A DNA stretch of 56,890 bases from Candidatus Poribacteria bacterium (lineage in GTDB: Bacteria; Poribacteria; WGA-4E; WGA-3G), in assembly GCA_021295715.1 (NCBI GenBank), contig JAGWBV010000009.1, positions 1-56,890 of the forward strand. The letters run 5' to 3'. Under the pieces are notes generated by a model. It worked only from the letters and a program-made list of their open reading frames with translations, ran no database searches and was not told the origin of the DNA. Of this stretch, positions 1-56,890 are shown one piece after another; position 1 is the stretch's first letter; each line of letters begins with the position of its first letter. The translations under genes and the position numbers were made by a program.

Positions 1-2
1 GG

Positions 3-119
3 GCATATTGGCGGTTTAGTCTCTGCAACGGCGTGCCTGTCCCTAAAGACGCTCTGGAAAATGCAGACGAGCGGTTGATGCGTCTCTTAGGGCGCCCGCG
101 TGTGAGTGATTTGAATTAA
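3..119 (+). CDS. C-terminal end of an unidentified protein (partial)
   Basis: An open frame runs from the window edge to a TAA at 117-119 and gives about 38 residues, ending in a charged stretch rich in Arg and Leu. The following amidase starts 23 bases later on the same strand, so the two could be one operon. I do not recognise the family from this fragment. The other frames close earlier, which makes this the likeliest coding frame, but the evidence is thin. Confidence 0.5.
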   Translation, partial: AYWRFSLCNGVPVPKDALENADERLMRLLGRPRVSDLN

Positions 120-142
120 GGAACTCAGAAACGAGGAAAAAC

Positions 143-1543
143 ATGGCTGAAACACCACTTCACTTCAAAACGATTACCGAGATCTCGGAAGCGATAGCCT
201 CAAAACAGGTATCACCTGTGGAGATTACGACTGCACTGTTGCAACGTATCGACGAACTTGACGGTCGATTGAAGAGTTATGCGACGGTGATGGCGGATTC
301 CGCTATGACTGCCGCGCAGGCGGCAGAGCGGGAGATTGAATCTGGGACGTATCGCGGTCCCCTGCACGGTGTGCCGATTGCGGTGAAGGATCTCTGCTTC
401 ACGAAGGGTGTCCGCACGATGGGTGCGGCGAAAGTACTCGCGGATCATGTTCCATCGTTTGATGGGACTGTTATCGAAAAACTTGAAGCAGCGGGTGCGG
501 TGCTGCTTGGCAAACTCAACCTGACCGAGGGCGCGATGGGAGGTTACAACCCTGAATTTGATATTCCCAAAAACCCATGGAATCCAGACCGATGGACAGG
601 CTCATCCTCGAGCGGTTCTGGAGTCGCGACGGCGGCAGGATTGTGTTTCGGCTCACTCGGCAGCGACACAGGCGGTTCCATCCGTTTCCCTTCAGCGGCG
701 TGTGGTATTGTGGGAATAAAACCGACGTGGGGGAGAGTCAGTCGTTATGGCGTGCTCGCGCTCGCAGAGTCGATGGACCATGTCGGTCCAATGACGCGAA
801 GTGTTGCTGATGCGGGGATTATGCTTGAAGCAATCGCTGGGTTCGATCCGAATGATCCGACCTCTCTGCCGAATCCTGTCCCGAATATGCTGGAGGGAGT
901 TGGGCAGGACCTCCAAGGTATTCGCGTCGGATTCGATGAAAACTATGCCACGAACAACATCGATGTTGAACTCGCTGAAGCCGTTCGTGCTGGCGTGGAA
1001 GTCTTAGCGGATCAAGGTGCTGAAATTGTTGAAGTACAACTGCCGGATGTAGATGAATACGTCACCGCATGGCCCACGCTGTGTTCGACAGAGGCAGTAT
1101 TAGCACACGCAGCTACCTACCCGTCCCAACGGGATGATTATGGTCCTTGGTTTCAAGGCTGGCTTGATATGGGAGCGAATGTGACAGGCGCGGGGTATGC
1201 CAAGGCAAACAATTTGAGAGCCGCCTGCACAGGGCATCTCAGGCGGGTGTTTGAGGGGATCGATGTGCTGGTTTGTCCGTCAATGTCAGCACCCCCACAC
1301 CCCGTCACGCCTGAGATGTTGTACGGACGGTATGATGCTCGGGATCCGAAATTCCAGCGGTTCACTGTGCCGTATGACTACAACGGCGCACCGACACTAT
1401 CTGTGCCGTGTGGCATGAATAGCGAAGGGTTACCGTTGAGTATTCAGTTTGTTGGAAAACACTTGTCAGAGCCGTTGTTGTGTCAGGTCGGGCATGCCTA
1501 TGAGAATGCCACACCATGGCATGACCTCCATCCCGATGTATGA
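143..1543 (+). CDS. Amidase signature family hydrolase
   Basis: This 466-residue protein belongs to the amidase signature family (GatA, indole-acetamide hydrolase and related enzymes), which hydrolyse C-N amide bonds with a Ser-cisSer-Lys triad. The lysine lies in VPIAVKDLC (Lys82), the Ser/Gly-rich segment is at about 152-160, and the nucleophile motif GSDTGGSIR follows at about 173-181 (Ser179). A GAGG ribosome-binding site sits 6 bases before ATG. Length is normal for the family. No gatB or gatC lies beside it, so a stand-alone catabolic amidase is more likely than a tRNA amidotransferase subunit. The substrate cannot be read from sequence. It ends 14 bases from the convergent SMP-30 gene. 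Confidence 0.9.
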   Translation: MAETPLHFKTITEISEAIASKQVSPVEITTALLQRIDELDGRLKSYATVMADSAMTAAQAAEREIESGTYRGPLHGVPIAVKDLCFTKGVRTMGAAKVLADHVPSFDGTVIEKLEAAGAVLLGKLNLTEGAMGGYNPEFDIPKNPWNPDRWTGSSSSGSGVATAAGLCFGSLGSDTGGSIRFPSAACGIVGIKPTWGRVSRYGVLALAESMDHVGPMTRSVADAGIMLEAIAGFDPNDPTSLPNPVPNMLEGVGQDLQGIRVGFDENYATNNIDVELAEAVRAGVEVLADQGAEIVEVQLPDVDEYVTAWPTLCSTEAVLAHAATYPSQRDDYGPWFQGWLDMGANVTGAGYAKANNLRAACTGHLRRVFEGIDVLVCPSMSAPPHPVTPEMLYGRYDARDPKFQRFTVPYDYNGAPTLSVPCGMNSEGLPLSIQFVGKHLSEPLLCQVGHAYENATPWHDLHPDV

Positions 1544-1557
1544 GCAGAACAGCGACG

Positions 1558-2586
1558 TTACTTCTGTGGCAGGTGATACCCCTCTTTCATCGTTTCGATG
1601 CTGTAGAGGCAATTTTCTGCGGTTATATAGAGCGTCTTGCTTGTTTTGCCGCGTCCAAAGGCGACGTTCGTGGGTTTATCAGGTGTCTTGACGGACGCCA
1701 GTTCCTCTCCTTCAGGTGTGTACACGCGGACTCCGGGGCGGGTATCATCACGCACTGCCACAAAGAGATTTCCTTCAGCATCAACCACCATACCGTCCGG
1801 ACCGTCTTGTGGGGCATAGTCAACCAGCACTTTTCGGAAAGTTGCTGTGCCTTCGGGTGAGAGGTCATAAGCGAGGAGTGCCATACGTCCATTAAGCAGT
1901 GGGATCTCATCGGGGAAGCTTCCCATCGCGCCGTTGTCGTGACTAATAACGTAAAGGGTTCGCTGGTCTGGGGACACCGCTACACCATTCGGTTTACCCG
2001 CATCTGTAACGACGAGATGAACAGAACCGTCTGGATCAATCCGGTAGACCCCAAAAATGGGTTGTTCAACGGGTTCGCTTCCTGCGTACCGAGGATCTGT
2101 AAAATAGATGCGTCCCTGCTCATCAATCGACAGGTCGTTCGGCGAGTTAAAGGGTTTTCCGTTATAGAGACCGGCAATAATTTCGCTTTTACCAGTCGTC
2201 ATATCTGTTCGAGTAATCCTACGTCCCCCAAAATCCGCGCCTTCTGCGACAACCAAGCGGCCGTGTGCGTCAAATTTTGTGCCGTTAGACATCCCACTGG
2301 GAGAACGGAAAATGGTTGTTTCTCCGGTCTCTGGATTGTGTTTCCAGATATTCCCGGCTTGCATATCCGTCTGATCGGTGAAAGTGATGTCACTGAAATA
2401 GACCGTCCCGTCCGGCGCGACGGAGACACCTTCCGTAAAATGTGCGCCGTTGAAAAGTTCTTTAAGTTCGGCATCTGGGGCAAAGATGGCATTGTGGCTG
2501 GCGGCATTCCCAATCAACCCAGGTGCTAACGCTAAACCTGCAGCAATAGCAGATATGAGAGATTGTGACATATTTAGATTCGGCAT
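1558..2586 (-). CDS. SMP-30/gluconolactonase-like beta-propeller protein, secreted
   Basis: The 342-residue product starts with a hydrophobic segment (about residues 6-28) that looks like a signal peptide. Repeated propeller strands follow, with motifs typical of SMP-30/gluconolactonase/LRE proteins: EGVSVAPDGTVYFSD, NSPNDLSIDEQGRIYFTD, KPNGVAVSPDQRTLYV and DGPDGMVVDAEGNLF. Known members are calcium- or zinc-dependent lactonases acting on sugar lactones, here probably in the periplasm. The start is supported by AGGAG seven bases before ATG and by a promoter with a perfect -35 box upstream. A non-enzymatic NHL-type propeller is possible, but the Asn/Asp metal-site motifs favour a lactonase. 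Confidence 0.85.
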   Translation of the reverse strand: MPNLNMSQSLISAIAAGLALAPGLIGNAASHNAIFAPDAELKELFNGAHFTEGVSVAPDGTVYFSDITFTDQTDMQAGNIWKHNPETGETTIFRSPSGMSNGTKFDAHGRLVVAEGADFGGRRITRTDMTTGKSEIIAGLYNGKPFNSPNDLSIDEQGRIYFTDPRYAGSEPVEQPIFGVYRIDPDGSVHLVVTDAGKPNGVAVSPDQRTLYVISHDNGAMGSFPDEIPLLNGRMALLAYDLSPEGTATFRKVLVDYAPQDGPDGMVVDAEGNLFVAVRDDTRPGVRVYTPEGEELASVKTPDKPTNVAFGRGKTSKTLYITAENCLYSIETMKEGYHLPQK

Positions 2587-2640
2587 ATTTAATCTCCTTT
2601 GTTGCTAACCGTGAACAACGATCCCGGCGCGTGTGCAAAA

Positions 2641-2669
2641 AATATACGCTACTTATGCATCCTTGTCAA
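2641..2669 (-). promoter_or_regulatory. Sigma-70-type promoter for the SMP-30 gene
   Basis: On the minus strand TTGACA (2664-2669), a 17-base spacer and TATATT (2641-2646) lie about 55 bases before the SMP-30 start. The -35 box is perfect and the -10 box has one mismatch. It is back to back with the candidate hicB promoter. Confidence 0.65.
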
Positions 2670-2688
2670 CAGAAATTCTGTAAAAAAA

Positions 2689-2718
2689 TTGCATTTTAAT
2701 CTAACTATCAAGTATACT
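2689..2718 (+). promoter_or_regulatory. Candidate promoter of the hicBA locus
   Basis: TTGCAT (2689-2694), an 18-base spacer and TATACT (2713-2718) precede hicB. A 7-base direct repeat ACTATCA at 2704-2710 and 2716-2722 overlaps the -10 region, a plausible place for HicB-type autorepression. The operator role is inference. Confidence 0.45.
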
Positions 2719-2768
2719 ATCAGTGTAGTATTAGCCATGATATAGTGATACGAAAAGAGGCTACGAAG

Positions 2769-2987
2769 ATGAAATTTAACGCAGTTTTCAAAAAAGTCCC
2801 AGAGGGTTACATCGGATTTGTCGAAGAATCGCCCGGTGCGAATACACAAGGTAAAACGCTTGAAGAAACGAGGGCAAATCTCCGAGAGGCTATCGAACTG
2901 ACACTTGAGGCGAATCGCGCCCTTGCGGAAGAAGACATCGCGGAGTTACAAGATGTCATTCGGGAGCCTATTTCTGTGCGTTTATGA
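2769..2987 (+). CDS. hicB: HicB-family antitoxin
   Basis: This 72-residue protein matches the short HicB/UPF0150 fold: an N-terminal beta strand MKFNAVFKK, then GYIGFVEESPGANTQGKTLEE, then a helix rich in Glu and Ala. HicB antitoxins neutralise the mRNA interferase HicA and often repress their own operon. I chose ATG 2769 over an in-frame ATG at 2745 because AAGAGG lies about 10 bases before it. It has no long C-terminal DNA-binding domain, so repression would need another element. The stop overlaps the hicA start (ATGA), the usual arrangement in the antitoxin-first version of this module. Confidence 0.8.
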   Translation: MKFNAVFKKVPEGYIGFVEESPGANTQGKTLEETRANLREAIELTLEANRALAEEDIAELQDVIREPISVRL

Positions 2988-3240
2988 AAAGACGCGATTT
3001 CGTTCGCCATCTTGAAAAGAATGGTTGTGAATTCTTTCGCGAAGGTGGTAACCATACCATCTATGTTAATCGCCAAACCCGGAAGGTCGCGCCTGTGCAA
3101 GGCACCGGGAATTGAACAAATTCTTAGTGAGAAAAATTTGTAAAAGCTTGGACCTTCCGCTTCCTCGAAGCAAGGAGTCCCGTGTAACCCTTGTATTTAT
3201 TCAGGGACAGGATCCTACCACACATCCCGAAGGTTATTAA
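2984..3240 (+). pseudogene. hicA: HicA-like toxin gene disrupted by a one-base deletion
   Basis: The frame from ATG 2984 encodes a clear HicA start: MKRRDFVRHLEKNGCEFF, then REGGNHTIYVN with the catalytic-type histidine. It then runs into TGA at 3113. The expected HicA tail appears one frame over from 3100: RHRELNKFLVRKICKSLDL, read on to TAA 3238-3240. One missing C near 3098, in the codon that should give the proline of a V-P-R-H motif, explains the break. Toxin activity is therefore probably lost unless this is an assembly error or the shift is bypassed. The extended frame reaches past the normal HicA length and overlaps the end of the convergent oxidoreductase gene. Confidence 0.72.
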
Positions 3241-4253
3241 CCCATCGGATGCGGACCGTGGGTTATCACATCCTGTCGGGCATGTGCGTAAACAGCATCT
3301 TGGATTTCAAGGATACACACCGCATCGACGACCGTCGGCTCGAAGGTGCCACCGTCTCGGATTGCGTCAAGTGCAGCACTCATCACACCTTGAATCCTTG
3401 CCCCATGCGAGATGTCCTCGCTGAACCGGACCCCTTCGGTTGTATGCACTTCAATCAGAGGTTCACCGTTGCGACCGTACTGCTCAAATACAGATGCCTT
3501 CGTTCCAATGAATCTAAAGAAATGATCGCCACCGCGCGTCCCTGACGGATAGTTATAACCTGATTCAATTATGCCCGTGATACCGTCTTCTGTTCGTAGT
3601 ACACCCACACCACTGTCCTCCACACCACGGCTATGCATGGCGTTGGACATGACCGCACCAACGACTCTTATTTCTCGATCGCCGACAAATTGAAGGAATG
3701 TATCGATACCGTGTGCCGCTTCGACTGCCCAACAACCGCCACCCGATATACTCGGATTGCTATGCCACGCCGAAGGTGTCGGATCGTAACGGGACGGGGG
3801 TCCGTTGTTCAATCTGCTATTGTAGAGGACGAGGTCCCCGAGACTTCCATCAGCGACCATCTCTTTGACGACGCTCACGATTCGGCTCGCACGATTCGGT
3901 AGCACAAGCGCGCTGAAGACGCCGTGCTTTTCAGAGGCTTCAGCGGCTGGACGCAGCCGATCCGCACAATCCGCGAACGGTTTGTCCAAGAGGTAGGGGA
4001 TACGCCGGTCTACGCATGCCTGTACATGATCCGGCATCTCGATGTGTTTTCCGGCAACGAGTGCCGCGTCGGGTTTGCTTGCGTCAAGACATGCTGTTGC
4101 CATCTCATATCCCGGACATTGAAAATCGTCTGACAACTGTTGTCGAGGTTCCGCTTCGGCATCCATGACACCTACAATCTCGTGTCCGAGTCCATGCGCC
4201 GTGCGTGCCATACTGCGCCCGTGGTGACTATAGGAAAGAACGACCAATTTCAT
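3237..4253 (-). CDS. Gfo/Idh/MocA family oxidoreductase
   Basis: The 338-residue protein has an N-terminal Rossmann fold (MKLVVLSYSHHGRSMA, with the acidic strand end VGVMD) and the alpha/beta C-terminal domain of the Gfo/Idh/MocA family, NAD(P)-dependent sugar or inositol dehydrogenases. The usual EKP motif appears as DKPFA, a conservative change, and the catalytic-region histidine is in AAHGIDTF. GGAG seven bases before ATG supports the start. The glycine-rich nucleotide loop is atypical (SHHGRS instead of GxGxxG), so cofactor binding may differ. The substrate is unknown. Confidence 0.85.
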   Translation of the reverse strand: MKLVVLSYSHHGRSMARTAHGLGHEIVGVMDAEAEPRQQLSDDFQCPGYEMATACLDASKPDAALVAGKHIEMPDHVQACVDRRIPYLLDKPFADCADRLRPAAEASEKHGVFSALVLPNRASRIVSVVKEMVADGSLGDLVLYNSRLNNGPPSRYDPTPSAWHSNPSISGGGCWAVEAAHGIDTFLQFVGDREIRVVGAVMSNAMHSRGVEDSGVGVLRTEDGITGIIESGYNYPSGTRGGDHFFRFIGTKASVFEQYGRNGEPLIEVHTTEGVRFSEDISHGARIQGVMSAALDAIRDGGTFEPTVVDAVCILEIQDAVYAHARQDVITHGPHPMG

Positions 4254-4258
4254 ATTTT

Positions 4259-4379
4259 ATCTCCTTTTTTCGGCTGTCGGCTCTCGGCTTTCAGCCATCA
4301 GTAGCTCATGTGGTAGTTGCTATCCCTTTCTCCGCCACAAGAAAACTCTTTCTGACTGCTGACAGCCGATTGCTGACGG
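4259..4379. repeat. Intergenic repeat family B (copy)
   Basis: This spacer consists of GGCTTTCAGCCATCAG-type and GCTGACAGCCGATTGCTGACGGCTAT-type arms facing each other around a short middle. It separates the oxidoreductase from the membrane protein. It shares the 7-base units (CAGCCAT, CAATCAG) with the other family B copies in this window. Confidence 0.7.
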
Positions 4380-6305
4380 CTATCTATAAAATGAATACAT
4401 CGGCATTCCTGTAACAAGTCGAATCAGGACCCATACGCCACCCACCATGAATTCGCCGAGTATTAGTCCTAAAAAGAGTGGATACGCTTTGCGATAGAGA
4501 CGAATCCCACCCACTTTCAGCAAGATTGTTTTGACACCCCAACTGATGAGTATCGAAAACCACAGCCGACCGATCGTTGATTTTTCACCAGCGACCATAT
4601 ACCCAGCAGGATGGAAGGGCCAGAACGGAAACAGCGTTCGCAGCCACCAAAAAAAACCAGTGAAGAGTGCACCGATACCAATAAAAATCACGGCAGGAAC
4701 ATCGGTGTCAACTGGGTGGTAGATCCAACTCTGCAAAAGGTTATAACCACCTGTGCCGAGATCACTCACAACACCGATGTTGTACCCGACCACAAGATAC
4801 GCCCAAAACGATGCCAGAATCCCGATCACAGCGGCGAACATCATCGCTACGATGAGTCTGCCGGAACGCATGCCTGTTTCCTCTGCGAGTTTGAAGCCTT
4901 CAAGTGTATGTGGCATCGGATGGGCGCGTGACCCACGGTTGAAGGTTAGATAGAGACGCATCATCGTTAAACTACCGTGCGAAATCAATCGGGTCCCAAA
5001 AATATCTGTGAGGATATCGTGAGGTGTTGCATACGTCCGTATCGTCGGGGGTCCGACTTCAGCACGGATACGCGTCAGACTCATCGCTAACAGGTAATAG
5101 ATTAAGAAGTAGAGTCCGATTGTCCAGAATGCCATTCCACCTTGTCGTGAAAAAGCGAATAGGAAAAACAAACCGCAGACTAACCCAATTGCCGCCCAGC
5201 GATAGCGTATCGGTTCTCTACTGTCGTCGATGTCGCCGGGTGAATTACGCCACCGAAAGATATACTTGAGAATCCTAAGAAAGTAGCGTCGTCCGCCCCA
5301 AATTGCGAGACATGCAAGCACAAGATACCCTCCCATCACCTGTTGCCAGTCATAAGGAAATCCCGGCATTACGTCAAGACCGAGCGCGCTGCCGAGTATC
5401 CGTTGTGCTTTCCAGAACCAGTAAAAAAACCAAATTGAAAATGACATTTCCAATGGCATCAGATACGCGAGTCCAACAGCAAACGAACGGACATAAACCG
5501 GGGTCCATCCCATTGAACTCCACGGTTTCTGTGTGAAGAATTGACCCAGTTCAGCGTGCCGCACCGGGATTTCAGGAATTTCAGGGAAAAGCACATGAAG
5601 ACCATTGATAAGGTTGATACCGCCTGCAATCGAAAACCCAAGCCACATCATCGGTGATCGGAAAAGCCGTCCGTCAAGCCTTGTCATTTCTAATGGCAAT
5701 TGCACGATGGGATACGTCAACCGTTCATGCTCAATCCACTGTTTTCGGAGAAAAACGTCCAAGCAGATCATCACCCAGATCAGGACGGTCAGAAAGAGAG
5801 TCCACCAGAGAATCGGACGCAGCCATCCCCGCAGATGCACCATTCTGTAAATAGTACTCTCTCCGTCGTAGAACGCTTGCAGGCTTGCCATATCATTAGA
5901 TGTGAGCCACGCAGGAAGATACCGCCAAAACAGTTGTTTCCACTCATTTTCAGGGGTTGCAAACCAGAACGCATCGGATATCGTTGGGATAACGGTTTGC
6001 ATCATATCGTGTCCTGCAATCGCTGAGGAGAGCGACAGCATCACAAAGACCGTTAAAAGTTCACCCTGTCTCAAAGCAAACCGTGGTAGAAACCGATTCA
6101 GCAAAAGATTGAACGGGATGAGCACCATCAACGTGATAATCACGTTATAGATGAGGGACATCGTCGTTGGGAGGGTGCTCCAGAATTTGAGGTGGTTTGC
6201 CATGATGAAGTAGGTATTCACTGGAATCAGTAGCAAACCGAGTATGATGGCGCGAACCGTTACGCCCGGATGGGAATTTTGATTTTTTTGTGTTGCGTTT
6301 GCCAT
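4380..6305 (-). CDS. DUF6785/DUF6784-type polytopic membrane protein
   Basis: The 641-residue product has about a dozen or more hydrophobic membrane segments, starting at residues 17-37 and 50-75. A conserved-looking ERLTYPIVQLPLEM motif lies near residues 192-205, and GGRRYFLRILKYIFRWRN forms a basic cytoplasmic loop. I recall this architecture as the DUF6785/DUF6784 family, common in Poribacteria and Planctomycetes and distantly similar to oligopeptide (OPT) transporters. A transport role is inference. No ABC subunit or binding protein lies next to it, so it would act alone. Confidence 0.75.
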   Translation of the reverse strand: MANATQKNQNSHPGVTVRAIILGLLLIPVNTYFIMANHLKFWSTLPTTMSLIYNVIITLMVLIPFNLLLNRFLPRFALRQGELLTVFVMLSLSSAIAGHDMMQTVIPTISDAFWFATPENEWKQLFWRYLPAWLTSNDMASLQAFYDGESTIYRMVHLRGWLRPILWWTLFLTVLIWVMICLDVFLRKQWIEHERLTYPIVQLPLEMTRLDGRLFRSPMMWLGFSIAGGINLINGLHVLFPEIPEIPVRHAELGQFFTQKPWSSMGWTPVYVRSFAVGLAYLMPLEMSFSIWFFYWFWKAQRILGSALGLDVMPGFPYDWQQVMGGYLVLACLAIWGGRRYFLRILKYIFRWRNSPGDIDDSREPIRYRWAAIGLVCGLFFLFAFSRQGGMAFWTIGLYFLIYYLLAMSLTRIRAEVGPPTIRTYATPHDILTDIFGTRLISHGSLTMMRLYLTFNRGSRAHPMPHTLEGFKLAEETGMRSGRLIVAMMFAAVIGILASFWAYLVVGYNIGVVSDLGTGGYNLLQSWIYHPVDTDVPAVIFIGIGALFTGFFWWLRTLFPFWPFHPAGYMVAGEKSTIGRLWFSILISWGVKTILLKVGGIRLYRKAYPLFLGLILGEFMVGGVWVLIRLVTGMPMYSFYR

Positions 6306-6352
6306 AGAGGGACTGGACTTAGGATTTGTAATGGAGCAATTTATTACCGATG

Positions 6353-6358
6353 ATTATA
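6353..6358 (-). promoter_or_regulatory. Extended -10 promoter element for the membrane protein gene
   Basis: On the minus strand the sequence reads TGCTATAAT, a consensus TATAAT with the extended TGn motif, about 48 bases before the start at 6305. No good -35 box is present, as is usual for extended -10 promoters. Confidence 0.45.
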
Positions 6359-6367
6359 GCACAATTC

Positions 6368-8143
6368 CTATTTTACATCTCCCTCTTTTTTCAGTTTCCT
6401 TCTGGCACGCCAATACGCAAACTGTCGGAGATAGTAACCAGTATTCTTGCGGATTTTCTCAAACTCTGGCACGAACGGACACGTCCCGCCGAGTACGACT
6501 AATTCCACCTTGGCACGCGTCATCGCAACATAGAAGACACGACGCTCTTCTGCAAGGTTGTTATCACGACGCGGGAAACGACGCTCCAATGTGTTATGGA
6601 CGAGAATAACCTTTTCCCATTCCCTACCTTTGGCTTTATGGATCGTCGTCACTTCAACAGGATCCGCGTGCTTGGAAAGCATTTGTTGAATCTGGTCGGT
6701 TTCGTAGTTGGTGCGCGCCAAAACAGCGGTTTCTTGAGATGATTTCAATTCACGGCGTAGGATGATTTCTACAGTCTCAGGGGTTGTCTCTACAATTTTT
6801 ATTTCCTGCTGTAGCGGATTATGGGCACGAAGGTTTTTGCTGATTCGAGGCTCGTTACGCTCAATCAAGGCTCTTGCGTGTTCAACGATGGTTGACGTGG
6901 AGCGATAGTTCCGCGTAATTTCATATTTTACCACATCCTGACGAGCGGTAAATTCCTGCATAATTTCGGAATCGCCACCACGAAATCCGTAAATCGCTTG
7001 GTCGTCGTCGCCGACAGCAAAAAGGTTCTCCGATAAGAGTGAAATCAGTCGGAAATCGGCGGGTGCGATGTCTTGGAATTCGTCAACGAGAAGATATGGG
7101 TATTTATCACGGTAGGTTTGGCGAAGATCCGGACCCGTTTCAAGTAGGTTTGCGGCATGGATAACCATATCCTCGAAATCAATAGCGTTTCCCTCGGTTT
7201 TGAGCGTCTCATATTTTACGGCAAATGCTTGTGCTACGGGGTCATCAAGCGTTGTTGGGTCAAACAAGCCTTCGGTAACGTGCCGTTTCGCTTGCATAAC
7301 GGTTTCTTTTATGTCGTTGAAGCGATCGCGCAGGTTCTCAAAGTCAGGATCTCTATCAAGATGTTCTTTGTATGGAATCTCGAAATGCTGGCAGAACATT
7401 TCGAGAATGAGTTGGTTGCTGTACTGCCCCCGCAACGGATCGGCGCGATTAAACACACCTTCACGGTTTCTATAGAACACAATCCAGTGTGCTTCGCGGC
7501 GATTTGCCTGTTGGCCCGGCAACGATTCAAGCACTTTAAAACTGAATTGTGACGCTCCTTCAGATCGGATCGCTTGTCGAAGTCTGTCGTTTGATGAGTG
7601 GTCAAAGTGTTCCTTCCGTCGTCGCTCTGGGTTTGTCGTTTGTCCGATATAGCATCTGCCGGTGCTTTTGCTCTCTATTTTATAGATGGCAACTGAGGTG
7701 GTGGAGGCTTCCCGTTCAATCTGCGTCTGTTCTTGTGCGATGATTTTATCTATCTGCCCCGTCCATACCTCAGGCTCATGATTAAATCCGGCGCGCTCAT
7801 AGTTTTCAGTGATAATGTCTTTACCGAAAGCGTGAAGTGTCCGAATTTTCGGCTTTATGTGTGTTTCGGTATTATCAGAGGATTGTGACGACGTGAGTTC
7901 TCGCTCTTCTGTCAAGCAAGATTTGGCTTGCAAGCTACGCCAAATACGCGTCTCCATTTCTTCAACTGCTTTTCTATTAAAGGCAATCGCGAGGATGTGT
8001 GGAGGTAGGATTTTGTGCGTCTGGATAAGGTTCAGGATCCGTGCTGTTACGACTGTCGTTTTACCGCTACCGGGTCCTGCGATGACGATAGCGGGATCTG
8101 TAATGTGGTTTACGGCTTTTTCTTGGTTTCTATCAAGTCTCAT
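6368..8143 (-). CDS. UvrD/Rep-type SF1 helicase with an inserted GIY-YIG nuclease domain
   Basis: The 591-residue protein has the SF1A helicase motifs in order: Walker A AGPGSGKTT (22-30), LAIAFNRKAVEEM (51-63), RTLHAFGK (101-108), Walker B LLVDEFQD, AVGDDDQAIYGFRGG, ITRNYRST, VTTIHKAKGREWEKV and RRVFYVAMTRAK. Between RTLHAFGK and Walker B lies an extra block at about 150-233 with every GIY-YIG hallmark: AIYKI (152-156), YIGQT (165-169), Arg174-176, His179, Glu217 in REAHWI and Asn232. GIY-YIG domains cut DNA with one metal ion. The insert falls in the 1B region, so the enzyme could unwind and nick DNA in one polypeptide. It is shorter than UvrD (about 720 residues) and has a reduced 2B region. 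It follows the HNH gene by 90 bases on the same strand. Confidence 0.88.
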   Translation of the reverse strand: MRLDRNQEKAVNHITDPAIVIAGPGSGKTTVVTARILNLIQTHKILPPHILAIAFNRKAVEEMETRIWRSLQAKSCLTEERELTSSQSSDNTETHIKPKIRTLHAFGKDIITENYERAGFNHEPEVWTGQIDKIIAQEQTQIEREASTTSVAIYKIESKSTGRCYIGQTTNPERRRKEHFDHSSNDRLRQAIRSEGASQFSFKVLESLPGQQANRREAHWIVFYRNREGVFNRADPLRGQYSNQLILEMFCQHFEIPYKEHLDRDPDFENLRDRFNDIKETVMQAKRHVTEGLFDPTTLDDPVAQAFAVKYETLKTEGNAIDFEDMVIHAANLLETGPDLRQTYRDKYPYLLVDEFQDIAPADFRLISLLSENLFAVGDDDQAIYGFRGGDSEIMQEFTARQDVVKYEITRNYRSTSTIVEHARALIERNEPRISKNLRAHNPLQQEIKIVETTPETVEIILRRELKSSQETAVLARTNYETDQIQQMLSKHADPVEVTTIHKAKGREWEKVILVHNTLERRFPRRDNNLAEERRVFYVAMTRAKVELVVLGGTCPFVPEFEKIRKNTGYYLRQFAYWRARRKLKKEGDVK

Positions 8144-8233
8144 ATTTTCGGACAGTTTAAGTGAAAAATCTCCGAAGGTATCGGAAGTATTTCAAGAATC
8201 AACACTCATCGGATGACTGTTTTTCTGAGGTTT

Positions 8234-8641
8234 TTATAACACTTCGAGTTTTACCAAATTCCGACGCGCTCGAATCGGTTGTTTAGCATTCATTAGGAGT
8301 ACTTCGACTGTTGTTCGCCCTATTGATGTTTGTCCTGCAATCTCTCCAGTCTCTCGATTTAAAAGAAAATGAACTGTCCAGCCATCAATCCGGGGGTTGA
8401 AAAGTCTAACATCCGTTCCTGTGAGTGGGTCAATCCCATTTTCGCGCGTAGCTTTGTGTGCATTACAGTGTGAACAGGCAAGTGCCAGATTGTTGAGTTC
8501 TGTCGGTCCGCCTGCCGATCTTGGCACAATATGCTTAACTTGAAAGGAGGAAGGGGAAAATTGTTCTGGATAGTGGCAGTACTCACACCGTTCATTTGCG
8601 CGGCTTGCCACAGACCTGCGCAACGGATTACCTATACGCAT
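8234..8641 (-). CDS. HNH endonuclease
   Basis: The 135-residue protein carries an HNH/McrA-type fold. Two CxxC pairs (CEYC at 18-21 and CSHC at 57-60) form the structural zinc site. The HNH residues lie in VKHIVPRSAGG, LNNLALAC and CNAHK. The first conserved position is KH rather than the more common DH. The tail with LFNPRIDGWTVHF is typical of a widespread small HNH family that is often paired with a ribbon-helix-helix or coiled-coil partner, as here, where the partner gene ends 14 bases upstream. The DNA target and the biological role (defence, mobile element or repair) cannot be read from sequence. Confidence 0.87.
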   Translation of the reverse strand: MRIGNPLRRSVASRANERCEYCHYPEQFSPSSFQVKHIVPRSAGGPTELNNLALACSHCNAHKATRENGIDPLTGTDVRLFNPRIDGWTVHFLLNRETGEIAGQTSIGRTTVEVLLMNAKQPIRARRNLVKLEVL

Positions 8642-8655
8642 ATATCACGCCTCGC

Positions 8656-9174
8656 TTATGATAAAAGCCGTCTCTCCAATGTTTCAAGGTTTTGGATTTG
8701 GAGTTCCTGCTCTTCAGCGAGGAGTGCTTCCATTTCTTTTTTCGCTTCCGATTCTAACACTGTTTCATTGTTGAATGCGAGAAGTTCTGCCAAACGTTCC
8801 TGTTTTTCAATAGCGAGAGACTTAAACCCAAAACTAACGTGTCCCTTCTTAATCATTCCAGCCACATCCATCTCTGTGCTTAAAACTTCGCCGGTATTAG
8901 CATCAACGAGTATCTCACCAACTTCGACAGGAGGCGCGACGTTGGTGAAAATGGGAACGACCCAAGTAGGCGGTGTTGATTGTTTAAGAATAGGTTCTCT
9001 TACCGTTAAGCATCTACCAGCGCGCTTTTGTAAAAAGGTTAGGGCAGCACCTCTTGCTTCGTCGCGCTTGAGTTGAAACAATACCAGTTCTTCAAGGGAG
9101 GTATCAGACACTTTAGCTTGCTGTGCCAATTTTTCATAGAGGTAATCTGGTAAGGAAATTGTAACCGGACGCAT
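8656..9174 (-). CDS. Ribbon-helix-helix N-terminus protein, partner of the HNH nuclease
   Basis: From ATG 9174 the 172-residue product begins MRPVTISLPDYLYEKLAQQA, a ribbon-helix-helix-like strand and helix. A middle beta-rich part contains EVGEILVDANTGEVLS. The end is a Glu-rich coiled coil (about residues 115-172). I preferred 9174 to an in-frame ATG at 9279 because GGAG lies 8 bases before it and the protein-like sequence starts there. The gene directly precedes the HNH nuclease. It may be an antitoxin- or regulator-like partner, which is inference. A 13-base inverted repeat lies upstream and could be its operator. Confidence 0.75.
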   Translation of the reverse strand: MRPVTISLPDYLYEKLAQQAKVSDTSLEELVLFQLKRDEARGAALTFLQKRAGRCLTVREPILKQSTPPTWVVPIFTNVAPPVEVGEILVDANTGEVLSTEMDVAGMIKKGHVSFGFKSLAIEKQERLAELLAFNNETVLESEAKKEMEALLAEEQELQIQNLETLERRLLS

Positions 9175-9217
9175 GTTGAATTCTCCAGTAATCGTTCTGA
9201 GTCTGCCCATTCTTACA

Positions 9218-9313
9218 TAAAGTTTACCATATCTGTGACGAATTTTCAACCAACGTTCAACAGGAGTTGCTTCTACCAAGAGGTTTTTCTTATTCCATTT
9301 ATGGTAAACTTTA
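9218..9313. repeat. 13-base inverted repeat plus third half-site upstream of the RHH-HNH-helicase cluster
   Basis: TAAAGTTTACCAT at 9218-9230 is repeated exactly in inverse orientation at 9301-9313. An 11-base direct copy GTTTACCATAT also occurs at 9222-9232 and 9360-9370. The sites lie between the RHH gene start and the next gene, where an RHH autorepressor would bind. The regulatory role is inference. Confidence 0.55.
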
Positions 9314-9371
9314 GAATTAATTGTACACTCTGCACCGGCGAGGTTTGCTTATTTTTTTGGTTTACCATATA

Positions 9372-9806
9372 CTACTTCGGCATGCGCCGCACCCATAACA
9401 GCAGTGCTACATTCATTGCACCGATAAAGCCGAAAACATAGGATTGGATGCCTACCAACGTCTCAAGCGAGCGGATGAGGAAGGGACAAAGAATGGGTAA
9501 ACCGAGTGCCAAACAGGTGTAAAAGGTCAGCAGTTTCGCACCTTTCGCTTCCCAGAAGGTTATCTGCCGTTTCAACACCTGTAGATACGATTGATCCCAC
9601 AGACGAGAGGTCCACTTCCCCTGCATGAAACCTAAACCGATCCCTAAACCGTAGCCGAAACTCGACCACCGTATGTCAATCCGGACATCCTGTGAAACGA
9701 CAAACGCCCAAAGCAGTTGTCCTAACACCGAAAGAATTATAAATGCCCAAAAGACAGGCAATTTCATATAGAATGGGAGTAGACGCCGATATAACTTATT
9801 TGGCAT
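9372..9806 (-). CDS. Hypothetical small membrane protein
   Basis: The 144-residue product has about four hydrophobic segments: residues 18-38, 50-62 (Gly-rich SFGYGLGIGLGF), 90-110 and 118-138. The termini and loops are basic and Trp-rich. I do not recognise the family. It starts with MPNKLYRRLLPFYMKLPVF and lies between the nuclease cluster and purQ on the same strand. The long hairpin-forming spacer upstream separates it from purQ. Confidence 0.6.
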   Translation of the reverse strand: MPNKLYRRLLPFYMKLPVFWAFIILSVLGQLLWAFVVSQDVRIDIRWSSFGYGLGIGLGFMQGKWTSRLWDQSYLQVLKRQITFWEAKGAKLLTFYTCLALGLPILCPFLIRSLETLVGIQSYVFGFIGAMNVALLLWVRRMPK

Positions 9807-9826
9807 TTTTTATTATCGGGGTTTCG

Positions 9827-9904
9827 ATCCGTTTTTTCCGAAGTCAAAAACGGGCTCGCGCTTAACTTAGAAGTTATCCAGAGATGATGACTGAAAAAAC
9901 GGAT
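9827..9904. repeat. Long inverted repeat between purQ and the membrane protein gene
   Basis: ATCCGTTTTTTC (9827-9838) pairs perfectly with GAAAAAACGGAT (9893-9904). The pairing extends to AGTC/GACT after a 3-base bulge. A small inner palindrome AACTTAGAAGTT lies near 9864-9875. The arms contain T- and A-runs, so the structure could terminate transcription after purQ. Confidence 0.55.
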
Positions 9905-9935
9905 AAAGGCGAGAATTGCGATATAGAGATCGTTC

Positions 9936-10724
9936 CTACAGAAGATTCGATTTGACGTAATTAACCGCATTTTTGAAGATAACCAATCCGTCGCCTTCAT
10001 CGGAACGGATCTCCTGAGTTTTAGCAGGTTTCCGTGTCCAGCGGGGATGGTTCCATTTTGTTAGGAACCGTTCTGGATGGGGCATTAATCCGAAAATTTT
10101 GCCTGTTGCATCGCAGATTCCTGCAATATTGCTATCGGAACCGTTCGGATTGTCAGGGTATCTACTCTCGGCGTATCGAAACACGACCTGATTGTTCGCT
10201 TCCAATTCTGACAGCACATTCGCTGGTGCAGTAAATCTACCTTCAGCGTGCGCAACGGGGAGATAAACCCGCGCTTTGACTCCCTCTGTAAAGACACATG
10301 GGCTTTCTTGCGTTTCCAGATCCACCCACCGACACTCGAATTTCGCTGAGGTATTCATCGCTAATGTCGAGCGCTGCGCCATCTCTGAGGTATCGTTCCC
10401 GGGCAGTAAGCCTGTTCGCACAAGCACTTGAAACCCATTGCAGATGCCAATTATTAACTTACCATCTGCGACAAATTGATTCAGCGCGTTTGTGAGTTTG
10501 TGTTTCATCTCGACCGCCAATAGGATACCCGCCGCAATATCATCGCCGTAGGAGAATCCACCGGGGATCGCGAGAATTTGATAGTCGGCAAGGTTAACTC
10601 TACCTGATATGAGATTTTGGATATGCACCAATGCTGTCTCTGCACCTGCGAGTTGGAACGCCATATCCGTTTCGGCATCGCAGTTCGTGCCTGCTGTTCG
10701 TAAAATGAGTGCCTTTGGTTTCAT
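9936..10724 (-). CDS. purQ: Phosphoribosylformylglycinamidine synthase, glutaminase subunit
   Basis: The 262-residue class I glutamine amidotransferase supplies ammonia to PurL in step four of purine synthesis. The N-terminus reads PKALILRTAGTNCDAETDMAF. The oxyanion region PGGFSYGDD is at about 54-62, the nucleophile Cys95 lies in GICNGFQ, and the His-Glu pair is in GLMPHPERF near the C-terminus. It is somewhat longer than the 225-residue PurQ of Bacillus. It lies downstream of purL on the same strand, separated by a copy of the 5'-leader repeat. Confidence 0.93.
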   Translation of the reverse strand: MKPKALILRTAGTNCDAETDMAFQLAGAETALVHIQNLISGRVNLADYQILAIPGGFSYGDDIAAGILLAVEMKHKLTNALNQFVADGKLIIGICNGFQVLVRTGLLPGNDTSEMAQRSTLAMNTSAKFECRWVDLETQESPCVFTEGVKARVYLPVAHAEGRFTAPANVLSELEANNQVVFRYAESRYPDNPNGSDSNIAGICDATGKIFGLMPHPERFLTKWNHPRWTRKPAKTQEIRSDEGDGLVIFKNAVNYVKSNLL

Positions 10725-10832
10725 ATTTTTAACTTTCCTTGCGGTTCGGTCAGGTCAGTTGGAGGCTTCAAGCGTTTTTTCCGTATATCCGCACTCCACT
10801 TCGTTTCAGACTTGTTTTCTTGTAGGGGCATG
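10725..10832 (-). repeat. 5'-leader repeat family A upstream of purQ
   Basis: Read on the minus strand, this copy has the GAAGTGGAG segment, then a TACGGAAAAA segment, then GACCGAACCGCAAGGAAAG, ending at the purQ ATG. The AAGGA inside it is the apparent ribosome-binding site. Other copies lie at 14265, 15911, 49408 and 50517. Confidence 0.7.
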
Positions 10833-10903
10833 TTTCCAAATCCAGTTGCGACGTGACCAAAAACCTGCAAGGACAACGGACGCAGCAGCCCAGACGTACA
10901 TAA

Positions 10904-13282
10904 TTAAAAATCCTGCCAGGCAGATTTGAGATTCTCAATTGACGCTTCGACTATCGAGCGTCCATTCTTTCCTTTGATAACAAATTCGGATGTATCTGAA
11001 ACGGTGCCAAGACAGCCGATCGGTATTCCCGCCATGTGGTTTTCGTAGGCACGTTGGTGGTGCGGTTCAACCTCTACAAGAAAGCGGCTATTTGATTCTG
11101 AAAACAGGAGGAAATCGTCGGCATCAATTTCTTCACCTGTAGGTATGTCGTCAAGACTCAGAGACATTCCATAGCCACCTGCAAATGCCATTTCCGCCAC
11201 CGCTACACCGATACCGCCTTCAGAACAGTCATGGCACGAGCGCACCCATCCACTGTTGATAGCAGTACTGAGACGTTCCATCGTCAACTTCCCTTCACTT
11301 GGACGAATAGCAGGGGCAGTGTTTCCGACAAACCCGTGGATGTTGAAGTAGTGCGAACCGCCTAACTCAGCATAGGTATTGCCTACGACATAAATGAGAT
11401 TTCCCGGCGTTTTCACGTCCATTGTGACGGCGTGTTGAATGTCGGGCATAACGCAGATAGCGGATATAAGGAGTGTCGAAGGGATGGCGCGTTGTTCACC
11501 GGTCGTGGTATCTCTGTACTCATTGTAGAGACTGTCTTTACCGGAAATAAAGGGCGTGCCGTAAGCAGTTGCGATGTCATAACAGGCTCTCGCTGCACGG
11601 ACGAGTTCACCGAGCCGGTCAGGTTTGTCCGGATTCCCCCAACAGAAATTGTCCAATAACGCAGTCTTTTCTAACGTTCCCCCGACAGCGATGATATTCC
11701 GCAAAGCCTCGTCAATCGCTGCTGCTGCACTGAGATACGGATCTACGTCGCTATATTTCGGATTGATGCCGTTCGCAACGATGACACCGGTTCGACTACC
11801 TAAGACGGGAGTTGTGACGCATGCGTCGCTCGGTCCGTCGTTTTCCACACCGACAAGCGGATTGATAACCATACCGCCTTGGACACCGTGGTCGTATTGC
11901 CGGATAACGGATTCTTTGCTCGCGATGTTTGGACTTGCGAGAAGGCGTTCGAGGTCATTGGTATAATTTACCGTTTCTTCATCTCGCGATGCCATATCTG
12001 GGTGCTTCGGCGGCTCCCAAACCGCCTCTTTCACAGGCATCGGCAGTCCGTTGTGCAGAAACTCCATCTCCAAGTCGGCAACTATTGTGCTTTCATAGAA
12101 AACCTGTAATCTATGCGTATCTGTGAAGGTCCCGAGGACTGTGGCTTCAACGACTTCTGCCTCGCATATTTCCATGAGTTCATCTAAATTCTCAGGTGGC
12201 ACAGCGATGACCATGCGCTCCTGTGCTTCCGAGAGCCAGATTTCCCATGGTGCAAGCCCTTCATACTTCAGAGAGACACGTTCGAGGTGCACTTCTGCCC
12301 CTATATCTTCTCCCATCTCTCCCACAGCAGACGAGAACCCGCCAGCACCACAATCGGTGATGGAGCGGTAAAGATTTCGGTCCCGCGCCTGTAACAACGC
12401 ATCAACAATCTTTTTTTCCACAATCGGGTTGCCGATCTGGACCACACTACCAAGGCTTTCAGACGTATCGTCCAATTCCGCGGAGGAGAAGGTAGCACCG
12501 TGGATTCCATCGCGCCCTGTTTGTCCACCGATCGCAACTACCAGATCACCGGGTTCAACGGATTTCTCGCATCTGTTTCTCGGTATTAAACCGACATTTC
12601 CACAGAAGACGAGGGGATTTGCGGTATAACGGGCATCAAAAAGGATAGCACCGTTCGCCGTAGGGATACCCATCCGGTTGCCGTAATCGCGCACGCCAGC
12701 GACAACCCCTTTAAATACACGCTTCGGGTGAAGCGAGCCTTTTGGTAGTTCCGCATAGGGTGTATCCGGCATCCCGAAACAGAAGACATCCGTATTAAGA
12801 ATCGGCTTCGCACCAAGTCCTGTACCGAGCGAGTCACGAATTACGCCGCCTATTCCAGTCCCGGCACCCCCATACGGTTCGATCGCTGACGGATGATTGT
12901 GTGTTTCGACTTTGAAAACGAGGTTGAATTGCTCGTCGAATTCGATGATACCGGCGTTGTCTGAAAAGACAGAAACACACCACGGCTTTGCTATCTCCTC
13001 AGTCGCACGTTGGATGAAGGTTGGAAACAAACCCTCAATCTGCTCTGGGGCTTTGCCTTCTTCGGAATAGAGGATGGTGCTTTTGAACGTTTTATGAACG
13101 CAATGCTCAGACCACGTTTGGGCGATGGTCTCTATTTCTACATCGGTGGGATTGCGTCCGAGGGTTCCGAAGTGGGTTTGAATTGTTTGCATCTCGTTCA
13201 AACTCAAGGACAACGTCCCTTCTCGGCTAATACGCATCAACTCGGTGTCATCGGCAGTTAAAATCTCTATTTCTTTGACCAT
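10904..13282 (-). CDS. purL: Phosphoribosylformylglycinamidine synthase II, synthetase subunit
   Basis: The 792-residue protein from ATG 13282 is the small form of PurL, which converts FGAR to FGAM using ATP and ammonia from PurQ. Visible motifs include TWSEHCVHKTFKS, the FKVETHNHPSAIEPYGGAGTG block, GGQTGRDGIHGATFSS, SITDCGAGGFSSAVGEMGED and HDCSEGGIGVAVAEMA. I preferred the start MVKEIEIL over an in-frame ATG at 13309 because the 5'-leader element (AAGGTAAAATT) ends at this codon. Small PurL normally works with PurQ and PurS. PurQ is adjacent, but I see no purS in the window. Confidence 0.94.
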   Translation of the reverse strand: MVKEIEILTADDTELMRISREGTLSLSLNEMQTIQTHFGTLGRNPTDVEIETIAQTWSEHCVHKTFKSTILYSEEGKAPEQIEGLFPTFIQRATEEIAKPWCVSVFSDNAGIIEFDEQFNLVFKVETHNHPSAIEPYGGAGTGIGGVIRDSLGTGLGAKPILNTDVFCFGMPDTPYAELPKGSLHPKRVFKGVVAGVRDYGNRMGIPTANGAILFDARYTANPLVFCGNVGLIPRNRCEKSVEPGDLVVAIGGQTGRDGIHGATFSSAELDDTSESLGSVVQIGNPIVEKKIVDALLQARDRNLYRSITDCGAGGFSSAVGEMGEDIGAEVHLERVSLKYEGLAPWEIWLSEAQERMVIAVPPENLDELMEICEAEVVEATVLGTFTDTHRLQVFYESTIVADLEMEFLHNGLPMPVKEAVWEPPKHPDMASRDEETVNYTNDLERLLASPNIASKESVIRQYDHGVQGGMVINPLVGVENDGPSDACVTTPVLGSRTGVIVANGINPKYSDVDPYLSAAAAIDEALRNIIAVGGTLEKTALLDNFCWGNPDKPDRLGELVRAARACYDIATAYGTPFISGKDSLYNEYRDTTTGEQRAIPSTLLISAICVMPDIQHAVTMDVKTPGNLIYVVGNTYAELGGSHYFNIHGFVGNTAPAIRPSEGKLTMERLSTAINSGWVRSCHDCSEGGIGVAVAEMAFAGGYGMSLSLDDIPTGEEIDADDFLLFSESNSRFLVEVEPHHQRAYENHMAGIPIGCLGTVSDTSEFVIKGKNGRSIVEASIENLKSAWQDF

Positions 13283-13310
13283 ATTTAATTTTACCTTGCG
13301 GGAGAACAAC
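13283..13310 (-). repeat. Short 5'-leader repeat family A remnant upstream of purL
   Basis: On the minus strand CCCGCAAGGTAAAATTAAAT leads directly into the purL ATG. This matches the 3' end of the family A leader (CCGCAAGG-A/T-rich-ATG), without the GACCGAA part. Confidence 0.55.
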
Positions 13311-13442
13311 TGGATTTGGGCTTTAACACGCCTTCCTAAATATCCATCTGCGCCTGCTTCTCAGTGAGAATGCAGGCTACGGGTTTGGCTAATTTTGCTC
13401 TGGAGAATCCGCAATTGCTTGAAACTCGCGGAAGTCTTGTAT

Positions 13443-14264
13443 CTATTCCTTGAAGGAAGCCGTAACCCGCGGAATACTCTCTTCACAGGCGAACCGTTCA
13501 ATGCTGGAAGCCCCCACGAAGCCGACGGCATCCGTCTTCTCGTTGATAAACGCCGCCTCTGGTGCTTTCGAGATGGGACCGCCGTGTGCTAAACAGATAA
13601 CATCTGGGTTCACGGCTCTTGCAGCATCGCAAATCTCCTGGACGCGCACCGCTGCATCTTCGAGCGTGAAAGCCGTTTCCGCCCCGATAGTGCCGCCTAT
13701 CGTCGTTCCCATGTGTGCGATGATCACGTCCGCGCCGACCTTTGCCATGTTTTCGGACTCTTCTGTGTTAAAGACATAGACGATAGTGAAAAGATCCATC
13801 TCGTGCGCGATCCCGATTGTTTCTACCTCTTTGTAGAAGCCCATTCCCGTCTCTTCAAGCGTTACGCGAAAAGTTCCGTCGATCACGCCAACAGTGGGGA
13901 AGTTATTAACGCCGTCGAAACCGACATCGCGGACCTGTTTGAGGAAGTTGCTCATCCGACGCGTTGGATCTGTGCCGTTAACCCCAGCAATAACAGGAGT
14001 CTCTTTAACAACCGGGAGAACTTCACGTTCGCCCATCTCCATGACGATAGCATTCGCGTCCCCGTAAGCCAAAAGCCCAGCACAGGAGCCGAACCCCGAC
14101 ATCCGGTAGCGACCCGAATTGTAAATTACAATCAGGTCGGCACCCCCTTGTTCAGCAAATTTCGCAGTGATACCTGTTCCCGCACCGACTGCGAGTAAGG
14201 GTTTGTCTTTATCTAATTCTGTTTTCAGGCGTTCTAAGACCTGATCTCGTCTATAATCTGGCAT
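13443..14264 (-). CDS. Phosphoenolpyruvate hydrolase-like TIM-barrel protein
   Basis: The 273-residue product fits the PEP-hydrolase-like family (PF09370-type TIM barrel, as in the C-terminal half of the Tm-1 resistance protein). Motifs are LLAVGAGTGITAKFAEQGGAD, IVIYNSGRYRMSG, GVNGTDPTRRMSNFL, GFDGVNNFPTVGVIDG, IIAHMGTTIGGTIGA and CLAHGGPISKAPEA. Proteins of this type often sit beside UPF0261 partners, which are absent here. The biochemical role is not established. The start is preceded by a 5'-leader repeat whose AAGGAAAA serves as the ribosome-binding site. Confidence 0.85.
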   Translation of the reverse strand: MPDYRRDQVLERLKTELDKDKPLLAVGAGTGITAKFAEQGGADLIVIYNSGRYRMSGFGSCAGLLAYGDANAIVMEMGEREVLPVVKETPVIAGVNGTDPTRRMSNFLKQVRDVGFDGVNNFPTVGVIDGTFRVTLEETGMGFYKEVETIGIAHEMDLFTIVYVFNTEESENMAKVGADVIIAHMGTTIGGTIGAETAFTLEDAAVRVQEICDAARAVNPDVICLAHGGPISKAPEAAFINEKTDAVGFVGASSIERFACEESIPRVTASFKE

Positions 14265-14360
14265 ATTTTAAATTTTCCTTGCGGTTCGGTCAGGTGGATT
14301 GGATATTGAAAGTCTTTCTCCGTAGACCCGCCTTCCATTATATTACAGGCTATGTTTTTA
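14265..14360 (-). repeat. 5'-leader repeat family A upstream of the PEP-hydrolase-like gene
   Basis: On the minus strand the order is GCCTGTAATATAATGGAAGGC (a GCCT/AGGC hairpin), GGGTCTACGGAG, a variable part, then CCTGACCGAACCGCAAGGAA and an A/T-rich run to the ATG. The hairpin differs in sequence from the 49408 copy but keeps the pairing. Confidence 0.72.
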
Positions 14361-14389
14361 GTACTATGAAGATAACACATCCCAATTTT

Positions 14390-14470
14390 CCTTGCGGTTC
14401 GGTTAGGGGTGCTTAGTTTACACAGTCCGTTTCCGTATACCTCTCCATTCATTACGGACTATAAGCTTGC
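14390..14470 (-). repeat. Solitary copy of 5'-leader repeat family A
   Basis: This copy carries the TCCGTAATGAATGGAGAGG, TATACGGAAA and CCTAACCGAACCGCAAGGAA segments but is not followed by its own start codon. It lies upstream of the next family A copy, so the two are in tandem. The rest of the 251-base spacer 14265-14515 holds a fragment of family B near 14498-14515. Confidence 0.6.
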
Positions 14471-14515
14471 GGACAGGTACTGCAACCCCGCCCTCTGACA
14501 GCCGACTGCTGACTG

Positions 14516-15910
14516 CTATTCATCCCGAGATTTCGCCTGTAAACGTGCCGCTGCTCCTGCATCCCCGATGTGCATCGTATTGTATGCCTGCTCGGAGGTT
14601 TTGAACGGTCCGACACCTTTGTGCCCGTGCCAGTCGCCCTGTGTCATAATCGGATTCGTCAAGCCTGTCTCCTGTTCCCGCTGAAGAATCCAGCTTTTCA
14701 TTCGTGTTTCGAGCACATTGACGATATCTGGATGTTCGTCAACGAGATTGTTATTCTCATCGGGGTCTTGGATAAGGTTGTAGAGTTCGACAGGAGGCTT
14801 GAAGTGGAAGTCCGGTTCAAGTGCAACGATGAGTTTCCATTCAGGGGTGCGCCAACCGTGCTTCCGCATCCACGTGCATTCTGTAATATAGAACTCACTG
14901 TCGTAAGAGGTTATCTCACCGTTCATTAAAGGCGTAAGGCTCTGTCCATCGAATGCGATGTCTGTTTCTATATCTGCTAATTCAAGAAGTGTCGGCACGA
15001 GATCCTTATGTTGATTGTATCCGGTAACCCGTTTTCCGGCAGGCACGCGCCCTGGATAACGGATAATGAGCGGCACATGCAAAGTGACATCGTAGATACC
15101 GTGATGATCGAACCAGCATTCATGGTCATAGAGGGTTTCGCCGTGATCTCCATTGATAACGACAATGGTTTCGTCCAACACGCCCTGCGTTTCAAGAGCA
15201 TTAAAGAGCGTCTGAATACATGCGTCCATATAAGCGATTGCGCCGTCATATTGCGCAATGACGTAATCTTTATCAGTAATCCCCGGTGGCATCCATGAGG
15301 CAAAGTAATCGCAAAACGGTTTGAACGCCATCACCGGTTCCATAGAGGTGTTGCTCGGATCACACTCGTCCCCGTGATAGAACATCCATTCATAAGGGGC
15401 AGGCGGTAGGTACGGGGAGTGAGGATCCATGTGGCGCAGGAATAGGAAAAACGGTTTCTCGTCGCTCTGATCAATCAGTCGATTCAGTTCTGGGAGGGTT
15501 GTTTTATTGAGATTTTCAGCTTTCGGACTTCGACCGCTTTCGTCAGGTCCCCATCCAGAATATTCAAGGTAGGTGTCGAACCCACGTGCGCTTGGACCGC
15601 CGAACCCGACGCAAGTCGTATCGTAGCCTTCATCTCGGAGGATTTCTGCCAGCGTTTTAATTTCCTCGCGAAGGGGTCCTTGGTGCCGTAGCGCGACGAC
15701 CTGCGTGCTGAACGTATCTAACCCAGTTAGCATTGATGCATAAGCACTCGTTGTTGGGATGTGTGGACTATAAGTTTTCTCAAAGAGGGTGCCACCCTCC
15801 GCAAACCGGTCGATGTGCGGTGATGTTAATCGGTGATACCCGTAGCAACTCATGTGTGTCGCGAGTAGCGAGTCAACTCCCATTAATACAATATTTGGCT
15901 GTTTTGCCAT
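14516..15910 (-). CDS. Sulfatase-fold hydrolase lacking the formylglycine motif
   Basis: The 464-residue protein has the alkaline-phosphatase/sulfatase fold: NIVLMGVDSL with metal-binding Asp13, THMSCYGY, FFLFLRHMDPHSPYLPP, and the second metal set GDHGETLYDHECWFDHHG. In sulfatases the nucleophile lies in C/S-x-P-S-R and is converted to formylglycine. Here the aligned segment is TTSAY (residues 53-57) before ASMLTG, so there is no Cys or Ser at the first position and no Pro or Arg. Thr53 could act directly, as the Thr nucleophile does in phosphoethanolamine and lipoteichoic-acid transferases. There is no signal peptide. A phosphodiesterase or phosphonate-ester-type hydrolase is as likely as a sulfatase. 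Confidence 0.83.
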   Translation of the reverse strand: MAKQPNIVLMGVDSLLATHMSCYGYHRLTSPHIDRFAEGGTLFEKTYSPHIPTTSAYASMLTGLDTFSTQVVALRHQGPLREEIKTLAEILRDEGYDTTCVGFGGPSARGFDTYLEYSGWGPDESGRSPKAENLNKTTLPELNRLIDQSDEKPFFLFLRHMDPHSPYLPPAPYEWMFYHGDECDPSNTSMEPVMAFKPFCDYFASWMPPGITDKDYVIAQYDGAIAYMDACIQTLFNALETQGVLDETIVVINGDHGETLYDHECWFDHHGIYDVTLHVPLIIRYPGRVPAGKRVTGYNQHKDLVPTLLELADIETDIAFDGQSLTPLMNGEITSYDSEFYITECTWMRKHGWRTPEWKLIVALEPDFHFKPPVELYNLIQDPDENNNLVDEHPDIVNVLETRMKSWILQREQETGLTNPIMTQGDWHGHKGVGPFKTSEQAYNTMHIGDAGAAARLQAKSRDE

Positions 15911-16015
15911 TTTTTAAATGTTCCTTGCGGTTAAACGATGTGGCTTGGGCTTAATCACTCTCCTCTCGGGAGCTGAAGAACCCCCGAGCAAAAACCCTCC
16001 ACTTCGTTACAGGCT
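15911..16015 (-). repeat. 5'-leader repeat family A (diverged) upstream of the sulfatase-fold gene
   Basis: The minus strand has GCCTGTAACGAAGTGGAGGG, an inserted variable middle, and ACCGCAAGGAACATTTAAAA ending at the ATG. The GACCGAA segment is degenerate, but the ribosome-binding end is kept. Confidence 0.6.
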
Positions 16016-16071
16016 TGGTTTTTGGTGAAATGGGAACCATCAGATATTTGTAGGAAATCAGGGTTTACCCC

Positions 16072-16878
16072 TTAAGCGTCTTGGTCTTTATGCCAAATGA
16101 GCGCGTTCTGTTTGTCGTTGCTAAGGACATCACCAATTTCAAGAGATTTGAAATAGTCTTCGGGCAAGATGTTTCGCTTTCCGTTGAAAGTGCATCCATC
16201 GGGCATGAAACCACATGTCATCGCTCTACGGTGGTGGATCGTCATATTCGCACCTGCGCCGTGTGCAACGAGTCCGTTGTGCCAGGCAATAGAGCCTGCA
16301 GGACACGGGGCACATTGCGGTTCAATCTGTTTCCACTCTGGGTATACGTTAAACAGTTCACCAATATTTATTCCAATACCAACGTTATCAAAACGGGCTG
16401 TTTTATGGGTACCGGGGAGATACCACATACATCCGTTCGCAAGCGTGGCATCGTCCAGCGCAACCCAGAACGAGACAGCATCTCGTGAATCAAAGGACCA
16501 GTACGGGACATCAAGGTGCCATGCAGTGGGATTCCCGTGGGGCGGTTTAATCAGTGCTTGATCGTGCCAAATGCGCATGCCATCGACACCCGCTAACTGC
16601 GTTGCCATCTTACCGAGTCTCGGATCGTGCACCAGTTTCCGCATGCCAGCGTGTGTGTCTGACAGGCGAAGGCACTGCGTAAAAACACGTGCGTAAAACT
16701 GCTTGGCATCCATCTGGTTCGTCATAAATTCGACTGAGTTTCCGAGTCGTTCCTCAACGGATTCATCGGTGCAACGTCGCCACTCTGCCAATTCCTCAGC
16801 GTCCAGAAAGTTCTCAATGACAAGAAATCCGTTTTCCTGATAAAAATTAATTTGTGATTCGGTGAGTTCGTTCTGCAT
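16072..16878 (-). CDS. Phytanoyl-CoA dioxygenase family protein
   Basis: This 268-residue Fe(II)/2-oxoglutarate dioxygenase-like protein has the double-stranded beta-helix metal triad: His121 and Asp123 in WHLDVPYW, and the distal His in GLVAHGAGAN (about 206). The 2-oxoglutarate-binding Arg lies in HHRRAM. The N-terminus FYQENGFLVIENFLDAEEL is typical of PhyH proteins. Marine relatives hydroxylate small metabolites, including ectoine-type or phosphonate substrates, but no substrate can be assigned here. The nearest gene is a divergent regulator with its own promoter. Confidence 0.88.
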   Translation of the reverse strand: MQNELTESQINFYQENGFLVIENFLDAEELAEWRRCTDESVEERLGNSVEFMTNQMDAKQFYARVFTQCLRLSDTHAGMRKLVHDPRLGKMATQLAGVDGMRIWHDQALIKPPHGNPTAWHLDVPYWSFDSRDAVSFWVALDDATLANGCMWYLPGTHKTARFDNVGIGINIGELFNVYPEWKQIEPQCAPCPAGSIAWHNGLVAHGAGANMTIHHRRAMTCGFMPDGCTFNGKRNILPEDYFKSLEIGDVLSNDKQNALIWHKDQDA

Positions 16879-16936
16879 TCTCCGTCTTCTCCTTTCCGTC
16901 CTATTACGATCGGCTTTTCGATAAAGCCTTTACAAA

Positions 16937-16965
16937 ATTGTATCACATACGCGATAAATAGACAA
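16937..16965 (-). promoter_or_regulatory. Candidate promoter of the PhyH gene
   Basis: Minus strand: TTGTCT (16960-16965), a 17-base spacer and TACAAT (16937-16942) about 60 bases before the start. Confidence 0.4.
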
Positions 16966-17007
16966 AAGAAAAAATAGTCCAGGTATCCAGTTGTATGTTG
17001 AATTATG

Positions 17008-17037
17008 TTGAATTTGTAAGTCCAATTGTGATATAAT
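17008..17037 (+). promoter_or_regulatory. Promoter of the Fe-S-type regulator operon
   Basis: TTGAAT (17008-17013), an 18-base spacer ending in TGTGA, and consensus TATAAT (17032-17037) lie 55 bases before the regulator start. The TG upstream of the -10 box strengthens it. Confidence 0.6.
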
Positions 17038-17091
17038 TTTAAAAAGCGAGAAATAGAATAATGTTTGTAAACTATCCTGCGAGGAAATCAC

Positions 17092-17724
17092 ATGAATTGT
17101 GAAATGAGCGAAACCCGAATGCGAATCCTGCAATTGCTGAAAATGCGTGCTGGCATGACTATCGGTCAGTTGAAAGAGGCATTGCACATCAGTCAGATGG
17201 GAGTCCGACAACACCTCGCCATACTTGAAACAGAGGGGTTGGTCGAGCACTACCGGGAAAAGCAGGGGCGTGGCCGTCCACCTTATATTTATCAATTGAC
17301 CGATGCGGCAAATAGTCTCTTCCCCACGACTTACGCCAACTTTGCTGTTGGATTGATGCATGAAGTCGCCAAATTCAACGGACCCGGTTTCATCAACAAA
17401 GTCTTTCGAGGTCGGATGAAATCACAGTTACAGACGTATCAACAACGACTCCAAGGAAAAACGCTATCCGAACGGGTCATGGAACTTGCCCAAATCCGTG
17501 ATGAAGAAGGGTACATGGCACGTTTTGACGAAAATGAAGACGATTACGTCTTAACAGAACATAATTGTCCGATTGCCTTGATTGCCCAAGAGTACCCGCA
17601 CGTCTGCGAGATTGAAACAGCACTCTTCCGACAATCCTTGGGGGCGAAAGTCGTTCGGGTGGAACATCTTATGCAGGGAAGCCATAAATGTTGTTACCGA
17701 ATTCCTAAAGCCAGCGAAGAATAA
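17092..17724 (+). CDS. SufR/DeoR-like transcriptional regulator with a C-terminal cysteine cluster
   Basis: The 210-residue protein has an N-terminal winged helix (residues 5-70): RMRILQLLK, then LHISQMGVRQHLAILETEGLV and a wing QGRGRPPYIYQLT. The C-terminal part holds Cys in HNCPIAL, HVCEIE and KCCYRI, resembling the Fe-S-ligand region of SufR-type regulators (COG2345). Such proteins sense iron-sulfur or redox status and repress target operons. GAGG before ATG supports the start. A polyferredoxin gene follows 47 bases downstream, fitting a redox-linked operon. The cluster ligand set is inferred from spacing alone. Confidence 0.85.
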   Translation: MNCEMSETRMRILQLLKMRAGMTIGQLKEALHISQMGVRQHLAILETEGLVEHYREKQGRGRPPYIYQLTDAANSLFPTTYANFAVGLMHEVAKFNGPGFINKVFRGRMKSQLQTYQQRLQGKTLSERVMELAQIRDEEGYMARFDENEDDYVLTEHNCPIALIAQEYPHVCEIETALFRQSLGAKVVRVEHLMQGSHKCCYRIPKASEE

Positions 17725-17771
17725 AGTGCTGTGCGAACGCGGGACACGACTCTCAGGGATGGAAGCTAAAG

Positions 17772-18362
17772 ATGCCTGATGAAACGGGGAGACGCGGCTT
17801 TTTTAAGGAAGCCTTGAACCAACTTATCCAACCGGTCGCCGAATTTCTTGATGACCGGATAAGTGATCCTTTGCCCGCTGAGGAACCGAGGAACCGTCCG
17901 CTTTTTCGACCTCCGGGGGCATTGCCTGAAGCGGAATTTTTAGAAAAGTGTCATCGGTGTGGCAACTGCGTCAAGAATTGTCCTGCAAACGCTATTTTCC
18001 CTTTACAAACCTCTCAAACCGACATCACGAATACACCTTATATCGATCCTGAGGAACAGCCATGCGTCATCTGTGATTCATTGGCGTGCATGTATGTTTG
18101 TCCGAGCGGTGCTTTGCAAACCGTTTATGCCGAAGATATTAAAATCGGTTTGGCGGTTTTCAGTGCTGAAACTTGTCTTCGGACGAAAGACGTAGATTGT
18201 ACTTACTGTGTCGATACGTGTCCGATTGGCGAGGAGGCAATTCATTTCACGTCAGATGGCATTGTAGAGGTTATTGATGCCGGATGCACAGGATGTGGGG
18301 TCTGTCAATACGCCTGTCCAACTTCACCAAAGTCGATAGTTATTCGGCCTATCGCTGCGTGA
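17772..18362 (+). CDS. Polyferredoxin, MauM/NapG-like 4Fe-4S protein
   Basis: The 196-residue protein carries four cysteine clusters: CHRCGNCVKNCP (about 60-71), CVICDSLACMYVCP, CLRTKDVDCTYCVDTCP and CTGCGVCQYACP, enough for four 4Fe-4S centres. The LFRPPGALPEAEFLEKC lead-in is typical of MauM/NapG-type electron-transfer proteins. The N-terminus RRGFFKEAL looks like a degenerate remnant of the twin-arginine signal seen in NapG, with no clear hydrophobic core after it, so a cytoplasmic location is likely. No nap or mau partner is nearby. It is probably co-transcribed with the upstream regulator. Confidence 0.87.
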   Translation: MPDETGRRGFFKEALNQLIQPVAEFLDDRISDPLPAEEPRNRPLFRPPGALPEAEFLEKCHRCGNCVKNCPANAIFPLQTSQTDITNTPYIDPEEQPCVICDSLACMYVCPSGALQTVYAEDIKIGLAVFSAETCLRTKDVDCTYCVDTCPIGEEAIHFTSDGIVEVIDAGCTGCGVCQYACPTSPKSIVIRPIAA

Positions 18363-18416
18363 GATGTCTTGGTTTCGGATATATCTGATTGTCCGTCGCA
18401 CCTTTCCGAAAGAAAT

Positions 18417-18971
18417 ATGTCTGTACTTATACAAATACTTATGCAGGGGACTTTAGGAGGACAAGACCTACGCGATATCAAACCGCCCTTAGAAATGTCG
18501 CAGCATCTACTGCCTTACTTCATCAGTGGCATAGTTATACTCGGTTTTGGAACTATCCTGCTGTGGTACTCTCTCCAAAAACGTCGTCAACCCCTGCCTC
18601 CCCCTGTACCGGATAAGAATGACACACCGTTAGCACACGAGGTCGCATACGAAAAACTGGCGGCGATTGAGACATCGGATTGGTTGAAGCATGGCGACAT
18701 GGAGACCTATCATACCCAAATTGCTTATGTCCTCCGCCAGTATATTGACGCCCATTATCAGATTCCGGCGTTGGAGTTGACAACGACAGGATTGCTGCAG
18801 GCAATGCTAAATGCTGAAATAGCTGCACCATATATTGAAAAAACCCAGCAAGTGCTTACCAATTGTGATATGGTAAAATTTGCAACCTACCAACCGGAAT
18901 TATCAGAGGCATCTGCACGCATAGCAGATGCCCGCTGGATTGTTGATGAAACAAAATCGCTCGCACCATAA
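18417..18971 (+). CDS. DUF4381-like single-pass membrane protein
   Basis: From ATG 18417 the product is 184 residues: a short N-terminal part with DLRDIKPP, one membrane segment (about 34-53, LLPYFISGIVILGFGTILLW), a proline-rich stretch, then a helical domain with YEKLAAIETSDWLKHGDMETYHTQIAYVLRQYI. The DLRDI/KPP start and the single membrane helix recall DUF4381 proteins of MoxR-DUF58-vWA loci. An in-frame TTG at 18369 is an alternative start. DUF58 and BatA-like genes follow 3-5 kb downstream, consistent with this reading. Confidence 0.65.
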   Translation: MSVLIQILMQGTLGGQDLRDIKPPLEMSQHLLPYFISGIVILGFGTILLWYSLQKRRQPLPPPVPDKNDTPLAHEVAYEKLAAIETSDWLKHGDMETYHTQIAYVLRQYIDAHYQIPALELTTTGLLQAMLNAEIAAPYIEKTQQVLTNCDMVKFATYQPELSEASARIADARWIVDETKSLAP

Positions 18972-18976
18972 AATTC

Positions 18977-19006
18977 TTGACATAATTTCAAAAAATATAG
19001 TATTAT
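18977..19006 (+). promoter_or_regulatory. Sigma-70-type promoter upstream of rsbW
   Basis: TTGACA (18977-18982), an 18-base spacer and TATTAT (19001-19006) start just after the preceding stop codon and about 108 bases before the rsbW-like start. Confidence 0.55.
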
Positions 19007-19113
19007 GTTTAATCAAGTTTTTCATAAACCTTTAATTTCCGGAAAGTGCCAACTTAGGTGAACGAATTTTATAGGCTTTTTAATATAAATGCAAGCCATA
19101 GCAAGGAGGGAAA

Positions 19114-19551
19114 ATGAGCGTGTCAAATGAACACAAAGTACTCCTCACTATACCGATGTACCCTGACATGGAACTTGCCGCGGCGAAAACTGGTTCTGTC
19201 CTCGCAGAAATGAAGGACTTCAACGAAGATGCAGTAGAAGAGATTCAACTTGCTATCATTGAAACTTGTATCAACGCTTCTGAACATAGTCAAAGCGAGG
19301 ATAAGGAAGTACATATTCAGTTTTTGGTTACAGACGATCGACTGGAGGTCAAAATTACAGATCGAGGCGTCGGTATAACCGCAGATACACTGGACGGCAC
19401 CCGCTTACTTGGTAGGCCAACTGTGCACCCCGATTTACGTAAGCGCGGAAGAGGCTTACAAATTATTAGAGCTTTAATGGATGAAGTGGTTATAGAAAGC
19501 AGCCCGAACGGGACTACTGTTAGTTTCACGAAAAAGAAATCCTCCCAATAG
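19114..19551 (+). CDS. RsbW-like anti-sigma factor / serine-protein kinase (HATPase)
   Basis: The 145-residue GHKL-type ATPase has the N-box IIETCINASEHS, the G1 box ITDRGVGI and the G2 box KRGRGLQIIRALMDEV. Proteins of this type bind a sigma factor or another partner and phosphorylate a STAS-domain antagonist. A strong AAGGAGGG ribosome-binding site sits 3 bases before ATG. The STAS protein and the PP2C phosphatase encoded next complete a partner-switching module. No sigma-B-like gene is adjacent, so the regulated partner is unknown. Confidence 0.88.
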   Translation: MSVSNEHKVLLTIPMYPDMELAAAKTGSVLAEMKDFNEDAVEEIQLAIIETCINASEHSQSEDKEVHIQFLVTDDRLEVKITDRGVGITADTLDGTRLLGRPTVHPDLRKRGRGLQIIRALMDEVVIESSPNGTTVSFTKKKSSQ

Positions 19552-19569
19552 GTTGCTGTGTCGTTATTG

Positions 19570-19598
19570 TGCAAACCCCTAAAGGCTTGCGGGACAAT
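19570..19598. repeat. Hairpin repeat family E (copy 1)
   Basis: GCAAACCCCTAAAGGCTTGC forms an imperfect stem-loop (one A-C mismatch), followed by GGGACAAT. The 13-mer CTTGCGGGACAAT (19586-19598) recurs at 21028 and 31316. It lies between the rsbW- and rsbV-like genes. Confidence 0.6.
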
Positions 19599-19747
19599 AT
19601 ATCTACAGTGAAATTTTGAACCCACTGCGTATAATTCACGAAATTGTGTTAAATGTACTGCTATAACGACACGTTATTCTAATATATCACGTTTCTATTT
19701 TGGGTCAGTTCGCAAGTCCATGTTAAGAACTTAAGGAGGAAGGCGAT

Positions 19748-20092
19748 TTGTTGGACAAATTTGATATTCAAATTCGCGAGGCGAAAGAGCACGCGGTCAT
19801 TGAAACAGCGGGATATCTGAATGATGCCCTCGGAGAGCAACTCTCCGAGAAAGCACAGGAACTCATTCAGAATGGTTGTACGCAACTCGTAATTAACCTT
19901 GAAAAAACATCACTCATTAACAGCATTGGTATATCTATACTTATTGAGATTATAGAGGCACTCACTGAACGCGAAGGCTCCCTGAATTTTTGTGGGTTGT
20001 CTGCCACACAGGAGCGCACATTCCGTATGATGGCAATTGCCAAATACGCAGGCATCTTCCCAGACGAAGAATCTGCTATTGCCAACCTATAA
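19748..20092 (+). CDS. STAS-domain anti-sigma-factor antagonist (RsbV-like)
   Basis: The 114-residue STAS protein has the phosphorylation loop LEKTSLINSIGISIL, where Ser59 takes the place of the conserved serine in the usual D-S-S/T-G. RsbW-type kinases phosphorylate this serine and PP2C phosphatases remove the phosphate. The gene uses TTG as start codon (19748, or the next TTG at 19751), set by AGGAGG at 19734-19739. It sits between the kinase and phosphatase genes. Confidence 0.88.
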   Translation: MLDKFDIQIREAKEHAVIETAGYLNDALGEQLSEKAQELIQNGCTQLVINLEKTSLINSIGISILIEIIEALTEREGSLNFCGLSATQERTFRMMAIAKYAGIFPDEESAIANL

Positions 20093-20200
20093 CCTCCACG
20101 GATACCTTTTGGGGAGAATATGTTCCAGTGCATTAAGTACATGTTTGAGGGAACAGAAGACAACAGTAAATAAAAACCAATGTCATTTGGATGGAGCACT

Positions 20201-22168
20201 ATGAAAGATCCGAGCAAACTTACGTCAGGAGACAGTTTGCAAGCCCATCAGACCCAAAATACCGCGGAGCAGACGATGGAGCGGCTTATTTTCAGTCTGT
20301 CCGAGTTAGAGCATCTGGGACAAACGTTAATCTCCGGACACAGCAACTTTAATCATTCAAGTAAAACCTATCTCCGAATCACGCTTGGAACTTTGCAAGT
20401 CACACGCGGCGCGATCCTCCGTTACCATCGGACGCGGCAGAATCTCGAAGTCGTTGCGGCATCACCTGATCACACATTTTTACCTATCACCGTTGAAGAA
20501 AGCGAAATCGAGGGGTTGCTGCAACATCCATTCATTGAGAATGCAAACCTCCCAGAATGTCTTGAGTCCTTCTTCGCTCGGACAGCTAACTTCGTCAAAA
20601 CTACTGACATACGTCTTTGGATACCCCTAAAAATTCAAGATGAATTTCTCGGAATGATTGGTTTAGGCAGTTTTTTGGGCAGAGAGACATTGGAAACATG
20701 GGAGATGGAATTGTTAACAACCCTTGCGCACCAAATCTCGATCGCCATCGCTTATTCGCAAATGGTGGAGGGCATTCAAAGCGAAAAATTTCGATTGTTC
20801 ATGCTCGCGGAAAGTGCCCCGCAAATCTGCCAGCTCCTACAACCTGAAGCTGCCTCAGAACAAGTCGTGCACCAGGCTGTTTCACTCTTAGATGCTAACG
20901 CTGGGGCACTTATGCTCTCGCGCCCGGAACGCCAAGAACTTGAGATGCACTACACTTTTCCAGAAACATTGGTTGAAAATCCCAAAGCCGATTCCGACGC
21001 TGACGGGACAGGGCAAGTCTCTATAGACTTGCGGGACAATGTTCCGTCTGGTGAAGAGGGACCTGTATCCTTAGAAACAACGTCTGTAGACATGTTGAAA
21101 TCTGTTGTCAAGGAAGGATTGCCGGGGCACTGTTCACCAACATCCGACACCCTTTTCGGAGGAAAGAATTTGATGGCGGTCCCTATTCCTGGACGCGACG
21201 GTGACATTCTGGGAATCCTCGTTGTTGGTGATAAAGAGGAACGCGGGGGTATGATCACACCTTTTACCGATGAGGATGTTATCCTTCTTGATTCTTTTGC
21301 GAAACAGGCAGGTGTCGCTATTGAAAACGCGCACCTACATCAGGAAGCACTGGAGGCGCGCCAGTTACAAGCGGAAATGGAGGAAGCTCGCAAGATACAA
21401 GTGAACCTCATTCCGGAGACGCTGCCTCACATTCCGGGATACGAAATCGCAGGACATTATGAGCCACGCGGTCCCGTTGGCGGCGACTATTATGATTGTA
21501 TCGCCTTGCCGACCGGATATTGGGGACTCGCAATTGCAGATGTTTCAGGAAAGGGCATGCAAGCGGCACTTCTCATGGCAACTCTACGTGCTGGGCTTAT
21601 CTCTGAATTGTCACGTGGAAACGGCTCCACCGAGAAAGATTCAGAGCAAAACGCCCCAAGTGTGCCTGCCTTGTACGCTGAACTTACCGAAATGGCTTTG
21701 ACACTGAACTCACTCCTTTATGCCAGTGGCACAGAAGAGAAATACGCTACCTTTTTCTACAGTCATCTTAACCCAGAAACGGACATCCTGACGACGATGA
21801 ATGCAGGACATAATCCGCCACTGCTCATTAAAAAGGATGGCACCTATAAGTGGTTGGGTGAAGATATTGGCGGTATTCCACTCGGGATGTTCCCGAACGA
21901 TATGGTTTCAAACATCGCTGAGTATGAAGCAGAGCATGTTCAACTCACAAGCGGTGATGTCGTTATATATTATACAGATGGTGTCACAGAAACCGAGAAT
22001 GTTGACGACGAGTATTACGAGGAGGACCGACTCGTAGAGGATTCCAAAGCGTGCAAGGATTCTGATGCTGAGGGTATCCTCAAACATCTTCACGACGCAG
22101 TTATGAGGTTTCAGGGAGAAGCCGATCAGTTTGATGACCTTACCCTACTTATTTTGAGGAAACAGTGA
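20201..22168 (+). CDS. GAF-GAF-PP2C serine phosphatase (RsbU-like)
   Basis: The 655-residue protein has two GAF-type sensor regions (about 35-200 and 205-385) and a coiled linker (LHQEALEARQLQAEMEEARK). A PP2C/SpoIIE phosphatase domain follows with metal and catalytic motifs GGDYYDCI, ADVSGKGMQAALLMATLR, MNAGHNPPLLI and YTDGVTE. It should dephosphorylate the STAS antagonist in response to a small molecule or redox signal. I preferred ATG 20201 (with GGAG upstream) to ATG 20180. A small palindromic hairpin of family E is embedded in the second GAF region (21018-21040) without breaking the frame. Confidence 0.88.
   Translation: MKDPSKLTSGDSLQAHQTQNTAEQTMERLIFSLSELEHLGQTLISGHSNFNHSSKTYLRITLGTLQVTRGAILRYHRTRQNLEVVAASPDHTFLPITVEESEIEGLLQHPFIENANLPECLESFFARTANFVKTTDIRLWIPLKIQDEFLGMIGLGSFLGRETLETWEMELLTTLAHQISIAIAYSQMVEGIQSEKFRLFMLAESAPQICQLLQPEAASEQVVHQAVSLLDANAGALMLSRPERQELEMHYTFPETLVENPKADSDADGTGQVSIDLRDNVPSGEEGPVSLETTSVDMLKSVVKEGLPGHCSPTSDTLFGGKNLMAVPIPGRDGDILGILVVGDKEERGGMITPFTDEDVILLDSFAKQAGVAIENAHLHQEALEARQLQAEMEEARKIQVNLIPETLPHIPGYEIAGHYEPRGPVGGDYYDCIALPTGYWGLAIADVSGKGMQAALLMATLRAGLISELSRGNGSTEKDSEQNAPSVPALYAELTEMALTLNSLLYASGTEEKYATFFYSHLNPETDILTTMNAGHNPPLLIKKDGTYKWLGEDIGGIPLGMFPNDMVSNIAEYEAEHVQLTSGDVVIYYTDGVTETENVDDEYYEEDRLVEDSKACKDSDAEGILKHLHDAVMRFQGEADQFDDLTLLILRKQ
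21018..21040. repeat. Hairpin repeat family E inside the rsbU-like coding region
   Basis: Around 21013-21032 GCAAGTCT, a CTAT loop and AGACTTGC form a perfect 8-bp stem, followed by GGGACAAT. It is read in frame as part of a low-complexity loop between GAF strands. Confidence 0.6.
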
Positions 22169-22300
22169 GAATAGCAACCAGCCATCAGTAGTCGGCAGTC
22201 GGCAAAGAAAGAAACGTTCCTGAAACGTTTGCGTCTTTACCGATTGCTGAAAGGGTTTTCGGAGAAAACCCGTCCTGACGGCTGACGGCTATACTGAGAG
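22169..22300. repeat. Intergenic repeat family B (copy)
   Basis: The arms are AGCAACCAGCCATCAGTAGTCGG and its rough complement TGACGGCTGACGGCTAT. The inner hairpin is GGGTTTTC-GGA-GAAAACCC (22253-22271). It fills the spacer between the rsbU-like and DUF58 genes. Confidence 0.75.
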
Positions 22301-22307
22301 AATACGC

Positions 22308-23297
22308 ATGCAGCAAAGTCCACCAGTCGGACGCTCCTTTTTAGATCCAGCAATCCTCGCCCGAATCGGGAATCTTGAATTGATTGCAAAATTTGTCGTT
22401 GAAGGTTTTATCTCCGGACTCCACAAAAGCCCATATCACGGGTTCAGTGTCGAATTCTCGCAATATCGACAATATATGCCGGGAGACGATACCAAACATA
22501 TAGATTGGAAAGCCTACGCTCGCACGGATCGTTACTATATCAAACAATTTGAAGAAGAAACCAATCTCAATTGCTACCTCCTTTTGGACGCAAGCGAATC
22601 TATGTTGCATCCGGTGGATGAGACACAAGTGGATGATCCAACCATAGAGGAGAGCAGAACGGGACAAAAACTAACAAAGTTACGATACTCAAGTTTCCTC
22701 ATCGCGTCACTTGCCTATTTTATGGCGAAGCAGCGGGATGCTGTTGGGTTTGCGTACTTTGATGATACACTGCGCCAATACCTTCCCGCTCGAAGTAGTA
22801 CATCGCACTTGCATTCGATCTTACTCACGTTGGAGACGTTACAGACCGCAAAAAGCACACGGATGGGGACATCCTTGCATCAAATCGCCGAACGTCTCAC
22901 CAAGCGCGGCTTAGTCCTCTTCGTCTCCGACCTCTACGATGACGGTGATATAGATGGGCAGTCAGAAGTTATCGAGGGTTTGGAACACCTGCGCTACGAG
23001 GGACATGAAGTCATCGTCTTTCATGTTCTCGCACATCAGGAACTTGCATTTGCTGACTTTGAAGCAGGAAGGAGTTCGGAGGCACTTATCCGTTTTATCG
23101 ATTCGGAAAGTGATGCTGAGATTATCACAACACCGCAAGCGATTCAGGAGAGTTATTTGAATAATTTCAACACATTTCTTGATACTTATAGGCTTGCGCT
23201 ACGGCAATCGGATATTGATTACAACCTGATAACAACAGCAACACCGATCGATTTAGCGTTGGCATCCTATCTCGCTAAGCGGCAAGGGGTTCTCTAA
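22308..23297 (+). CDS. DUF58 domain protein
   Basis: The 329-residue protein has the DUF58 signature: GLHKSPYHGFSVEFSQYRQY, then MPGDDTKHIDWKAYARTDRYY, then the vWA-like strand LNCYLLLDASESM with a DxSxS metal site, and LVLFVSDLYDDG. DUF58 proteins work with MoxR AAA+ ATPases and vWA membrane proteins in assembly or stress systems. No moxR gene lies in this window, which is unusual. The BatA-like gene follows after a family B repeat. Confidence 0.9.
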   Translation: MQQSPPVGRSFLDPAILARIGNLELIAKFVVEGFISGLHKSPYHGFSVEFSQYRQYMPGDDTKHIDWKAYARTDRYYIKQFEEETNLNCYLLLDASESMLHPVDETQVDDPTIEESRTGQKLTKLRYSSFLIASLAYFMAKQRDAVGFAYFDDTLRQYLPARSSTSHLHSILLTLETLQTAKSTRMGTSLHQIAERLTKRGLVLFVSDLYDDGDIDGQSEVIEGLEHLRYEGHEVIVFHVLAHQELAFADFEAGRSSEALIRFIDSESDAEIITTPQAIQESYLNNFNTFLDTYRLALRQSDIDYNLITTATPIDLALASYLAKRQGVL

Positions 23298-23380
23298 TTT
23301 GTGGCTTTCGGCTTTCGGTTATCAGCCGTCGGCAAAGAGAATTCTTGCTAATAACTAACAACTGATAACTGACAATCCTT
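23298..23380. repeat. Intergenic repeat family B (short copy)
   Basis: It contains GGCTTTCGGCTTTCGGTTATCAGCC followed by tandem AACTAACAACTGATAACTGAC units. It fills the spacer before the BatA-like gene and lacks the inner T-rich hairpin. Confidence 0.6.
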
Positions 23381-23385
23381 AAAAT

Positions 23386-25545
23386 ATGTTTGGATTAGGA
23401 ATCTTAGCTCCTTTATTCGCGGTAGCAGGTATTGTTGGTGCCTCAATTCCACTCATCTTGCATCTGTTGAACCGAGAACGTGCAAGACAATTGGTGTTCG
23501 GTACCATCCGTTTCATCGAGATGTCGCATCAAACCAACGTGAGACGGCATAAGTTGAAACGGCTACTGCTTCTGCTGATGCGTATTCTGATGTTGGCACT
23601 TCTCGGTTTTGCATTTGCACGACCTTTCTTCGCCGAAGCTCCAATTATTGCCCAGAAAACGGGTGGAAAACGAAACACAATTGTTATTCTCGATACCTCC
23701 TATAGCATGCAATATGAGGAGGTATTTGAAAATGCCAAAAGGGAGGGCATCAAAATTCTCGATGGGCTTGACGCAACCGATGCCGCTTGCCTTATTCTTT
23801 CTTCGGACAATGCCCGCGTCGTTGCCCCACTCGGTTCAGAGTTTTCACACATTCGAACGGCTTTGAACAATGCAGAAGCCACTTATAAACCGACAGATTA
23901 TTTAGATGCCCTGCAAACCGCGGATGAAATACTTGCGTCTATTCTTATCGGTGAAAAACAGATTTATGTGATAGCGGATATGCAAAAGCGGGGATGGGAA
24001 AACTTCATTGAAACGGACAAACTCAACCCTGATGTCCAAATTCAGTTTATTGACGTCCATCCTGAACAACCGCACAATTTCGCGATAACAGGTCTCAATA
24101 TACCCCCTGTTGTCCTGAAGGAACAGCAAGCATCCTATCTGGTTGCACGCGTCCGTAATTTCAGCGACGAGGCAGTTGAAAATCTACCGGTTCGTCTGTT
24201 CGTAGATGGAAACATGATCCACACCGTCCAACTTGACATTGAGCCGGACGACCTCGCGGATGCTGCTTTCAGAATCGCCAGTTTTGATAGCGGGCAAGAT
24301 GAGGCAACACATACGGGTTGGGTTGAACTGCCTGAAGATGCGCTTCAGGTTGACAACAAACGTTATTTCACTTTACAAAGTTTGCGGTCAATCAAGGTTC
24401 ATGCGGTGAGTGACAAACCGCGGACGCAAAGCCCCCATCAGACAATGGGAACATTTTTCATGAAAATGGCGTTAACGGCGGGTCGTGATGCGGTGCCGAT
24501 TGATTTTACCGAATCGAGTTCGGTGCCAAACGCGGCGATACTCAATCGCACGGATGTTCTGGTGCTTGCCAACGTGGCACAACTCTCTTCTAACGAAGCC
24601 AGGCGTGTGACGACTTACGTTGCTTCAGGCGGAGGATTGATTCTGACAGTGGGTGACAATATAGACCCTGATGTCTATGAACAACGTCTTGGTGGTGAGA
24701 CAGGCTTGATGCCCTGTAACTTCGTCCAACCCGTCGGCGACGCTTTCGATCGTCAGCAATTCCGCGTCCTTGCGACAGTGAAGTACGAACACCCGATTTT
24801 CGCGCCGTTCAAGGAACCGAACCATGGTGATTTTGGTAAAGCGCGGTTTTATAGAATTTTTCAGGCGGTACCCACGGCAAATGCGACTGTCATTGCTTCT
24901 TATGATGATGGCAGCCCTGCGCTCTTTGAAAAGCCTTACGGAAACATGGGACGTGTGCTCTGTTTTACCTCGACCATAGACCGAGAATGGAACGATCTAC
25001 CGATTCGCGCGGTTTATTTACCTTTCCTTCATGAATCCATTAAGTATCTCGCACTTAAGGACGCAGAAACGCTACCCAATTACCATGTAGGAGACTATGT
25101 CGAACTGAAAGTTTCTGAGATTGGGAAGGAAGTTGTAAGGGAGAACAGAGAAGTCGCTATTTTCAATCCGAACAACGTTGAGATACGCTTGGGACAAAAC
25201 AAAGATGTTACATCTGCAGCAGAAGATACGCTACAAAGTAGTGTTTTATATACGGACACAGCAATACCCGGTATCTATTCCGTTCATAGGTCTGGTACAG
25301 AGGTTACGGAATACTTTGTCGTCAACGTCGATACGACCGAGTCCAATCTTGCGGCACGTGATGTTGAGGAGCTTGCAAGTATGCTGAAAGGCACAGCTGA
25401 CGAGTCAGGCGAAGATAAACCGACGACAGAACTGGTGGCGCAATACAATGAAGATGTAGAGAATAATCAAAACGTATGGATCTATCTTATGTTTGCGGTT
25501 TTTGCTTTAGCAATAACAGAGATGTTCCTCGCGAACCGTGTTTAG
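23386..25545 (+). CDS. BatA/vWA domain membrane protein
   Basis: The 719-residue protein starts with the BatA N-terminal module: one membrane segment (5-28), HLLNRERARQLVFGTIRFIE, and a second segment (55-80) after KLKRLLLLLMR. A vWA-like domain follows with the MIDAS-type DTSYS in IVILDTSYSMQYEE. A large extracytoplasmic region with a glutamine-amidotransferase-like fold (VLVLANVAQLSSNEARRV, YVASGGGLIL) comes next, and a C-terminal membrane segment closes the protein. Such proteins accompany DUF58 and MoxR in the Bat-type loci. It is the last gene of the plus-strand cluster that begins at 18417. Confidence 0.87.
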   Translation: MFGLGILAPLFAVAGIVGASIPLILHLLNRERARQLVFGTIRFIEMSHQTNVRRHKLKRLLLLLMRILMLALLGFAFARPFFAEAPIIAQKTGGKRNTIVILDTSYSMQYEEVFENAKREGIKILDGLDATDAACLILSSDNARVVAPLGSEFSHIRTALNNAEATYKPTDYLDALQTADEILASILIGEKQIYVIADMQKRGWENFIETDKLNPDVQIQFIDVHPEQPHNFAITGLNIPPVVLKEQQASYLVARVRNFSDEAVENLPVRLFVDGNMIHTVQLDIEPDDLADAAFRIASFDSGQDEATHTGWVELPEDALQVDNKRYFTLQSLRSIKVHAVSDKPRTQSPHQTMGTFFMKMALTAGRDAVPIDFTESSSVPNAAILNRTDVLVLANVAQLSSNEARRVTTYVASGGGLILTVGDNIDPDVYEQRLGGETGLMPCNFVQPVGDAFDRQQFRVLATVKYEHPIFAPFKEPNHGDFGKARFYRIFQAVPTANATVIASYDDGSPALFEKPYGNMGRVLCFTSTIDREWNDLPIRAVYLPFLHESIKYLALKDAETLPNYHVGDYVELKVSEIGKEVVRENREVAIFNPNNVEIRLGQNKDVTSAAEDTLQSSVLYTDTAIPGIYSVHRSGTEVTEYFVVNVDTTESNLAARDVEELASMLKGTADESGEDKPTTELVAQYNEDVENNQNVWIYLMFAVFALAITEMFLANRV

Positions 25546-25604
25546 AATAGCAACCAGCAATCGGCAAATCTGTCGGCTTGCGTACAGGAGCAATAGATTA
25601 AAAA
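25546..25604. repeat. Intergenic repeat family B fragment
   Basis: AATAGCAACCAGCAATCGGCAAA is the usual first arm of family B after a stop codon. Only this arm and part of the middle (TCTGTCGGCTTGCG) are present. Confidence 0.5.
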
Positions 25605-26522
25605 ATGAACTTTGAACCGAGTGCACCGATTGAGGTACCACAAATCGTATCTGAGGAGCAGGTCCAATTTTTTATCAATAACGGGTATCTGATTGTCCCA
25701 GATCTGCTTTCTCTGGATGAGGTAGAGGAATTGCGGCAGGACACTATTACGCTTGCCAAAGGTGGATACCCGTGTGAAAGCCTCCAACCGCTTCCTGAGG
25801 ATATGAGCGATGACGAGGCCATTGGACGTATCCTGTGCATTCATCAACCCCATTTTGTCAGCCCAGTTATCGAGAAGTACGTCAAGCACTCGAAAATCTG
25901 TGGTATTCTGAGCCAGATAACTGCTGCACACTTACCCCACTGGGACGGAAGCGTCAAGTGTATGCAGTCGATGCTCTTTGTGAAACCGCCCGATTTTCAA
26001 GGGCAGGCATGGCATCAGGACGAATTTTATATTCCGACTCGCGATCGCTCCTTGATTGGTGCGTGGACTGCCATGGACGATGCAACGATAGAAAATGGCT
26101 GTTTATGGGTCCTTCCCGGCTCGCATCGTCGAGGGTATCTCTATCCACAGAGATACCACGAGAACCCAGATGAATTCGATTTCGCCTGGGAGAGTTACGG
26201 ATTTGATGACACAGATGAGGTGCCCGTCGAAGTTACAACTGGCACATTAGTGTTCTTTAACGGTTATCTACTCCACCGCTCTCGTAAAAATCGTGGAGAT
26301 ACATATCGCAGGGTTTTGGTGAACCATTACTGCAATTCATGGTCGCTGTTACCTTGGTCAATTCAAGATGGAGAACGTCCCGCCAGTGCTGATCGGAGAT
26401 GTGTCATTCCGGTCTCTGGTGTCGATCCGTACGCATGGAAAGGCTATGATGATCCACCACAAAACGTCCATTTGCGAACCTGCAAAGCCGTTGATGAACT
26501 GGAGTCATTAGATGCAAGTTGA
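25605..26522 (+). CDS. Phytanoyl-CoA dioxygenase family protein
   Basis: This 305-residue PhyH-type 2-oxoglutarate/Fe(II) oxygenase has the metal pair in WHQDEFYIP, the second-sphere ENGCLWVLPGSHRRGYL, the distal His in FFNGYLLHRSRKNRG and the co-substrate Arg in YRRVLVNHY. The N-terminus VQFFINNGYLIVPDLLSLDE is the family start. It overlaps the next small gene by 11 bases, suggesting translational coupling. The substrate is unknown. Confidence 0.9.
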   Translation: MNFEPSAPIEVPQIVSEEQVQFFINNGYLIVPDLLSLDEVEELRQDTITLAKGGYPCESLQPLPEDMSDDEAIGRILCIHQPHFVSPVIEKYVKHSKICGILSQITAAHLPHWDGSVKCMQSMLFVKPPDFQGQAWHQDEFYIPTRDRSLIGAWTAMDDATIENGCLWVLPGSHRRGYLYPQRYHENPDEFDFAWESYGFDDTDEVPVEVTTGTLVFFNGYLLHRSRKNRGDTYRRVLVNHYCNSWSLLPWSIQDGERPASADRRCVIPVSGVDPYAWKGYDDPPQNVHLRTCKAVDELESLDAS

Positions 26523-26724
26523 AATTGAACGTTTTTCCGACCTTAGGCAAGCGTTGGAAACTATGATGCAGCGGATTGAGACAGGTGAGGATATATTGGA
26601 ACAGTTGGAACAAATTGATGCCTTGCATCAGGAACTCGCGCCGACAGCACCTAAGATGCTTCTGCACTATCTTGAACGGAAAAGTTATACAAAAGCATTA
26701 GCGTTGCTCGAAACCTTAGAATAG
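26512..26724 (+). CDS. Hypothetical 70-residue helical protein coupled to PhyH
   Basis: A short acidic, Leu/Glu-rich helical protein (IERFSDLRQALETMMQRIE, then LEQLEQIDALHQEL) with a terminal TKALALLETLE. Its ATG overlaps the end of the PhyH gene. I do not recognise the family. The helical pattern could support protein-protein contact. The overlap and sensible length make it likely real. Confidence 0.6.
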   Translation: MQVEIERFSDLRQALETMMQRIETGEDILEQLEQIDALHQELAPTAPKMLLHYLERKSYTKALALLETLE

Positions 26725-26845
26725 CAATCAGCCATCAGCAGTCAGTAAAGAGGCTTTCGTTAAACGACTGATGGAAACCATTCCTACCGACCCCTGAAAG
26801 GATTTTTTGAAAAAATCCCCCTGGCTGCTGATGGCTAAAGAAAAA
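26722..26845. repeat. Intergenic repeat family B (copy)
   Basis: The arms are AGCAATCAGCCATCAGCAGTC and TGGCTGCTGATGGCT. The inner hairpin GGATTTTTT/AAAAAATCC lies at 26800-26818. It fills the space before rph. Confidence 0.75.
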
Positions 26846-26859
26846 TAGGAAAGAGAAAT

Positions 26860-27618
26860 ATGGTAAGAGAGGATGGACGCGCATTAGATGAGCTGCGTCC
26901 TGTCACAATCAAACGACACTATATCAAACATGCCGAAGGCTCTGTGCTCGTCGCAACCGGAGATACTCGTGTTATCTGCACTGCCTCTGTGATTGACCAA
27001 CAGCCGCGTTTCATGCGTGATCAGCGTATTAGAAATAAGGGGTGGGTGACGGCAGAGTACTCCATGTTACCCCGCTCCACTTCCGAACGGATGCAACGTG
27101 AGGCAACCCGTGGCGGTGTTTCTGGGAGAACACAGGAGATCCAACGTCTTATTGGTCGTTCCTTACGTGCCGCTGTAGATTTATACGCCTTGGAAGAGCG
27201 GACAGTTTGGGTCGATTGTGATGTTATTCAGGCTGATGGTGGGACACGCACTGCATCCATTACGGGTGCTTTCATCGCCCTCTGGGATGCCTGTCAAGCA
27301 CTCATTAAAACCAAAAGGATTAAAAATCTTCCTATTACTGACAACATTGCCGCTACAAGTGTTGGACTCGTCGATGGTCAAGCGATGTTAGATCTCTGCT
27401 ATACAGAAGACTCAACAGCGGACGTTGATATGAACATTGTGATGACAGGAAGCGAAGAATTTATTGAGATACAGGGCACTGCGGAGGAAAAACCCTTTTC
27501 GCGTAACGAGTATGACCAAATGCTGGATCTCGCCGTTGGAGGTATACAACAACTTATCCGACTCCAGAATCGGATGATATTGGAGAATTTAGATGAAGCT
27601 CATATTGGCGACGCGTAA
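26860..27618 (+). CDS. rph: Ribonuclease PH
   Basis: This 252-residue phosphate-dependent exoribonuclease trims tRNA 3' ends. Motifs: [13 protein letters not shown] at the start, [54 protein letters not shown] and [19 protein letters not shown]. Length is normal. GGAAAGAGAA lies upstream of ATG. It overlaps the rdgB start by 26 bases, a common rph-rdgB arrangement. Confidence 0.95.
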
Positions 27619-28237
27619 TCAAGGAAAAGTCAGAGAACTCACGAACATGCTCTGCGGTAGTAGGGATAGGTCTTGTGCCTATCCGATCGAGGTTATCTCT
27701 TTGGAAAGTTATCCAGATGCCCCAGAGGTAATTGAAGATGGGCAAACGTATACGGAGAATGCCGTTAAGAAGGCATCTATTATTGCTGAATATACGTCCC
27801 ATCTCACGCTCGCTGACGATGCGGGGCTGGAGGTAGACGCTCTCGGCGGCGCGCCAGGTATTAACTCCAAACGCTGGGCGGGAGAAGACGCAACAGATGA
27901 AACTCGGATTGCGAAACTCCTTCAGGCGCTTGACGGTGTCGCGAATCGGCGGGCACGATTCATCGCTGCGATTGCACTGGTACATCCTCGAAGGTCACGC
28001 GATAACGATCATCGTGATGGCGTGCCTTCGCCGAATCCCAAACCTGAAGTGGTGCTCGGTATTTGCGAGGGACACATCAGGCATGATCCAGTGGGAGAGA
28101 GCGGTTTCGGTTACGATCCCGTGTTTGTACCTGATGGTTATAATCAGACTTTCGCGGAATTAGGAGAAGAAATAAAAAACCGGATGAGTCACAGAGCAAA
28201 GGCGTTGGAACAGGCAATCGCATTATTAAATTATTAA
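27593..28237 (+). CDS. rdgB: XTP/dITP diphosphatase with two in-frame palindromic insertions
   Basis: This 214-residue HAM1/RdgB enzyme removes non-canonical purine triphosphates. Motifs: [41 protein letters not shown], then [15 protein letters not shown] and MSHRAKAL. It is longer than typical RdgB (about 195-200). The extra length maps to residues 21-30 ([10 protein letters not shown]), coded by a perfect 7-bp hairpin, and residues 133-147, coded by a 41-nt palindrome that also occurs in the TPR gene at 41050. Both insertions keep the frame and lie in surface loops, so activity is probably kept. The gene is translationally coupled to rph. Confidence 0.93.
27664..27684. repeat. Hairpin insertion near the rdgB start
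   Basis: GGATAGG (27664-27670), a 7-base loop TCTTGTG and CCTATCC (27678-27684) form a perfect stem inside rdgB, at a place where family members have no extra residues. Confidence 0.6.
27990..28030. repeat. In-frame 41-nt palindromic element F (rdgB copy)
   Basis: The outer arms are GAAGG-T-CACGC and GCGTG-C-CTTC. It matches 41050-41090 at 35 of 41 positions, including a compensatory A-T to G-C change in the stem. In rdgB it is read as [12 protein letters not shown]. Confidence 0.75.
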
Positions 28238-28339
28238 ATCTGGGCACCGTTCCACTTCGTTTTACGGTGGCTTCCGGTTAAGCCGAACAATCATAGAAAG
28301 ATGAGCAATCATCAAGAGAAAATAAAAGAAGCGATGGCA

Positions 28340-28397
28340 GCCTGCAACAACAGTGCAGGCGGCTTTTCAACGAAAACCGGTATGGATCCAATCGCTG
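28340..28397. repeat. Hairpin and shared 19-mer in the efp leader
   Basis: GCCTGCA (28340-28346) pairs with TGCAGGC (28354-28360), followed by GGCTTTT. Downstream GGTATGGATCCAATCGCTG (28379-28397) recurs with one change at 41413-41431. The rest of the 197-base spacer 28238-28434 shows nothing else clear. Confidence 0.5.
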
Positions 28398-28434
28398 GAT
28401 TTAACGCTTTGCGATTCATTTAAATGAGGAGAAA

Positions 28435-28992
28435 ATGGCAGCACTTAACGATTTACGAAACGGGTTGGTTATCCGACTCAACAATACTATTTATACCATA
28501 GTCAGCTGTGACCACGTCAAGCCAGGGAAAGGTGGTGCCTTCGCACGAACCAAAATCAAACGGATTTCCGACGGTGCCGTCTTGGACAGAACGTTCCGTT
28601 CTAATGAAAATGTCGAAACCGTCAGGCTCATGGACCATCAGATGCAGTATATGTACCGGGATGGAGAGGTATTGTGGTTTATGGATAACGAAACATTTGA
28701 ACAACACACTCTCCCTGTAGACCTCATCGGAGATGACTTGAAGTACCTAAAAGCGGGTGAAACGGTCACCGTTAAAATGGAAGGGGCAATCCCACTTGCC
28801 GTTGAACTTCCGAACTTCGTTGAACTTCAGATTGTTGAGACCGATCCAGGATTACGAGGGGATACTGTCAGCGGTGGTTCAAAGCGTGCCACGCTTGAGA
28901 CGGGCGGTGTCGTTAATGTTCCTTTGTTTGTTCAGAACGAAACGCGTATCAAAGTTGACACGCGTACCGGAAAATATGTAGAAAGGATATAG
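28435..28992 (+). CDS. efp: Elongation factor P
   Basis: This 185-residue EF-P relieves ribosome stalling at polyproline. The three-domain pattern is clear: an N-terminal KOW-like domain with the modification loop KPGKGGAFARTK, middle domain motifs EVLWFMDNETFEQHTL and GDDLKYLKAG, and the C-terminal domain GDTVSGGSKRATLETGGVV and RIKVDTRTGKYVER. The loop lysine follows PGKGG, so it can carry a beta-lysine-type modification, but no epmA or epmB is nearby. AGGAG lies 5 bases before ATG. It is followed by the acc genes. Confidence 0.95.
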   Translation: MAALNDLRNGLVIRLNNTIYTIVSCDHVKPGKGGAFARTKIKRISDGAVLDRTFRSNENVETVRLMDHQMQYMYRDGEVLWFMDNETFEQHTLPVDLIGDDLKYLKAGETVTVKMEGAIPLAVELPNFVELQIVETDPGLRGDTVSGGSKRATLETGGVVNVPLFVQNETRIKVDTRTGKYVERI

Positions 28993-29110
28993 TAGCAATC
29001 AGCGGTCAGCCGTCAGCCGTCAGTTACCGTCGGCAACTGGATAACCTTCTCGCAGAAGTTAAAACGTCGCCAAGGTCCCTGATGGCTGAAAGCCGATAGC
29101 CGACTGCGAA
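28990..29110. repeat. Intergenic repeat family B (copy)
   Basis: It begins AGTAGCAATCAGCGGTCAGCCGTCAG and ends GATGGCTGAAAGCCGATAGCCGACTG. The middle shows a weaker hairpin. It separates efp from accB. Confidence 0.7.
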
Positions 29111-29117
29111 AAAAGAA

Positions 29118-29636
29118 ATGCGCCAAAACAGATCGAAGGATAAATCTCAATCTGCTGAACAAAACAACAATGATGTCTTAGAAATTGTTGAACAATTAGC
29201 AGAAATTCTCGTCCGCACCGACCTTTCGGAAGTCCGCGTCCGGGACAACGAGTTCGAGGTCCAGGTTTCCAGACATCGCGGGAATCCCGGCGGATATGAA
29301 CAGCCTCCGTTACGTCCCGCAGAGACGAATGTAGCAGTAGGGGCGCCGCAGCTTCCTGTAGAAACGCCTGATGCCGAAGGTGGCGCGGAAGCACATAATG
29401 CCCTCATCAGTGCCCCTATGCCCTCGCGCTTCTACCGCTCCCCTGCCCCTGATGAACCACCCTTTGTAAAAGTTGGGGACATCGTTGCAACGGGTGAACC
29501 CGTTGCCGTCCTTGAAGTCATGAAAACTTACAATCCCGTGGAAGCTCCATTCAATTGTGTAATTTTAGAGATCCTCGCTGAAGATGGCGAGGCGGTTGAA
29601 TATTCACAACCCCTGTTCCGAGTGAAACAAACATAG
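29118..29636 (+). CDS. accB: Biotin carboxyl carrier protein of acetyl-CoA carboxylase
   Basis: The 172-residue protein has a helical N-terminus (IVEQLAEILVRTDLSEVRV), a Pro/Ala-rich linker (about 55-95) and the biotinyl domain with FYRSPAPDEPPFVKVGD. The biotin site is EVMKT with Lys136, where most AccB proteins have EAMK; a valine here is unusual. The following NPVEAPFNCVILEILAEDG completes the hammerhead fold. AccC follows after a family B repeat. AccA and AccD are not in this window. Confidence 0.9.
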   Translation: MRQNRSKDKSQSAEQNNNDVLEIVEQLAEILVRTDLSEVRVRDNEFEVQVSRHRGNPGGYEQPPLRPAETNVAVGAPQLPVETPDAEGGAEAHNALISAPMPSRFYRSPAPDEPPFVKVGDIVATGEPVAVLEVMKTYNPVEAPFNCVILEILAEDGEAVEYSQPLFRVKQT

Positions 29637-29765
29637 GGCTTTATGGGTATCGGTTCTCGGTGCGGTTTTTCTACGAAAAACCTTTCGGTTATCGGTCACA
29701 AGAAGGATGTGTTAAACGACAATCTCTTAACCGACCACCGACAACTTTAACTGACAACGATAAAA
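29637..29765. repeat. Intergenic repeat family B (copy)
   Basis: The inner hairpin GGTTTTTC-TAC-GAAAAACC lies at 29664-29682. The arms contain GGTTATCGGTCAC and CCGACAACTTTAACTGAC. It lies between accB and accC. Confidence 0.7.
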
Positions 29766-29771
29766 AAGAAG

Positions 29772-31130
29772 ATGATAAAAAAAATACTAATAGCAAATCG
29801 CGGTGAGATCGCTGTCCGGATCATCCGTGCCTGCAAAGACATGGGGATTAAAACGGTAGCGATATACTCAACCGCTGATGAAGATGCACTACACGTTAAA
29901 TACGCTGACGAAGCCATCTGTATCGGTCCGCCCCCCTCAACGGAGAGTTATCTCAAATACTCCAATATTATCACTGTTGCAGATTATGCGAATGTCAACG
30001 CGATCCATCCTGGAGCGGGTTTCCTTGCTGAGGACGCGCAGTTTGCGGAAATTTGTGAGGCGCATCAGATAAAGTTTATCGGACCTTCCATCACAGATCT
30101 CGCCACGATGGGTGACAAAGTGAAGGCACGCGAAACTGTGGCTAAAGCAGGACTGAAACTTGTACCCGGTAGCCAGCGCGGTCGGCGTAAAAGCAACAAA
30201 AAAGGAACAGTTGACACCGCCGAGGAGGCAGCGCAGCTCGCTGAGAAAATCGGATATCCAGTCGGGATCAAAGCCGTCGCAGGTGGTGGTGGTCGGGGCA
30301 TCCGAATCGCCGAAAATCAACCGAGCCTACTGAATCTTTTTCACACTGCGAAAGCAGAGAGTGAGGCGGCTTTTGGTAATGGGGATGTCTATCTTGAAAC
30401 ATGGATTGAAGAAGCACGACATATCGAAGTTCAGATCCTCGGCGATACTCACGGCAATGTTGTCCACTTAGGTGAACGAGAGTGTTCTATCCAGCGTAAA
30501 CAACAGAAACTCTTGGAAGAAGCACCTGCTGCCTCGATTCCAGCGAAACTGCGCAACGATATCTGTAAAGCCGCTGCAAAAGCCGCAAAAGCGATTGGCT
30601 ACACAAATGCAGGAACTATTGAGTTCGTTGTGGATAAAGATGAGAATTACTATTTCTTAGAAATGAATACACGGATTCAAGTCGAACATACTGTCACAGA
30701 GAGTATCACCGGCATTGATCTCATCAAAGAACAGATTCGACTTGCGATGGGAGAGGAACTCGGTTATAATCAATCTGATATTCACATCCAAGGACACGCA
30801 ATTGAATGCAGAATTAACGCCGAAGACCCAGCAAATCAGTTCATGCCTTCACCGGGACTTGTCACAGCCTACCATCCTCCGGGCGGCATCGGTATTCGGG
30901 TTGATGGGTACCTCTACACGGGGTATACTGTTCCGTCGCACTACGATTCACTCGTGGCAAAACTCATCGCAATGGGCAAGGATCGAGAAGAGACGATTGC
31001 ACGGTTGAAACGTGCATTGTCTGAATTCAAAATTGAAGGTATTAAGACTACGATTCCGCTCTTCCAGAATATCCTCAACGATGAACGTTTTCACAGCGGA
31101 ACCATTTTTACCAATTTCTTGGAAACATGA
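29772..31130 (+). CDS. accC: Acetyl-CoA carboxylase biotin carboxylase subunit
   Basis: This 452-residue biotin carboxylase carboxylates biotin on AccB using ATP and bicarbonate. Motifs: KKILIANRGEIAVRIIRAC, IHPGAGFLAEDAQFAE, the ATP-grasp glycine loop AVAGGGGRGIRI, GERECSIQRKQQKLLEEAP, FLEMNTRIQVEHTVTE and GHAIECRINAED. A short basic insertion QRGRRKSNKKGT (about 138-149) stands where most AccC proteins have a brief GSDG loop. The gene closely follows accB. Confidence 0.93.
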   Translation: MIKKILIANRGEIAVRIIRACKDMGIKTVAIYSTADEDALHVKYADEAICIGPPPSTESYLKYSNIITVADYANVNAIHPGAGFLAEDAQFAEICEAHQIKFIGPSITDLATMGDKVKARETVAKAGLKLVPGSQRGRRKSNKKGTVDTAEEAAQLAEKIGYPVGIKAVAGGGGRGIRIAENQPSLLNLFHTAKAESEAAFGNGDVYLETWIEEARHIEVQILGDTHGNVVHLGERECSIQRKQQKLLEEAPAASIPAKLRNDICKAAAKAAKAIGYTNAGTIEFVVDKDENYYFLEMNTRIQVEHTVTESITGIDLIKEQIRLAMGEELGYNQSDIHIQGHAIECRINAEDPANQFMPSPGLVTAYHPPGGIGIRVDGYLYTGYTVPSHYDSLVAKLIAMGKDREETIARLKRALSEFKIEGIKTTIPLFQNILNDERFHSGTIFTNFLET

Positions 31131-31300
31131 AAAATAGCCATCAACCATCAGCCATCAGTTTCCGTCAGCAATTAGCAATTAGCAATCAGCAATCAGCAAT
31201 TAGCAAGAGAGTTAACTTAAACGAGGGGAAACACCCTATCAAAAACACCTCTTTACTGACTGCTGAAAGGGTTTCGGAGAAACCCGACCTGATCGTGACG
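31131..31300. repeat. Intergenic repeat family B (copy) running into the CRTAC1 gene frame
   Basis: Tandem AGCAATCAGCAATTAGCAA-type 7-base units follow the accC stop. The inner hairpin GGGTTTC-GGA-GAAACCC is at 31269-31285. The open frame of the next gene extends through it, but the peptide is repeat-like and a later start is more likely. Confidence 0.7.
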
Positions 31301-31301
31301 C

Positions 31302-31328
31302 AAGCCGCGTGTGGGCTTGCGGGACAAT
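31302..31328. repeat. Hairpin repeat family E (copy 3)
   Basis: GCAAGCC, a 7-base loop and GGCTTGC form a perfect stem, followed by GGGACAAT. Compared with the copy at 21018 the stem sequence differs but the pairing is kept. Confidence 0.6.
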
Positions 31329-31369
31329 GCTATTCCACCGACAACCATTCTTCCGACAGCCAATATCAC

Positions 31370-33022
31370 GTGTATGCCTTCTTCGTAGTGTTTGCGATCT
31401 CTATGCTATCGGTCTCCATGACGCTAAACGCGGCTACTTTTGTTGATGCCACGAATGAAGCTGGCCTCCGTTTTCAGCATTCGAGCGGCACGCGTTCCAG
31501 CCTACTTCCAGAAGATATGGGCTCTGGGGCAGGCTTCGCCGATATAGACAACGATGGAGACATCGACCTCTACATTGTTAATATTCCCGGTCCCTTTACA
31601 CAAGATGGAGAGGGTCATAAGGGAAACGCAAATGCTCTCTATCGGAACAACGGGGACGGCACTTTTACGGACATCACGCACACCGCGGGGGTTGGGCATC
31701 AAGGCTACGGCATGGGGTGCGTCTTCGCAGATTACGACGGTGATGCCGACCTTGATCTTTACCTAACCAACTATGGTGAGAATGTTCTTTATCGGAACAA
31801 CGGGGACACCACTTTTAGTGATGTAACGGAAGCTGCTGGTGTCGGATGCGAATTGTGGAGCACAGGTGCCGCCTTCGCTGATGTAGATGGCGATACCGAT
31901 TTGGACCTCTACGTTTGCAACTATGTCATCTATGACTTAGAACAATTAGAACAGATGAAGGAAGAGTCCCTACAATCTGGAAAACCTGTGCCGAGTGCTC
32001 TGAATCCGCACGTCTTTGAACCACAGGATAACGTATTCTATCGAAACAACGGGGACGGCACTTTTACCGATGCCACCGACGAAACGGGAATCGCGGCAGG
32101 AGGCGGTAGAAGCATGCAAGCCGTCTTTAGCGACTTTGACAACGATAACGATCTGGACCTTTATGTTGCAAATGATACCACCACGAACCATATCTATCGC
32201 AACGATGGTGGCGGTGCATTCACGGATGTCAGTGCGGAGTCGTGGGCAGCAGATTTCCGCGGTTCGATGGGACTCACCGCTGGTGATTACGACGCTGACG
32301 GTGATATCGATCTTTTTATGAGCCATTGGGTGGACGAGGAGAATGCCCTCTATAGAAACTTGCTCAAAGAGGATGTCGGAACTGAACAGATACGGTTCGT
32401 AGATGAATCCTACACCTCCCTGCTTGCTGAAGAGAGCATCAAACAGATCGGATGGGGCACTACGCTCTTTGACTACGACAACGATGGGGACTTGGATATC
32501 TTTGTAACGAACGGTAGCACCTTTCAAGAACTCAGACGACCAGAGGTGCTTATCCCTCAGCCTGATATGTTGTTCCGAAACAATGGAGACGAGACATTCA
32601 GCAATGTCAGTCAAGAGGCGGGAATTGCGGCACTCCCTCTCCGAGTCGGTCGCGGGGCAGCATTTGGAGATTATGATAACGATGGCGATGTCGATATTTT
32701 CATCGTCAACAACCATGCCCCACCGACATTACTGCGTAATGAGGGCGGAAACCGCAACAATTGGGTCTATGTCAAGCTCGTTGGAACGGGCGCGAATCGG
32801 GATGCTATCGGCGCGAAAATTCGAGTGAAAACGGCAGATCAGACGCAGATCCGAGAAATTTACGCCGGTGAGAGTTACATGTCCTCCAACAGTCTCGTCG
32901 CGGAATTCGGCGTGGGAAACGCCACACAGATTGAGACGTTACAGGTTACTTGGCAGAACGGGAAGACGCAGAAACTCCATAATGTCCCAACAAACCAAAG
33001 AATCCATATAACACAGGAATAG
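31370..33022 (+). CDS. FG-GAP/ASPIC-UnbV (CRTAC1-like) secreted protein
   Basis: From a GTG at 31370 the product is 550 residues: a signal-type hydrophobic segment (YAFFVVFAISMLSVSMTLNAA) and a start block TFVDATNEAGLRFQHSSG. Repeated FG-GAP/VCBS blades with calcium-type DxDxDGDxDL loops follow (DIDNDGDIDLYI, DYDGDADLDLYL, DFDNDNDLDLYV and others). The end is the ASPIC/UnbV domain (GNRNNWVYVKLVGTGANRDAIGAKI, then LQVTWQNGKTQKL). The frame is open back to 31127, but that part encodes only repeat-derived sequence. The function of the family is not established; carbohydrate or matrix binding at the cell surface is likely. Confidence 0.85.
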   Translation: MYAFFVVFAISMLSVSMTLNAATFVDATNEAGLRFQHSSGTRSSLLPEDMGSGAGFADIDNDGDIDLYIVNIPGPFTQDGEGHKGNANALYRNNGDGTFTDITHTAGVGHQGYGMGCVFADYDGDADLDLYLTNYGENVLYRNNGDTTFSDVTEAAGVGCELWSTGAAFADVDGDTDLDLYVCNYVIYDLEQLEQMKEESLQSGKPVPSALNPHVFEPQDNVFYRNNGDGTFTDATDETGIAAGGGRSMQAVFSDFDNDNDLDLYVANDTTTNHIYRNDGGGAFTDVSAESWAADFRGSMGLTAGDYDADGDIDLFMSHWVDEENALYRNLLKEDVGTEQIRFVDESYTSLLAEESIKQIGWGTTLFDYDNDGDLDIFVTNGSTFQELRRPEVLIPQPDMLFRNNGDETFSNVSQEAGIAALPLRVGRGAAFGDYDNDGDVDIFIVNNHAPPTLLRNEGGNRNNWVYVKLVGTGANRDAIGAKIRVKTADQTQIREIYAGESYMSSNSLVAEFGVGNATQIETLQVTWQNGKTQKLHNVPTNQRIHITQE

Positions 33023-33212
33023 CAATTAGCCATCGGCGGTCAGCAGTCAGAAAAATAGCAGTCGGCAGTTGGGGCGGTTTTTTCTTCCGAAAAAACCTCT
33101 CGGGTATCGGTAAAGAGTTCATCGTTTAAGAGAACCCTCTTTGCTGAAAGCCGACCGCTGAGAGTGGAGCGCAGCAGAACGCCCCGACCGCCATCCTTGC
33201 CGATAGCCATAA
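33020..33212. repeat. Intergenic repeat family B (long copy)
   Basis: AGCAATTAGCCATCGGCGGTCAG begins the element. The inner hairpin GGTTTTTTC/GAAAAAACC lies at 33076-33097, and ACCGCCATCCTTGCCGATAGCC closes it. It occupies the whole spacer. Confidence 0.7.
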
Positions 33213-33215
33213 AAA

Positions 33216-34613
33216 ATGAGAAACTATTTCTATCTATTCATTTCTATGTTTCTAATCCTGCTCGCATGTGGTGGAGATCCCACTATTGAGCGCGGCAAAG
33301 CGTTTCTTGAAACAGGCGACGCTACGTCTGCCATTCAGCAGTTTCAGGCGGCACTTAAGCAAAGTCCATCCAATGCCGAGGCTTACTATCAGCTCGGTTT
33401 AGCGCATGAAGGATTAGGTGATGCTACGCAAGCAGTCAATGCATTCAAAAATGCAACAAAGTTGGCACCGAAACGTTCGGAAATAGCACTCGCACTCGGG
33501 CGCGTCTATTGGCACAGCGGAAACCGTTCTCTCGCGCGCACCGAATTTCAAAGTCTGCTGAGCGGTTCCCCAAAAAAGGAAATTCTCCTTCAGTTAGCGG
33601 GTCTCACAGGAGATGCCTACCACGTCCAACGTATTCGCACCGAAGGCAGCGATGATTACGAGCAGACCTTCACTGAAAAGGGGAATATGATGACGTTTAC
33701 TGCAAAGTATACCGACGATTATAGTCCCGCAATTTCACCCGATGGAAAATGGCTCGCCTTCGCTTCAAATCGCCTCCAGAACGCTGAGTTGTATCTCATG
33801 GATCTCACGACCCGCACGCTACAGCAGCTCACGCATACTGATGAACTTGATGAGTATATGCCTGCTTTTTCACCGGATGGTCAATCGATCGCCTTCGTTT
33901 CAGAACGCACACGTGGCGGTATGATGCTTCCATCTGTCCAGGCGAGTGGTTCCGACCCGAGGACTGCGACGATCTACCTCATGGATGTCGATGGAAGAAA
34001 CCAACGTCCGCTCATCGATATAGAGGGGGCGCAGCGCGCCCCTGTCTTTTCACCCGATGGGCAACAAATCGCCTTTGAATCCAAAGTACCTGCGCAAGGA
34101 ACCGAAAGCGAACCCGGAAGCACCGAGAACAACGATACGTTAGAAATCTATGTCATTCATATTGACGGCACAAACATGAAGCAGCTCACACATAACGATG
34201 TAGATGACGGGCATCCAACGTGGGCACCCAATGGGAAGCAAATCGCTTTTACGGGCATGGTAGATGACATCTACCACATTTTCAGTGCTAACGCAGACGG
34301 AGGCACCGTCCAGCAATTGACTTATGGAACTACAGGTTCGCATTACCATCCGACTTTCGGTCCGGATGGCAAACGGATTATCTATGTCTCGAACGCGCAT
34401 AACCATTACACGCTCTGGACGATGGATGCCGACGGCACAAACAAGACCCAACTCACGAATCACATCGGGGCACATTTTGAACCGAGTCTCTCAAAGGACG
34501 GAAAAACGCTTGTGTTTAGTTCCGATCGTTCGGATCACATGCGGATCTATCGCATGGATTTAACCAAACCCATCCAAATACAGGCGTTGAAGGCGAGACT
34601 GGCGGATTTATAG
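33216..34613 (+). CDS. TPR plus TolB-like propeller lipoprotein
   Basis: The 465-residue protein starts with a lipoprotein signal: MRNYFYLFISMFLILLACGG, with lipobox LLAC (Cys18). Two to three TPR units follow (GDATSAIQQFQAALKQSPSNAEAYYQLG and the next). Then come six or so TolB/WD-type propeller blades marked by SPDGKWLAFAS, SPDGQSIAFVS, SPDGQQIAFES, APNGKQIAFTG, GPDGKRIIYVS and SKDGKTLVFSS. It probably faces the periplasm on the outer membrane. The unusual TPR-propeller order suggests a scaffold role. It lies between two CRTAC1-type genes. Confidence 0.85.
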   Translation: MRNYFYLFISMFLILLACGGDPTIERGKAFLETGDATSAIQQFQAALKQSPSNAEAYYQLGLAHEGLGDATQAVNAFKNATKLAPKRSEIALALGRVYWHSGNRSLARTEFQSLLSGSPKKEILLQLAGLTGDAYHVQRIRTEGSDDYEQTFTEKGNMMTFTAKYTDDYSPAISPDGKWLAFASNRLQNAELYLMDLTTRTLQQLTHTDELDEYMPAFSPDGQSIAFVSERTRGGMMLPSVQASGSDPRTATIYLMDVDGRNQRPLIDIEGAQRAPVFSPDGQQIAFESKVPAQGTESEPGSTENNDTLEIYVIHIDGTNMKQLTHNDVDDGHPTWAPNGKQIAFTGMVDDIYHIFSANADGGTVQQLTYGTTGSHYHPTFGPDGKRIIYVSNAHNHYTLWTMDADGTNKTQLTNHIGAHFEPSLSKDGKTLVFSSDRSDHMRIYRMDLTKPIQIQALKARLADL

Positions 34614-34933
34614 TTTCTTAAAAGTAGTAGGCACGCTCGGTGGGTTCTCCATAAACCCCGATTTCCATTTCCCCTTGACTTTCCCCTGAAACTTGTTATC
34701 ATTTTAACAACCACTTGTAGCAGCACGCTAAGCTGATGACAGACAAATTCCCGCGCTCAAGTGGAGTGCTATGCCTATAGAAAGCGAGGCTCCGAGCTCT
34801 CACACTCCAGCAGAGTGCTATGTATAGCGAAATCTAACAATCGCAGATGAGACCTTCCAAATGCGACACTGAGAACTTTCAACCACGTAGGTTCAATAAG
34901 CTTGAAAATCCTGATTCAGAAAAGAAAACAGAT
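34614..34933. other. 320-base spacer before the second CRTAC1-type gene
   Basis: This spacer holds a candidate promoter at 34676-34703 and a 10-base direct repeat GAGTGCTATG at 34764-34773 and 34813-34822. CACTC/GAGTG arms lie near 34803-34817. The 13-mer ATCCTGATTCAGA (34908-34920) also occurs at 39266 and, inverted, near 54162. An open frame continues upstream of the chosen start, but I see no further gene. Confidence 0.5.
34676..34703 (+). promoter_or_regulatory. Candidate promoter of the TPR-FG-GAP gene
   Basis: TTGACT (34676-34681), a 16-base spacer and TATCAT (34698-34703). Confidence 0.4.
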
Positions 34934-37303
34934 ATGCGATCGACTTTTTATATTTTCCTTATCTTCCTCATCAGTATCGGATGCAATACGGATGCACCGC
35001 AGCGTGATGTGAATCCTCAAGTCATGGCATACTATCAGAAAGGCATAGACGCGCTGGACATGAATAACTTCGTGGAAGCGGAGAAAGCGTTTCAGGCGTG
35101 TCTGCAGATTGATGCCAATGCCCACGATGCACGCATGTTGCTCGCACGGACTTATGTTAGACAACAAAAATTTGCTCGTGCTGAAAATACGTTGCAGACG
35201 CTGATAGAATTGGTTAAACAGGTTCCCGAAGCGAAAGATACACTCTCCAAAGCGTATCTAACGTTGGCACAGGTTTACAGTTATCAACAACGCTTTTCTG
35301 ATTCTACGACTGCGCTCACCAATGCGTTGGAGGTGAATCCTGACGATACCGAGGCGCGTATCAGACTCGGTTACTTCTTAGGCGCGCCACAACAGATGCT
35401 TGTCCCGGATCTTTCTGCATCTAAAAGACAGTTTGAAAAGGTACTGGAACTCGAACCGAATAATCTGGAGGCGATGCTCCAACTCGGTTTAGCCGAATTT
35501 CGACTCGGTGAAGCAGACAAAGCCGCTGAACGGTTTGAAAATATTATCCGAAATTATCGTCGGCATTCGGGTGCGTACTACTATCTCGGTGTCTATCATC
35601 TCCGACACGGCGCGCCTGAAAAAGCCGTTGAGAATTTCAAGGAATCGCTCCGCCTGAAACCGCGCGATCCCGAAACTTTATGGAACTTATGGACAGCATA
35701 TAGTCAACTCGGTGGTTATCCAGAGGAATTGCCAGAGGAATTTAAAATCCAAAGGGAATGGAAGCAGGAGGGAAGGGTGGAAGCAGAAGGGAAAGGTGGA
35801 AGTCCAGTCTTCCAATCTTCCAATCTTCCATCCAAAAGCCAATTCACCGATATGGCACCCGACTTAAAAATGGACAAAGTCGATGGCGGGCGCGGCAGTG
35901 CTTGGGGGGACTATGATAATGATGGAGATTTAGACATCGTCGCTGTTGGCACGTATCAACCACACGCGCTTTTCCGTAATAACGGCGATGGCACTTTTAC
36001 GAACACTGCAAATGAAGCTGGTATTGCTGATCCGAGAGGCGGTTGGGGTTCACTTTTCGCCGATTATGATAACGATGGCTATTCGGATCTCTACATCACG
36101 CGTGGCGGTTGGTCGGGTGCGGAAGAGAACACGCTCTATCACAACAACGGCGATGGCACTTTCACCGATGTCACACACACCGCAGGTGTTGCGGATCCGC
36201 AGAGTAGTTTCTGTGCCGCTTGGGGGGATTACGACAACGATGGCTACCTCGATCTCTATATTGCTAACGGTGTCATCGGTGATGGTGCGGCGAATGTCTT
36301 ATATCGTAACAATGGCGATGGCACGTTCACAAATACAGCAGAAGCCGCAGGTGTCGCAGATACGGGCAATTCTCTTGGAACCGCTTGGGGGGATTACGAT
36401 AAGGATGGACACATCGACCTGCATGTCATCAACTACGGACAATCCAATGTACTTTACCGCAATAACGGCGATGGCACTTTCACCGATGTCACCCCGACGA
36501 CAGGTATGAACCTCCCTGTTACGGACGCTTTTGTTACCTTCTTTTTAGATGTAGATAACGATGCAGATCTGGACATTTTCATCTCTAACTCAGGCTCTTT
36601 TCAAGCCTTCATCGCGGGCCAAATCACAGGAACTGCCACACACGACGCTGATCGGCAAGTGCTTTATCGCAACAACGGTGATGGCACCTTTACAGATGTC
36701 ACCCGTGAATCTGGACTCTATCACGCTTATGGCGCGATGGGCGCAAACTTCGGGGACATCAATAGTGATGGGTATCTTGATATATATCTTGCCACGGGCG
36801 CGCCACAGATGGGACGCCTCGAACGGGATGCGCTCTTCCGTAACAACGGTGATGGCACTTTTACCGATGCGACGGTGGCTCTGGGGTTAGGGAACATCGG
36901 AAAAGGACACGGCGTAACTTTCGGTGATATTGATACGGATGGTGATGTTGACATCTATGTTCCTGTCGGCGGCGCGTTTATCGGTGACCAGTGGCATAAT
37001 CTCTTCTATCGCAACACTGGGACTGGAAACAACTATCTCACCCTAAAGTTGGTCGGGACCAAAAGTAATCGGGACGGGATTGGTGCTAAAGTCACCCTTC
37101 GCATGGGTGATGATGTAGTTTACCGAGAAGTCAGTGGCGGGTGTGGATTTGGATCGACCAATAGTCTATCACTTGAGATCGGGCTTGGGACCCACAGGAA
37201 AGTCGATACTCTTGAGATTATCTGGCCCTCTGGTCAAGTGGATACGCATCGGAACCTGTCTGTCAACCAGAGACTCGTTGTCACCGAGGGAGAGGACCTA
37301 TGA
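34934..37303 (+). CDS. TPR plus FG-GAP/ASPIC-UnbV lipoprotein with an in-frame repeat insertion
   Basis: From ATG 34934 the product is 789 residues: a lipoprotein signal MRSTFYIFLIFLISIGCN (Cys17), then five or so TPR units to about residue 270. A 25-35 residue linker follows, rich in Gly, Glu and Ser, coded by a GGAAG/CTTCC repeat. FG-GAP blades with DYDNDGDLDIV-type calcium loops and a C-terminal ASPIC/UnbV domain (GNNYLTLKLVGTKSNRDGIGAKV) complete it. I chose this start over ATG 34847 because the signal peptide begins here. The domain order suggests a surface scaffold; its ligand is unknown. Confidence 0.85.
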   Translation: MRSTFYIFLIFLISIGCNTDAPQRDVNPQVMAYYQKGIDALDMNNFVEAEKAFQACLQIDANAHDARMLLARTYVRQQKFARAENTLQTLIELVKQVPEAKDTLSKAYLTLAQVYSYQQRFSDSTTALTNALEVNPDDTEARIRLGYFLGAPQQMLVPDLSASKRQFEKVLELEPNNLEAMLQLGLAEFRLGEADKAAERFENIIRNYRRHSGAYYYLGVYHLRHGAPEKAVENFKESLRLKPRDPETLWNLWTAYSQLGGYPEELPEEFKIQREWKQEGRVEAEGKGGSPVFQSSNLPSKSQFTDMAPDLKMDKVDGGRGSAWGDYDNDGDLDIVAVGTYQPHALFRNNGDGTFTNTANEAGIADPRGGWGSLFADYDNDGYSDLYITRGGWSGAEENTLYHNNGDGTFTDVTHTAGVADPQSSFCAAWGDYDNDGYLDLYIANGVIGDGAANVLYRNNGDGTFTNTAEAAGVADTGNSLGTAWGDYDKDGHIDLHVINYGQSNVLYRNNGDGTFTDVTPTTGMNLPVTDAFVTFFLDVDNDADLDIFISNSGSFQAFIAGQITGTATHDADRQVLYRNNGDGTFTDVTRESGLYHAYGAMGANFGDINSDGYLDIYLATGAPQMGRLERDALFRNNGDGTFTDATVALGLGNIGKGHGVTFGDIDTDGDVDIYVPVGGAFIGDQWHNLFYRNTGTGNNYLTLKLVGTKSNRDGIGAKVTLRMGDDVVYREVSGGCGFGSTNSLSLEIGLGTHRKVDTLEIIWPSGQVDTHRNLSVNQRLVVTEGEDL
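35753..35835. repeat. GGAAG/CTTCC repeat family D inside the TPR-FG-GAP gene
   Basis: A purine-rich arm with repeated GGAAG units is followed by a pyrimidine arm of CTTCCAAT units; GGAAG-TCCAGT-CTTCC forms the core hairpin. It sits exactly between the two domains and keeps the frame. A second copy is at 37313. Confidence 0.7.
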
Positions 37304-37312
37304 AATCCATTG

Positions 37313-37402
37313 GACGGAAGGAAGGAGCAAAATTGGAAGAGGGGAAGGATGGAAGGATGGATGCCCCCCAATCTTCCAGTCTTCCAGTCTTCCAGTCTTC
37401 CC
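37313..37402. repeat. GGAAG/CTTCC repeat family D before pncB
   Basis: GGAAGG and GGATGG units lead into 3.5 tandem copies of the 8-mer CTTCCAGT. The frame of pncB is open through it from an ATG that overlaps the previous stop, but the encoded peptide is repeat-derived. Confidence 0.7.
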
Positions 37403-37434
37403 CACCGAGATCCGCCTTGCTCATAGAAGATAAT

Positions 37435-38778
37435 ATGTCCCTTTTTGTTGATTACTATCAACTCACAATGGGGCAAGCAGATTTCAATGCCCAGAGCGAT
37501 ACACCAGAGAGGTCTAACACTTGCACGGCGAACTATTACGTCCGCGAAATCCCGCAAGGTGAGTATCTTATAACGGCTGGATTGGAACAGGTTATTCATT
37601 ACGTTTTAAATTTACGCTTCACTGATGCCACACTTGATTGGTTGGCACGACGGGGTGATCTGAGTCCTGAATATCTTGCCACTCTTAAAGACTTCCGCTT
37701 TGATGGTTCCATTTTTGCTGTCCCTGAAGGCACGCTTGTTTTTCCGAATGAACCCATTATCAATGTCACGGGTCGCTCCAGGGATGTCCAACTTTTTGAG
37801 ACATATCTGCTCTGTGTCATGAATTTTCAGACGCTGATTGCCACAAAAGCGTCACGGATTGTAGGAGCCGCACGAGGCAGACCGGTATTCGACTTCGGTG
37901 CGCGGCGAGCACACGGCAGAGATGCAGGAATCCTTGCCGCCCGTGCCTCTTTCATCGGGGGCACGAGCGGGACATCGTTAGTGCTTGCTGGACAATATTT
38001 CGATATACCTTACGTTGGGACGATGGCGCATAAGTTCATCTCCGAACGTCCTACCGAATTAGCAGCCTTCCGCGATTACGCGACAACCTTTCCGAACAAT
38101 ACCACTCTTCTGATTGATACGTATGATACACTTCAAGGAGCGAAAAACGCTTGCGTTGTCGCAAAGGAGATGGAGGGACGCGGCGCAAGATTACGCGCCA
38201 TCCGATTGGACAGCGGCAACCTCTTAACGCTCAGTAAAGAGGTCCGCCGTATCCTTGATGCTGCAGGACTCGATTATGTCCAAATCATCGCGAGTCATGA
38301 ACTCGATGAATTCCAGATAGATACGCTGCTCAAAAACGGTGCACCGATCGATAGTTTCGGCGTAGGCACACGGCTCGCGACGGGTGCTAATTTCGATCCA
38401 ATCACTGGTGAAGGCGGAACCTCTGCGCTCAGTGGTGTTTACAAGTTGGTCGAAAGTGACGGCAGACCTGTCGGGAAACAGTCGCTTGATGAACCCTCTA
38501 AAGCCACGATACCGGGCAAAAAGCAGATCTATCGCAGTGCTGATGCAGATGGGAATTACGTTAGGGATTGCATAACACTCTGGGATGAACCTATCTCTGA
38601 GGGGCAGCCCCTGCTAATTCCGATTATCCGAGACGGGGCGTTGGTATATGATTTTCCGAATCTGCATGACATCCAAACACGAACAACCGCAGAACTCAAA
38701 AAATTGCTGGATTCCCATAAAGGTTTAACGGAGGCAAAACCTTATCCTGTCGAGTTAGATTCGGTTTTGAGGAGTTGA
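37435..38778 (+). CDS. pncB: Nicotinate phosphoribosyltransferase
   Basis: This 447-residue enzyme converts nicotinate and PRPP to nicotinate mononucleotide in NAD salvage. Motifs: FVDYYQLTMGQADF, then DFGARRAHGRDAGILAARASFIGG, TSGTSLVLAG, and PYVGTMAHKFISERPTE with the phosphorylated-type His. Further on are LIDTYDTLQGAKNA, IRLDSGNL and FGVGTRLATG. I chose ATG 37435 (AGAAG eight bases upstream) because the family begins here. An upstream in-frame ATG at 37300 would add 45 residues coded by repeat D, which is unlikely in the mature enzyme but not excluded. Confidence 0.93.
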   Translation: MSLFVDYYQLTMGQADFNAQSDTPERSNTCTANYYVREIPQGEYLITAGLEQVIHYVLNLRFTDATLDWLARRGDLSPEYLATLKDFRFDGSIFAVPEGTLVFPNEPIINVTGRSRDVQLFETYLLCVMNFQTLIATKASRIVGAARGRPVFDFGARRAHGRDAGILAARASFIGGTSGTSLVLAGQYFDIPYVGTMAHKFISERPTELAAFRDYATTFPNNTTLLIDTYDTLQGAKNACVVAKEMEGRGARLRAIRLDSGNLLTLSKEVRRILDAAGLDYVQIIASHELDEFQIDTLLKNGAPIDSFGVGTRLATGANFDPITGEGGTSALSGVYKLVESDGRPVGKQSLDEPSKATIPGKKQIYRSADADGNYVRDCITLWDEPISEGQPLLIPIIRDGALVYDFPNLHDIQTRTTAELKKLLDSHKGLTEAKPYPVELDSVLRS

Positions 38779-38839
38779 TTTGCATATCCCCGTGTGGAAG
38801 TCGAAATTCATGTGATGATATAATTTCACAACTTTGGAT

Positions 38840-38868
38840 TTGCCAAAATGTAGTTAATGCGTTATAAT
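38840..38868 (+). promoter_or_regulatory. Sigma-70-type promoter of the small coiled-coil gene
   Basis: TTGCCA (38840-38845), a 17-base spacer and consensus TATAAT (38863-38868) lie about 98 bases before the start at 38966. Confidence 0.55.
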
Positions 38869-38965
38869 GGGATATGGATCGAAAGATAACGCCCCCATAT
38901 AATTAAGCATGCTCCTTAACATATAGAATAAACATCGGGATTTCCATGCGAAAGGAGAAAATAAA

Positions 38966-39226
38966 ATGACCCCTCAAGAATTATACGAATTGTTGTCAAA
39001 GCAGATAACTGAAATGGATGCCCGATTTACGCAACAACTCACTGAAATGGATGCACGACACACGAGGCAATTTGAGACCCTTGATAGTCGGCTTCTGAAT
39101 GTTGAGGTAGATGTCGCTGAAATCAAAGGACGTAAAGCCGGATGGGAGTCTGCTCGAAATTGGATAGCCACTGGTATTGCTCTTGTTGCTCTCGGGGTCG
39201 CGATAGCAGTGGCACTATGGAAGTAA
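38966..39226 (+). CDS. Small coiled-coil protein with a C-terminal membrane anchor
   Basis: The 86-residue product has an N-terminal heptad-like helix with a duplicated segment (ITEMDARFTQQ, LTEMDARHTRQ). It continues SRLLNVEVDVAEIKGRKAGWESARNW and ends in one membrane segment (about 65-85, WIATGIALVALGVAIAVALW). It resembles small DUF1640-like or phage-type coiled-coil anchors; I do not assign a function. AAAGGAG lies before ATG. Confidence 0.7.
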   Translation: MTPQELYELLSKQITEMDARFTQQLTEMDARHTRQFETLDSRLLNVEVDVAEIKGRKAGWESARNWIATGIALVALGVAIAVALWK

Positions 39227-39324
39227 CCAACACGAGCAGCGGCGTGCTAAAAACTTTAGGCACTCATCCTGATTCAGACAATCAACACCCGCCAATTCCA
39301 AAACAAAATACTGACTGCTAATCG

Positions 39325-41403
39325 CTATTGATTAGGTTCTGCTTTTTCTGTTCCAAGCCGTTTTCGATTTTCTTTGATAAACCGCATCACTGCATCCGAA
39401 TCAGTAGCATGTAAATCTCCGATCGCACTCGCTTCTTCTATGAGCATCGCCATTTGCACAGGATTGTCCGTCAGTAGACTTTCTGCCCTTTTGTAATAGT
39501 AAGCTGCCTGTGCAGGCTCACTTTGATTTTCACAAATAGTGGCGAGATAGACGTAAGCGGCGGCGAGACGTGGCGACTGTGTCCGGTTTTGAATGAATTC
39601 CTCGAAAGCGAAACGAGCCTCGCTATAGCGTCTGTCATCGTAATGGACACGTCCAATCCGAAACTGTGCCCTATCGGAGAAACTGTCCTTATATCCCCCC
39701 GCGAGGTAGCGATCCCGTTCTGGATATCCAATCGTCGTTTCGTAGGCATGCAGTGCTTCGTTGTAGCGGTTCAGTTTTCTGTAGAGTTCACCCAACTGAA
39801 AGTTTGCCATCATTGCTTGCAAGGTGTTCGGATGCGTTTCAATAACTTTTTTGTGTGCCTGAATTGCTTCATTATGCATAGAGAGTTGCTCAGCGTAGAT
39901 GAGTCCGCTGCGATAGAGTGCCTCGGCGGCATGTGTCAAATCAGCGTGGTGTTTCGATACCTCTTGATATGCCTCAATCGCCTTTGGATAGTCCTGTAAC
40001 GGCTTCCGCTCGTAAATAGTCCCAATTTGCAACCGTGTACGCGCAGCCTCTATGGGTGCCAAGTTTTGGTCTTGGAGTTTCTCACGGAGAATTTCGATGG
40101 CTGTAAGCTGCTGAAGTGTCGGCAGTCGTTCCGCCGCCTGTTCTGCTTGCGGCGTATGCGGTGCTGTGGCAATGAGATGTCGAGCGATACTTAAAGCTTC
40201 AGAGAAGTCTCGATCTGCACTCGCTTTGTTCAACCGCTCTAATTCCGTTTCCGACATCTCTTCTGCGAGTTCCTCTATTTTCCTACCGATCTGCGCTTTC
40301 ACCTCAGGTATGCTTTTGTCATGCATTGAGATCTGTCCTAAATACCCCGGATCGAGTTGCGGTAGATAGGCATGAAGAAACGTTTCAAAAGCCTCTATTG
40401 CTTTCGGATAATTCAAAGTTTTTTCATAGCAAACGCCTGTCCAATAGAGAACGGCATGCATATTCCAGAAGTTCGGGTATCTCTGTTTCAATTTCTCAAA
40501 GATGGGGATTGCTAAGGAATGCTTCTCGGCTGTGCGATGGATATTTGCCATTTGGAAGAGTGCCTCCGCAGCGAAATTGCTCGTGGGGTAATCTTCAATG
40601 ACTTTTCTGTAGGTTGCCATTGCTAAAGCCGATTGGTTCAGAACGGTATGCCGTAAATGTGCGATGCGCCACCTCGCTTCTGGTGCCATAATCGTATCAG
40701 GATGTGCTTGTAGAAGTGATGCATATTCCTCAATTGCCTTTTCGGGCTGATTGAGTTGGGAATGATTCCGATAGAGTTCAGCGATCTGAAATTGAGCGAT
40801 GGCGGCAAGGGGTGTGCCATTATATTGGATCGCAATACGCTGCTGTTCCCTTAGGTCAGAGAGTGCGTTGTTAATATCACGTATCTTCCGTAAACCGGTT
40901 TTATGCACGAAATGCGAGGCAGGTGCAAGTTTAATCAATCTATCGTAAGTTTGGATAGCGTCATGGTAATTGCCCATACGGCTATGGACATCACCTTTTT
41001 TGATAATGGCGAGGAAGAGTTCCTCGGCAGCAAGCCCATTTTTCTCTTCGGAGGTCACGCCATCACTATCATCGTGCTGGCGTGCCTCCGACAGTTTTAG
41101 AATTTTATCGTAAGCCTCGATTGCTCTGGTATACTGGTGCGTATAGTTATAGTGGATCTCGCCAATCTGGGAGTAGCACCAACTTTTTACAGTAATGTCT
41201 TTGGCAGATTCCGCGAGTGCCTCCAGTCTATCATTGGCTTCGGTGTAGTCTCCTGCCTGAATTAAGACGTGCACCTCTTCAAAGTGAGCATAAGCAAACG
41301 GACAGAGGAGAATAACCAGCAGCACGTGTGAGAGAAATATAAGTCCTCTATAGACCTGTTGCTCCACTGGAGCAAGGAAGCTGCTTCCACATTTTTTTCT
41401 CAT
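39325..41403 (-). CDS. TPR-repeat secreted protein
   Basis: The product has a signal-like hydrophobic segment (FLSHVLLVILLCPFAYA) and then about 15 TPR units with the A/Y-x-A-I-x-x-Y pattern (YTRAIEAYDKILKLSEA, HDAIQTYDRLIKLAPAS, PEKAIEEYASLLQAHPDT and so on). It could be a periplasmic scaffold for envelope assembly. The frame is also open to ATG 41484. I prefer 41403, but GGAGG lies only 3 bases before it, so the start is uncertain. Palindrome F is embedded at 41050-41090. The gene follows an anti-sigma factor on the same strand, suggesting that the ECF system controls it. Confidence 0.8.
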   Translation of the reverse strand: MRKKCGSSFLAPVEQQVYRGLIFLSHVLLVILLCPFAYAHFEEVHVLIQAGDYTEANDRLEALAESAKDITVKSWCYSQIGEIHYNYTHQYTRAIEAYDKILKLSEARQHDDSDGVTSEEKNGLAAEELFLAIIKKGDVHSRMGNYHDAIQTYDRLIKLAPASHFVHKTGLRKIRDINNALSDLREQQRIAIQYNGTPLAAIAQFQIAELYRNHSQLNQPEKAIEEYASLLQAHPDTIMAPEARWRIAHLRHTVLNQSALAMATYRKVIEDYPTSNFAAEALFQMANIHRTAEKHSLAIPIFEKLKQRYPNFWNMHAVLYWTGVCYEKTLNYPKAIEAFETFLHAYLPQLDPGYLGQISMHDKSIPEVKAQIGRKIEELAEEMSETELERLNKASADRDFSEALSIARHLIATAPHTPQAEQAAERLPTLQQLTAIEILREKLQDQNLAPIEAARTRLQIGTIYERKPLQDYPKAIEAYQEVSKHHADLTHAAEALYRSGLIYAEQLSMHNEAIQAHKKVIETHPNTLQAMMANFQLGELYRKLNRYNEALHAYETTIGYPERDRYLAGGYKDSFSDRAQFRIGRVHYDDRRYSEARFAFEEFIQNRTQSPRLAAAYVYLATICENQSEPAQAAYYYKRAESLLTDNPVQMAMLIEEASAIGDLHATDSDAVMRFIKENRKRLGTEKAEPNQ
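41050..41090. repeat. In-frame 41-nt palindromic element F (TPR-gene copy)
   Basis: The arms are GGAGG-T-CACGC and GCGTG-C-CTCC. On the coding (minus) strand it is read as ARQHDDSDGVTS within a loop between TPR helices. It matches the rdgB copy at 35 of 41 positions. Confidence 0.75.
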
Positions 41404-41412
41404 TGGCCTCCG

Positions 41413-41431
41413 GGTATGGATCCAACCGCTG
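41413..41431. repeat. Shared 19-mer (second copy)
   Basis: GGTATGGATCCAACCGCTG matches 28379-28397 except for one base. Both are followed by similar TTAACGCTTTGCGA / CTAACACTTTGCGA sequence. It lies at the start of the TPR gene. Confidence 0.45.
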
Positions 41432-41507
41432 TCTCTAACACTTTGCGAGCCGTTAAAAAGGAGTGGTGGCCAGGTGTTAATCATTTAAAAATGCTCTTGT
41501 TATTCCG

Positions 41508-42128
41508 CTATGGCGTGTTTAAGGTTCCGGATTGCAGGTTCTGAAGATGGGCATCTGCAACCTTCAGCCAATTGGTCCCATGCGCGTGCTCCTTCATCCG
41601 ATGGAGCCGGCTTTCTGTTTCCCACGCATCATTTCGGAGATGATGTGTGATGAACGCCTCTTCTAAATTCCGTTGGATGTCCTGCTGACGATACTGTTCG
41701 ATCCGGGCGACAGCGGATTGCGTATCAGGCAACAACTGCTCGGGTTCTGGTGAAAAGAGTTCTCCCCATAGAAGAGCGATCGTGATCAAGGCAATCACAA
41801 CAGTACTCGCAGCAGCAGTTCTATACCAGTGGAAGAAGGAACCGAAGTTAGGGATGGATGCGCGCACCCGCGAAAGCAGCGTTCGTTCGTGTGCCGCGGC
41901 GAGACGTTTGTACACATTCATTTCAATGTCTTGTAAAGCGAGTTCAGGCACACGCAATTCTGCTTGTGCCGTGTCTGTCAATTGTAGGACAGCACGAAAA
42001 GATTGAACTGCTTCGGTACAGTCGGGGCAGTCCTTGAGGTGTACTTCGAAGGGCTCTTCTTCTTCTGGAGGCAGAAGTTTAGAAGCGTAATCAACCGCTT
42101 GCCCTTCGGATTTTATACATTTAGGCAT
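41508..42128 (-). CDS. Zinc-finger anti-sigma factor (zf-HC2), membrane anchored
   Basis: The 206-residue protein has the anti-sigma zinc finger HxxxCxxC (HLKDCPDC, about residues 30-37) after a Glu-rich helix. A membrane segment follows (about 104-125, TAAASTVVIALITIALLWG), then a C-terminal region with heptad-like charged residues. Zinc-binding anti-sigma factors hold their ECF sigma factor at the membrane until a signal releases it. The sigma factor gene ends 20 bases upstream on the same strand, the usual order. Confidence 0.85.
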   Translation of the reverse strand: MPKCIKSEGQAVDYASKLLPPEEEEPFEVHLKDCPDCTEAVQSFRAVLQLTDTAQAELRVPELALQDIEMNVYKRLAAAHERTLLSRVRASIPNFGSFFHWYRTAAASTVVIALITIALLWGELFSPEPEQLLPDTQSAVARIEQYRQQDIQRNLEEAFITHHLRNDAWETESRLHRMKEHAHGTNWLKVADAHLQNLQSGTLNTP

Positions 42129-42148
42129 AATAAATGCTTCTCCTTTCT

Positions 42149-42730
42149 TTAAATTTCATTATTTTCCCAGAGGGGACGCAACAATGTTTGTAGACGTTTT
42201 ACTGCACGGTGAAGGTGAATCTTTACGGTTCCTTCCGCCATATCCAGCGTTTCAGCGACTTCTTTAAGTTGTAAACCTTCATATCGACTTAACATAAAGA
42301 CGGCTTTCTGTTTCGGGGAGAGCTGATCGACCGCCTCACGGATGATACGTCCGCGTTCCTGCTCTTCTACTTGCTGGACAGGGTCGCTGTGCAGATCGGT
42401 GGCAACGAGGTTCGCTTCAGGGATTTCCATATCCTCCAAGGCATAGACAGGATGCCGCCCTTTCGTGCGGTGATAATCAATAGCGAGATTGGACGCGATT
42501 TTATAGAGCCAGGTTGAAAACTTGGCTTTCGGTTGCCAATTGTCAAGGGCGCGGTATGCCTTAAAAAAAACTTCGATGGTGATATCCTCGGCATCCTCAT
42601 AATTTCTGACAGAGCGCAGAAGGTACGAGAAAATCTTGGCTTTGTAGCGTTTCATCAACTCATCAAAAGCGTTTTGGCGACCGGATTGAAACTGGGCAAC
42701 TAACATTTCATCGTCAATCAATTTGTCCAT
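42149..42730 (-). CDS. ECF sigma factor
   Basis: This 193-residue group IV sigma factor has region 2 (FDELMKRYKAKIFSYLLR, then EDAEDITIEVFFKAYRAL, then FSTWLYKIASNLAIDYHR) and region 4 (LSPKQKAVFMLSRYEGLQLKEVAETLDMAEGTVKIHLHRAVKRL). Such factors direct RNA polymerase to stress genes and are held by the anti-sigma factor encoded just downstream. I chose ATG 42730; ATG 42748 is in frame. A housekeeping-type promoter lies about 100 bases upstream. Confidence 0.9.
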   Translation of the reverse strand: MDKLIDDEMLVAQFQSGRQNAFDELMKRYKAKIFSYLLRSVRNYEDAEDITIEVFFKAYRALDNWQPKAKFSTWLYKIASNLAIDYHRTKGRHPVYALEDMEIPEANLVATDLHSDPVQQVEEQERGRIIREAVDQLSPKQKAVFMLSRYEGLQLKEVAETLDMAEGTVKIHLHRAVKRLQTLLRPLWENNEI

Positions 42731-42826
42731 AATTCCCGCTATAAACATGCCGCCCGCTGGGGCTAAAATGCGCCCAAATCTACATCTCTATTCTCTCTGA
42801 CTTCTTAAACGGAAGCGGTTTAAATA

Positions 42827-42855
42827 AGTTTACAAAATTTATGATCGATTGTCAA
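42827..42855 (-). promoter_or_regulatory. Promoter of the ECF sigma operon
   Basis: Minus strand: TTGACA (42850-42855), a 17-base spacer and TAAACT (42827-42832). The perfect -35 points to the housekeeping sigma factor rather than ECF autoregulation. Confidence 0.55.
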
Positions 42856-42902
42856 GAATCTTATTCTGCTACAGAGCCATTCAGTTTTATCGAGAAAAGG
42901 TA

Positions 42903-42931
42903 TTGACTCTTTTTGTAGATTTTGCGATACT
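42903..42931 (+). promoter_or_regulatory. Candidate promoter of the DUF3500 gene
   Basis: TTGACT (42903-42908), a 17-base spacer and GATACT (42926-42931), with the start at 43066. Confidence 0.45.
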
Positions 42932-43033
42932 ATTTACAGTTGACGTTATGACTGTTACAATCTTTGGCGAAAGCGCGTAAGTGCAATCAACGGGCGCGCT
43001 GGGTCTACGAGAAGGCATGTCAAATCCTGAACT

Positions 43034-43065
43034 CATCTGACCGAACCGGAAGGAAAAATTAAAAA
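43034..43065 (+). repeat. 5'-leader repeat family A, plus-strand copy before DUF3500
   Basis: CTGACCGAACCGGAAGGAAA followed by AATTAAAAA runs straight into the ATG. It is the same 3' segment as in the minus-strand copies and again in sense orientation to its gene. Confidence 0.7.
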
Positions 43066-44097
43066 ATGGCACACACACATACCGATCCCGAACATAAGCC
43101 TTTGTTTATTCCCGCTTCGGCGACAGCGGAACAGATGGCACAAGCAGCAGGCAACTTTTTGGATACACTAACGCCTGCACTCCGTCAAAAGACAGCACTT
43201 CCATTTGATGGGAATGAACGACTCCGGTGGCACTACATTCCGATCGAAATGTGGGAACGGGAAGGCGTTTCTCTCAATGAACTCAATACAAAGCAGCAGG
43301 AAGCGGCGTTCGCTCTCATGCAAAGCGGCTTGAGTGTGAAGGGTTACCAGAAAGCCCGTGCAATTATTAATTTGGAAACAACGCTTGGCGAGATTGAAAA
43401 AGCCGCTGGCGAGGCACGATTGGTCCGAGATCCTGGACTCTATTTTTTCACCGTTTTCGGCGATCCGACCGGTAATGGCGCATGGGGATGGCGTGCTGAG
43501 GGGCACCATGTCTCACTCAATTTTACCGTTGTCAATCGTGAACTTATTTCGCCGAATCCGTCTTTCTTCGGCTCGAATCCGGCAGAGGTACCCCAAGGTG
43601 ACAAAAAGGGATTAAGAGTACTTTCCGCCGAGGAAGATATGGCGCGCCAACTCCTTACAAGCCTGAATGATACACAGAAGGGGCAAACAATCATCAACGC
43701 AGATGCACCCTCCGATATTTTGACCCGTGACGTGCCTAAAGTTGAGTTTGAGGCTGTTGAGGGATTAGCCGCAGAATCTATGGAAACATCCCAGCGCGAA
43801 CTCCTGATGAACCTCGTCCATGAATACATCGACAGACTCCCTGATGAAGTCGCGCACATCGAACTCCGAAAATTACGCGAGGGGAGTGTTAACGATATCC
43901 ATTTCGCTTGGGCGGGAGGAGAGTCTCCGAAGACACCACACTACTATAGGCTACACGGTCCATTCTTCTTTGTAGAGTATGACAATACGCAGAACAATGC
44001 GAACCACATCCATTCCGTGTGGCGGCACATCGCAGACGATTTTGGTGTGGATCTGTTGCGGTTACACTATCACAAATCCGACCATCACGATCATTAG
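43066..44097 (+). CDS. DUF3500 family protein
   Basis: The 343-residue protein carries conserved DUF3500 features: LPFDGNERLRWHYIPIEMW, then GVSLNELNTKQQEAAFALM, DPGLYFFTVFGDP, WGWRAEGHHVSLNFTVV and FFGSNPAEV, and near the end GPFFFVEYDNTQNNANHIHSVWR. No signal peptide is visible. The His-rich C-terminal region (DLLRLHYHKSDHHDH) suggests metal binding, but the activity of the family is not known to me. The start carries the family A ribosome-binding site. Confidence 0.88.
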   Translation: MAHTHTDPEHKPLFIPASATAEQMAQAAGNFLDTLTPALRQKTALPFDGNERLRWHYIPIEMWEREGVSLNELNTKQQEAAFALMQSGLSVKGYQKARAIINLETTLGEIEKAAGEARLVRDPGLYFFTVFGDPTGNGAWGWRAEGHHVSLNFTVVNRELISPNPSFFGSNPAEVPQGDKKGLRVLSAEEDMARQLLTSLNDTQKGQTIINADAPSDILTRDVPKVEFEAVEGLAAESMETSQRELLMNLVHEYIDRLPDEVAHIELRKLREGSVNDIHFAWAGGESPKTPHYYRLHGPFFFVEYDNTQNNANHIHSVWRHIADDFGVDLLRLHYHKSDHHDH

Positions 44098-44226
44098 AGA
44101 TCGGCTATCGGCAGTCGGTGAAATGGCAGTCAGCCGTCAGGTCGGTTTTTCTGCGAAAAACCTCTCAGCAGTCGGTAAGAAAAGAGGGCGTTTTGTAACG
44201 CTTGCGTCTTTGCTGACTGCTGCTTG
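44098..44226. repeat. Intergenic repeat family B (copy)
   Basis: The arms contain ATCGGCTATCGGCAGTCGG and TTGCTGACTGCTGCTTGC. The inner hairpin GGTTTTTC-TGC-GAAAAACC lies at 44144-44162. It sits between convergent genes. Confidence 0.75.
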
Positions 44227-45072
44227 CTAATTGTGAATCGCCTTGAGCTGCCCCCATGTTGTGGCTAACTTGTTGGCGGGTTCAACGGCAAGTTGTTCAT
44301 CGGTAAGGACGACCAAACCCGTATGCTCCGAGTTCTTTCCGAAGACAATAGAATGGGTATACCACCCACTCCATCCCTTCTGTCCCTCTTGTCCTGCTTC
44401 TCTATCCCCATCATTCACGCAGATACCGAGTCCGAATTCAAAGCCTTCGCTGAATTTCTTACCTTTTACCTGCAGCTCCTCGGCTGTGAATCTAATTTCG
44501 TAGTAAGTTTCCTTTTCATCCTCGTTTCGGACAACCGCGATATCTTCGTCTGGGACGATACCTGCACCGCCGGGATTCTCATTGAGTGCATTTTGGATAA
44601 TGTTTTCCGCTTTATCATCTAAGCCGACATTGTAGAGAAACATCTGCTGTCCAGCGGTTCGTTTGCCACTCATTTCAAAGGCAAGTTGCGCACCATCACC
44701 GTTCCACGCGGCGGCAGCAGCGTGTTCGTGTTCGTCATCATCAACGGCGATCGCGAGATAAATTGCCTCGGGTTTCCAGAGAATCGCGAAACAGGTTTGA
44801 TGGTCATCGGGTCCTTTCCACTTTCCACCATTGTGCTCTTCAAACACATTTCCAGAGTATTCGACACCACAGAAAATAGTTCCATCGGTCCCTTTAACTG
44901 TTTCAAAGACCCCTTCCCAATACTCGCTGAAATCACCTATCTTAATGTCAACACCCGGTGGGATTGTAAACGCATTGTAAACGTCATGAGTTTTACTACG
45001 CCACTGCGCGTATGTTATCGTGTTTGAGATTAAAATGAGTAGAGCCGTTGCGATTAAAATATACTTTTTCAT
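44227..45072 (-). CDS. Secreted CBM9-like protein with C-terminal TTWG tag
   Basis: The 281-residue protein has a signal peptide (KKYILIATALLILISNTITYAQ) and a beta-sandwich resembling family 9 carbohydrate-binding/DOMON-type domains (CFAILWKPEAIYLAIAVDDDEHEH, then WNGDGAQLAFEM, then YYEIRFTAEEL, then GFELGLG-like GFEFGLGICVND). Its last 17 residues, with NKLATTWGQLK, match the end of the unrelated secreted protein at 54358. That suggests a shared C-terminal sorting or processing tag. The ligand is unknown. Confidence 0.78.
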   Translation of the reverse strand: MKKYILIATALLILISNTITYAQWRSKTHDVYNAFTIPPGVDIKIGDFSEYWEGVFETVKGTDGTIFCGVEYSGNVFEEHNGGKWKGPDDHQTCFAILWKPEAIYLAIAVDDDEHEHAAAAAWNGDGAQLAFEMSGKRTAGQQMFLYNVGLDDKAENIIQNALNENPGGAGIVPDEDIAVVRNEDEKETYYEIRFTAEELQVKGKKFSEGFEFGLGICVNDGDREAGQEGQKGWSGWYTHSIVFGKNSEHTGLVVLTDEQLAVEPANKLATTWGQLKAIHN

Positions 45073-45086
45073 TTTCTTGCTCCTGA

Positions 45087-46661
45087 TTACCGATTACCAA
45101 TAATTTTATCAGTATCATCGTCGCCAAAACAGAAAATATATCGGTCGCTTGAGCCGATGTAAAGCGAGCCGTTGGCAACTGCAGGGGACGAATACAGCTC
45201 TATGTTTCTATTAATTATTCCCGTATCAAATTCCCACTGCACCTTTCCATTGTCAGTGGAAAGCGCGTAGATGTATCCGTTTTTCGTTGCCGCATAGATA
45301 GTATCCATCGTTACAGCCGGTGAGGAAACAACGGGTCCACTGAGGTTAGTTTTCCAGTTGAGTTGTCCATCTGTTGACTGGAGAGAATAGACATACCCAT
45401 CACGCGAACCGAAGAAGATGTAACCGTTCTGAACGGAAATAGCCGTTAGGACGGCATCTTCTGCTTCATGTTCCCATACGATGTCGCCAGTTTCTGTGTC
45501 GAGAGCAACAACTTTACCTGCGGGTATCGGATCACTATCCGAAAAGTTACCCCTTCCAAGCCCAAAAAAGACTATATCTTCATCTGCACTGGGACTTCCC
45601 CACACAGGATACGGCATCTGTTTTGACCATATCTCAGCCCCTGTTTGCGCATCAACAGCATAAATCTTATAATCCCCATAGCCTGTGCCGAAGTAAACCT
45701 TGTCCTTATGCAAAACAGGCGACATATCGGCGTGAACGGCTGGATAGTGCCAAATTTGTTCTCCCTCTAATGCATCAATACAGTAGACCCCATCAGCACC
45801 TGCTGTAAAATAGAGTTTCCCCTGACTGATGAATGGCGTTGATTCAACGTGACTCGTTGTTTGGAACGACCAGATAAGTTCACCCGTGCGGGCATCAAGA
45901 CATCGGAGGTGACAATCGCTGTCGTGGTGATACCCCTCACCGATGTAAACCCTACCACCAGCGACTGCAGGCGATGAAAATATTGGGGTCGGAGAAGTAT
46001 ACCGCCAAAGAATCTTCTGCGATTCTGTATCAATACAGTAAGTCGCGCCGCCTAACGAAAAAATTGAGCCGTGCGCGGAACCGATATAGAGTCGGTTGCC
46101 AACAACCGCTGGAGATGAGGAGAAGTCAACCGCCATCGGCTCTTCATCTTTGAAAACCCATGCGGGGGTTCCGATCGTTGGTCCTGAGAGGGTATCCACA
46201 TGCCCAGTTCGGCTTTTTCCACCTCGGAAACTTGACCAAGACCTGTTCGCCTGTGTGTTCCCTATTTCCGTTCTGTGCACCTTTGCTTCAGGGGATGATG
46301 CGATTGGAACTAAGGTCATCCGAACGAATGTATAGGATCCCCAACCAAATCCAACGAGGAAAATTATACTTAGAACAGAGGCGGTGACTTTATGGGCAGT
46401 TGCAAAGTCCCGGAATTTATAGAAAAGCATTTTGGTCGTGTCACGTGCGAACACAAGTCCAGTGATAAGTGCAACACCAACAAAAGCAAGGATCTGCGGG
46501 ACGATGCTTAGCAGTGCTGTGAGCGGTCCCAGCAGCTGCGGAATGACTGCGTGTGCAGGTTTTGCAGAGGTATCTAAGAAAATAAAGAGGAGACCCAGTA
46601 GAATGGCTATCGGAAACCGATGGCTATTCTTTATTCTCTGTTTCAATTTCGCTTTTCTCAT
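45087..46661 (-). CDS. PQQ-like beta-propeller membrane-anchored protein
   Basis: The 524-residue protein has two N-terminal membrane segments (about 15-35 and 50-70) and then a seven- to eight-bladed propeller of PQQ-enzyme type repeats with the AxGWDAxTG-like pattern. Examples are RLYIGSAHGSIFSL, VYIGEGYHHDSDCHLRCLDARTGELIWSFQT, VYAVDAQTGAEIW-like segments and YIYALSTDNGKVQWEFDT. PQQ-binding residues of dehydrogenases are not evident, so a BamB-like or structural role is possible. It precedes the CBM9-like gene by 14 bases on the same strand. Confidence 0.82.
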   Translation of the reverse strand: MRKAKLKQRIKNSHRFPIAILLGLLFIFLDTSAKPAHAVIPQLLGPLTALLSIVPQILAFVGVALITGLVFARDTTKMLFYKFRDFATAHKVTASVLSIIFLVGFGWGSYTFVRMTLVPIASSPEAKVHRTEIGNTQANRSWSSFRGGKSRTGHVDTLSGPTIGTPAWVFKDEEPMAVDFSSSPAVVGNRLYIGSAHGSIFSLGGATYCIDTESQKILWRYTSPTPIFSSPAVAGGRVYIGEGYHHDSDCHLRCLDARTGELIWSFQTTSHVESTPFISQGKLYFTAGADGVYCIDALEGEQIWHYPAVHADMSPVLHKDKVYFGTGYGDYKIYAVDAQTGAEIWSKQMPYPVWGSPSADEDIVFFGLGRGNFSDSDPIPAGKVVALDTETGDIVWEHEAEDAVLTAISVQNGYIFFGSRDGYVYSLQSTDGQLNWKTNLSGPVVSSPAVTMDTIYAATKNGYIYALSTDNGKVQWEFDTGIINRNIELYSSPAVANGSLYIGSSDRYIFCFGDDDTDKIIGNR

Positions 46662-46675
46662 TTGATTTCCCCCCG

Positions 46676-47860
46676 CTATTCGGATTCTTCCAAAAATCGG
46701 ACAGCGAAATGCACCAAATTCTCAAGCATTCGACGGTTCTTAGAGACCTGCGACCCGCTCTGGTTGCGGAGGTTCGTAACGAGATACATCCCTTTGCCGT
46801 GTTTCAACTTAGCGACGACGATCTCTTTACCGGCATTAGTTGTCGCGAGGATCTCATATTTTTCGTTCCATCCCCTCCATGAATCATCAAGTGAAAGTTG
46901 CCCTGATCGGATACGGTTCGGTGACTTAAAGAGTTCACCAGCGTAGCGGGTGGTTTGAAAATCGTTCCGAGATGGGCTTTCCACGCCCGTAAGCGGTTCG
47001 GGTAGCCAACCACTACCGCAGGGACGTTCCTTATCACTATCCTGTCCAGAGGCGATAACAATACCCCCGTTTTTCACGAATTCCTTAATCCGATTCTCCT
47101 GTTTCTTGTTAAGCCGGTATCTCCCTTCGGAAAGTGAGCGGAATCCGATCCATAGAATGTCTGCTTCGCTGAGGGTCGGTAGATTCCGGTCAGTCGTCGC
47201 ATGATAAGCGAGATCGAAGTCTGCTACTGCATCAAGTTCACCGATCGCGCGAGGTTCTGCGTCATATCTATCCGTTTTGAGTAGCAGGAGTTCCAACGCG
47301 TCGCCACTGAGTAAGTTACGCAATTCTTCTTGAAAATCGGATGTTGAATCTCGCTTTGAGACCTTGTCTCTGTTGAGGTATTTCTCAAAGTGCGTAAAGA
47401 GCCACCAGCCCCACTCTGTGCGTTCCTTGTTCTTCGTCGTGACCTGGGTTTGGAACCATCTTCCTCTTGTATGTGCGAGACTATCAATACGTCCACCCTT
47501 TTTCAGGTAAAAGACAATAATCGGTTCGTCTGCTTTCAGGAAATGGATAATCTCGTCTCTGTGGTCTGCCTCTCCCTTGTAGACATCGAACCGAATCCGA
47601 ATCTCCTGAAATTCGCTCGTGCCTTTAAGGTTTTCTTCGACCTTAACCTTCGCAGTTTTTCGTTCGACGTTAACCTCCGAGACCGTCCCGAATACGACAT
47701 TGGTGCTTTCCGCAACGATTTGCCTGATGGTGTACCGTTTTGCGATGTAACCTTCTACTGGTGCCTGTATCAGCATGAGGAAAGTCACAACAAGCAAACT
47801 GGAAAGGTAACCAAATTTCTGGATGGTGTTTAATTTAAAGATAGAATGGGGTGTTCTCAT
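46676..47860 (-). CDS. Hypothetical secreted protein with a glutamine-amidotransferase-like C-terminal part
   Basis: The 394-residue protein has a signal segment (FGYLSSLLVVTFLMLIQAPVEG) and a beta-rich part with NVVFGTVSEVNVERKTAKVKVEENLKG. A C-terminal region follows with EADILWIGFRSLSEG, VKNGGIVIASGQD and HGKGMYLVTNL, the pattern of ThuA/DUF4159-type class I amidotransferase folds used as binding domains. I do not assign a function. It lies immediately upstream of the PQQ-propeller gene and probably shares its transcript. Confidence 0.7.
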   Translation of the reverse strand: MRTPHSIFKLNTIQKFGYLSSLLVVTFLMLIQAPVEGYIAKRYTIRQIVAESTNVVFGTVSEVNVERKTAKVKVEENLKGTSEFQEIRIRFDVYKGEADHRDEIIHFLKADEPIIVFYLKKGGRIDSLAHTRGRWFQTQVTTKNKERTEWGWWLFTHFEKYLNRDKVSKRDSTSDFQEELRNLLSGDALELLLLKTDRYDAEPRAIGELDAVADFDLAYHATTDRNLPTLSEADILWIGFRSLSEGRYRLNKKQENRIKEFVKNGGIVIASGQDSDKERPCGSGWLPEPLTGVESPSRNDFQTTRYAGELFKSPNRIRSGQLSLDDSWRGWNEKYEILATTNAGKEIVVAKLKHGKGMYLVTNLRNQSGSQVSKNRRMLENLVHFAVRFLEESE

Positions 47861-47885
47861 TTTTTAATTTCTCCTTGCGGTAAAG
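47861..47885 (-). repeat. Short 5'-leader repeat family A remnant
   Basis: The minus strand has TACCGCAAGGAGAAATTAAA running into the ATG at 47860, the common 3' end of family A with an AAGGAG ribosome-binding site. Confidence 0.5.
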
Positions 47886-47962
47886 AATCGCTTTTCTCCA
47901 TATTTTCCTGGGATACGCGTATCCCAAAGAAAATCGGCGTTACAAACCCCTCCCACGAAAGT

Positions 47963-48283
47963 TCATTCCGTTTTGACAGCCGTTCCAGTCGCTGTCACCA
48001 TTAGCATACCGTTATTGGCACCAAGAACCTGGTAATCAATGTCAATACCGACGACAGCATCAGCACCTTTGCGCTGTGCTTCTGCTTCCAATTCTTGGAG
48101 AGCGGTTTCACGGGCTTCCCCGAATTTACTTTCATAGGCTCCTGAACGGCCACCGACAAAGTCTGTGATACTTGCCAGAAAGTCGCTAAAAACGTTTGCC
48201 CCCATGATAGCTTCACCCGTAACAAGTCCGAGATATTGTCGAATCTGCCTGCCTTCAATGGTGTTTGTGGTTGTCGTAATCAT
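47963..48283 (-). CDS. YbjQ/UPF0145 family protein
   Basis: The 106-residue protein has the YbjQ fold: [21 protein letters not shown], the middle [47 protein letters not shown] and DIDYQVL, then [11 protein letters not shown]. The family is implicated in metal or pentameric-ring assembly, with no established biochemical role. I chose ATG 48283 instead of an upstream in-frame codon because the family begins here. It overlaps the upstream enzyme stop by one base (TAATG), so translational coupling is likely. Confidence 0.88.
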
Positions 48284-49407
48284 TACTGCGATTTTCCTCT
48301 CGCTGCGATGTTCCACACAGATTCGACAATCCCGTTGCGGATGCCGTAATATCTGTCGTGGAGATTCACCGTTGTGCAGCAATGTGATGGTAAAATTTCA
48401 AGTTTATCCCCCGGGGTGAGGGAAACATTGGTATCGGACCCCTGCCCAACAGTTTTTAAAGTGCCGTGTTCTTCAGAGAGTCCTGTCATCTCTACGCCTG
48501 TTATACCGATCGGTTGCGGAACCCCGAACTCTTTTGCAAGCACTTTCAAGCCTGTATCTACTATGATTCGATGTGGGTCTGGACAACTCACAACTGTTGC
48601 CAATACAGACAACGAACAGTCGAATTGATCTCCGACACCTTCTACGTTTCGGTAGGTGGAATCCATGAAGATGTAAGAACCCGCTTGGACCTCTGTCATC
48701 TCTGGGATACTTCCCGTGATGTTAAAGGTCCCGGTGCCACCACCACTCATGATGGAAACCTCAACACCATGCTTTTCGAGGTAGTGTTTCGCGTCAATCA
48801 GATGTTGCATGGCTTCCCGCACGTTTGCTTTTCGTTCCTTCAGGTCTGGCTTTGCAACGGTATGCCCCTCGTAACCCATTAACCCCTCAAACTTCAGGCT
48901 TGAACTTTGGCGAATCTGGTTTGCCAGTTCTAATGCCGGTTTACCTGATTCAACACCACATCGGTTCATGCCGACGTTCACTTCCACTAACATCCTGATG
49001 GTTACGCCTTTAGCGGCAGCCGCATCGGAGATGGCTTGCACGTTCTGAGGATTGTCGACAGCGACCATAATCTCTGAGTGCCGCGCGAGGTTGATGAGCC
49101 GAGCAATCTTATGTGAACCGACGATTTGGTTCGCGATTAGCACATCTCGAACGCCAGCGTGGATGACTGCTTCTGCCTCACCGAGTTTCGCACAGGTAAC
49201 GCCGATGGCACCCGCGGCAATCTGTTTGTGCGAGATAATAGGGGTTTTATGCGTCTTCACGTGAGGTCTCAGCATTGTGTTTACTGTGCTGAAGTAGTCC
49301 GCCATTGTCTGTATGTTGGCTTCCATTTTGTCCAGATCAATGAGCAACGCCGGCGTGTCTAATTCCGTTTTGTGCATGCCGATGAAAGGTTCAGTGTTGG
49401 TGTTCAT
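48283..49407 (-). CDS. D-threonine aldolase/D-serine dehydratase-like PLP enzyme
   Basis: This 374-residue fold-type III PLP enzyme has the PLP lysine in RPHVKTHK (Lys51). Other motifs are the [16 protein letters not shown] start, [30 protein letters not shown] and [10 protein letters not shown], and the C-terminal metal-site residues [12 protein letters not shown]. This is the DSD1 / D-threonine aldolase group, which also includes D-3-hydroxyaspartate enzymes. Substrate specificity cannot be assigned. The leader carries a complete family A repeat. Confidence 0.88.
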
Positions 49408-49500
49408 TTTTTAATTATTCCTTGCGGTTCGGTCAGGTGGGTTTGATGCATAAAGCGTCTTTCCGTATATCCGCCTGCGCCGGTGTTGCAGGCTGCTTTC
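49408..49500 (-). repeat. 5'-leader repeat family A upstream of the PLP enzyme gene
   Basis: Minus strand: GCCTGCAACACCGGCGCAGGC (perfect GCCTGC/GCAGGC stem), GGATATACGGAAAGACGC, a variable part, then CCACCTGACCGAACCGCAAG and an A/T-rich run to the ATG. It is the best preserved copy. Confidence 0.75.
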
Positions 49501-49562
49501 TTTTGCTAATTTTGACGAGGCAGATACCCCGCGCCTATTAATCCCAGACGTTATGCAGACTC

Positions 49563-50516
49563 TTAGAGTTGCTTAACAGGGTTTGACAGCGTGCCGAACC
49601 CATCAATTTCTATCTTGACAGTATCATCTGGAGCAAGCGGCAAGTCGTTCGGGACGATGATGCCCGTGCCTGTTGAAACGATAGTGCCAAACGGAATCGG
49701 GTTATCCCGCATCAGGAATTCGGTGAGTTCTTCAAACTTCCAATTGATTTGAGACGTGTTGACCTCACCTTGATAGATAGCGTCTCCATCACGAAGAACG
49801 GTGCACTGCATCTCAAGGTTATAGGGATCGTCCACTTCGGAGGGTGTTAGGAACATGGGACCGAGTGCACAGCATCCATAGAACACTTTGGATTGTGGGA
49901 GATAGAGCGGGTTATCGCGTTCAATGTCCCATGCGGATACGTCGTTACAGAGGGTATAACCGATGATTTCACCGTTGTTACCAAGCACATAGGCGAGTTC
50001 TGGTTCGGTTGCTGTCAAGGCAGAATCGCTTCGAATGCCGATAAAGCCGTTGGGTCCGACGCATCGCGTGGGGGTCGCTTTGAAGAATATTTCTGGACGG
50101 TCAGCGGAATAGACACGACTATAGATGTCCTGTTCACTGTCGTCATCACGCATGTCCGCACTCCGTTTGTAGGTTACCCCGCATCCCCACACTTCAGGCG
50201 AATCAATCGGGGATAGGAGATGTGGGACATTTTCATCAGGGGCGACATCTAATTTTTTGAGCGTGAGCCCTTCGGGTTCGGTCGGTTCGTTTCCTGCTTC
50301 TGGAAGTGCACGGAGTTGCATCGGTGGGGGTGTTGCCACTTTCTCTTGGATGTCGGCAAGTATGACACCAACGCTTATCTGTTCCCTGTCAGCAAGCTCT
50401 AACACCTCTAAGACACCGGGTGATTCCTCGCTCGTTACGTCTATCACTTCTTCATCACGGGTGACAATCCCAACTCGCTTGCCTAAGTTCGGTAGATGAA
50501 ATTGAATAAGTTTCAT
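49563..50516 (-). CDS. Fumarylacetoacetate hydrolase-family enzyme (2-keto-3-deoxy-acid dehydratase-like)
   Basis: The 317-residue product has the FAH C-terminal domain with metal ligands in TEPELAYVLG and the following LCNDVSAWDIERDNP. The LPQSKVFYGCCALGPMF and VSTGTGIIVPNDLPLAPDDTVKIEIDG segments are typical. The N-terminal domain resembles 2-dehydro-3-deoxy-D-arabinonate dehydratase-like enzymes. It probably acts on a sugar-acid intermediate. The SMP-30 lactonase-like gene elsewhere in the window could feed such a pathway, which is inference. Confidence 0.87.
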   Translation of the reverse strand: MKLIQFHLPNLGKRVGIVTRDEEVIDVTSEESPGVLEVLELADREQISVGVILADIQEKVATPPPMQLRALPEAGNEPTEPEGLTLKKLDVAPDENVPHLLSPIDSPEVWGCGVTYKRSADMRDDDSEQDIYSRVYSADRPEIFFKATPTRCVGPNGFIGIRSDSALTATEPELAYVLGNNGEIIGYTLCNDVSAWDIERDNPLYLPQSKVFYGCCALGPMFLTPSEVDDPYNLEMQCTVLRDGDAIYQGEVNTSQINWKFEELTEFLMRDNPIPFGTIVSTGTGIIVPNDLPLAPDDTVKIEIDGFGTLSNPVKQL

Positions 50517-50605
50517 TTTTTAATTTTACCTTGCGGTTCGGTCAGTAGGGTTAGATGGGGAACGCGCCCCTCCGTAGATCCGTCCTCCACTTCGTTACGG
50601 ACTAC
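50517..50605 (-). repeat. 5'-leader repeat family A upstream of the FAH gene
   Basis: Minus strand: GTCCGTAACGAAGTGGAGGAC (GTCC/GGAC stem), GGATCTACGGAGGG, a variable part, then CTGACCGAACCGCAAGGTAA and the ATG. The stem sequence differs from the copy at 49408 while the pairing is kept. Two more CCTTGCGG tails lie at 50640-50668. Confidence 0.75.
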
Positions 50606-50670
50606 GCACATCGGTTCATGATTCAAAGATTTTTAATTTTCCCTTGCGGATTTTTAATTTTACCTTGCGG

Positions 50671-51489
50671 TTAGGAAAATTCGAGTTGTGCCCAAGCTTT
50701 TGCATCCTTAACGATTGCATCCGGCATCGTGTGTGAATGGAGTAGATGCCCTTGGGTCGTCCGAAGCGTCGGTTGTGTGGCATCTTGATAACGCCAATCT
50801 AAACTCCATCGGATATGTGAAGCGCGGTTCGGTAACCCGCGGTGGAACAGAAGATTACTGAAAATGACGACATCCCCCGGCAGAATTTGAACACGGACGG
50901 CATCCGCCTCAACGGGTTTGATATAATCATCTTGTATGCGTAGATAGTACTCGTCCTTTTCGTGTGGAACGACACCCCACTTATGGCTTCCGGGAATGAA
51001 TTCCATACACCCGTTTTCAACGTTGACTGGCACTAAAGGCGTCCAGACATTCATCATCCGCAAGACATCCGCCTTTTTTGAGGTATAACCGGCATCTTGA
51101 TGCCATAGGACCTCTGTTCGTTTGTTCTCCGGTAGCTTCGGACGCACCGAGTAGTTAGGGTATAATCGGATCTCTGGACCGAGGATAATGCCAGCGAGTT
51201 CAAGGAGGGCGGGGTGTGCGAACACACCGAAAAAGCCTTCCCGATGGAGTTCCGGGCGAAAAATAGTTGGGCTTTCGTCGGGATAGTTTTCGTAGAGCCG
51301 AATGAGACGGGTTTCAAAAGCGGCATCGGGATAGGTGTCTGTCAATTTTCCTTCCGCATACCGGCGCGATGCCAGTTCAGCGACTAACGCCTCACACTCG
51401 TGTTTAACAGCCTCAAGCGTTACGGGTTCCAAAACGCCGCGCAGGATAGCGAACCCGTTCTCATTGAAGTTCCTGATAACTGATTCCAT
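50671..51489 (-). CDS. Phytanoyl-CoA dioxygenase family protein
   Basis: This 272-residue 2-oxoglutarate/Fe(II) oxygenase has the metal pair in LWHQDAGYTSK, ENGCMEFIPGSHKWGVV, the distal His in VIFSNLLFHRGLPNRA and Arg in IRWSLDWRYQDA. I chose ATG 51489 because GGAG lies 8 bases upstream; ATG 51516 is in frame. It is the third PhyH protein in this window and differs clearly from the other two, so they are not recent duplicates. The substrate is unknown. Confidence 0.9.
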   Translation of the reverse strand: MESVIRNFNENGFAILRGVLEPVTLEAVKHECEALVAELASRRYAEGKLTDTYPDAAFETRLIRLYENYPDESPTIFRPELHREGFFGVFAHPALLELAGIILGPEIRLYPNYSVRPKLPENKRTEVLWHQDAGYTSKKADVLRMMNVWTPLVPVNVENGCMEFIPGSHKWGVVPHEKDEYYLRIQDDYIKPVEADAVRVQILPGDVVIFSNLLFHRGLPNRASHIRWSLDWRYQDATQPTLRTTQGHLLHSHTMPDAIVKDAKAWAQLEFS

Positions 51490-51549
51490 TTTCAGGTCTC
51501 CCTCTCTGCGTGGCATTTTTCGTGTTAACCGTCTATCTCTGTTTCTCGT

Positions 51550-52182
51550 CTAATTTCCACTCGGAACTAAACCGGCTTTCACAAGAGATGAGACAACAAC
51601 CTGCGCGGATTCTTCAAGCGAAAGCTCAGCTGTATTCACCGTGACCTCTGGATCAACAGGGGGTTCGTAAGGCGCACTAATGCCCGTAAACTCCTTAATC
51701 TCTCCAGCCCTCGCTTTTTTGTATAAGCCTTTCGTATCGCGTTCTTCACAGACTTCAAGCGGGCACTCCACGAAAACTTCAACGAATCTACCTGCAGCAA
51801 TCAACTCTCTTGCCTGATCTCTATCGGCGCGATAGGGCGAAATGAAGGCTGTCATAACGATGGTGCCGGCATCTGCAAAAAGTTTCGCCACTTCACCGAT
51901 GCGTCGGATGTTTTCCTCGCGATCTTCGGGTGAGAAACCCAGATTCTTATTCAAGCCATGGCGGACGTTGTCGCCGTCCAAGACGTAGGTGTGATGCTGT
52001 TGTTGATGTAATACCTGTTCAACGGCGTTTGCTAACGTCGATTTACCTGAACCGGAGAGACCTGTAAACCAGATCACACAGCCTTTCTGATTCAGCAATT
52101 TTTCTCTATCTTCTGCCGTGACACTCGCGTCGTGCCACGTAATATTGGTTGCTTTCTGTTGAGCCAATCGATTATTCCTCAC
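51550..52182 (-). CDS. cysC: Adenylyl-sulfate kinase
   Basis: This 210-residue APS kinase phosphorylates APS to PAPS. Motifs: N-terminal [20 protein letters not shown], Walker [12 protein letters not shown] (39-49), [53 protein letters not shown] and [22 protein letters not shown]. The length is normal. No cysD, cysN or reductase genes are nearby, so PAPS may serve sulfotransferases. A consensus-like promoter lies upstream. Confidence 0.94.
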
Positions 52183-52250
52183 ATATTTTAGGATTCATAA
52201 AATTGAGGCGTTCCGAACTTGCCCCTACAATCAAGGGTAATTACGGTACA

Positions 52251-52279
52251 ATTATACGCGTAGAAATCGATAAAGTCAA
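52251..52279 (-). promoter_or_regulatory. Sigma-70-type promoter of cysC
   Basis: Minus strand: TTGACT (52274-52279), a 17-base spacer and perfect TATAAT (52251-52256), about 70 bases before the start. Confidence 0.6.
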
Positions 52280-52429
52280 CATAAATCACCGAAACTCTCG
52301 ATATTCCGATTCCAATCGGATTTTACTAATTTTGTTAAACTTCATCTGGGGCTAAAGACGAGGGATGGCATGCGTAAGTCCTACCCAAATTTGATCCGAT
52401 GAAGGGAACTCATATCTATGGAAATGGAC

Positions 52430-54133
52430 TTAGTTCAATGGATCTTCAACAACGTGAATAATTTGGTTTACGGGACTCTCGGCATCTGAGAAATCAAGCT
52501 TTTGGGTGTGTCCACTTTGCCATCTTACTTCGATCGATTGAATCGTTTTCTGGGCACCGATGCCGAAAAGGAGCGTTCGCTCACTACCAGAGGCGTAACT
52601 TCCACCACACGTTAGCTCTCTGAAGAGCGTCATTTCATCTGTATGAACCCACACCTTCGCACCGATTCCATCGCGGTTGCTTCCGGTCCCGACGAGACGA
52701 ATTTTCACAGAGTTGTGGACTTGGGAATCGTTCCGCAGCAAAACAGGGGATTCATTACAACAGGTAATAAGAATATCCATCGCGCCATCGTTGTTATAAT
52801 CACCAACAGCGACACCGCGCCCAACAATGGGACGTTTGAAGAACTGACCCGCTGTCTCAGATAAATCTTTGAATTCTCCTGTTCCTGTGTTCCCAAAAAT
52901 CTGGCAGTGTTGCCTGTAGGAGAGCGATGGCGTAATCTCTGATACGTTGTCCCACACGTGCCCATTTGCAACGAAAAGTTCCAGAGAGCCGTTGTTATCT
53001 GCATCAATGAATTCGGTCCCGAATCCGAGTTTTGAGAAACCTGGATCAGCGAGTCCTGCTTCAAAGGTTGTCATCGTATAAAAACCGTCATTATTATTGC
53101 GGAAGAGACTATTGATTTCCAGAGAGAAATTCGTAACGAAGAGATCTTGAACGCCGTCGTTATCGTAATCGCCGGAAGCGATCCCCATACTCGCTGTTGC
53201 ACGACCTTCTGAATTATAGGCGACCCCTGCGGTGATGGCGACATCTGTGAATGTGCCATCCTTGTTGTTCTGGTAAAGGAAATCGGGAACAGCGTCGTTC
53301 GCAACGAAAATGTCAGGATAACCGTCGTTGTTATAGTCTGTAAAGAGCACCCCTAACCCTTTACCGGTGTTGCGAACGCCGGCGCGAGTCGTAACGTCTG
53401 TGAATGTGCCATCCCCGTTGTTCCGATAAAGTGTATCACGCGCACCCGGGTATTCATGGGGACCACAATAAATATGAACACCTCCCAGAAAGCACGCATG
53501 GGCGGTCTCTAATTGATAATCCAAATAGTTTGTTACATAAAGGTCGAGGTGTCCGTCGAGGTTAAAATCTCCGAAGGACGCGCTAACACTCCAGTTGCCG
53601 TCCCCAACCCCGGCGTGCGACGTAACATCGGTGAAGGTACCGTCCCCATCGTTCCGATAGAGTTGATTCCGACCAAAGTTCGTGAGATACAGATCGGCAT
53701 CGCCGTCATTGTCGTAGTCTGCCGCGAGACATCCCATGCCGTAACCGTAGTTTTGCTGAAGTCCGGCTGCTGCTGTGGTATCAACGAATGTTCCATCACC
53801 TTCATTACGATAGAGGACGTTCATGTGGTTAGGGTCTCTGTAAAGTTGAGACGCGCCGCTGAGTGCGCCGCTATTGACGAGATATATGTCGAGGTGTCCA
53901 TCGTTATTGTAGTCGAAAAAGAGTCCACCGGATCCCATCGTTTCCGGTAGGTATTTCTCTTTGGATACGCCGTTAGTGTGTTTGAAATGGATACCTGCTT
54001 GCTGCGTCTGCTCAGTGAAGTGGAGTGTCGTTTCAGCAGCGGACGGACTCACAGTATAGCAGATGAGTATCAGGGAGATGAGTGGGAGAGTCCCTGTTTT
54101 GGGAGCGGGCGAGAGATAACAGTCGTTTTTCAA
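52430..54133 (-). CDS. FG-GAP/ASPIC-UnbV (CRTAC1-like) secreted protein
   Basis: The 567-residue protein has a signal-like segment (LPLISLILICYTVSPSAAE) and the start block LHFTEQTQQAGIHFKHTNG. FG-GAP blades with calcium loops follow (DYNNDGHLDIYL, DYDNDGDADLYL, DFNLDGHLDLYV, DYNNDGYPDIFV). The C-terminal ASPIC/UnbV domain reads VKIRLVGTGSNRDGIGAKV and IEVRWQSGHTQKLDF. It is the third family member in the window and lacks the N-terminal TPR part of the 34934 gene. Ligand and partners are unknown. Confidence 0.87.
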   Translation of the reverse strand: MKNDCYLSPAPKTGTLPLISLILICYTVSPSAAETTLHFTEQTQQAGIHFKHTNGVSKEKYLPETMGSGGLFFDYNNDGHLDIYLVNSGALSGASQLYRDPNHMNVLYRNEGDGTFVDTTAAAGLQQNYGYGMGCLAADYDNDGDADLYLTNFGRNQLYRNDGDGTFTDVTSHAGVGDGNWSVSASFGDFNLDGHLDLYVTNYLDYQLETAHACFLGGVHIYCGPHEYPGARDTLYRNNGDGTFTDVTTRAGVRNTGKGLGVLFTDYNNDGYPDIFVANDAVPDFLYQNNKDGTFTDVAITAGVAYNSEGRATASMGIASGDYDNDGVQDLFVTNFSLEINSLFRNNNDGFYTMTTFEAGLADPGFSKLGFGTEFIDADNNGSLELFVANGHVWDNVSEITPSLSYRQHCQIFGNTGTGEFKDLSETAGQFFKRPIVGRGVAVGDYNNDGAMDILITCCNESPVLLRNDSQVHNSVKIRLVGTGSNRDGIGAKVWVHTDEMTLFRELTCGGSYASGSERTLLFGIGAQKTIQSIEVRWQSGHTQKLDFSDAESPVNQIIHVVEDPLN

Positions 54134-54159
54134 TTTTTCCGTAATGTGCGATAGTAATT

Positions 54160-54174
54160 GTCTGAATCAGGATT
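54160..54174. repeat. Short repeat TGTCTGAATCAGGAT (family G, inverted copy)
   Basis: The reverse complement ATCCTGATTCAGACA occurs at 39266-39280, and its first 13 bases at 34908-34920. Further ATCCTGAAAATCC-like units follow on the minus strand up to 54203. It is the most regular part of the 224-base spacer 54134-54357. Confidence 0.5.
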
Positions 54175-54315
54175 TACTGGATTCAAGGATTTTCAGGATT
54201 ACAGACGCGCCGCGGTTGAGAATCGTCTCTCATCGAAATATCGAAATATTTTCTGAAACTTCATAAAGTTTGTGCTACAAAAGAGGAGTGGGCGTAAGTT
54301 CTGCCTGTTAAAAAT

Positions 54316-54342
54316 AAAAGCACCCAACGAGTGGGTGCTTTT
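54316..54342 (-). terminator. Rho-independent terminator after the secreted-protein gene
   Basis: AAAAGCACCCA (54316-54326), the loop ACGAG and TGGGTGCTTTT (54332-54342) form a perfect 11-bp stem. On the minus strand it is followed by a T-rich TTTATTTTT run, 16 bases after the stop at 54358. Confidence 0.88.
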
Positions 54343-54357
54343 AAGTGTTTGTTCACC

Positions 54358-55071
54358 TTAGAATCCGCCTTTGAGCGCACCCCAAGTTGTCGTGAGTTTG
54401 TTTTGCGCTTCAACAGCGGTCTGTGGATCGGTTTCATTCGGATCGAATTCAACATCCGTTGTCGCGAAAATTTTATCGAAGTATGTGCCGTCTTCGCGAT
54501 GCGCGATGTGGAGTGTGTGGTCACCCGCGTCCAATTCCACGGGGACAGGATCGTCACCGTGCTGGACAAGTTCGGTTCCCTCAAAGGGACCGTCGCGCGT
54601 ATTCAACCGGAACCAGACCCAATCGGTTGTATAGTTAACCCGGAGAGACTCTACTTCAAAGAAGTCCCAGATATTCATCGTGGCATTATTGGCAGATTCG
54701 ATATCCCCATCAGCGGTATCGAATGCCCAGTAGGCAGAATTATCGCCGACTGACGGAGCAATTACACGTCCCCAGAAGTGCCAATCGTCCGCTTCGACTG
54801 TGAATTCATATTTCACCCAGTCCCCACCATCGTTTGTAACGCCGTTGTGTGAACCGATGTAAGCACCACCGGATGCTTCTGTAACACTGTAATCGTCTAC
54901 ACCTTCAGCGGCGTTACCGGGGTGATCGGTCGGGACATTAAAGACTTCAAATTTTGTGCCGTTTGAATCGTTGAAGTTCTCCGCTTCCCAACTAATATAT
55001 TTTTGTGCGAATGCCGGTGAAACAATGAGACTCAGCATCGCCAATAAAATGATCGTTCGCATTAACAACAA
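54358..55071 (-). CDS. Secreted CBM6/35-like protein with C-terminal TTWG tag
   Basis: The 237-residue protein has a signal peptide (MRTIILLAMLSLIVSPAFA, cleaved after AFA). A beta-sandwich follows that begins YISWEAENF, like family 6/35 carbohydrate-binding modules, with WVKYEFTVEADDWHFWGRV, WVWFRLNTRDG and LDAGDHTLHIAHREDGTYFDKI. Its end AVEAQNKLTTTWGALK matches the end of the CBM9-like protein at 44227. An ATG at 55071 fits the signal peptide; a CTATAGT -10-like box lies upstream. The strong downstream terminator suggests good expression. Confidence 0.82.
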   Translation of the reverse strand: MLLMRTIILLAMLSLIVSPAFAQKYISWEAENFNDSNGTKFEVFNVPTDHPGNAAEGVDDYSVTEASGGAYIGSHNGVTNDGGDWVKYEFTVEADDWHFWGRVIAPSVGDNSAYWAFDTADGDIESANNATMNIWDFFEVESLRVNYTTDWVWFRLNTRDGPFEGTELVQHGDDPVPVELDAGDHTLHIAHREDGTYFDKIFATTDVEFDPNETDPQTAVEAQNKLTTTWGALKGGF

Positions 55072-55205
55072 ACCTCCTTAGAAGAGTGGATTAAAGTTAC
55101 TATAGCACATTAGAAAAAAACATGCTACTTTTTTCTACATTTGGTTTCGTAAAATGATTTGAAAATCGCTTCCACTGTGATAGAAAACAGTGTGTATTCT
55201 GTACG

Positions 55206-55448
55206 TTACATGAGCGCGTCTTCGACTTCTTCAGGGAGTTCGACCGTCCCTGGGTCAACATCAATGGGGTATTCGGTGCCGTAGACTTCAACGAGGTCAT
55301 CAAAAGTGACGTTATCCACACGCTCAAGATCATCACCCGGATACACAAGCCAAACACCGTAACAGCCGTCACAACTGACGAGATCTACATCATCTTTTTC
55401 AATCGGAAACTGCGTCAACGGATTATTACAATCAGGACAAGGTAGCAT
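55206..55448 (-). CDS. Small zinc-ribbon protein
   Basis: The 80-residue protein starts MLPCPDCNNPLTQFPI and has a second pair in VSCDGCYGVWLVYPGDDLE. Together these make a CxxC...CxxC ribbon of the zf-TFIIB type (CxxC-G-x-WL). The acidic C-terminus (VDPGTVELPEEVEDALM) is disordered-looking. A strong GGAGGGAAG ribosome-binding site precedes it, and it lies 49 bases after the rhodanese-ThiF gene, so it is probably in the same operon. It may assist sulfur or metal transfer, which is inference. Confidence 0.75.
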   Translation of the reverse strand: MLPCPDCNNPLTQFPIEKDDVDLVSCDGCYGVWLVYPGDDLERVDNVTFDDLVEVYGTEYPIDVDPGTVELPEEVEDALM

Positions 55449-55497
55449 ATACTTCCCTCCGCGGAGTCGTTTCGATCACAAGATCGAGTGCTAAGGG

Positions 55498-56685
55498 TTA
55501 ATCAGCGGCGGGGGCAAAGGTATCAGGATTTTCCGCCGCGGCATCATAATCATCAATCAACTTTGTAATGACGGGATTATCCCCACAAAGTGGACAGTTC
55601 TCATCTCGGTTGATTTTCATTTCACGATAGGTCATACCGAGTGCTTCGTATAGGACGAGCCTACCGATGAGGGATTCGCCGATACCGATAATGTATTTAA
55701 TTGCTTCGGTTGCCATCATAACGCCAATTACGCCTGGGAGCACGCCCAGGACACCAGCCTCGCTTCAGCTGGGCACCATGCCCGGAGGGGGCGGTGTTGG
55801 GTACATGCATCGGTAGCACGGTCCTTCGTGCGGTTTAAAGAGCGATACCTGTCCCTCAAACTGGAAAATACTGCCGTGGACAATCGGCTTGTTCATCAAC
55901 ACAGCGGCATCGTTGACGAGATAACGTGTCGCGAAGTTATCGCATCCGTCAACAATGAGGTCGTATTCCGAGAAGATTTCTTCAACGTTATCTGCGGTCA
56001 GGCGGAGGTTATACGGCGTGATGTCGATATCCGGGTTCAGTGACTTGATTGTCGTTGTCGCGGATTGAACCTTTGGTGTGCCGACAGATTCTGTGCGGTG
56101 AAGTATCTGACGCTGGAGGTTACTGAGTTCCACAACATCGGAGTCGATAATACCGAGATGACCCACACCGGCAGCACCGAGATACACGCCTGCGGGGGAG
56201 CCTAAACCGCCTGCCCCGACCATTAAGACTTTAGCATCGAGGAGTTTTGCTTGTCCGTGTTCCCCAACCTCAGTGAGCATAAAGTGGCGACTGTAGCGAT
56301 CGAGTTGCTCATGGCTCATCGGTTTATCTTGTGCTGTCGGGTAACCCGCTGCCATCCAATCGCGATATCCACCCGCAAGAGAAATGGTATCGGTGTACCC
56401 CATTTCGCGTAGGGATTTGGCAGCGAGAAGAGAGCGGAGTCCTGCTGCACAATAGACGATAACTTTTTGGTTTCGATCTGGGATGTAGTTTTCAACCGAG
56501 AATTCCAGCATTCCCCGTGTGACGTGCACGGCGTTCGGGATATAGCCGGCGCGATATTCATCTTCGTCACGCACATCGAGTAGCACAAAATCGCTGTCTT
56601 TTTCCTGTTCGCCTTTTACTTCGTCGACGGTTACCTCAGGGATTTCTGTTTTCGCTTCCTCAACGATTTGACTATAGGATTTCAT
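55498..56685 (-). CDS. Rhodanese-ThiF/MoeB fusion, probable selenoprotein (in-frame TGA at the catalytic Cys)
   Basis: From ATG 56685 (AGGAG nine bases before it) the frame runs 395 codons if the TGA at 55765-55767 (codon 307) is read as selenocysteine. The N-terminal rhodanese domain (about 5-110) has active-site CAAGLRS. The E1-like domain has MVGAGGLGSPAGVYLG, DSDVVELSNLQRQILH, DGCDNFATRYLVND and zinc pairs CYRC and CPLC. Just before TGA is PPPPGMVPS, and just after is SEAGVLGVLPGVIGVM; family members have Cys-Ala-Glu-Ala-Gly there, the thioester/persulfide cysteine of ThiF and MOCS3. A hairpin with a GU loop follows at SECIS distance. A TGC-to-TGA mutation is the alternative. Such enzymes activate sulfur carriers for molybdopterin or thiamine synthesis. 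Confidence 0.88.
55733..55764 (-). promoter_or_regulatory. Bacterial SECIS-like hairpin downstream of the in-frame TGA
   Basis: Minus strand: after TGA and 14 bases, CCTGGG (55745-55750), the six-base loop CGTGCT (55739-55744) and CCCAGG (55733-55738) form a stem. GTG/CGT can extend it past a one-base bulge. The apical GU starts 22 bases after the TGA, within the known 16-37 base range of bacterial SECIS elements. Confidence 0.7.
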
Positions 56686-56773
56686 GAAATTTTTCTCCTG
56701 CCGACAAGGAATATGAAGATTGCGAGTTTCATATTCTTGTTCCATTAATTTTTTTGCCTCTTGCATTTGCACA

Positions 56774-56802
56774 ATTATATCACAATGGCGCGATATTGTC
56801 AA
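56774..56802 (-). promoter_or_regulatory. Consensus sigma-70 promoter of the rhodanese-ThiF gene
   Basis: Minus strand: TTGACA (56797-56802), a 17-base spacer ending in TGA, and TATAAT (56774-56779). Both boxes are perfect consensus and the extended -10 TGn is present. This places transcription start downstream of ATG 56802 and supports the start at 56685. Confidence 0.82.
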
Positions 56803-56822
56803 TGTTTTATTTTGAAGTCATA

Positions 56823-56851
56823 TTGAGTAAACCATAAGAATGTGGTAAAAT
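56823..56851 (+). promoter_or_regulatory. Candidate divergent promoter towards the right edge
   Basis: TTGAGT (56823-56828), a 17-base spacer and TAAAAT (56846-56851), pointing out of the window to an unseen gene. Confidence 0.35.
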
Positions 56852-56890
56852 AGGGATAGAAAAGGCGATACTTTCTGTCTCTTTCTTCCC

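Follow-up and report, generated by a model that had tools for sequence, protein, structure and literature searches.

A helicase gene with an internal nuclease domain and its neighbours

The stretch of DNA analysed here (hereafter the window, 56,890 nucleotides) belongs to a member of the Poribacteria, which are sponge-associated bacteria. At positions 6368–8143, on the reverse strand, it carries an open reading frame of 591 amino acids encoding an SF1A helicase of the UvrD/Rep type, which has a GIY-YIG nuclease domain inside its domain 1B (residues 149–235, positions 7439–7699) and is devoid of a 2B domain. The parts of this gene, and the membrane-protein, pur, HNH and DUF6785/DUF6784 genes that flank it in the window, likewise lie on the reverse strand. 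The position, strand, length and residue numbers given for this gene in the initial annotation were all correct.

Motifs I, Ia, Ib and II–VI of SF1A UvrD/Rep helicases are all intact in the protein. The Walker A motif GPGSGKT (residues 23–29, positions 8057–8077) was read from the sequence and is invariant in alignment A3. Motif Ib, RTLHAFG (residues 101–107, 7823–7843), is the final helicase motif ahead of the insert. Beyond the insert come the Walker B motif or motif II, DEFQD (residues 354–358, 7070–7084), motif III, VGDDDQAIYGFRG (377–389, 6977–7015), motif IV, ITRNYRSTS (409–417, 6893–6919), and motif VI, ERRVFYVAMTRAK (533–545, 6509–6547); these four, like motif Ib, were identified in the sequence and by alignment to PcrA. 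Motif V, VTTIHKAKGREW (498–509, 6617–6652), was located by the PcrA match, which passes directly from PcrA residue 378 to residue 555, so that this motif follows immediately upon the end of the first part of domain 2A.

Upstream of the helicase gene lie a putative membrane protein of 144 amino acids (9372–9806), purQ (9936–10724) and purL (10904–13309), the last two named from their ORF sequences and together forming a conserved syntenic anchor (9936–13309). A comparison of loci from different genomes showed the order purL, purQ, 144-residue membrane protein and helicase in 15 out of 19 cases. In the window, an HNH endonuclease gene (135 amino acids, 8234–8641) is placed 90 bp upstream of the helicase; its product has weak similarity to the HNH domains of IscB, PtuB and Cas9d, and it is adjoined by an ORF of 207 amino acids (8656–9279) with a weak CopG/RHH-like match. 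The HNH gene is adjacent to the helicase in just 3 of the 19 loci and was accordingly discarded as a functional partner. Directly downstream of the helicase, a membrane protein of the DUF6785/DUF6784 type (4380–6305) is encoded, an arrangement found in 6 of the 19 loci. No conserved repair gene was found adjoining the helicase at the loci compared, where the neighbours are purine synthesis genes, the membrane protein gene and transporter-like genes.

Fold and catalytic residues of the insert and absence of domain 2B

The helicase part was matched by the Pfam families UvrD-helicase (E-value 7.7e-59, residues 4–400) and UvrD_C (5.1e-24), and its best sequence matches among solved structures were Deinococcus UvrD, PcrA and Rep. 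Scores against the NCBIfam equivalog models for PcrA, Rep and UvrD fell far under the cut-offs, so the protein is classed as a helicase of UvrD type and not as UvrD, Rep or PcrA proper; other UvrD-type genes are also encoded in the genome of the window. To compare architectures, a profile of 17 orthologues was aligned to PcrA. The alignment was unbroken from residue 2 up to PcrA residue 116, resumed over PcrA 168–378 and then again from PcrA 555, where motifs V and VI are found. The break at 116 and resumption at 168 place the GIY-YIG insert inside domain 1B, which has about 120 residues more than that of PcrA, most of them contributed by the GIY-YIG domain. The 2B domain is wholly absent, about 177 residues of PcrA (379–554) having no counterpart, and the AlphaFold2 (AF2) model likewise contains no canonical 2B between motifs IV and V. 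This absence is an addition to the initial annotation, which omitted it.

The AF2 model of the full protein had a pLDDT of 81.6, with values mostly of 87–95 in the GIY-YIG block, and its top Foldseek matches were structures of UvrD, PcrA and Rep. In the model, a helix (residues 130–148) precedes the GIY-YIG fold (150–225), whose terminal segment containing the Asn extends to about residue 235; the rest of domain 1B (residues 236–317, positions 7193–7438) follows, with helices at 243–253, 271–287 and 302–317.

The GIY-YIG domain was recognised by Pfam (PF01541, E-value 6.7e-9, residues 152–225) above the curated cut-off, and by homing-endonuclease families of PHROGs with E-values down to 7.5e-14. 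Sequence alignment to the catalytic domain of I-TevI gave an E-value of 0.03 with every catalytic position aligned. The residues concerned are Tyr154, the first Tyr of the motif (7682–7684), Tyr165, the Tyr of YIG (7649–7651), Arg175 (7619–7621), His179 (7607–7609), the metal-binding Glu217 (7493–7495) and Asn232 (7448–7450), which align, respectively, with Tyr6, Tyr17, Arg27, His31, Glu75 and Asn90 of I-TevI, a numbering drawn in part from the mutant names of the structure entries. When the block was modelled alone (AF2, pLDDT 89), its top three PDB matches in Foldseek were all I-TevI, with TM-scores of 0.80–0.82 and an rmsd of 2.2 Å, UvrC and Slx1 ranking behind. The features that define the GIY-YIG superfamily (the GIY and YIG strands, the Arg, Glu and Asn residues and the I-TevI fold) are thus all present. 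Since the closest phage relatives of the domain are also homing endonucleases, the match to I-TevI in sequence and fold identifies it as of the homing-endonuclease type. A Pfam scan of the 591-residue protein found no NUMOD DNA-recognition module.

The initial annotation proposed a UvrD-type helicase whose domain 1B holds a GIY-YIG nuclease between motif Ib and Walker B. Sequence comparisons, profile matches, the predicted fold and the evolutionary evidence all support this proposal, the PcrA alignment agreeing on the placement, the I-TevI alignment on the six catalytic residues and the structure prediction (best TM-score 0.82) on the fold.

Conservation, inheritance and tandem paralogues

The helicase–GIY-YIG gene was found in 54 of 59 species-level genomes of the Poribacteria family to which the window belongs. 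At E ≤ 1e-40, no match came from the 26 genomes that represented nine further families of the phylum, where a profile of the composite domain gave only partial matches to a single half. Catalytic residues were assessed in an alignment of 60 rows, six of which are short pieces of paralogues. Tyr154, Tyr165, Gly167, Arg175 and His179 are invariant throughout the roughly 54 distinct orthologues, the four catalytic residues among them in all rows, and so are Glu217 and Asn232 apart from one gapped fragment (59 of 60 rows). Homologues with lost catalytic residues, which in the initial annotation were to count against the proposal, do not occur among these orthologues. Such invariance, together with the I-TevI fold, makes a chance match to GIY-YIG untenable.

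In the 60 most similar pairs, dN/dS had a median of 0.13 for the GIY-YIG domain and also for the rest of domain 1B, 0.115 for 2A and 0.07 for 1A, as compared to 0.49 for a variable linker (residues 73–95). The nuclease part is, therefore, under purifying selection and constrained as strongly as the accessory parts of the helicase. Pairwise distance matrices from 21 loci were correlated between GIY-YIG and helicase (r 0.87), GIY-YIG and purQ (0.91) and helicase and purQ (0.92), indicating that insert and helicase share one history, which is vertical. As regards the five genomes with no match, the neighbouring genes are kept and the helicase is gone entirely in two (G080, a single-contig genome, and G061), a contig end adjoins the expected helicase site in a third (G033), and the other two (G049 and G052) are incomplete drafts. 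No orthologue free of the insert was found; where the gene is lost, it is lost whole and never the insert alone. Combined, these results show that the helicase plus GIY-YIG architecture is real, old and selected. In G080, a remnant of the HNH gene persists (76% over 50 amino acids). Two loci of one genome (L015 and L016, contigs C125 and C49 of G045) scored equally for the helicase and are followed by the same genes, corresponding to a duplicated segment or a mixture of strains.

Tandem paralogues that retain most or all of the helicase motifs are present just downstream of the helicase in at least ten genomes, closed or near-closed ones included. Those of loci L010 and L013 contain one intact GIY-YIG domain each. 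Most others contain two consecutive copies, the first keeping most or all of the catalytic residues and the second having lost the equivalent of Arg27 and, often, the His as well. Judging from these sequences, the domain decays in the second copies of paralogues when it is not needed, the copy in the orthologues being undecayed. Several paralogues are fused to a GrpE domain, a separate GrpE being retained in the genomes tested, and some to four S1 domains (S1 matches of 4.4e-59 in L010 and 7.6e-53 in L023). Paralogues fused to GrpE, S1 or both, with frames of up to 1698 amino acids, were located at L010:7335–11033, L013:7348–9714, L020:8570–11704, L023:7530–11801, L130:2111–7204 (reverse strand) and L140:5038–8496. 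Between the helicase and the paralogue of L020, a gene (6776–8515) encodes an N6/N4 DNA methylase domain with an additional weak match to Mrr-type nucleases.

Proposed activity and role in the light of known enzymes

We consider it fairly probable that the protein is a resident chromosomal helicase–nuclease whose motor brings the GIY-YIG domain to junctions of single- and double-stranded DNA, where it nicks, with maintenance a likelier task than defence. GIY-YIG chemistry relies on a tyrosine-activated water and one Glu-bound metal. Because every orthologue examined keeps the cutting residues, a single-chain enzyme that unwinds and cuts is probable. The activity of the nuclease, its coupling to unwinding, the polarity of the motor, the substrate and the role are all predictions, and conserved catalytic residues do not imply by themselves either the choice of substrate or the coupling of cutting to translocation. 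A UvrD/Rep-type SF1A motor lacking 2B should move in the 3'→5' direction along single-stranded DNA. Its domain 1B carries an I-TevI-type GIY-YIG that is predicted to be catalytically competent and has no recognition modules of its own; the motor would supply DNA binding and positioning, the role played in I-TevI by the C-terminal part, and would deliver the nuclease to the junction, one strand being nicked there. Cutting at the unwinding fork, which the initial annotation considered possible, is likewise the reading preferred here, a position at the fork being suggested by the placement of the nuclease in domain 1B. In UvrD, domains 1A, 2A and 1B hold single-stranded DNA at the junction, and the GIG motif of 2B anchors the duplex (PMC5973834). 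Deletion of 2B boosts unwinding by Rep and UvrD, 2B being inhibitory (PMC4945038). Loss of 2B in the Poribacteria enzyme would thus remove an inhibitory domain and leave GIY-YIG as the accessory domain that would probably contact the duplex. The physiological role would be in genome maintenance, for instance the trimming of forks, flaps or recombination intermediates. Replacement of UvrC was ruled out: separate genes encode UvrC and a Cho-like GIY-YIG protein, so that the enzyme does not stand in for incision in nucleotide excision repair, and the UvrC family profile gave no model match in the 591-residue protein.

The main rival to this reading is a defence enzyme, a helicase–nuclease that would degrade or nick invading DNA following a logic like that of Gabija GajB, type I HsdR or AddAB/RecBCD. 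It is kept as such for lack of a conserved repair partner and because restriction-like genes are neighbours of the helicase at a few loci, namely the HNH gene, adjacent in the window and in two other loci, and the methylase gene of L020 with its weak Mrr-type match. Tandem duplication and fast-changing paralogues are, moreover, typical of conflict genes, and the best PADLOC matches were to GajB profiles (5.7e-64). However, these matches are limited to the generic helicase core, neither the HNH gene nor the methylase gene is a conserved neighbour, and the helicase gene is near-core, vertically inherited and fixed in place within the family, in contrast to the usual patchy distribution of defence genes. 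Membership of Gabija was discarded, since no GajA was matched in the three upstream genes scanned and the downstream gene is DUF6785. Defence is hence regarded as unlikely, and on account of the near-core, vertical pattern repair appears somewhat the likelier of the two.

The GIY-YIG domain could instead be a non-cutting DNA-binding element that anchors the duplex in place of 2B, the usual duplex anchor, which is absent. Second GIY-YIG copies of the paralogues have been kept despite loss of catalytic residues, which shows that the fold does serve a structural purpose in this family. Binding alone requires none of these residues, though, and in the single-GIY orthologues they are invariant over about 35% protein divergence, which makes this reading improbable. 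More doubtful still is a function in RNA or R-loop processing, with motor and nuclease acting on RNA or RNA:DNA hybrids: the four S1 RNA-binding domains of some tandem paralogues would fit it, but S1 is absent from the window protein, whose helicase is closest to UvrD/PcrA/Rep and whose GIY-YIG is closest to DNA homing endonucleases. Finally, the view that the insert has no function for the host protein, being a recent selfish homing-like insertion, an element akin to an intein or an artefact of assembly (the last two named in the initial annotation as counting against its proposal), was rejected: phage homing endonucleases are indeed the closest relatives of the domain and one HsdR has a GIY-YIG insertion of doubtful function (PMC1564403), but the insert occupies one site in 54 species-level genomes in a conserved frame and shared synteny, with conserved residues, purifying selection, losses of the whole gene only and a history common to helicase and purQ; neither recognition modules nor the mobile or intron context of a GIY-YIG homing endonuclease accompany it, and Pfam and NCBIfam searches of the 591-residue protein found no self-splicing Hint (intein) family. 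An old, domesticated origin from a homing-endonuclease-like insertion is likely.

Among known enzymes, UvrD, PcrA and Rep share motifs I–VI and are nearest in sequence and fold to the proposed helicase–nuclease but, unlike it, contain 2B and lack a nuclease. I-TevI and phage GIY-YIG homing endonucleases share the fold and all catalytic residues, whereas the Poribacteria domain has no NUMOD or zinc-finger part, resides inside a helicase, is inherited vertically and is not at an intron. AddAB, RecBCD and AdnAB also join a UvrD-type motor and a nuclease in one chain, yet they are multi-subunit enzymes with 2B present, and the nuclease they carry is a PD-(D/E)XK domain at the C-terminus. GajB of Gabija is likewise a short UvrD-like helicase, but its chain has no GIY-YIG and it partners a separate nuclease, GajA. 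To our knowledge, in bacterial helicase–nucleases the nuclease is located at a chain end or in a separate subunit; here it is found in the junction-side domain, with the inhibitory 2B gone. Two further cases are covered by a 2006 survey of the GIY-YIG superfamily. Tlr8p, from the Tlr elements of Tetrahymena, combines an SF1 helicase (about residues 800–1200) and an I-TevI-like GIY-YIG in one polypeptide, but the latter is C-terminal (amino acids 1240–1340) and the element eukaryotic and mobile (PMC1564403), whereas the helicase considered here is bacterial and of UvrD type, with its GIY-YIG inside 1B. HsdR MCA0838 of Methylococcus capsulatus has a GIY-YIG inserted in a motor–nuclease polypeptide, where it is unique, was judged recent and perhaps irrelevant and is lacking in an 80% identical homologue (PMC1564403), whereas the Poribacteria insert is conserved throughout the family. 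A search of the openly licensed literature found no paper describing a GIY-YIG domain in 1B of a helicase of UvrD type, in agreement with the initial annotation, which knew of no characterised enzyme of this design.

Should it prove active, the enzyme would amount to a compact nickase guided by its own motor. It would also clearly exemplify the domestication of a selfish homing-nuclease domain, which would have become part of a near-core enzyme of the chromosome. A bolder proposal, towards which we lean slightly less than away from it, is that it represents a new single-chain class in which a homing-derived GIY-YIG fixed in 1B replaces 2B as the duplex-facing module, mechanically coupling unwinding and nicking at one and the same junction, and which has diversified by tandem GIY-YIG duplication (one copy active, one dead) and by fusion to GrpE and S1.

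The design was also sought elsewhere. No composite domain turned up among some 1,250 genomes sampled from four groups, a survey without a positive control inside those phyla, which were those of L042 (Stenotrophomonas, 398 genomes), L031 (Paludibacteraceae, 345), L052 (an actinobacterium, 256) and L036 (labelled Bacilli, 255); inspection of partial matches showed a canonical PcrA and, separately, a GIY-YIG protein without helicase. Two scans of IMG/VR revealed no relative of the composite, and phrog_1967 and phage helicases were discarded as carriers, the two phage helicases inspected having no GIY-YIG. A contig search by short exact peptide patterns retrieved 18 Poribacteria loci and UvrD-type homologues from other organisms. 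Haloarchaeal helicases gave tblastn alignments through the insert region, and one of them, which has a PD-(D/E)XK nuclease gene as neighbour, might at a guess be AddAB-like.
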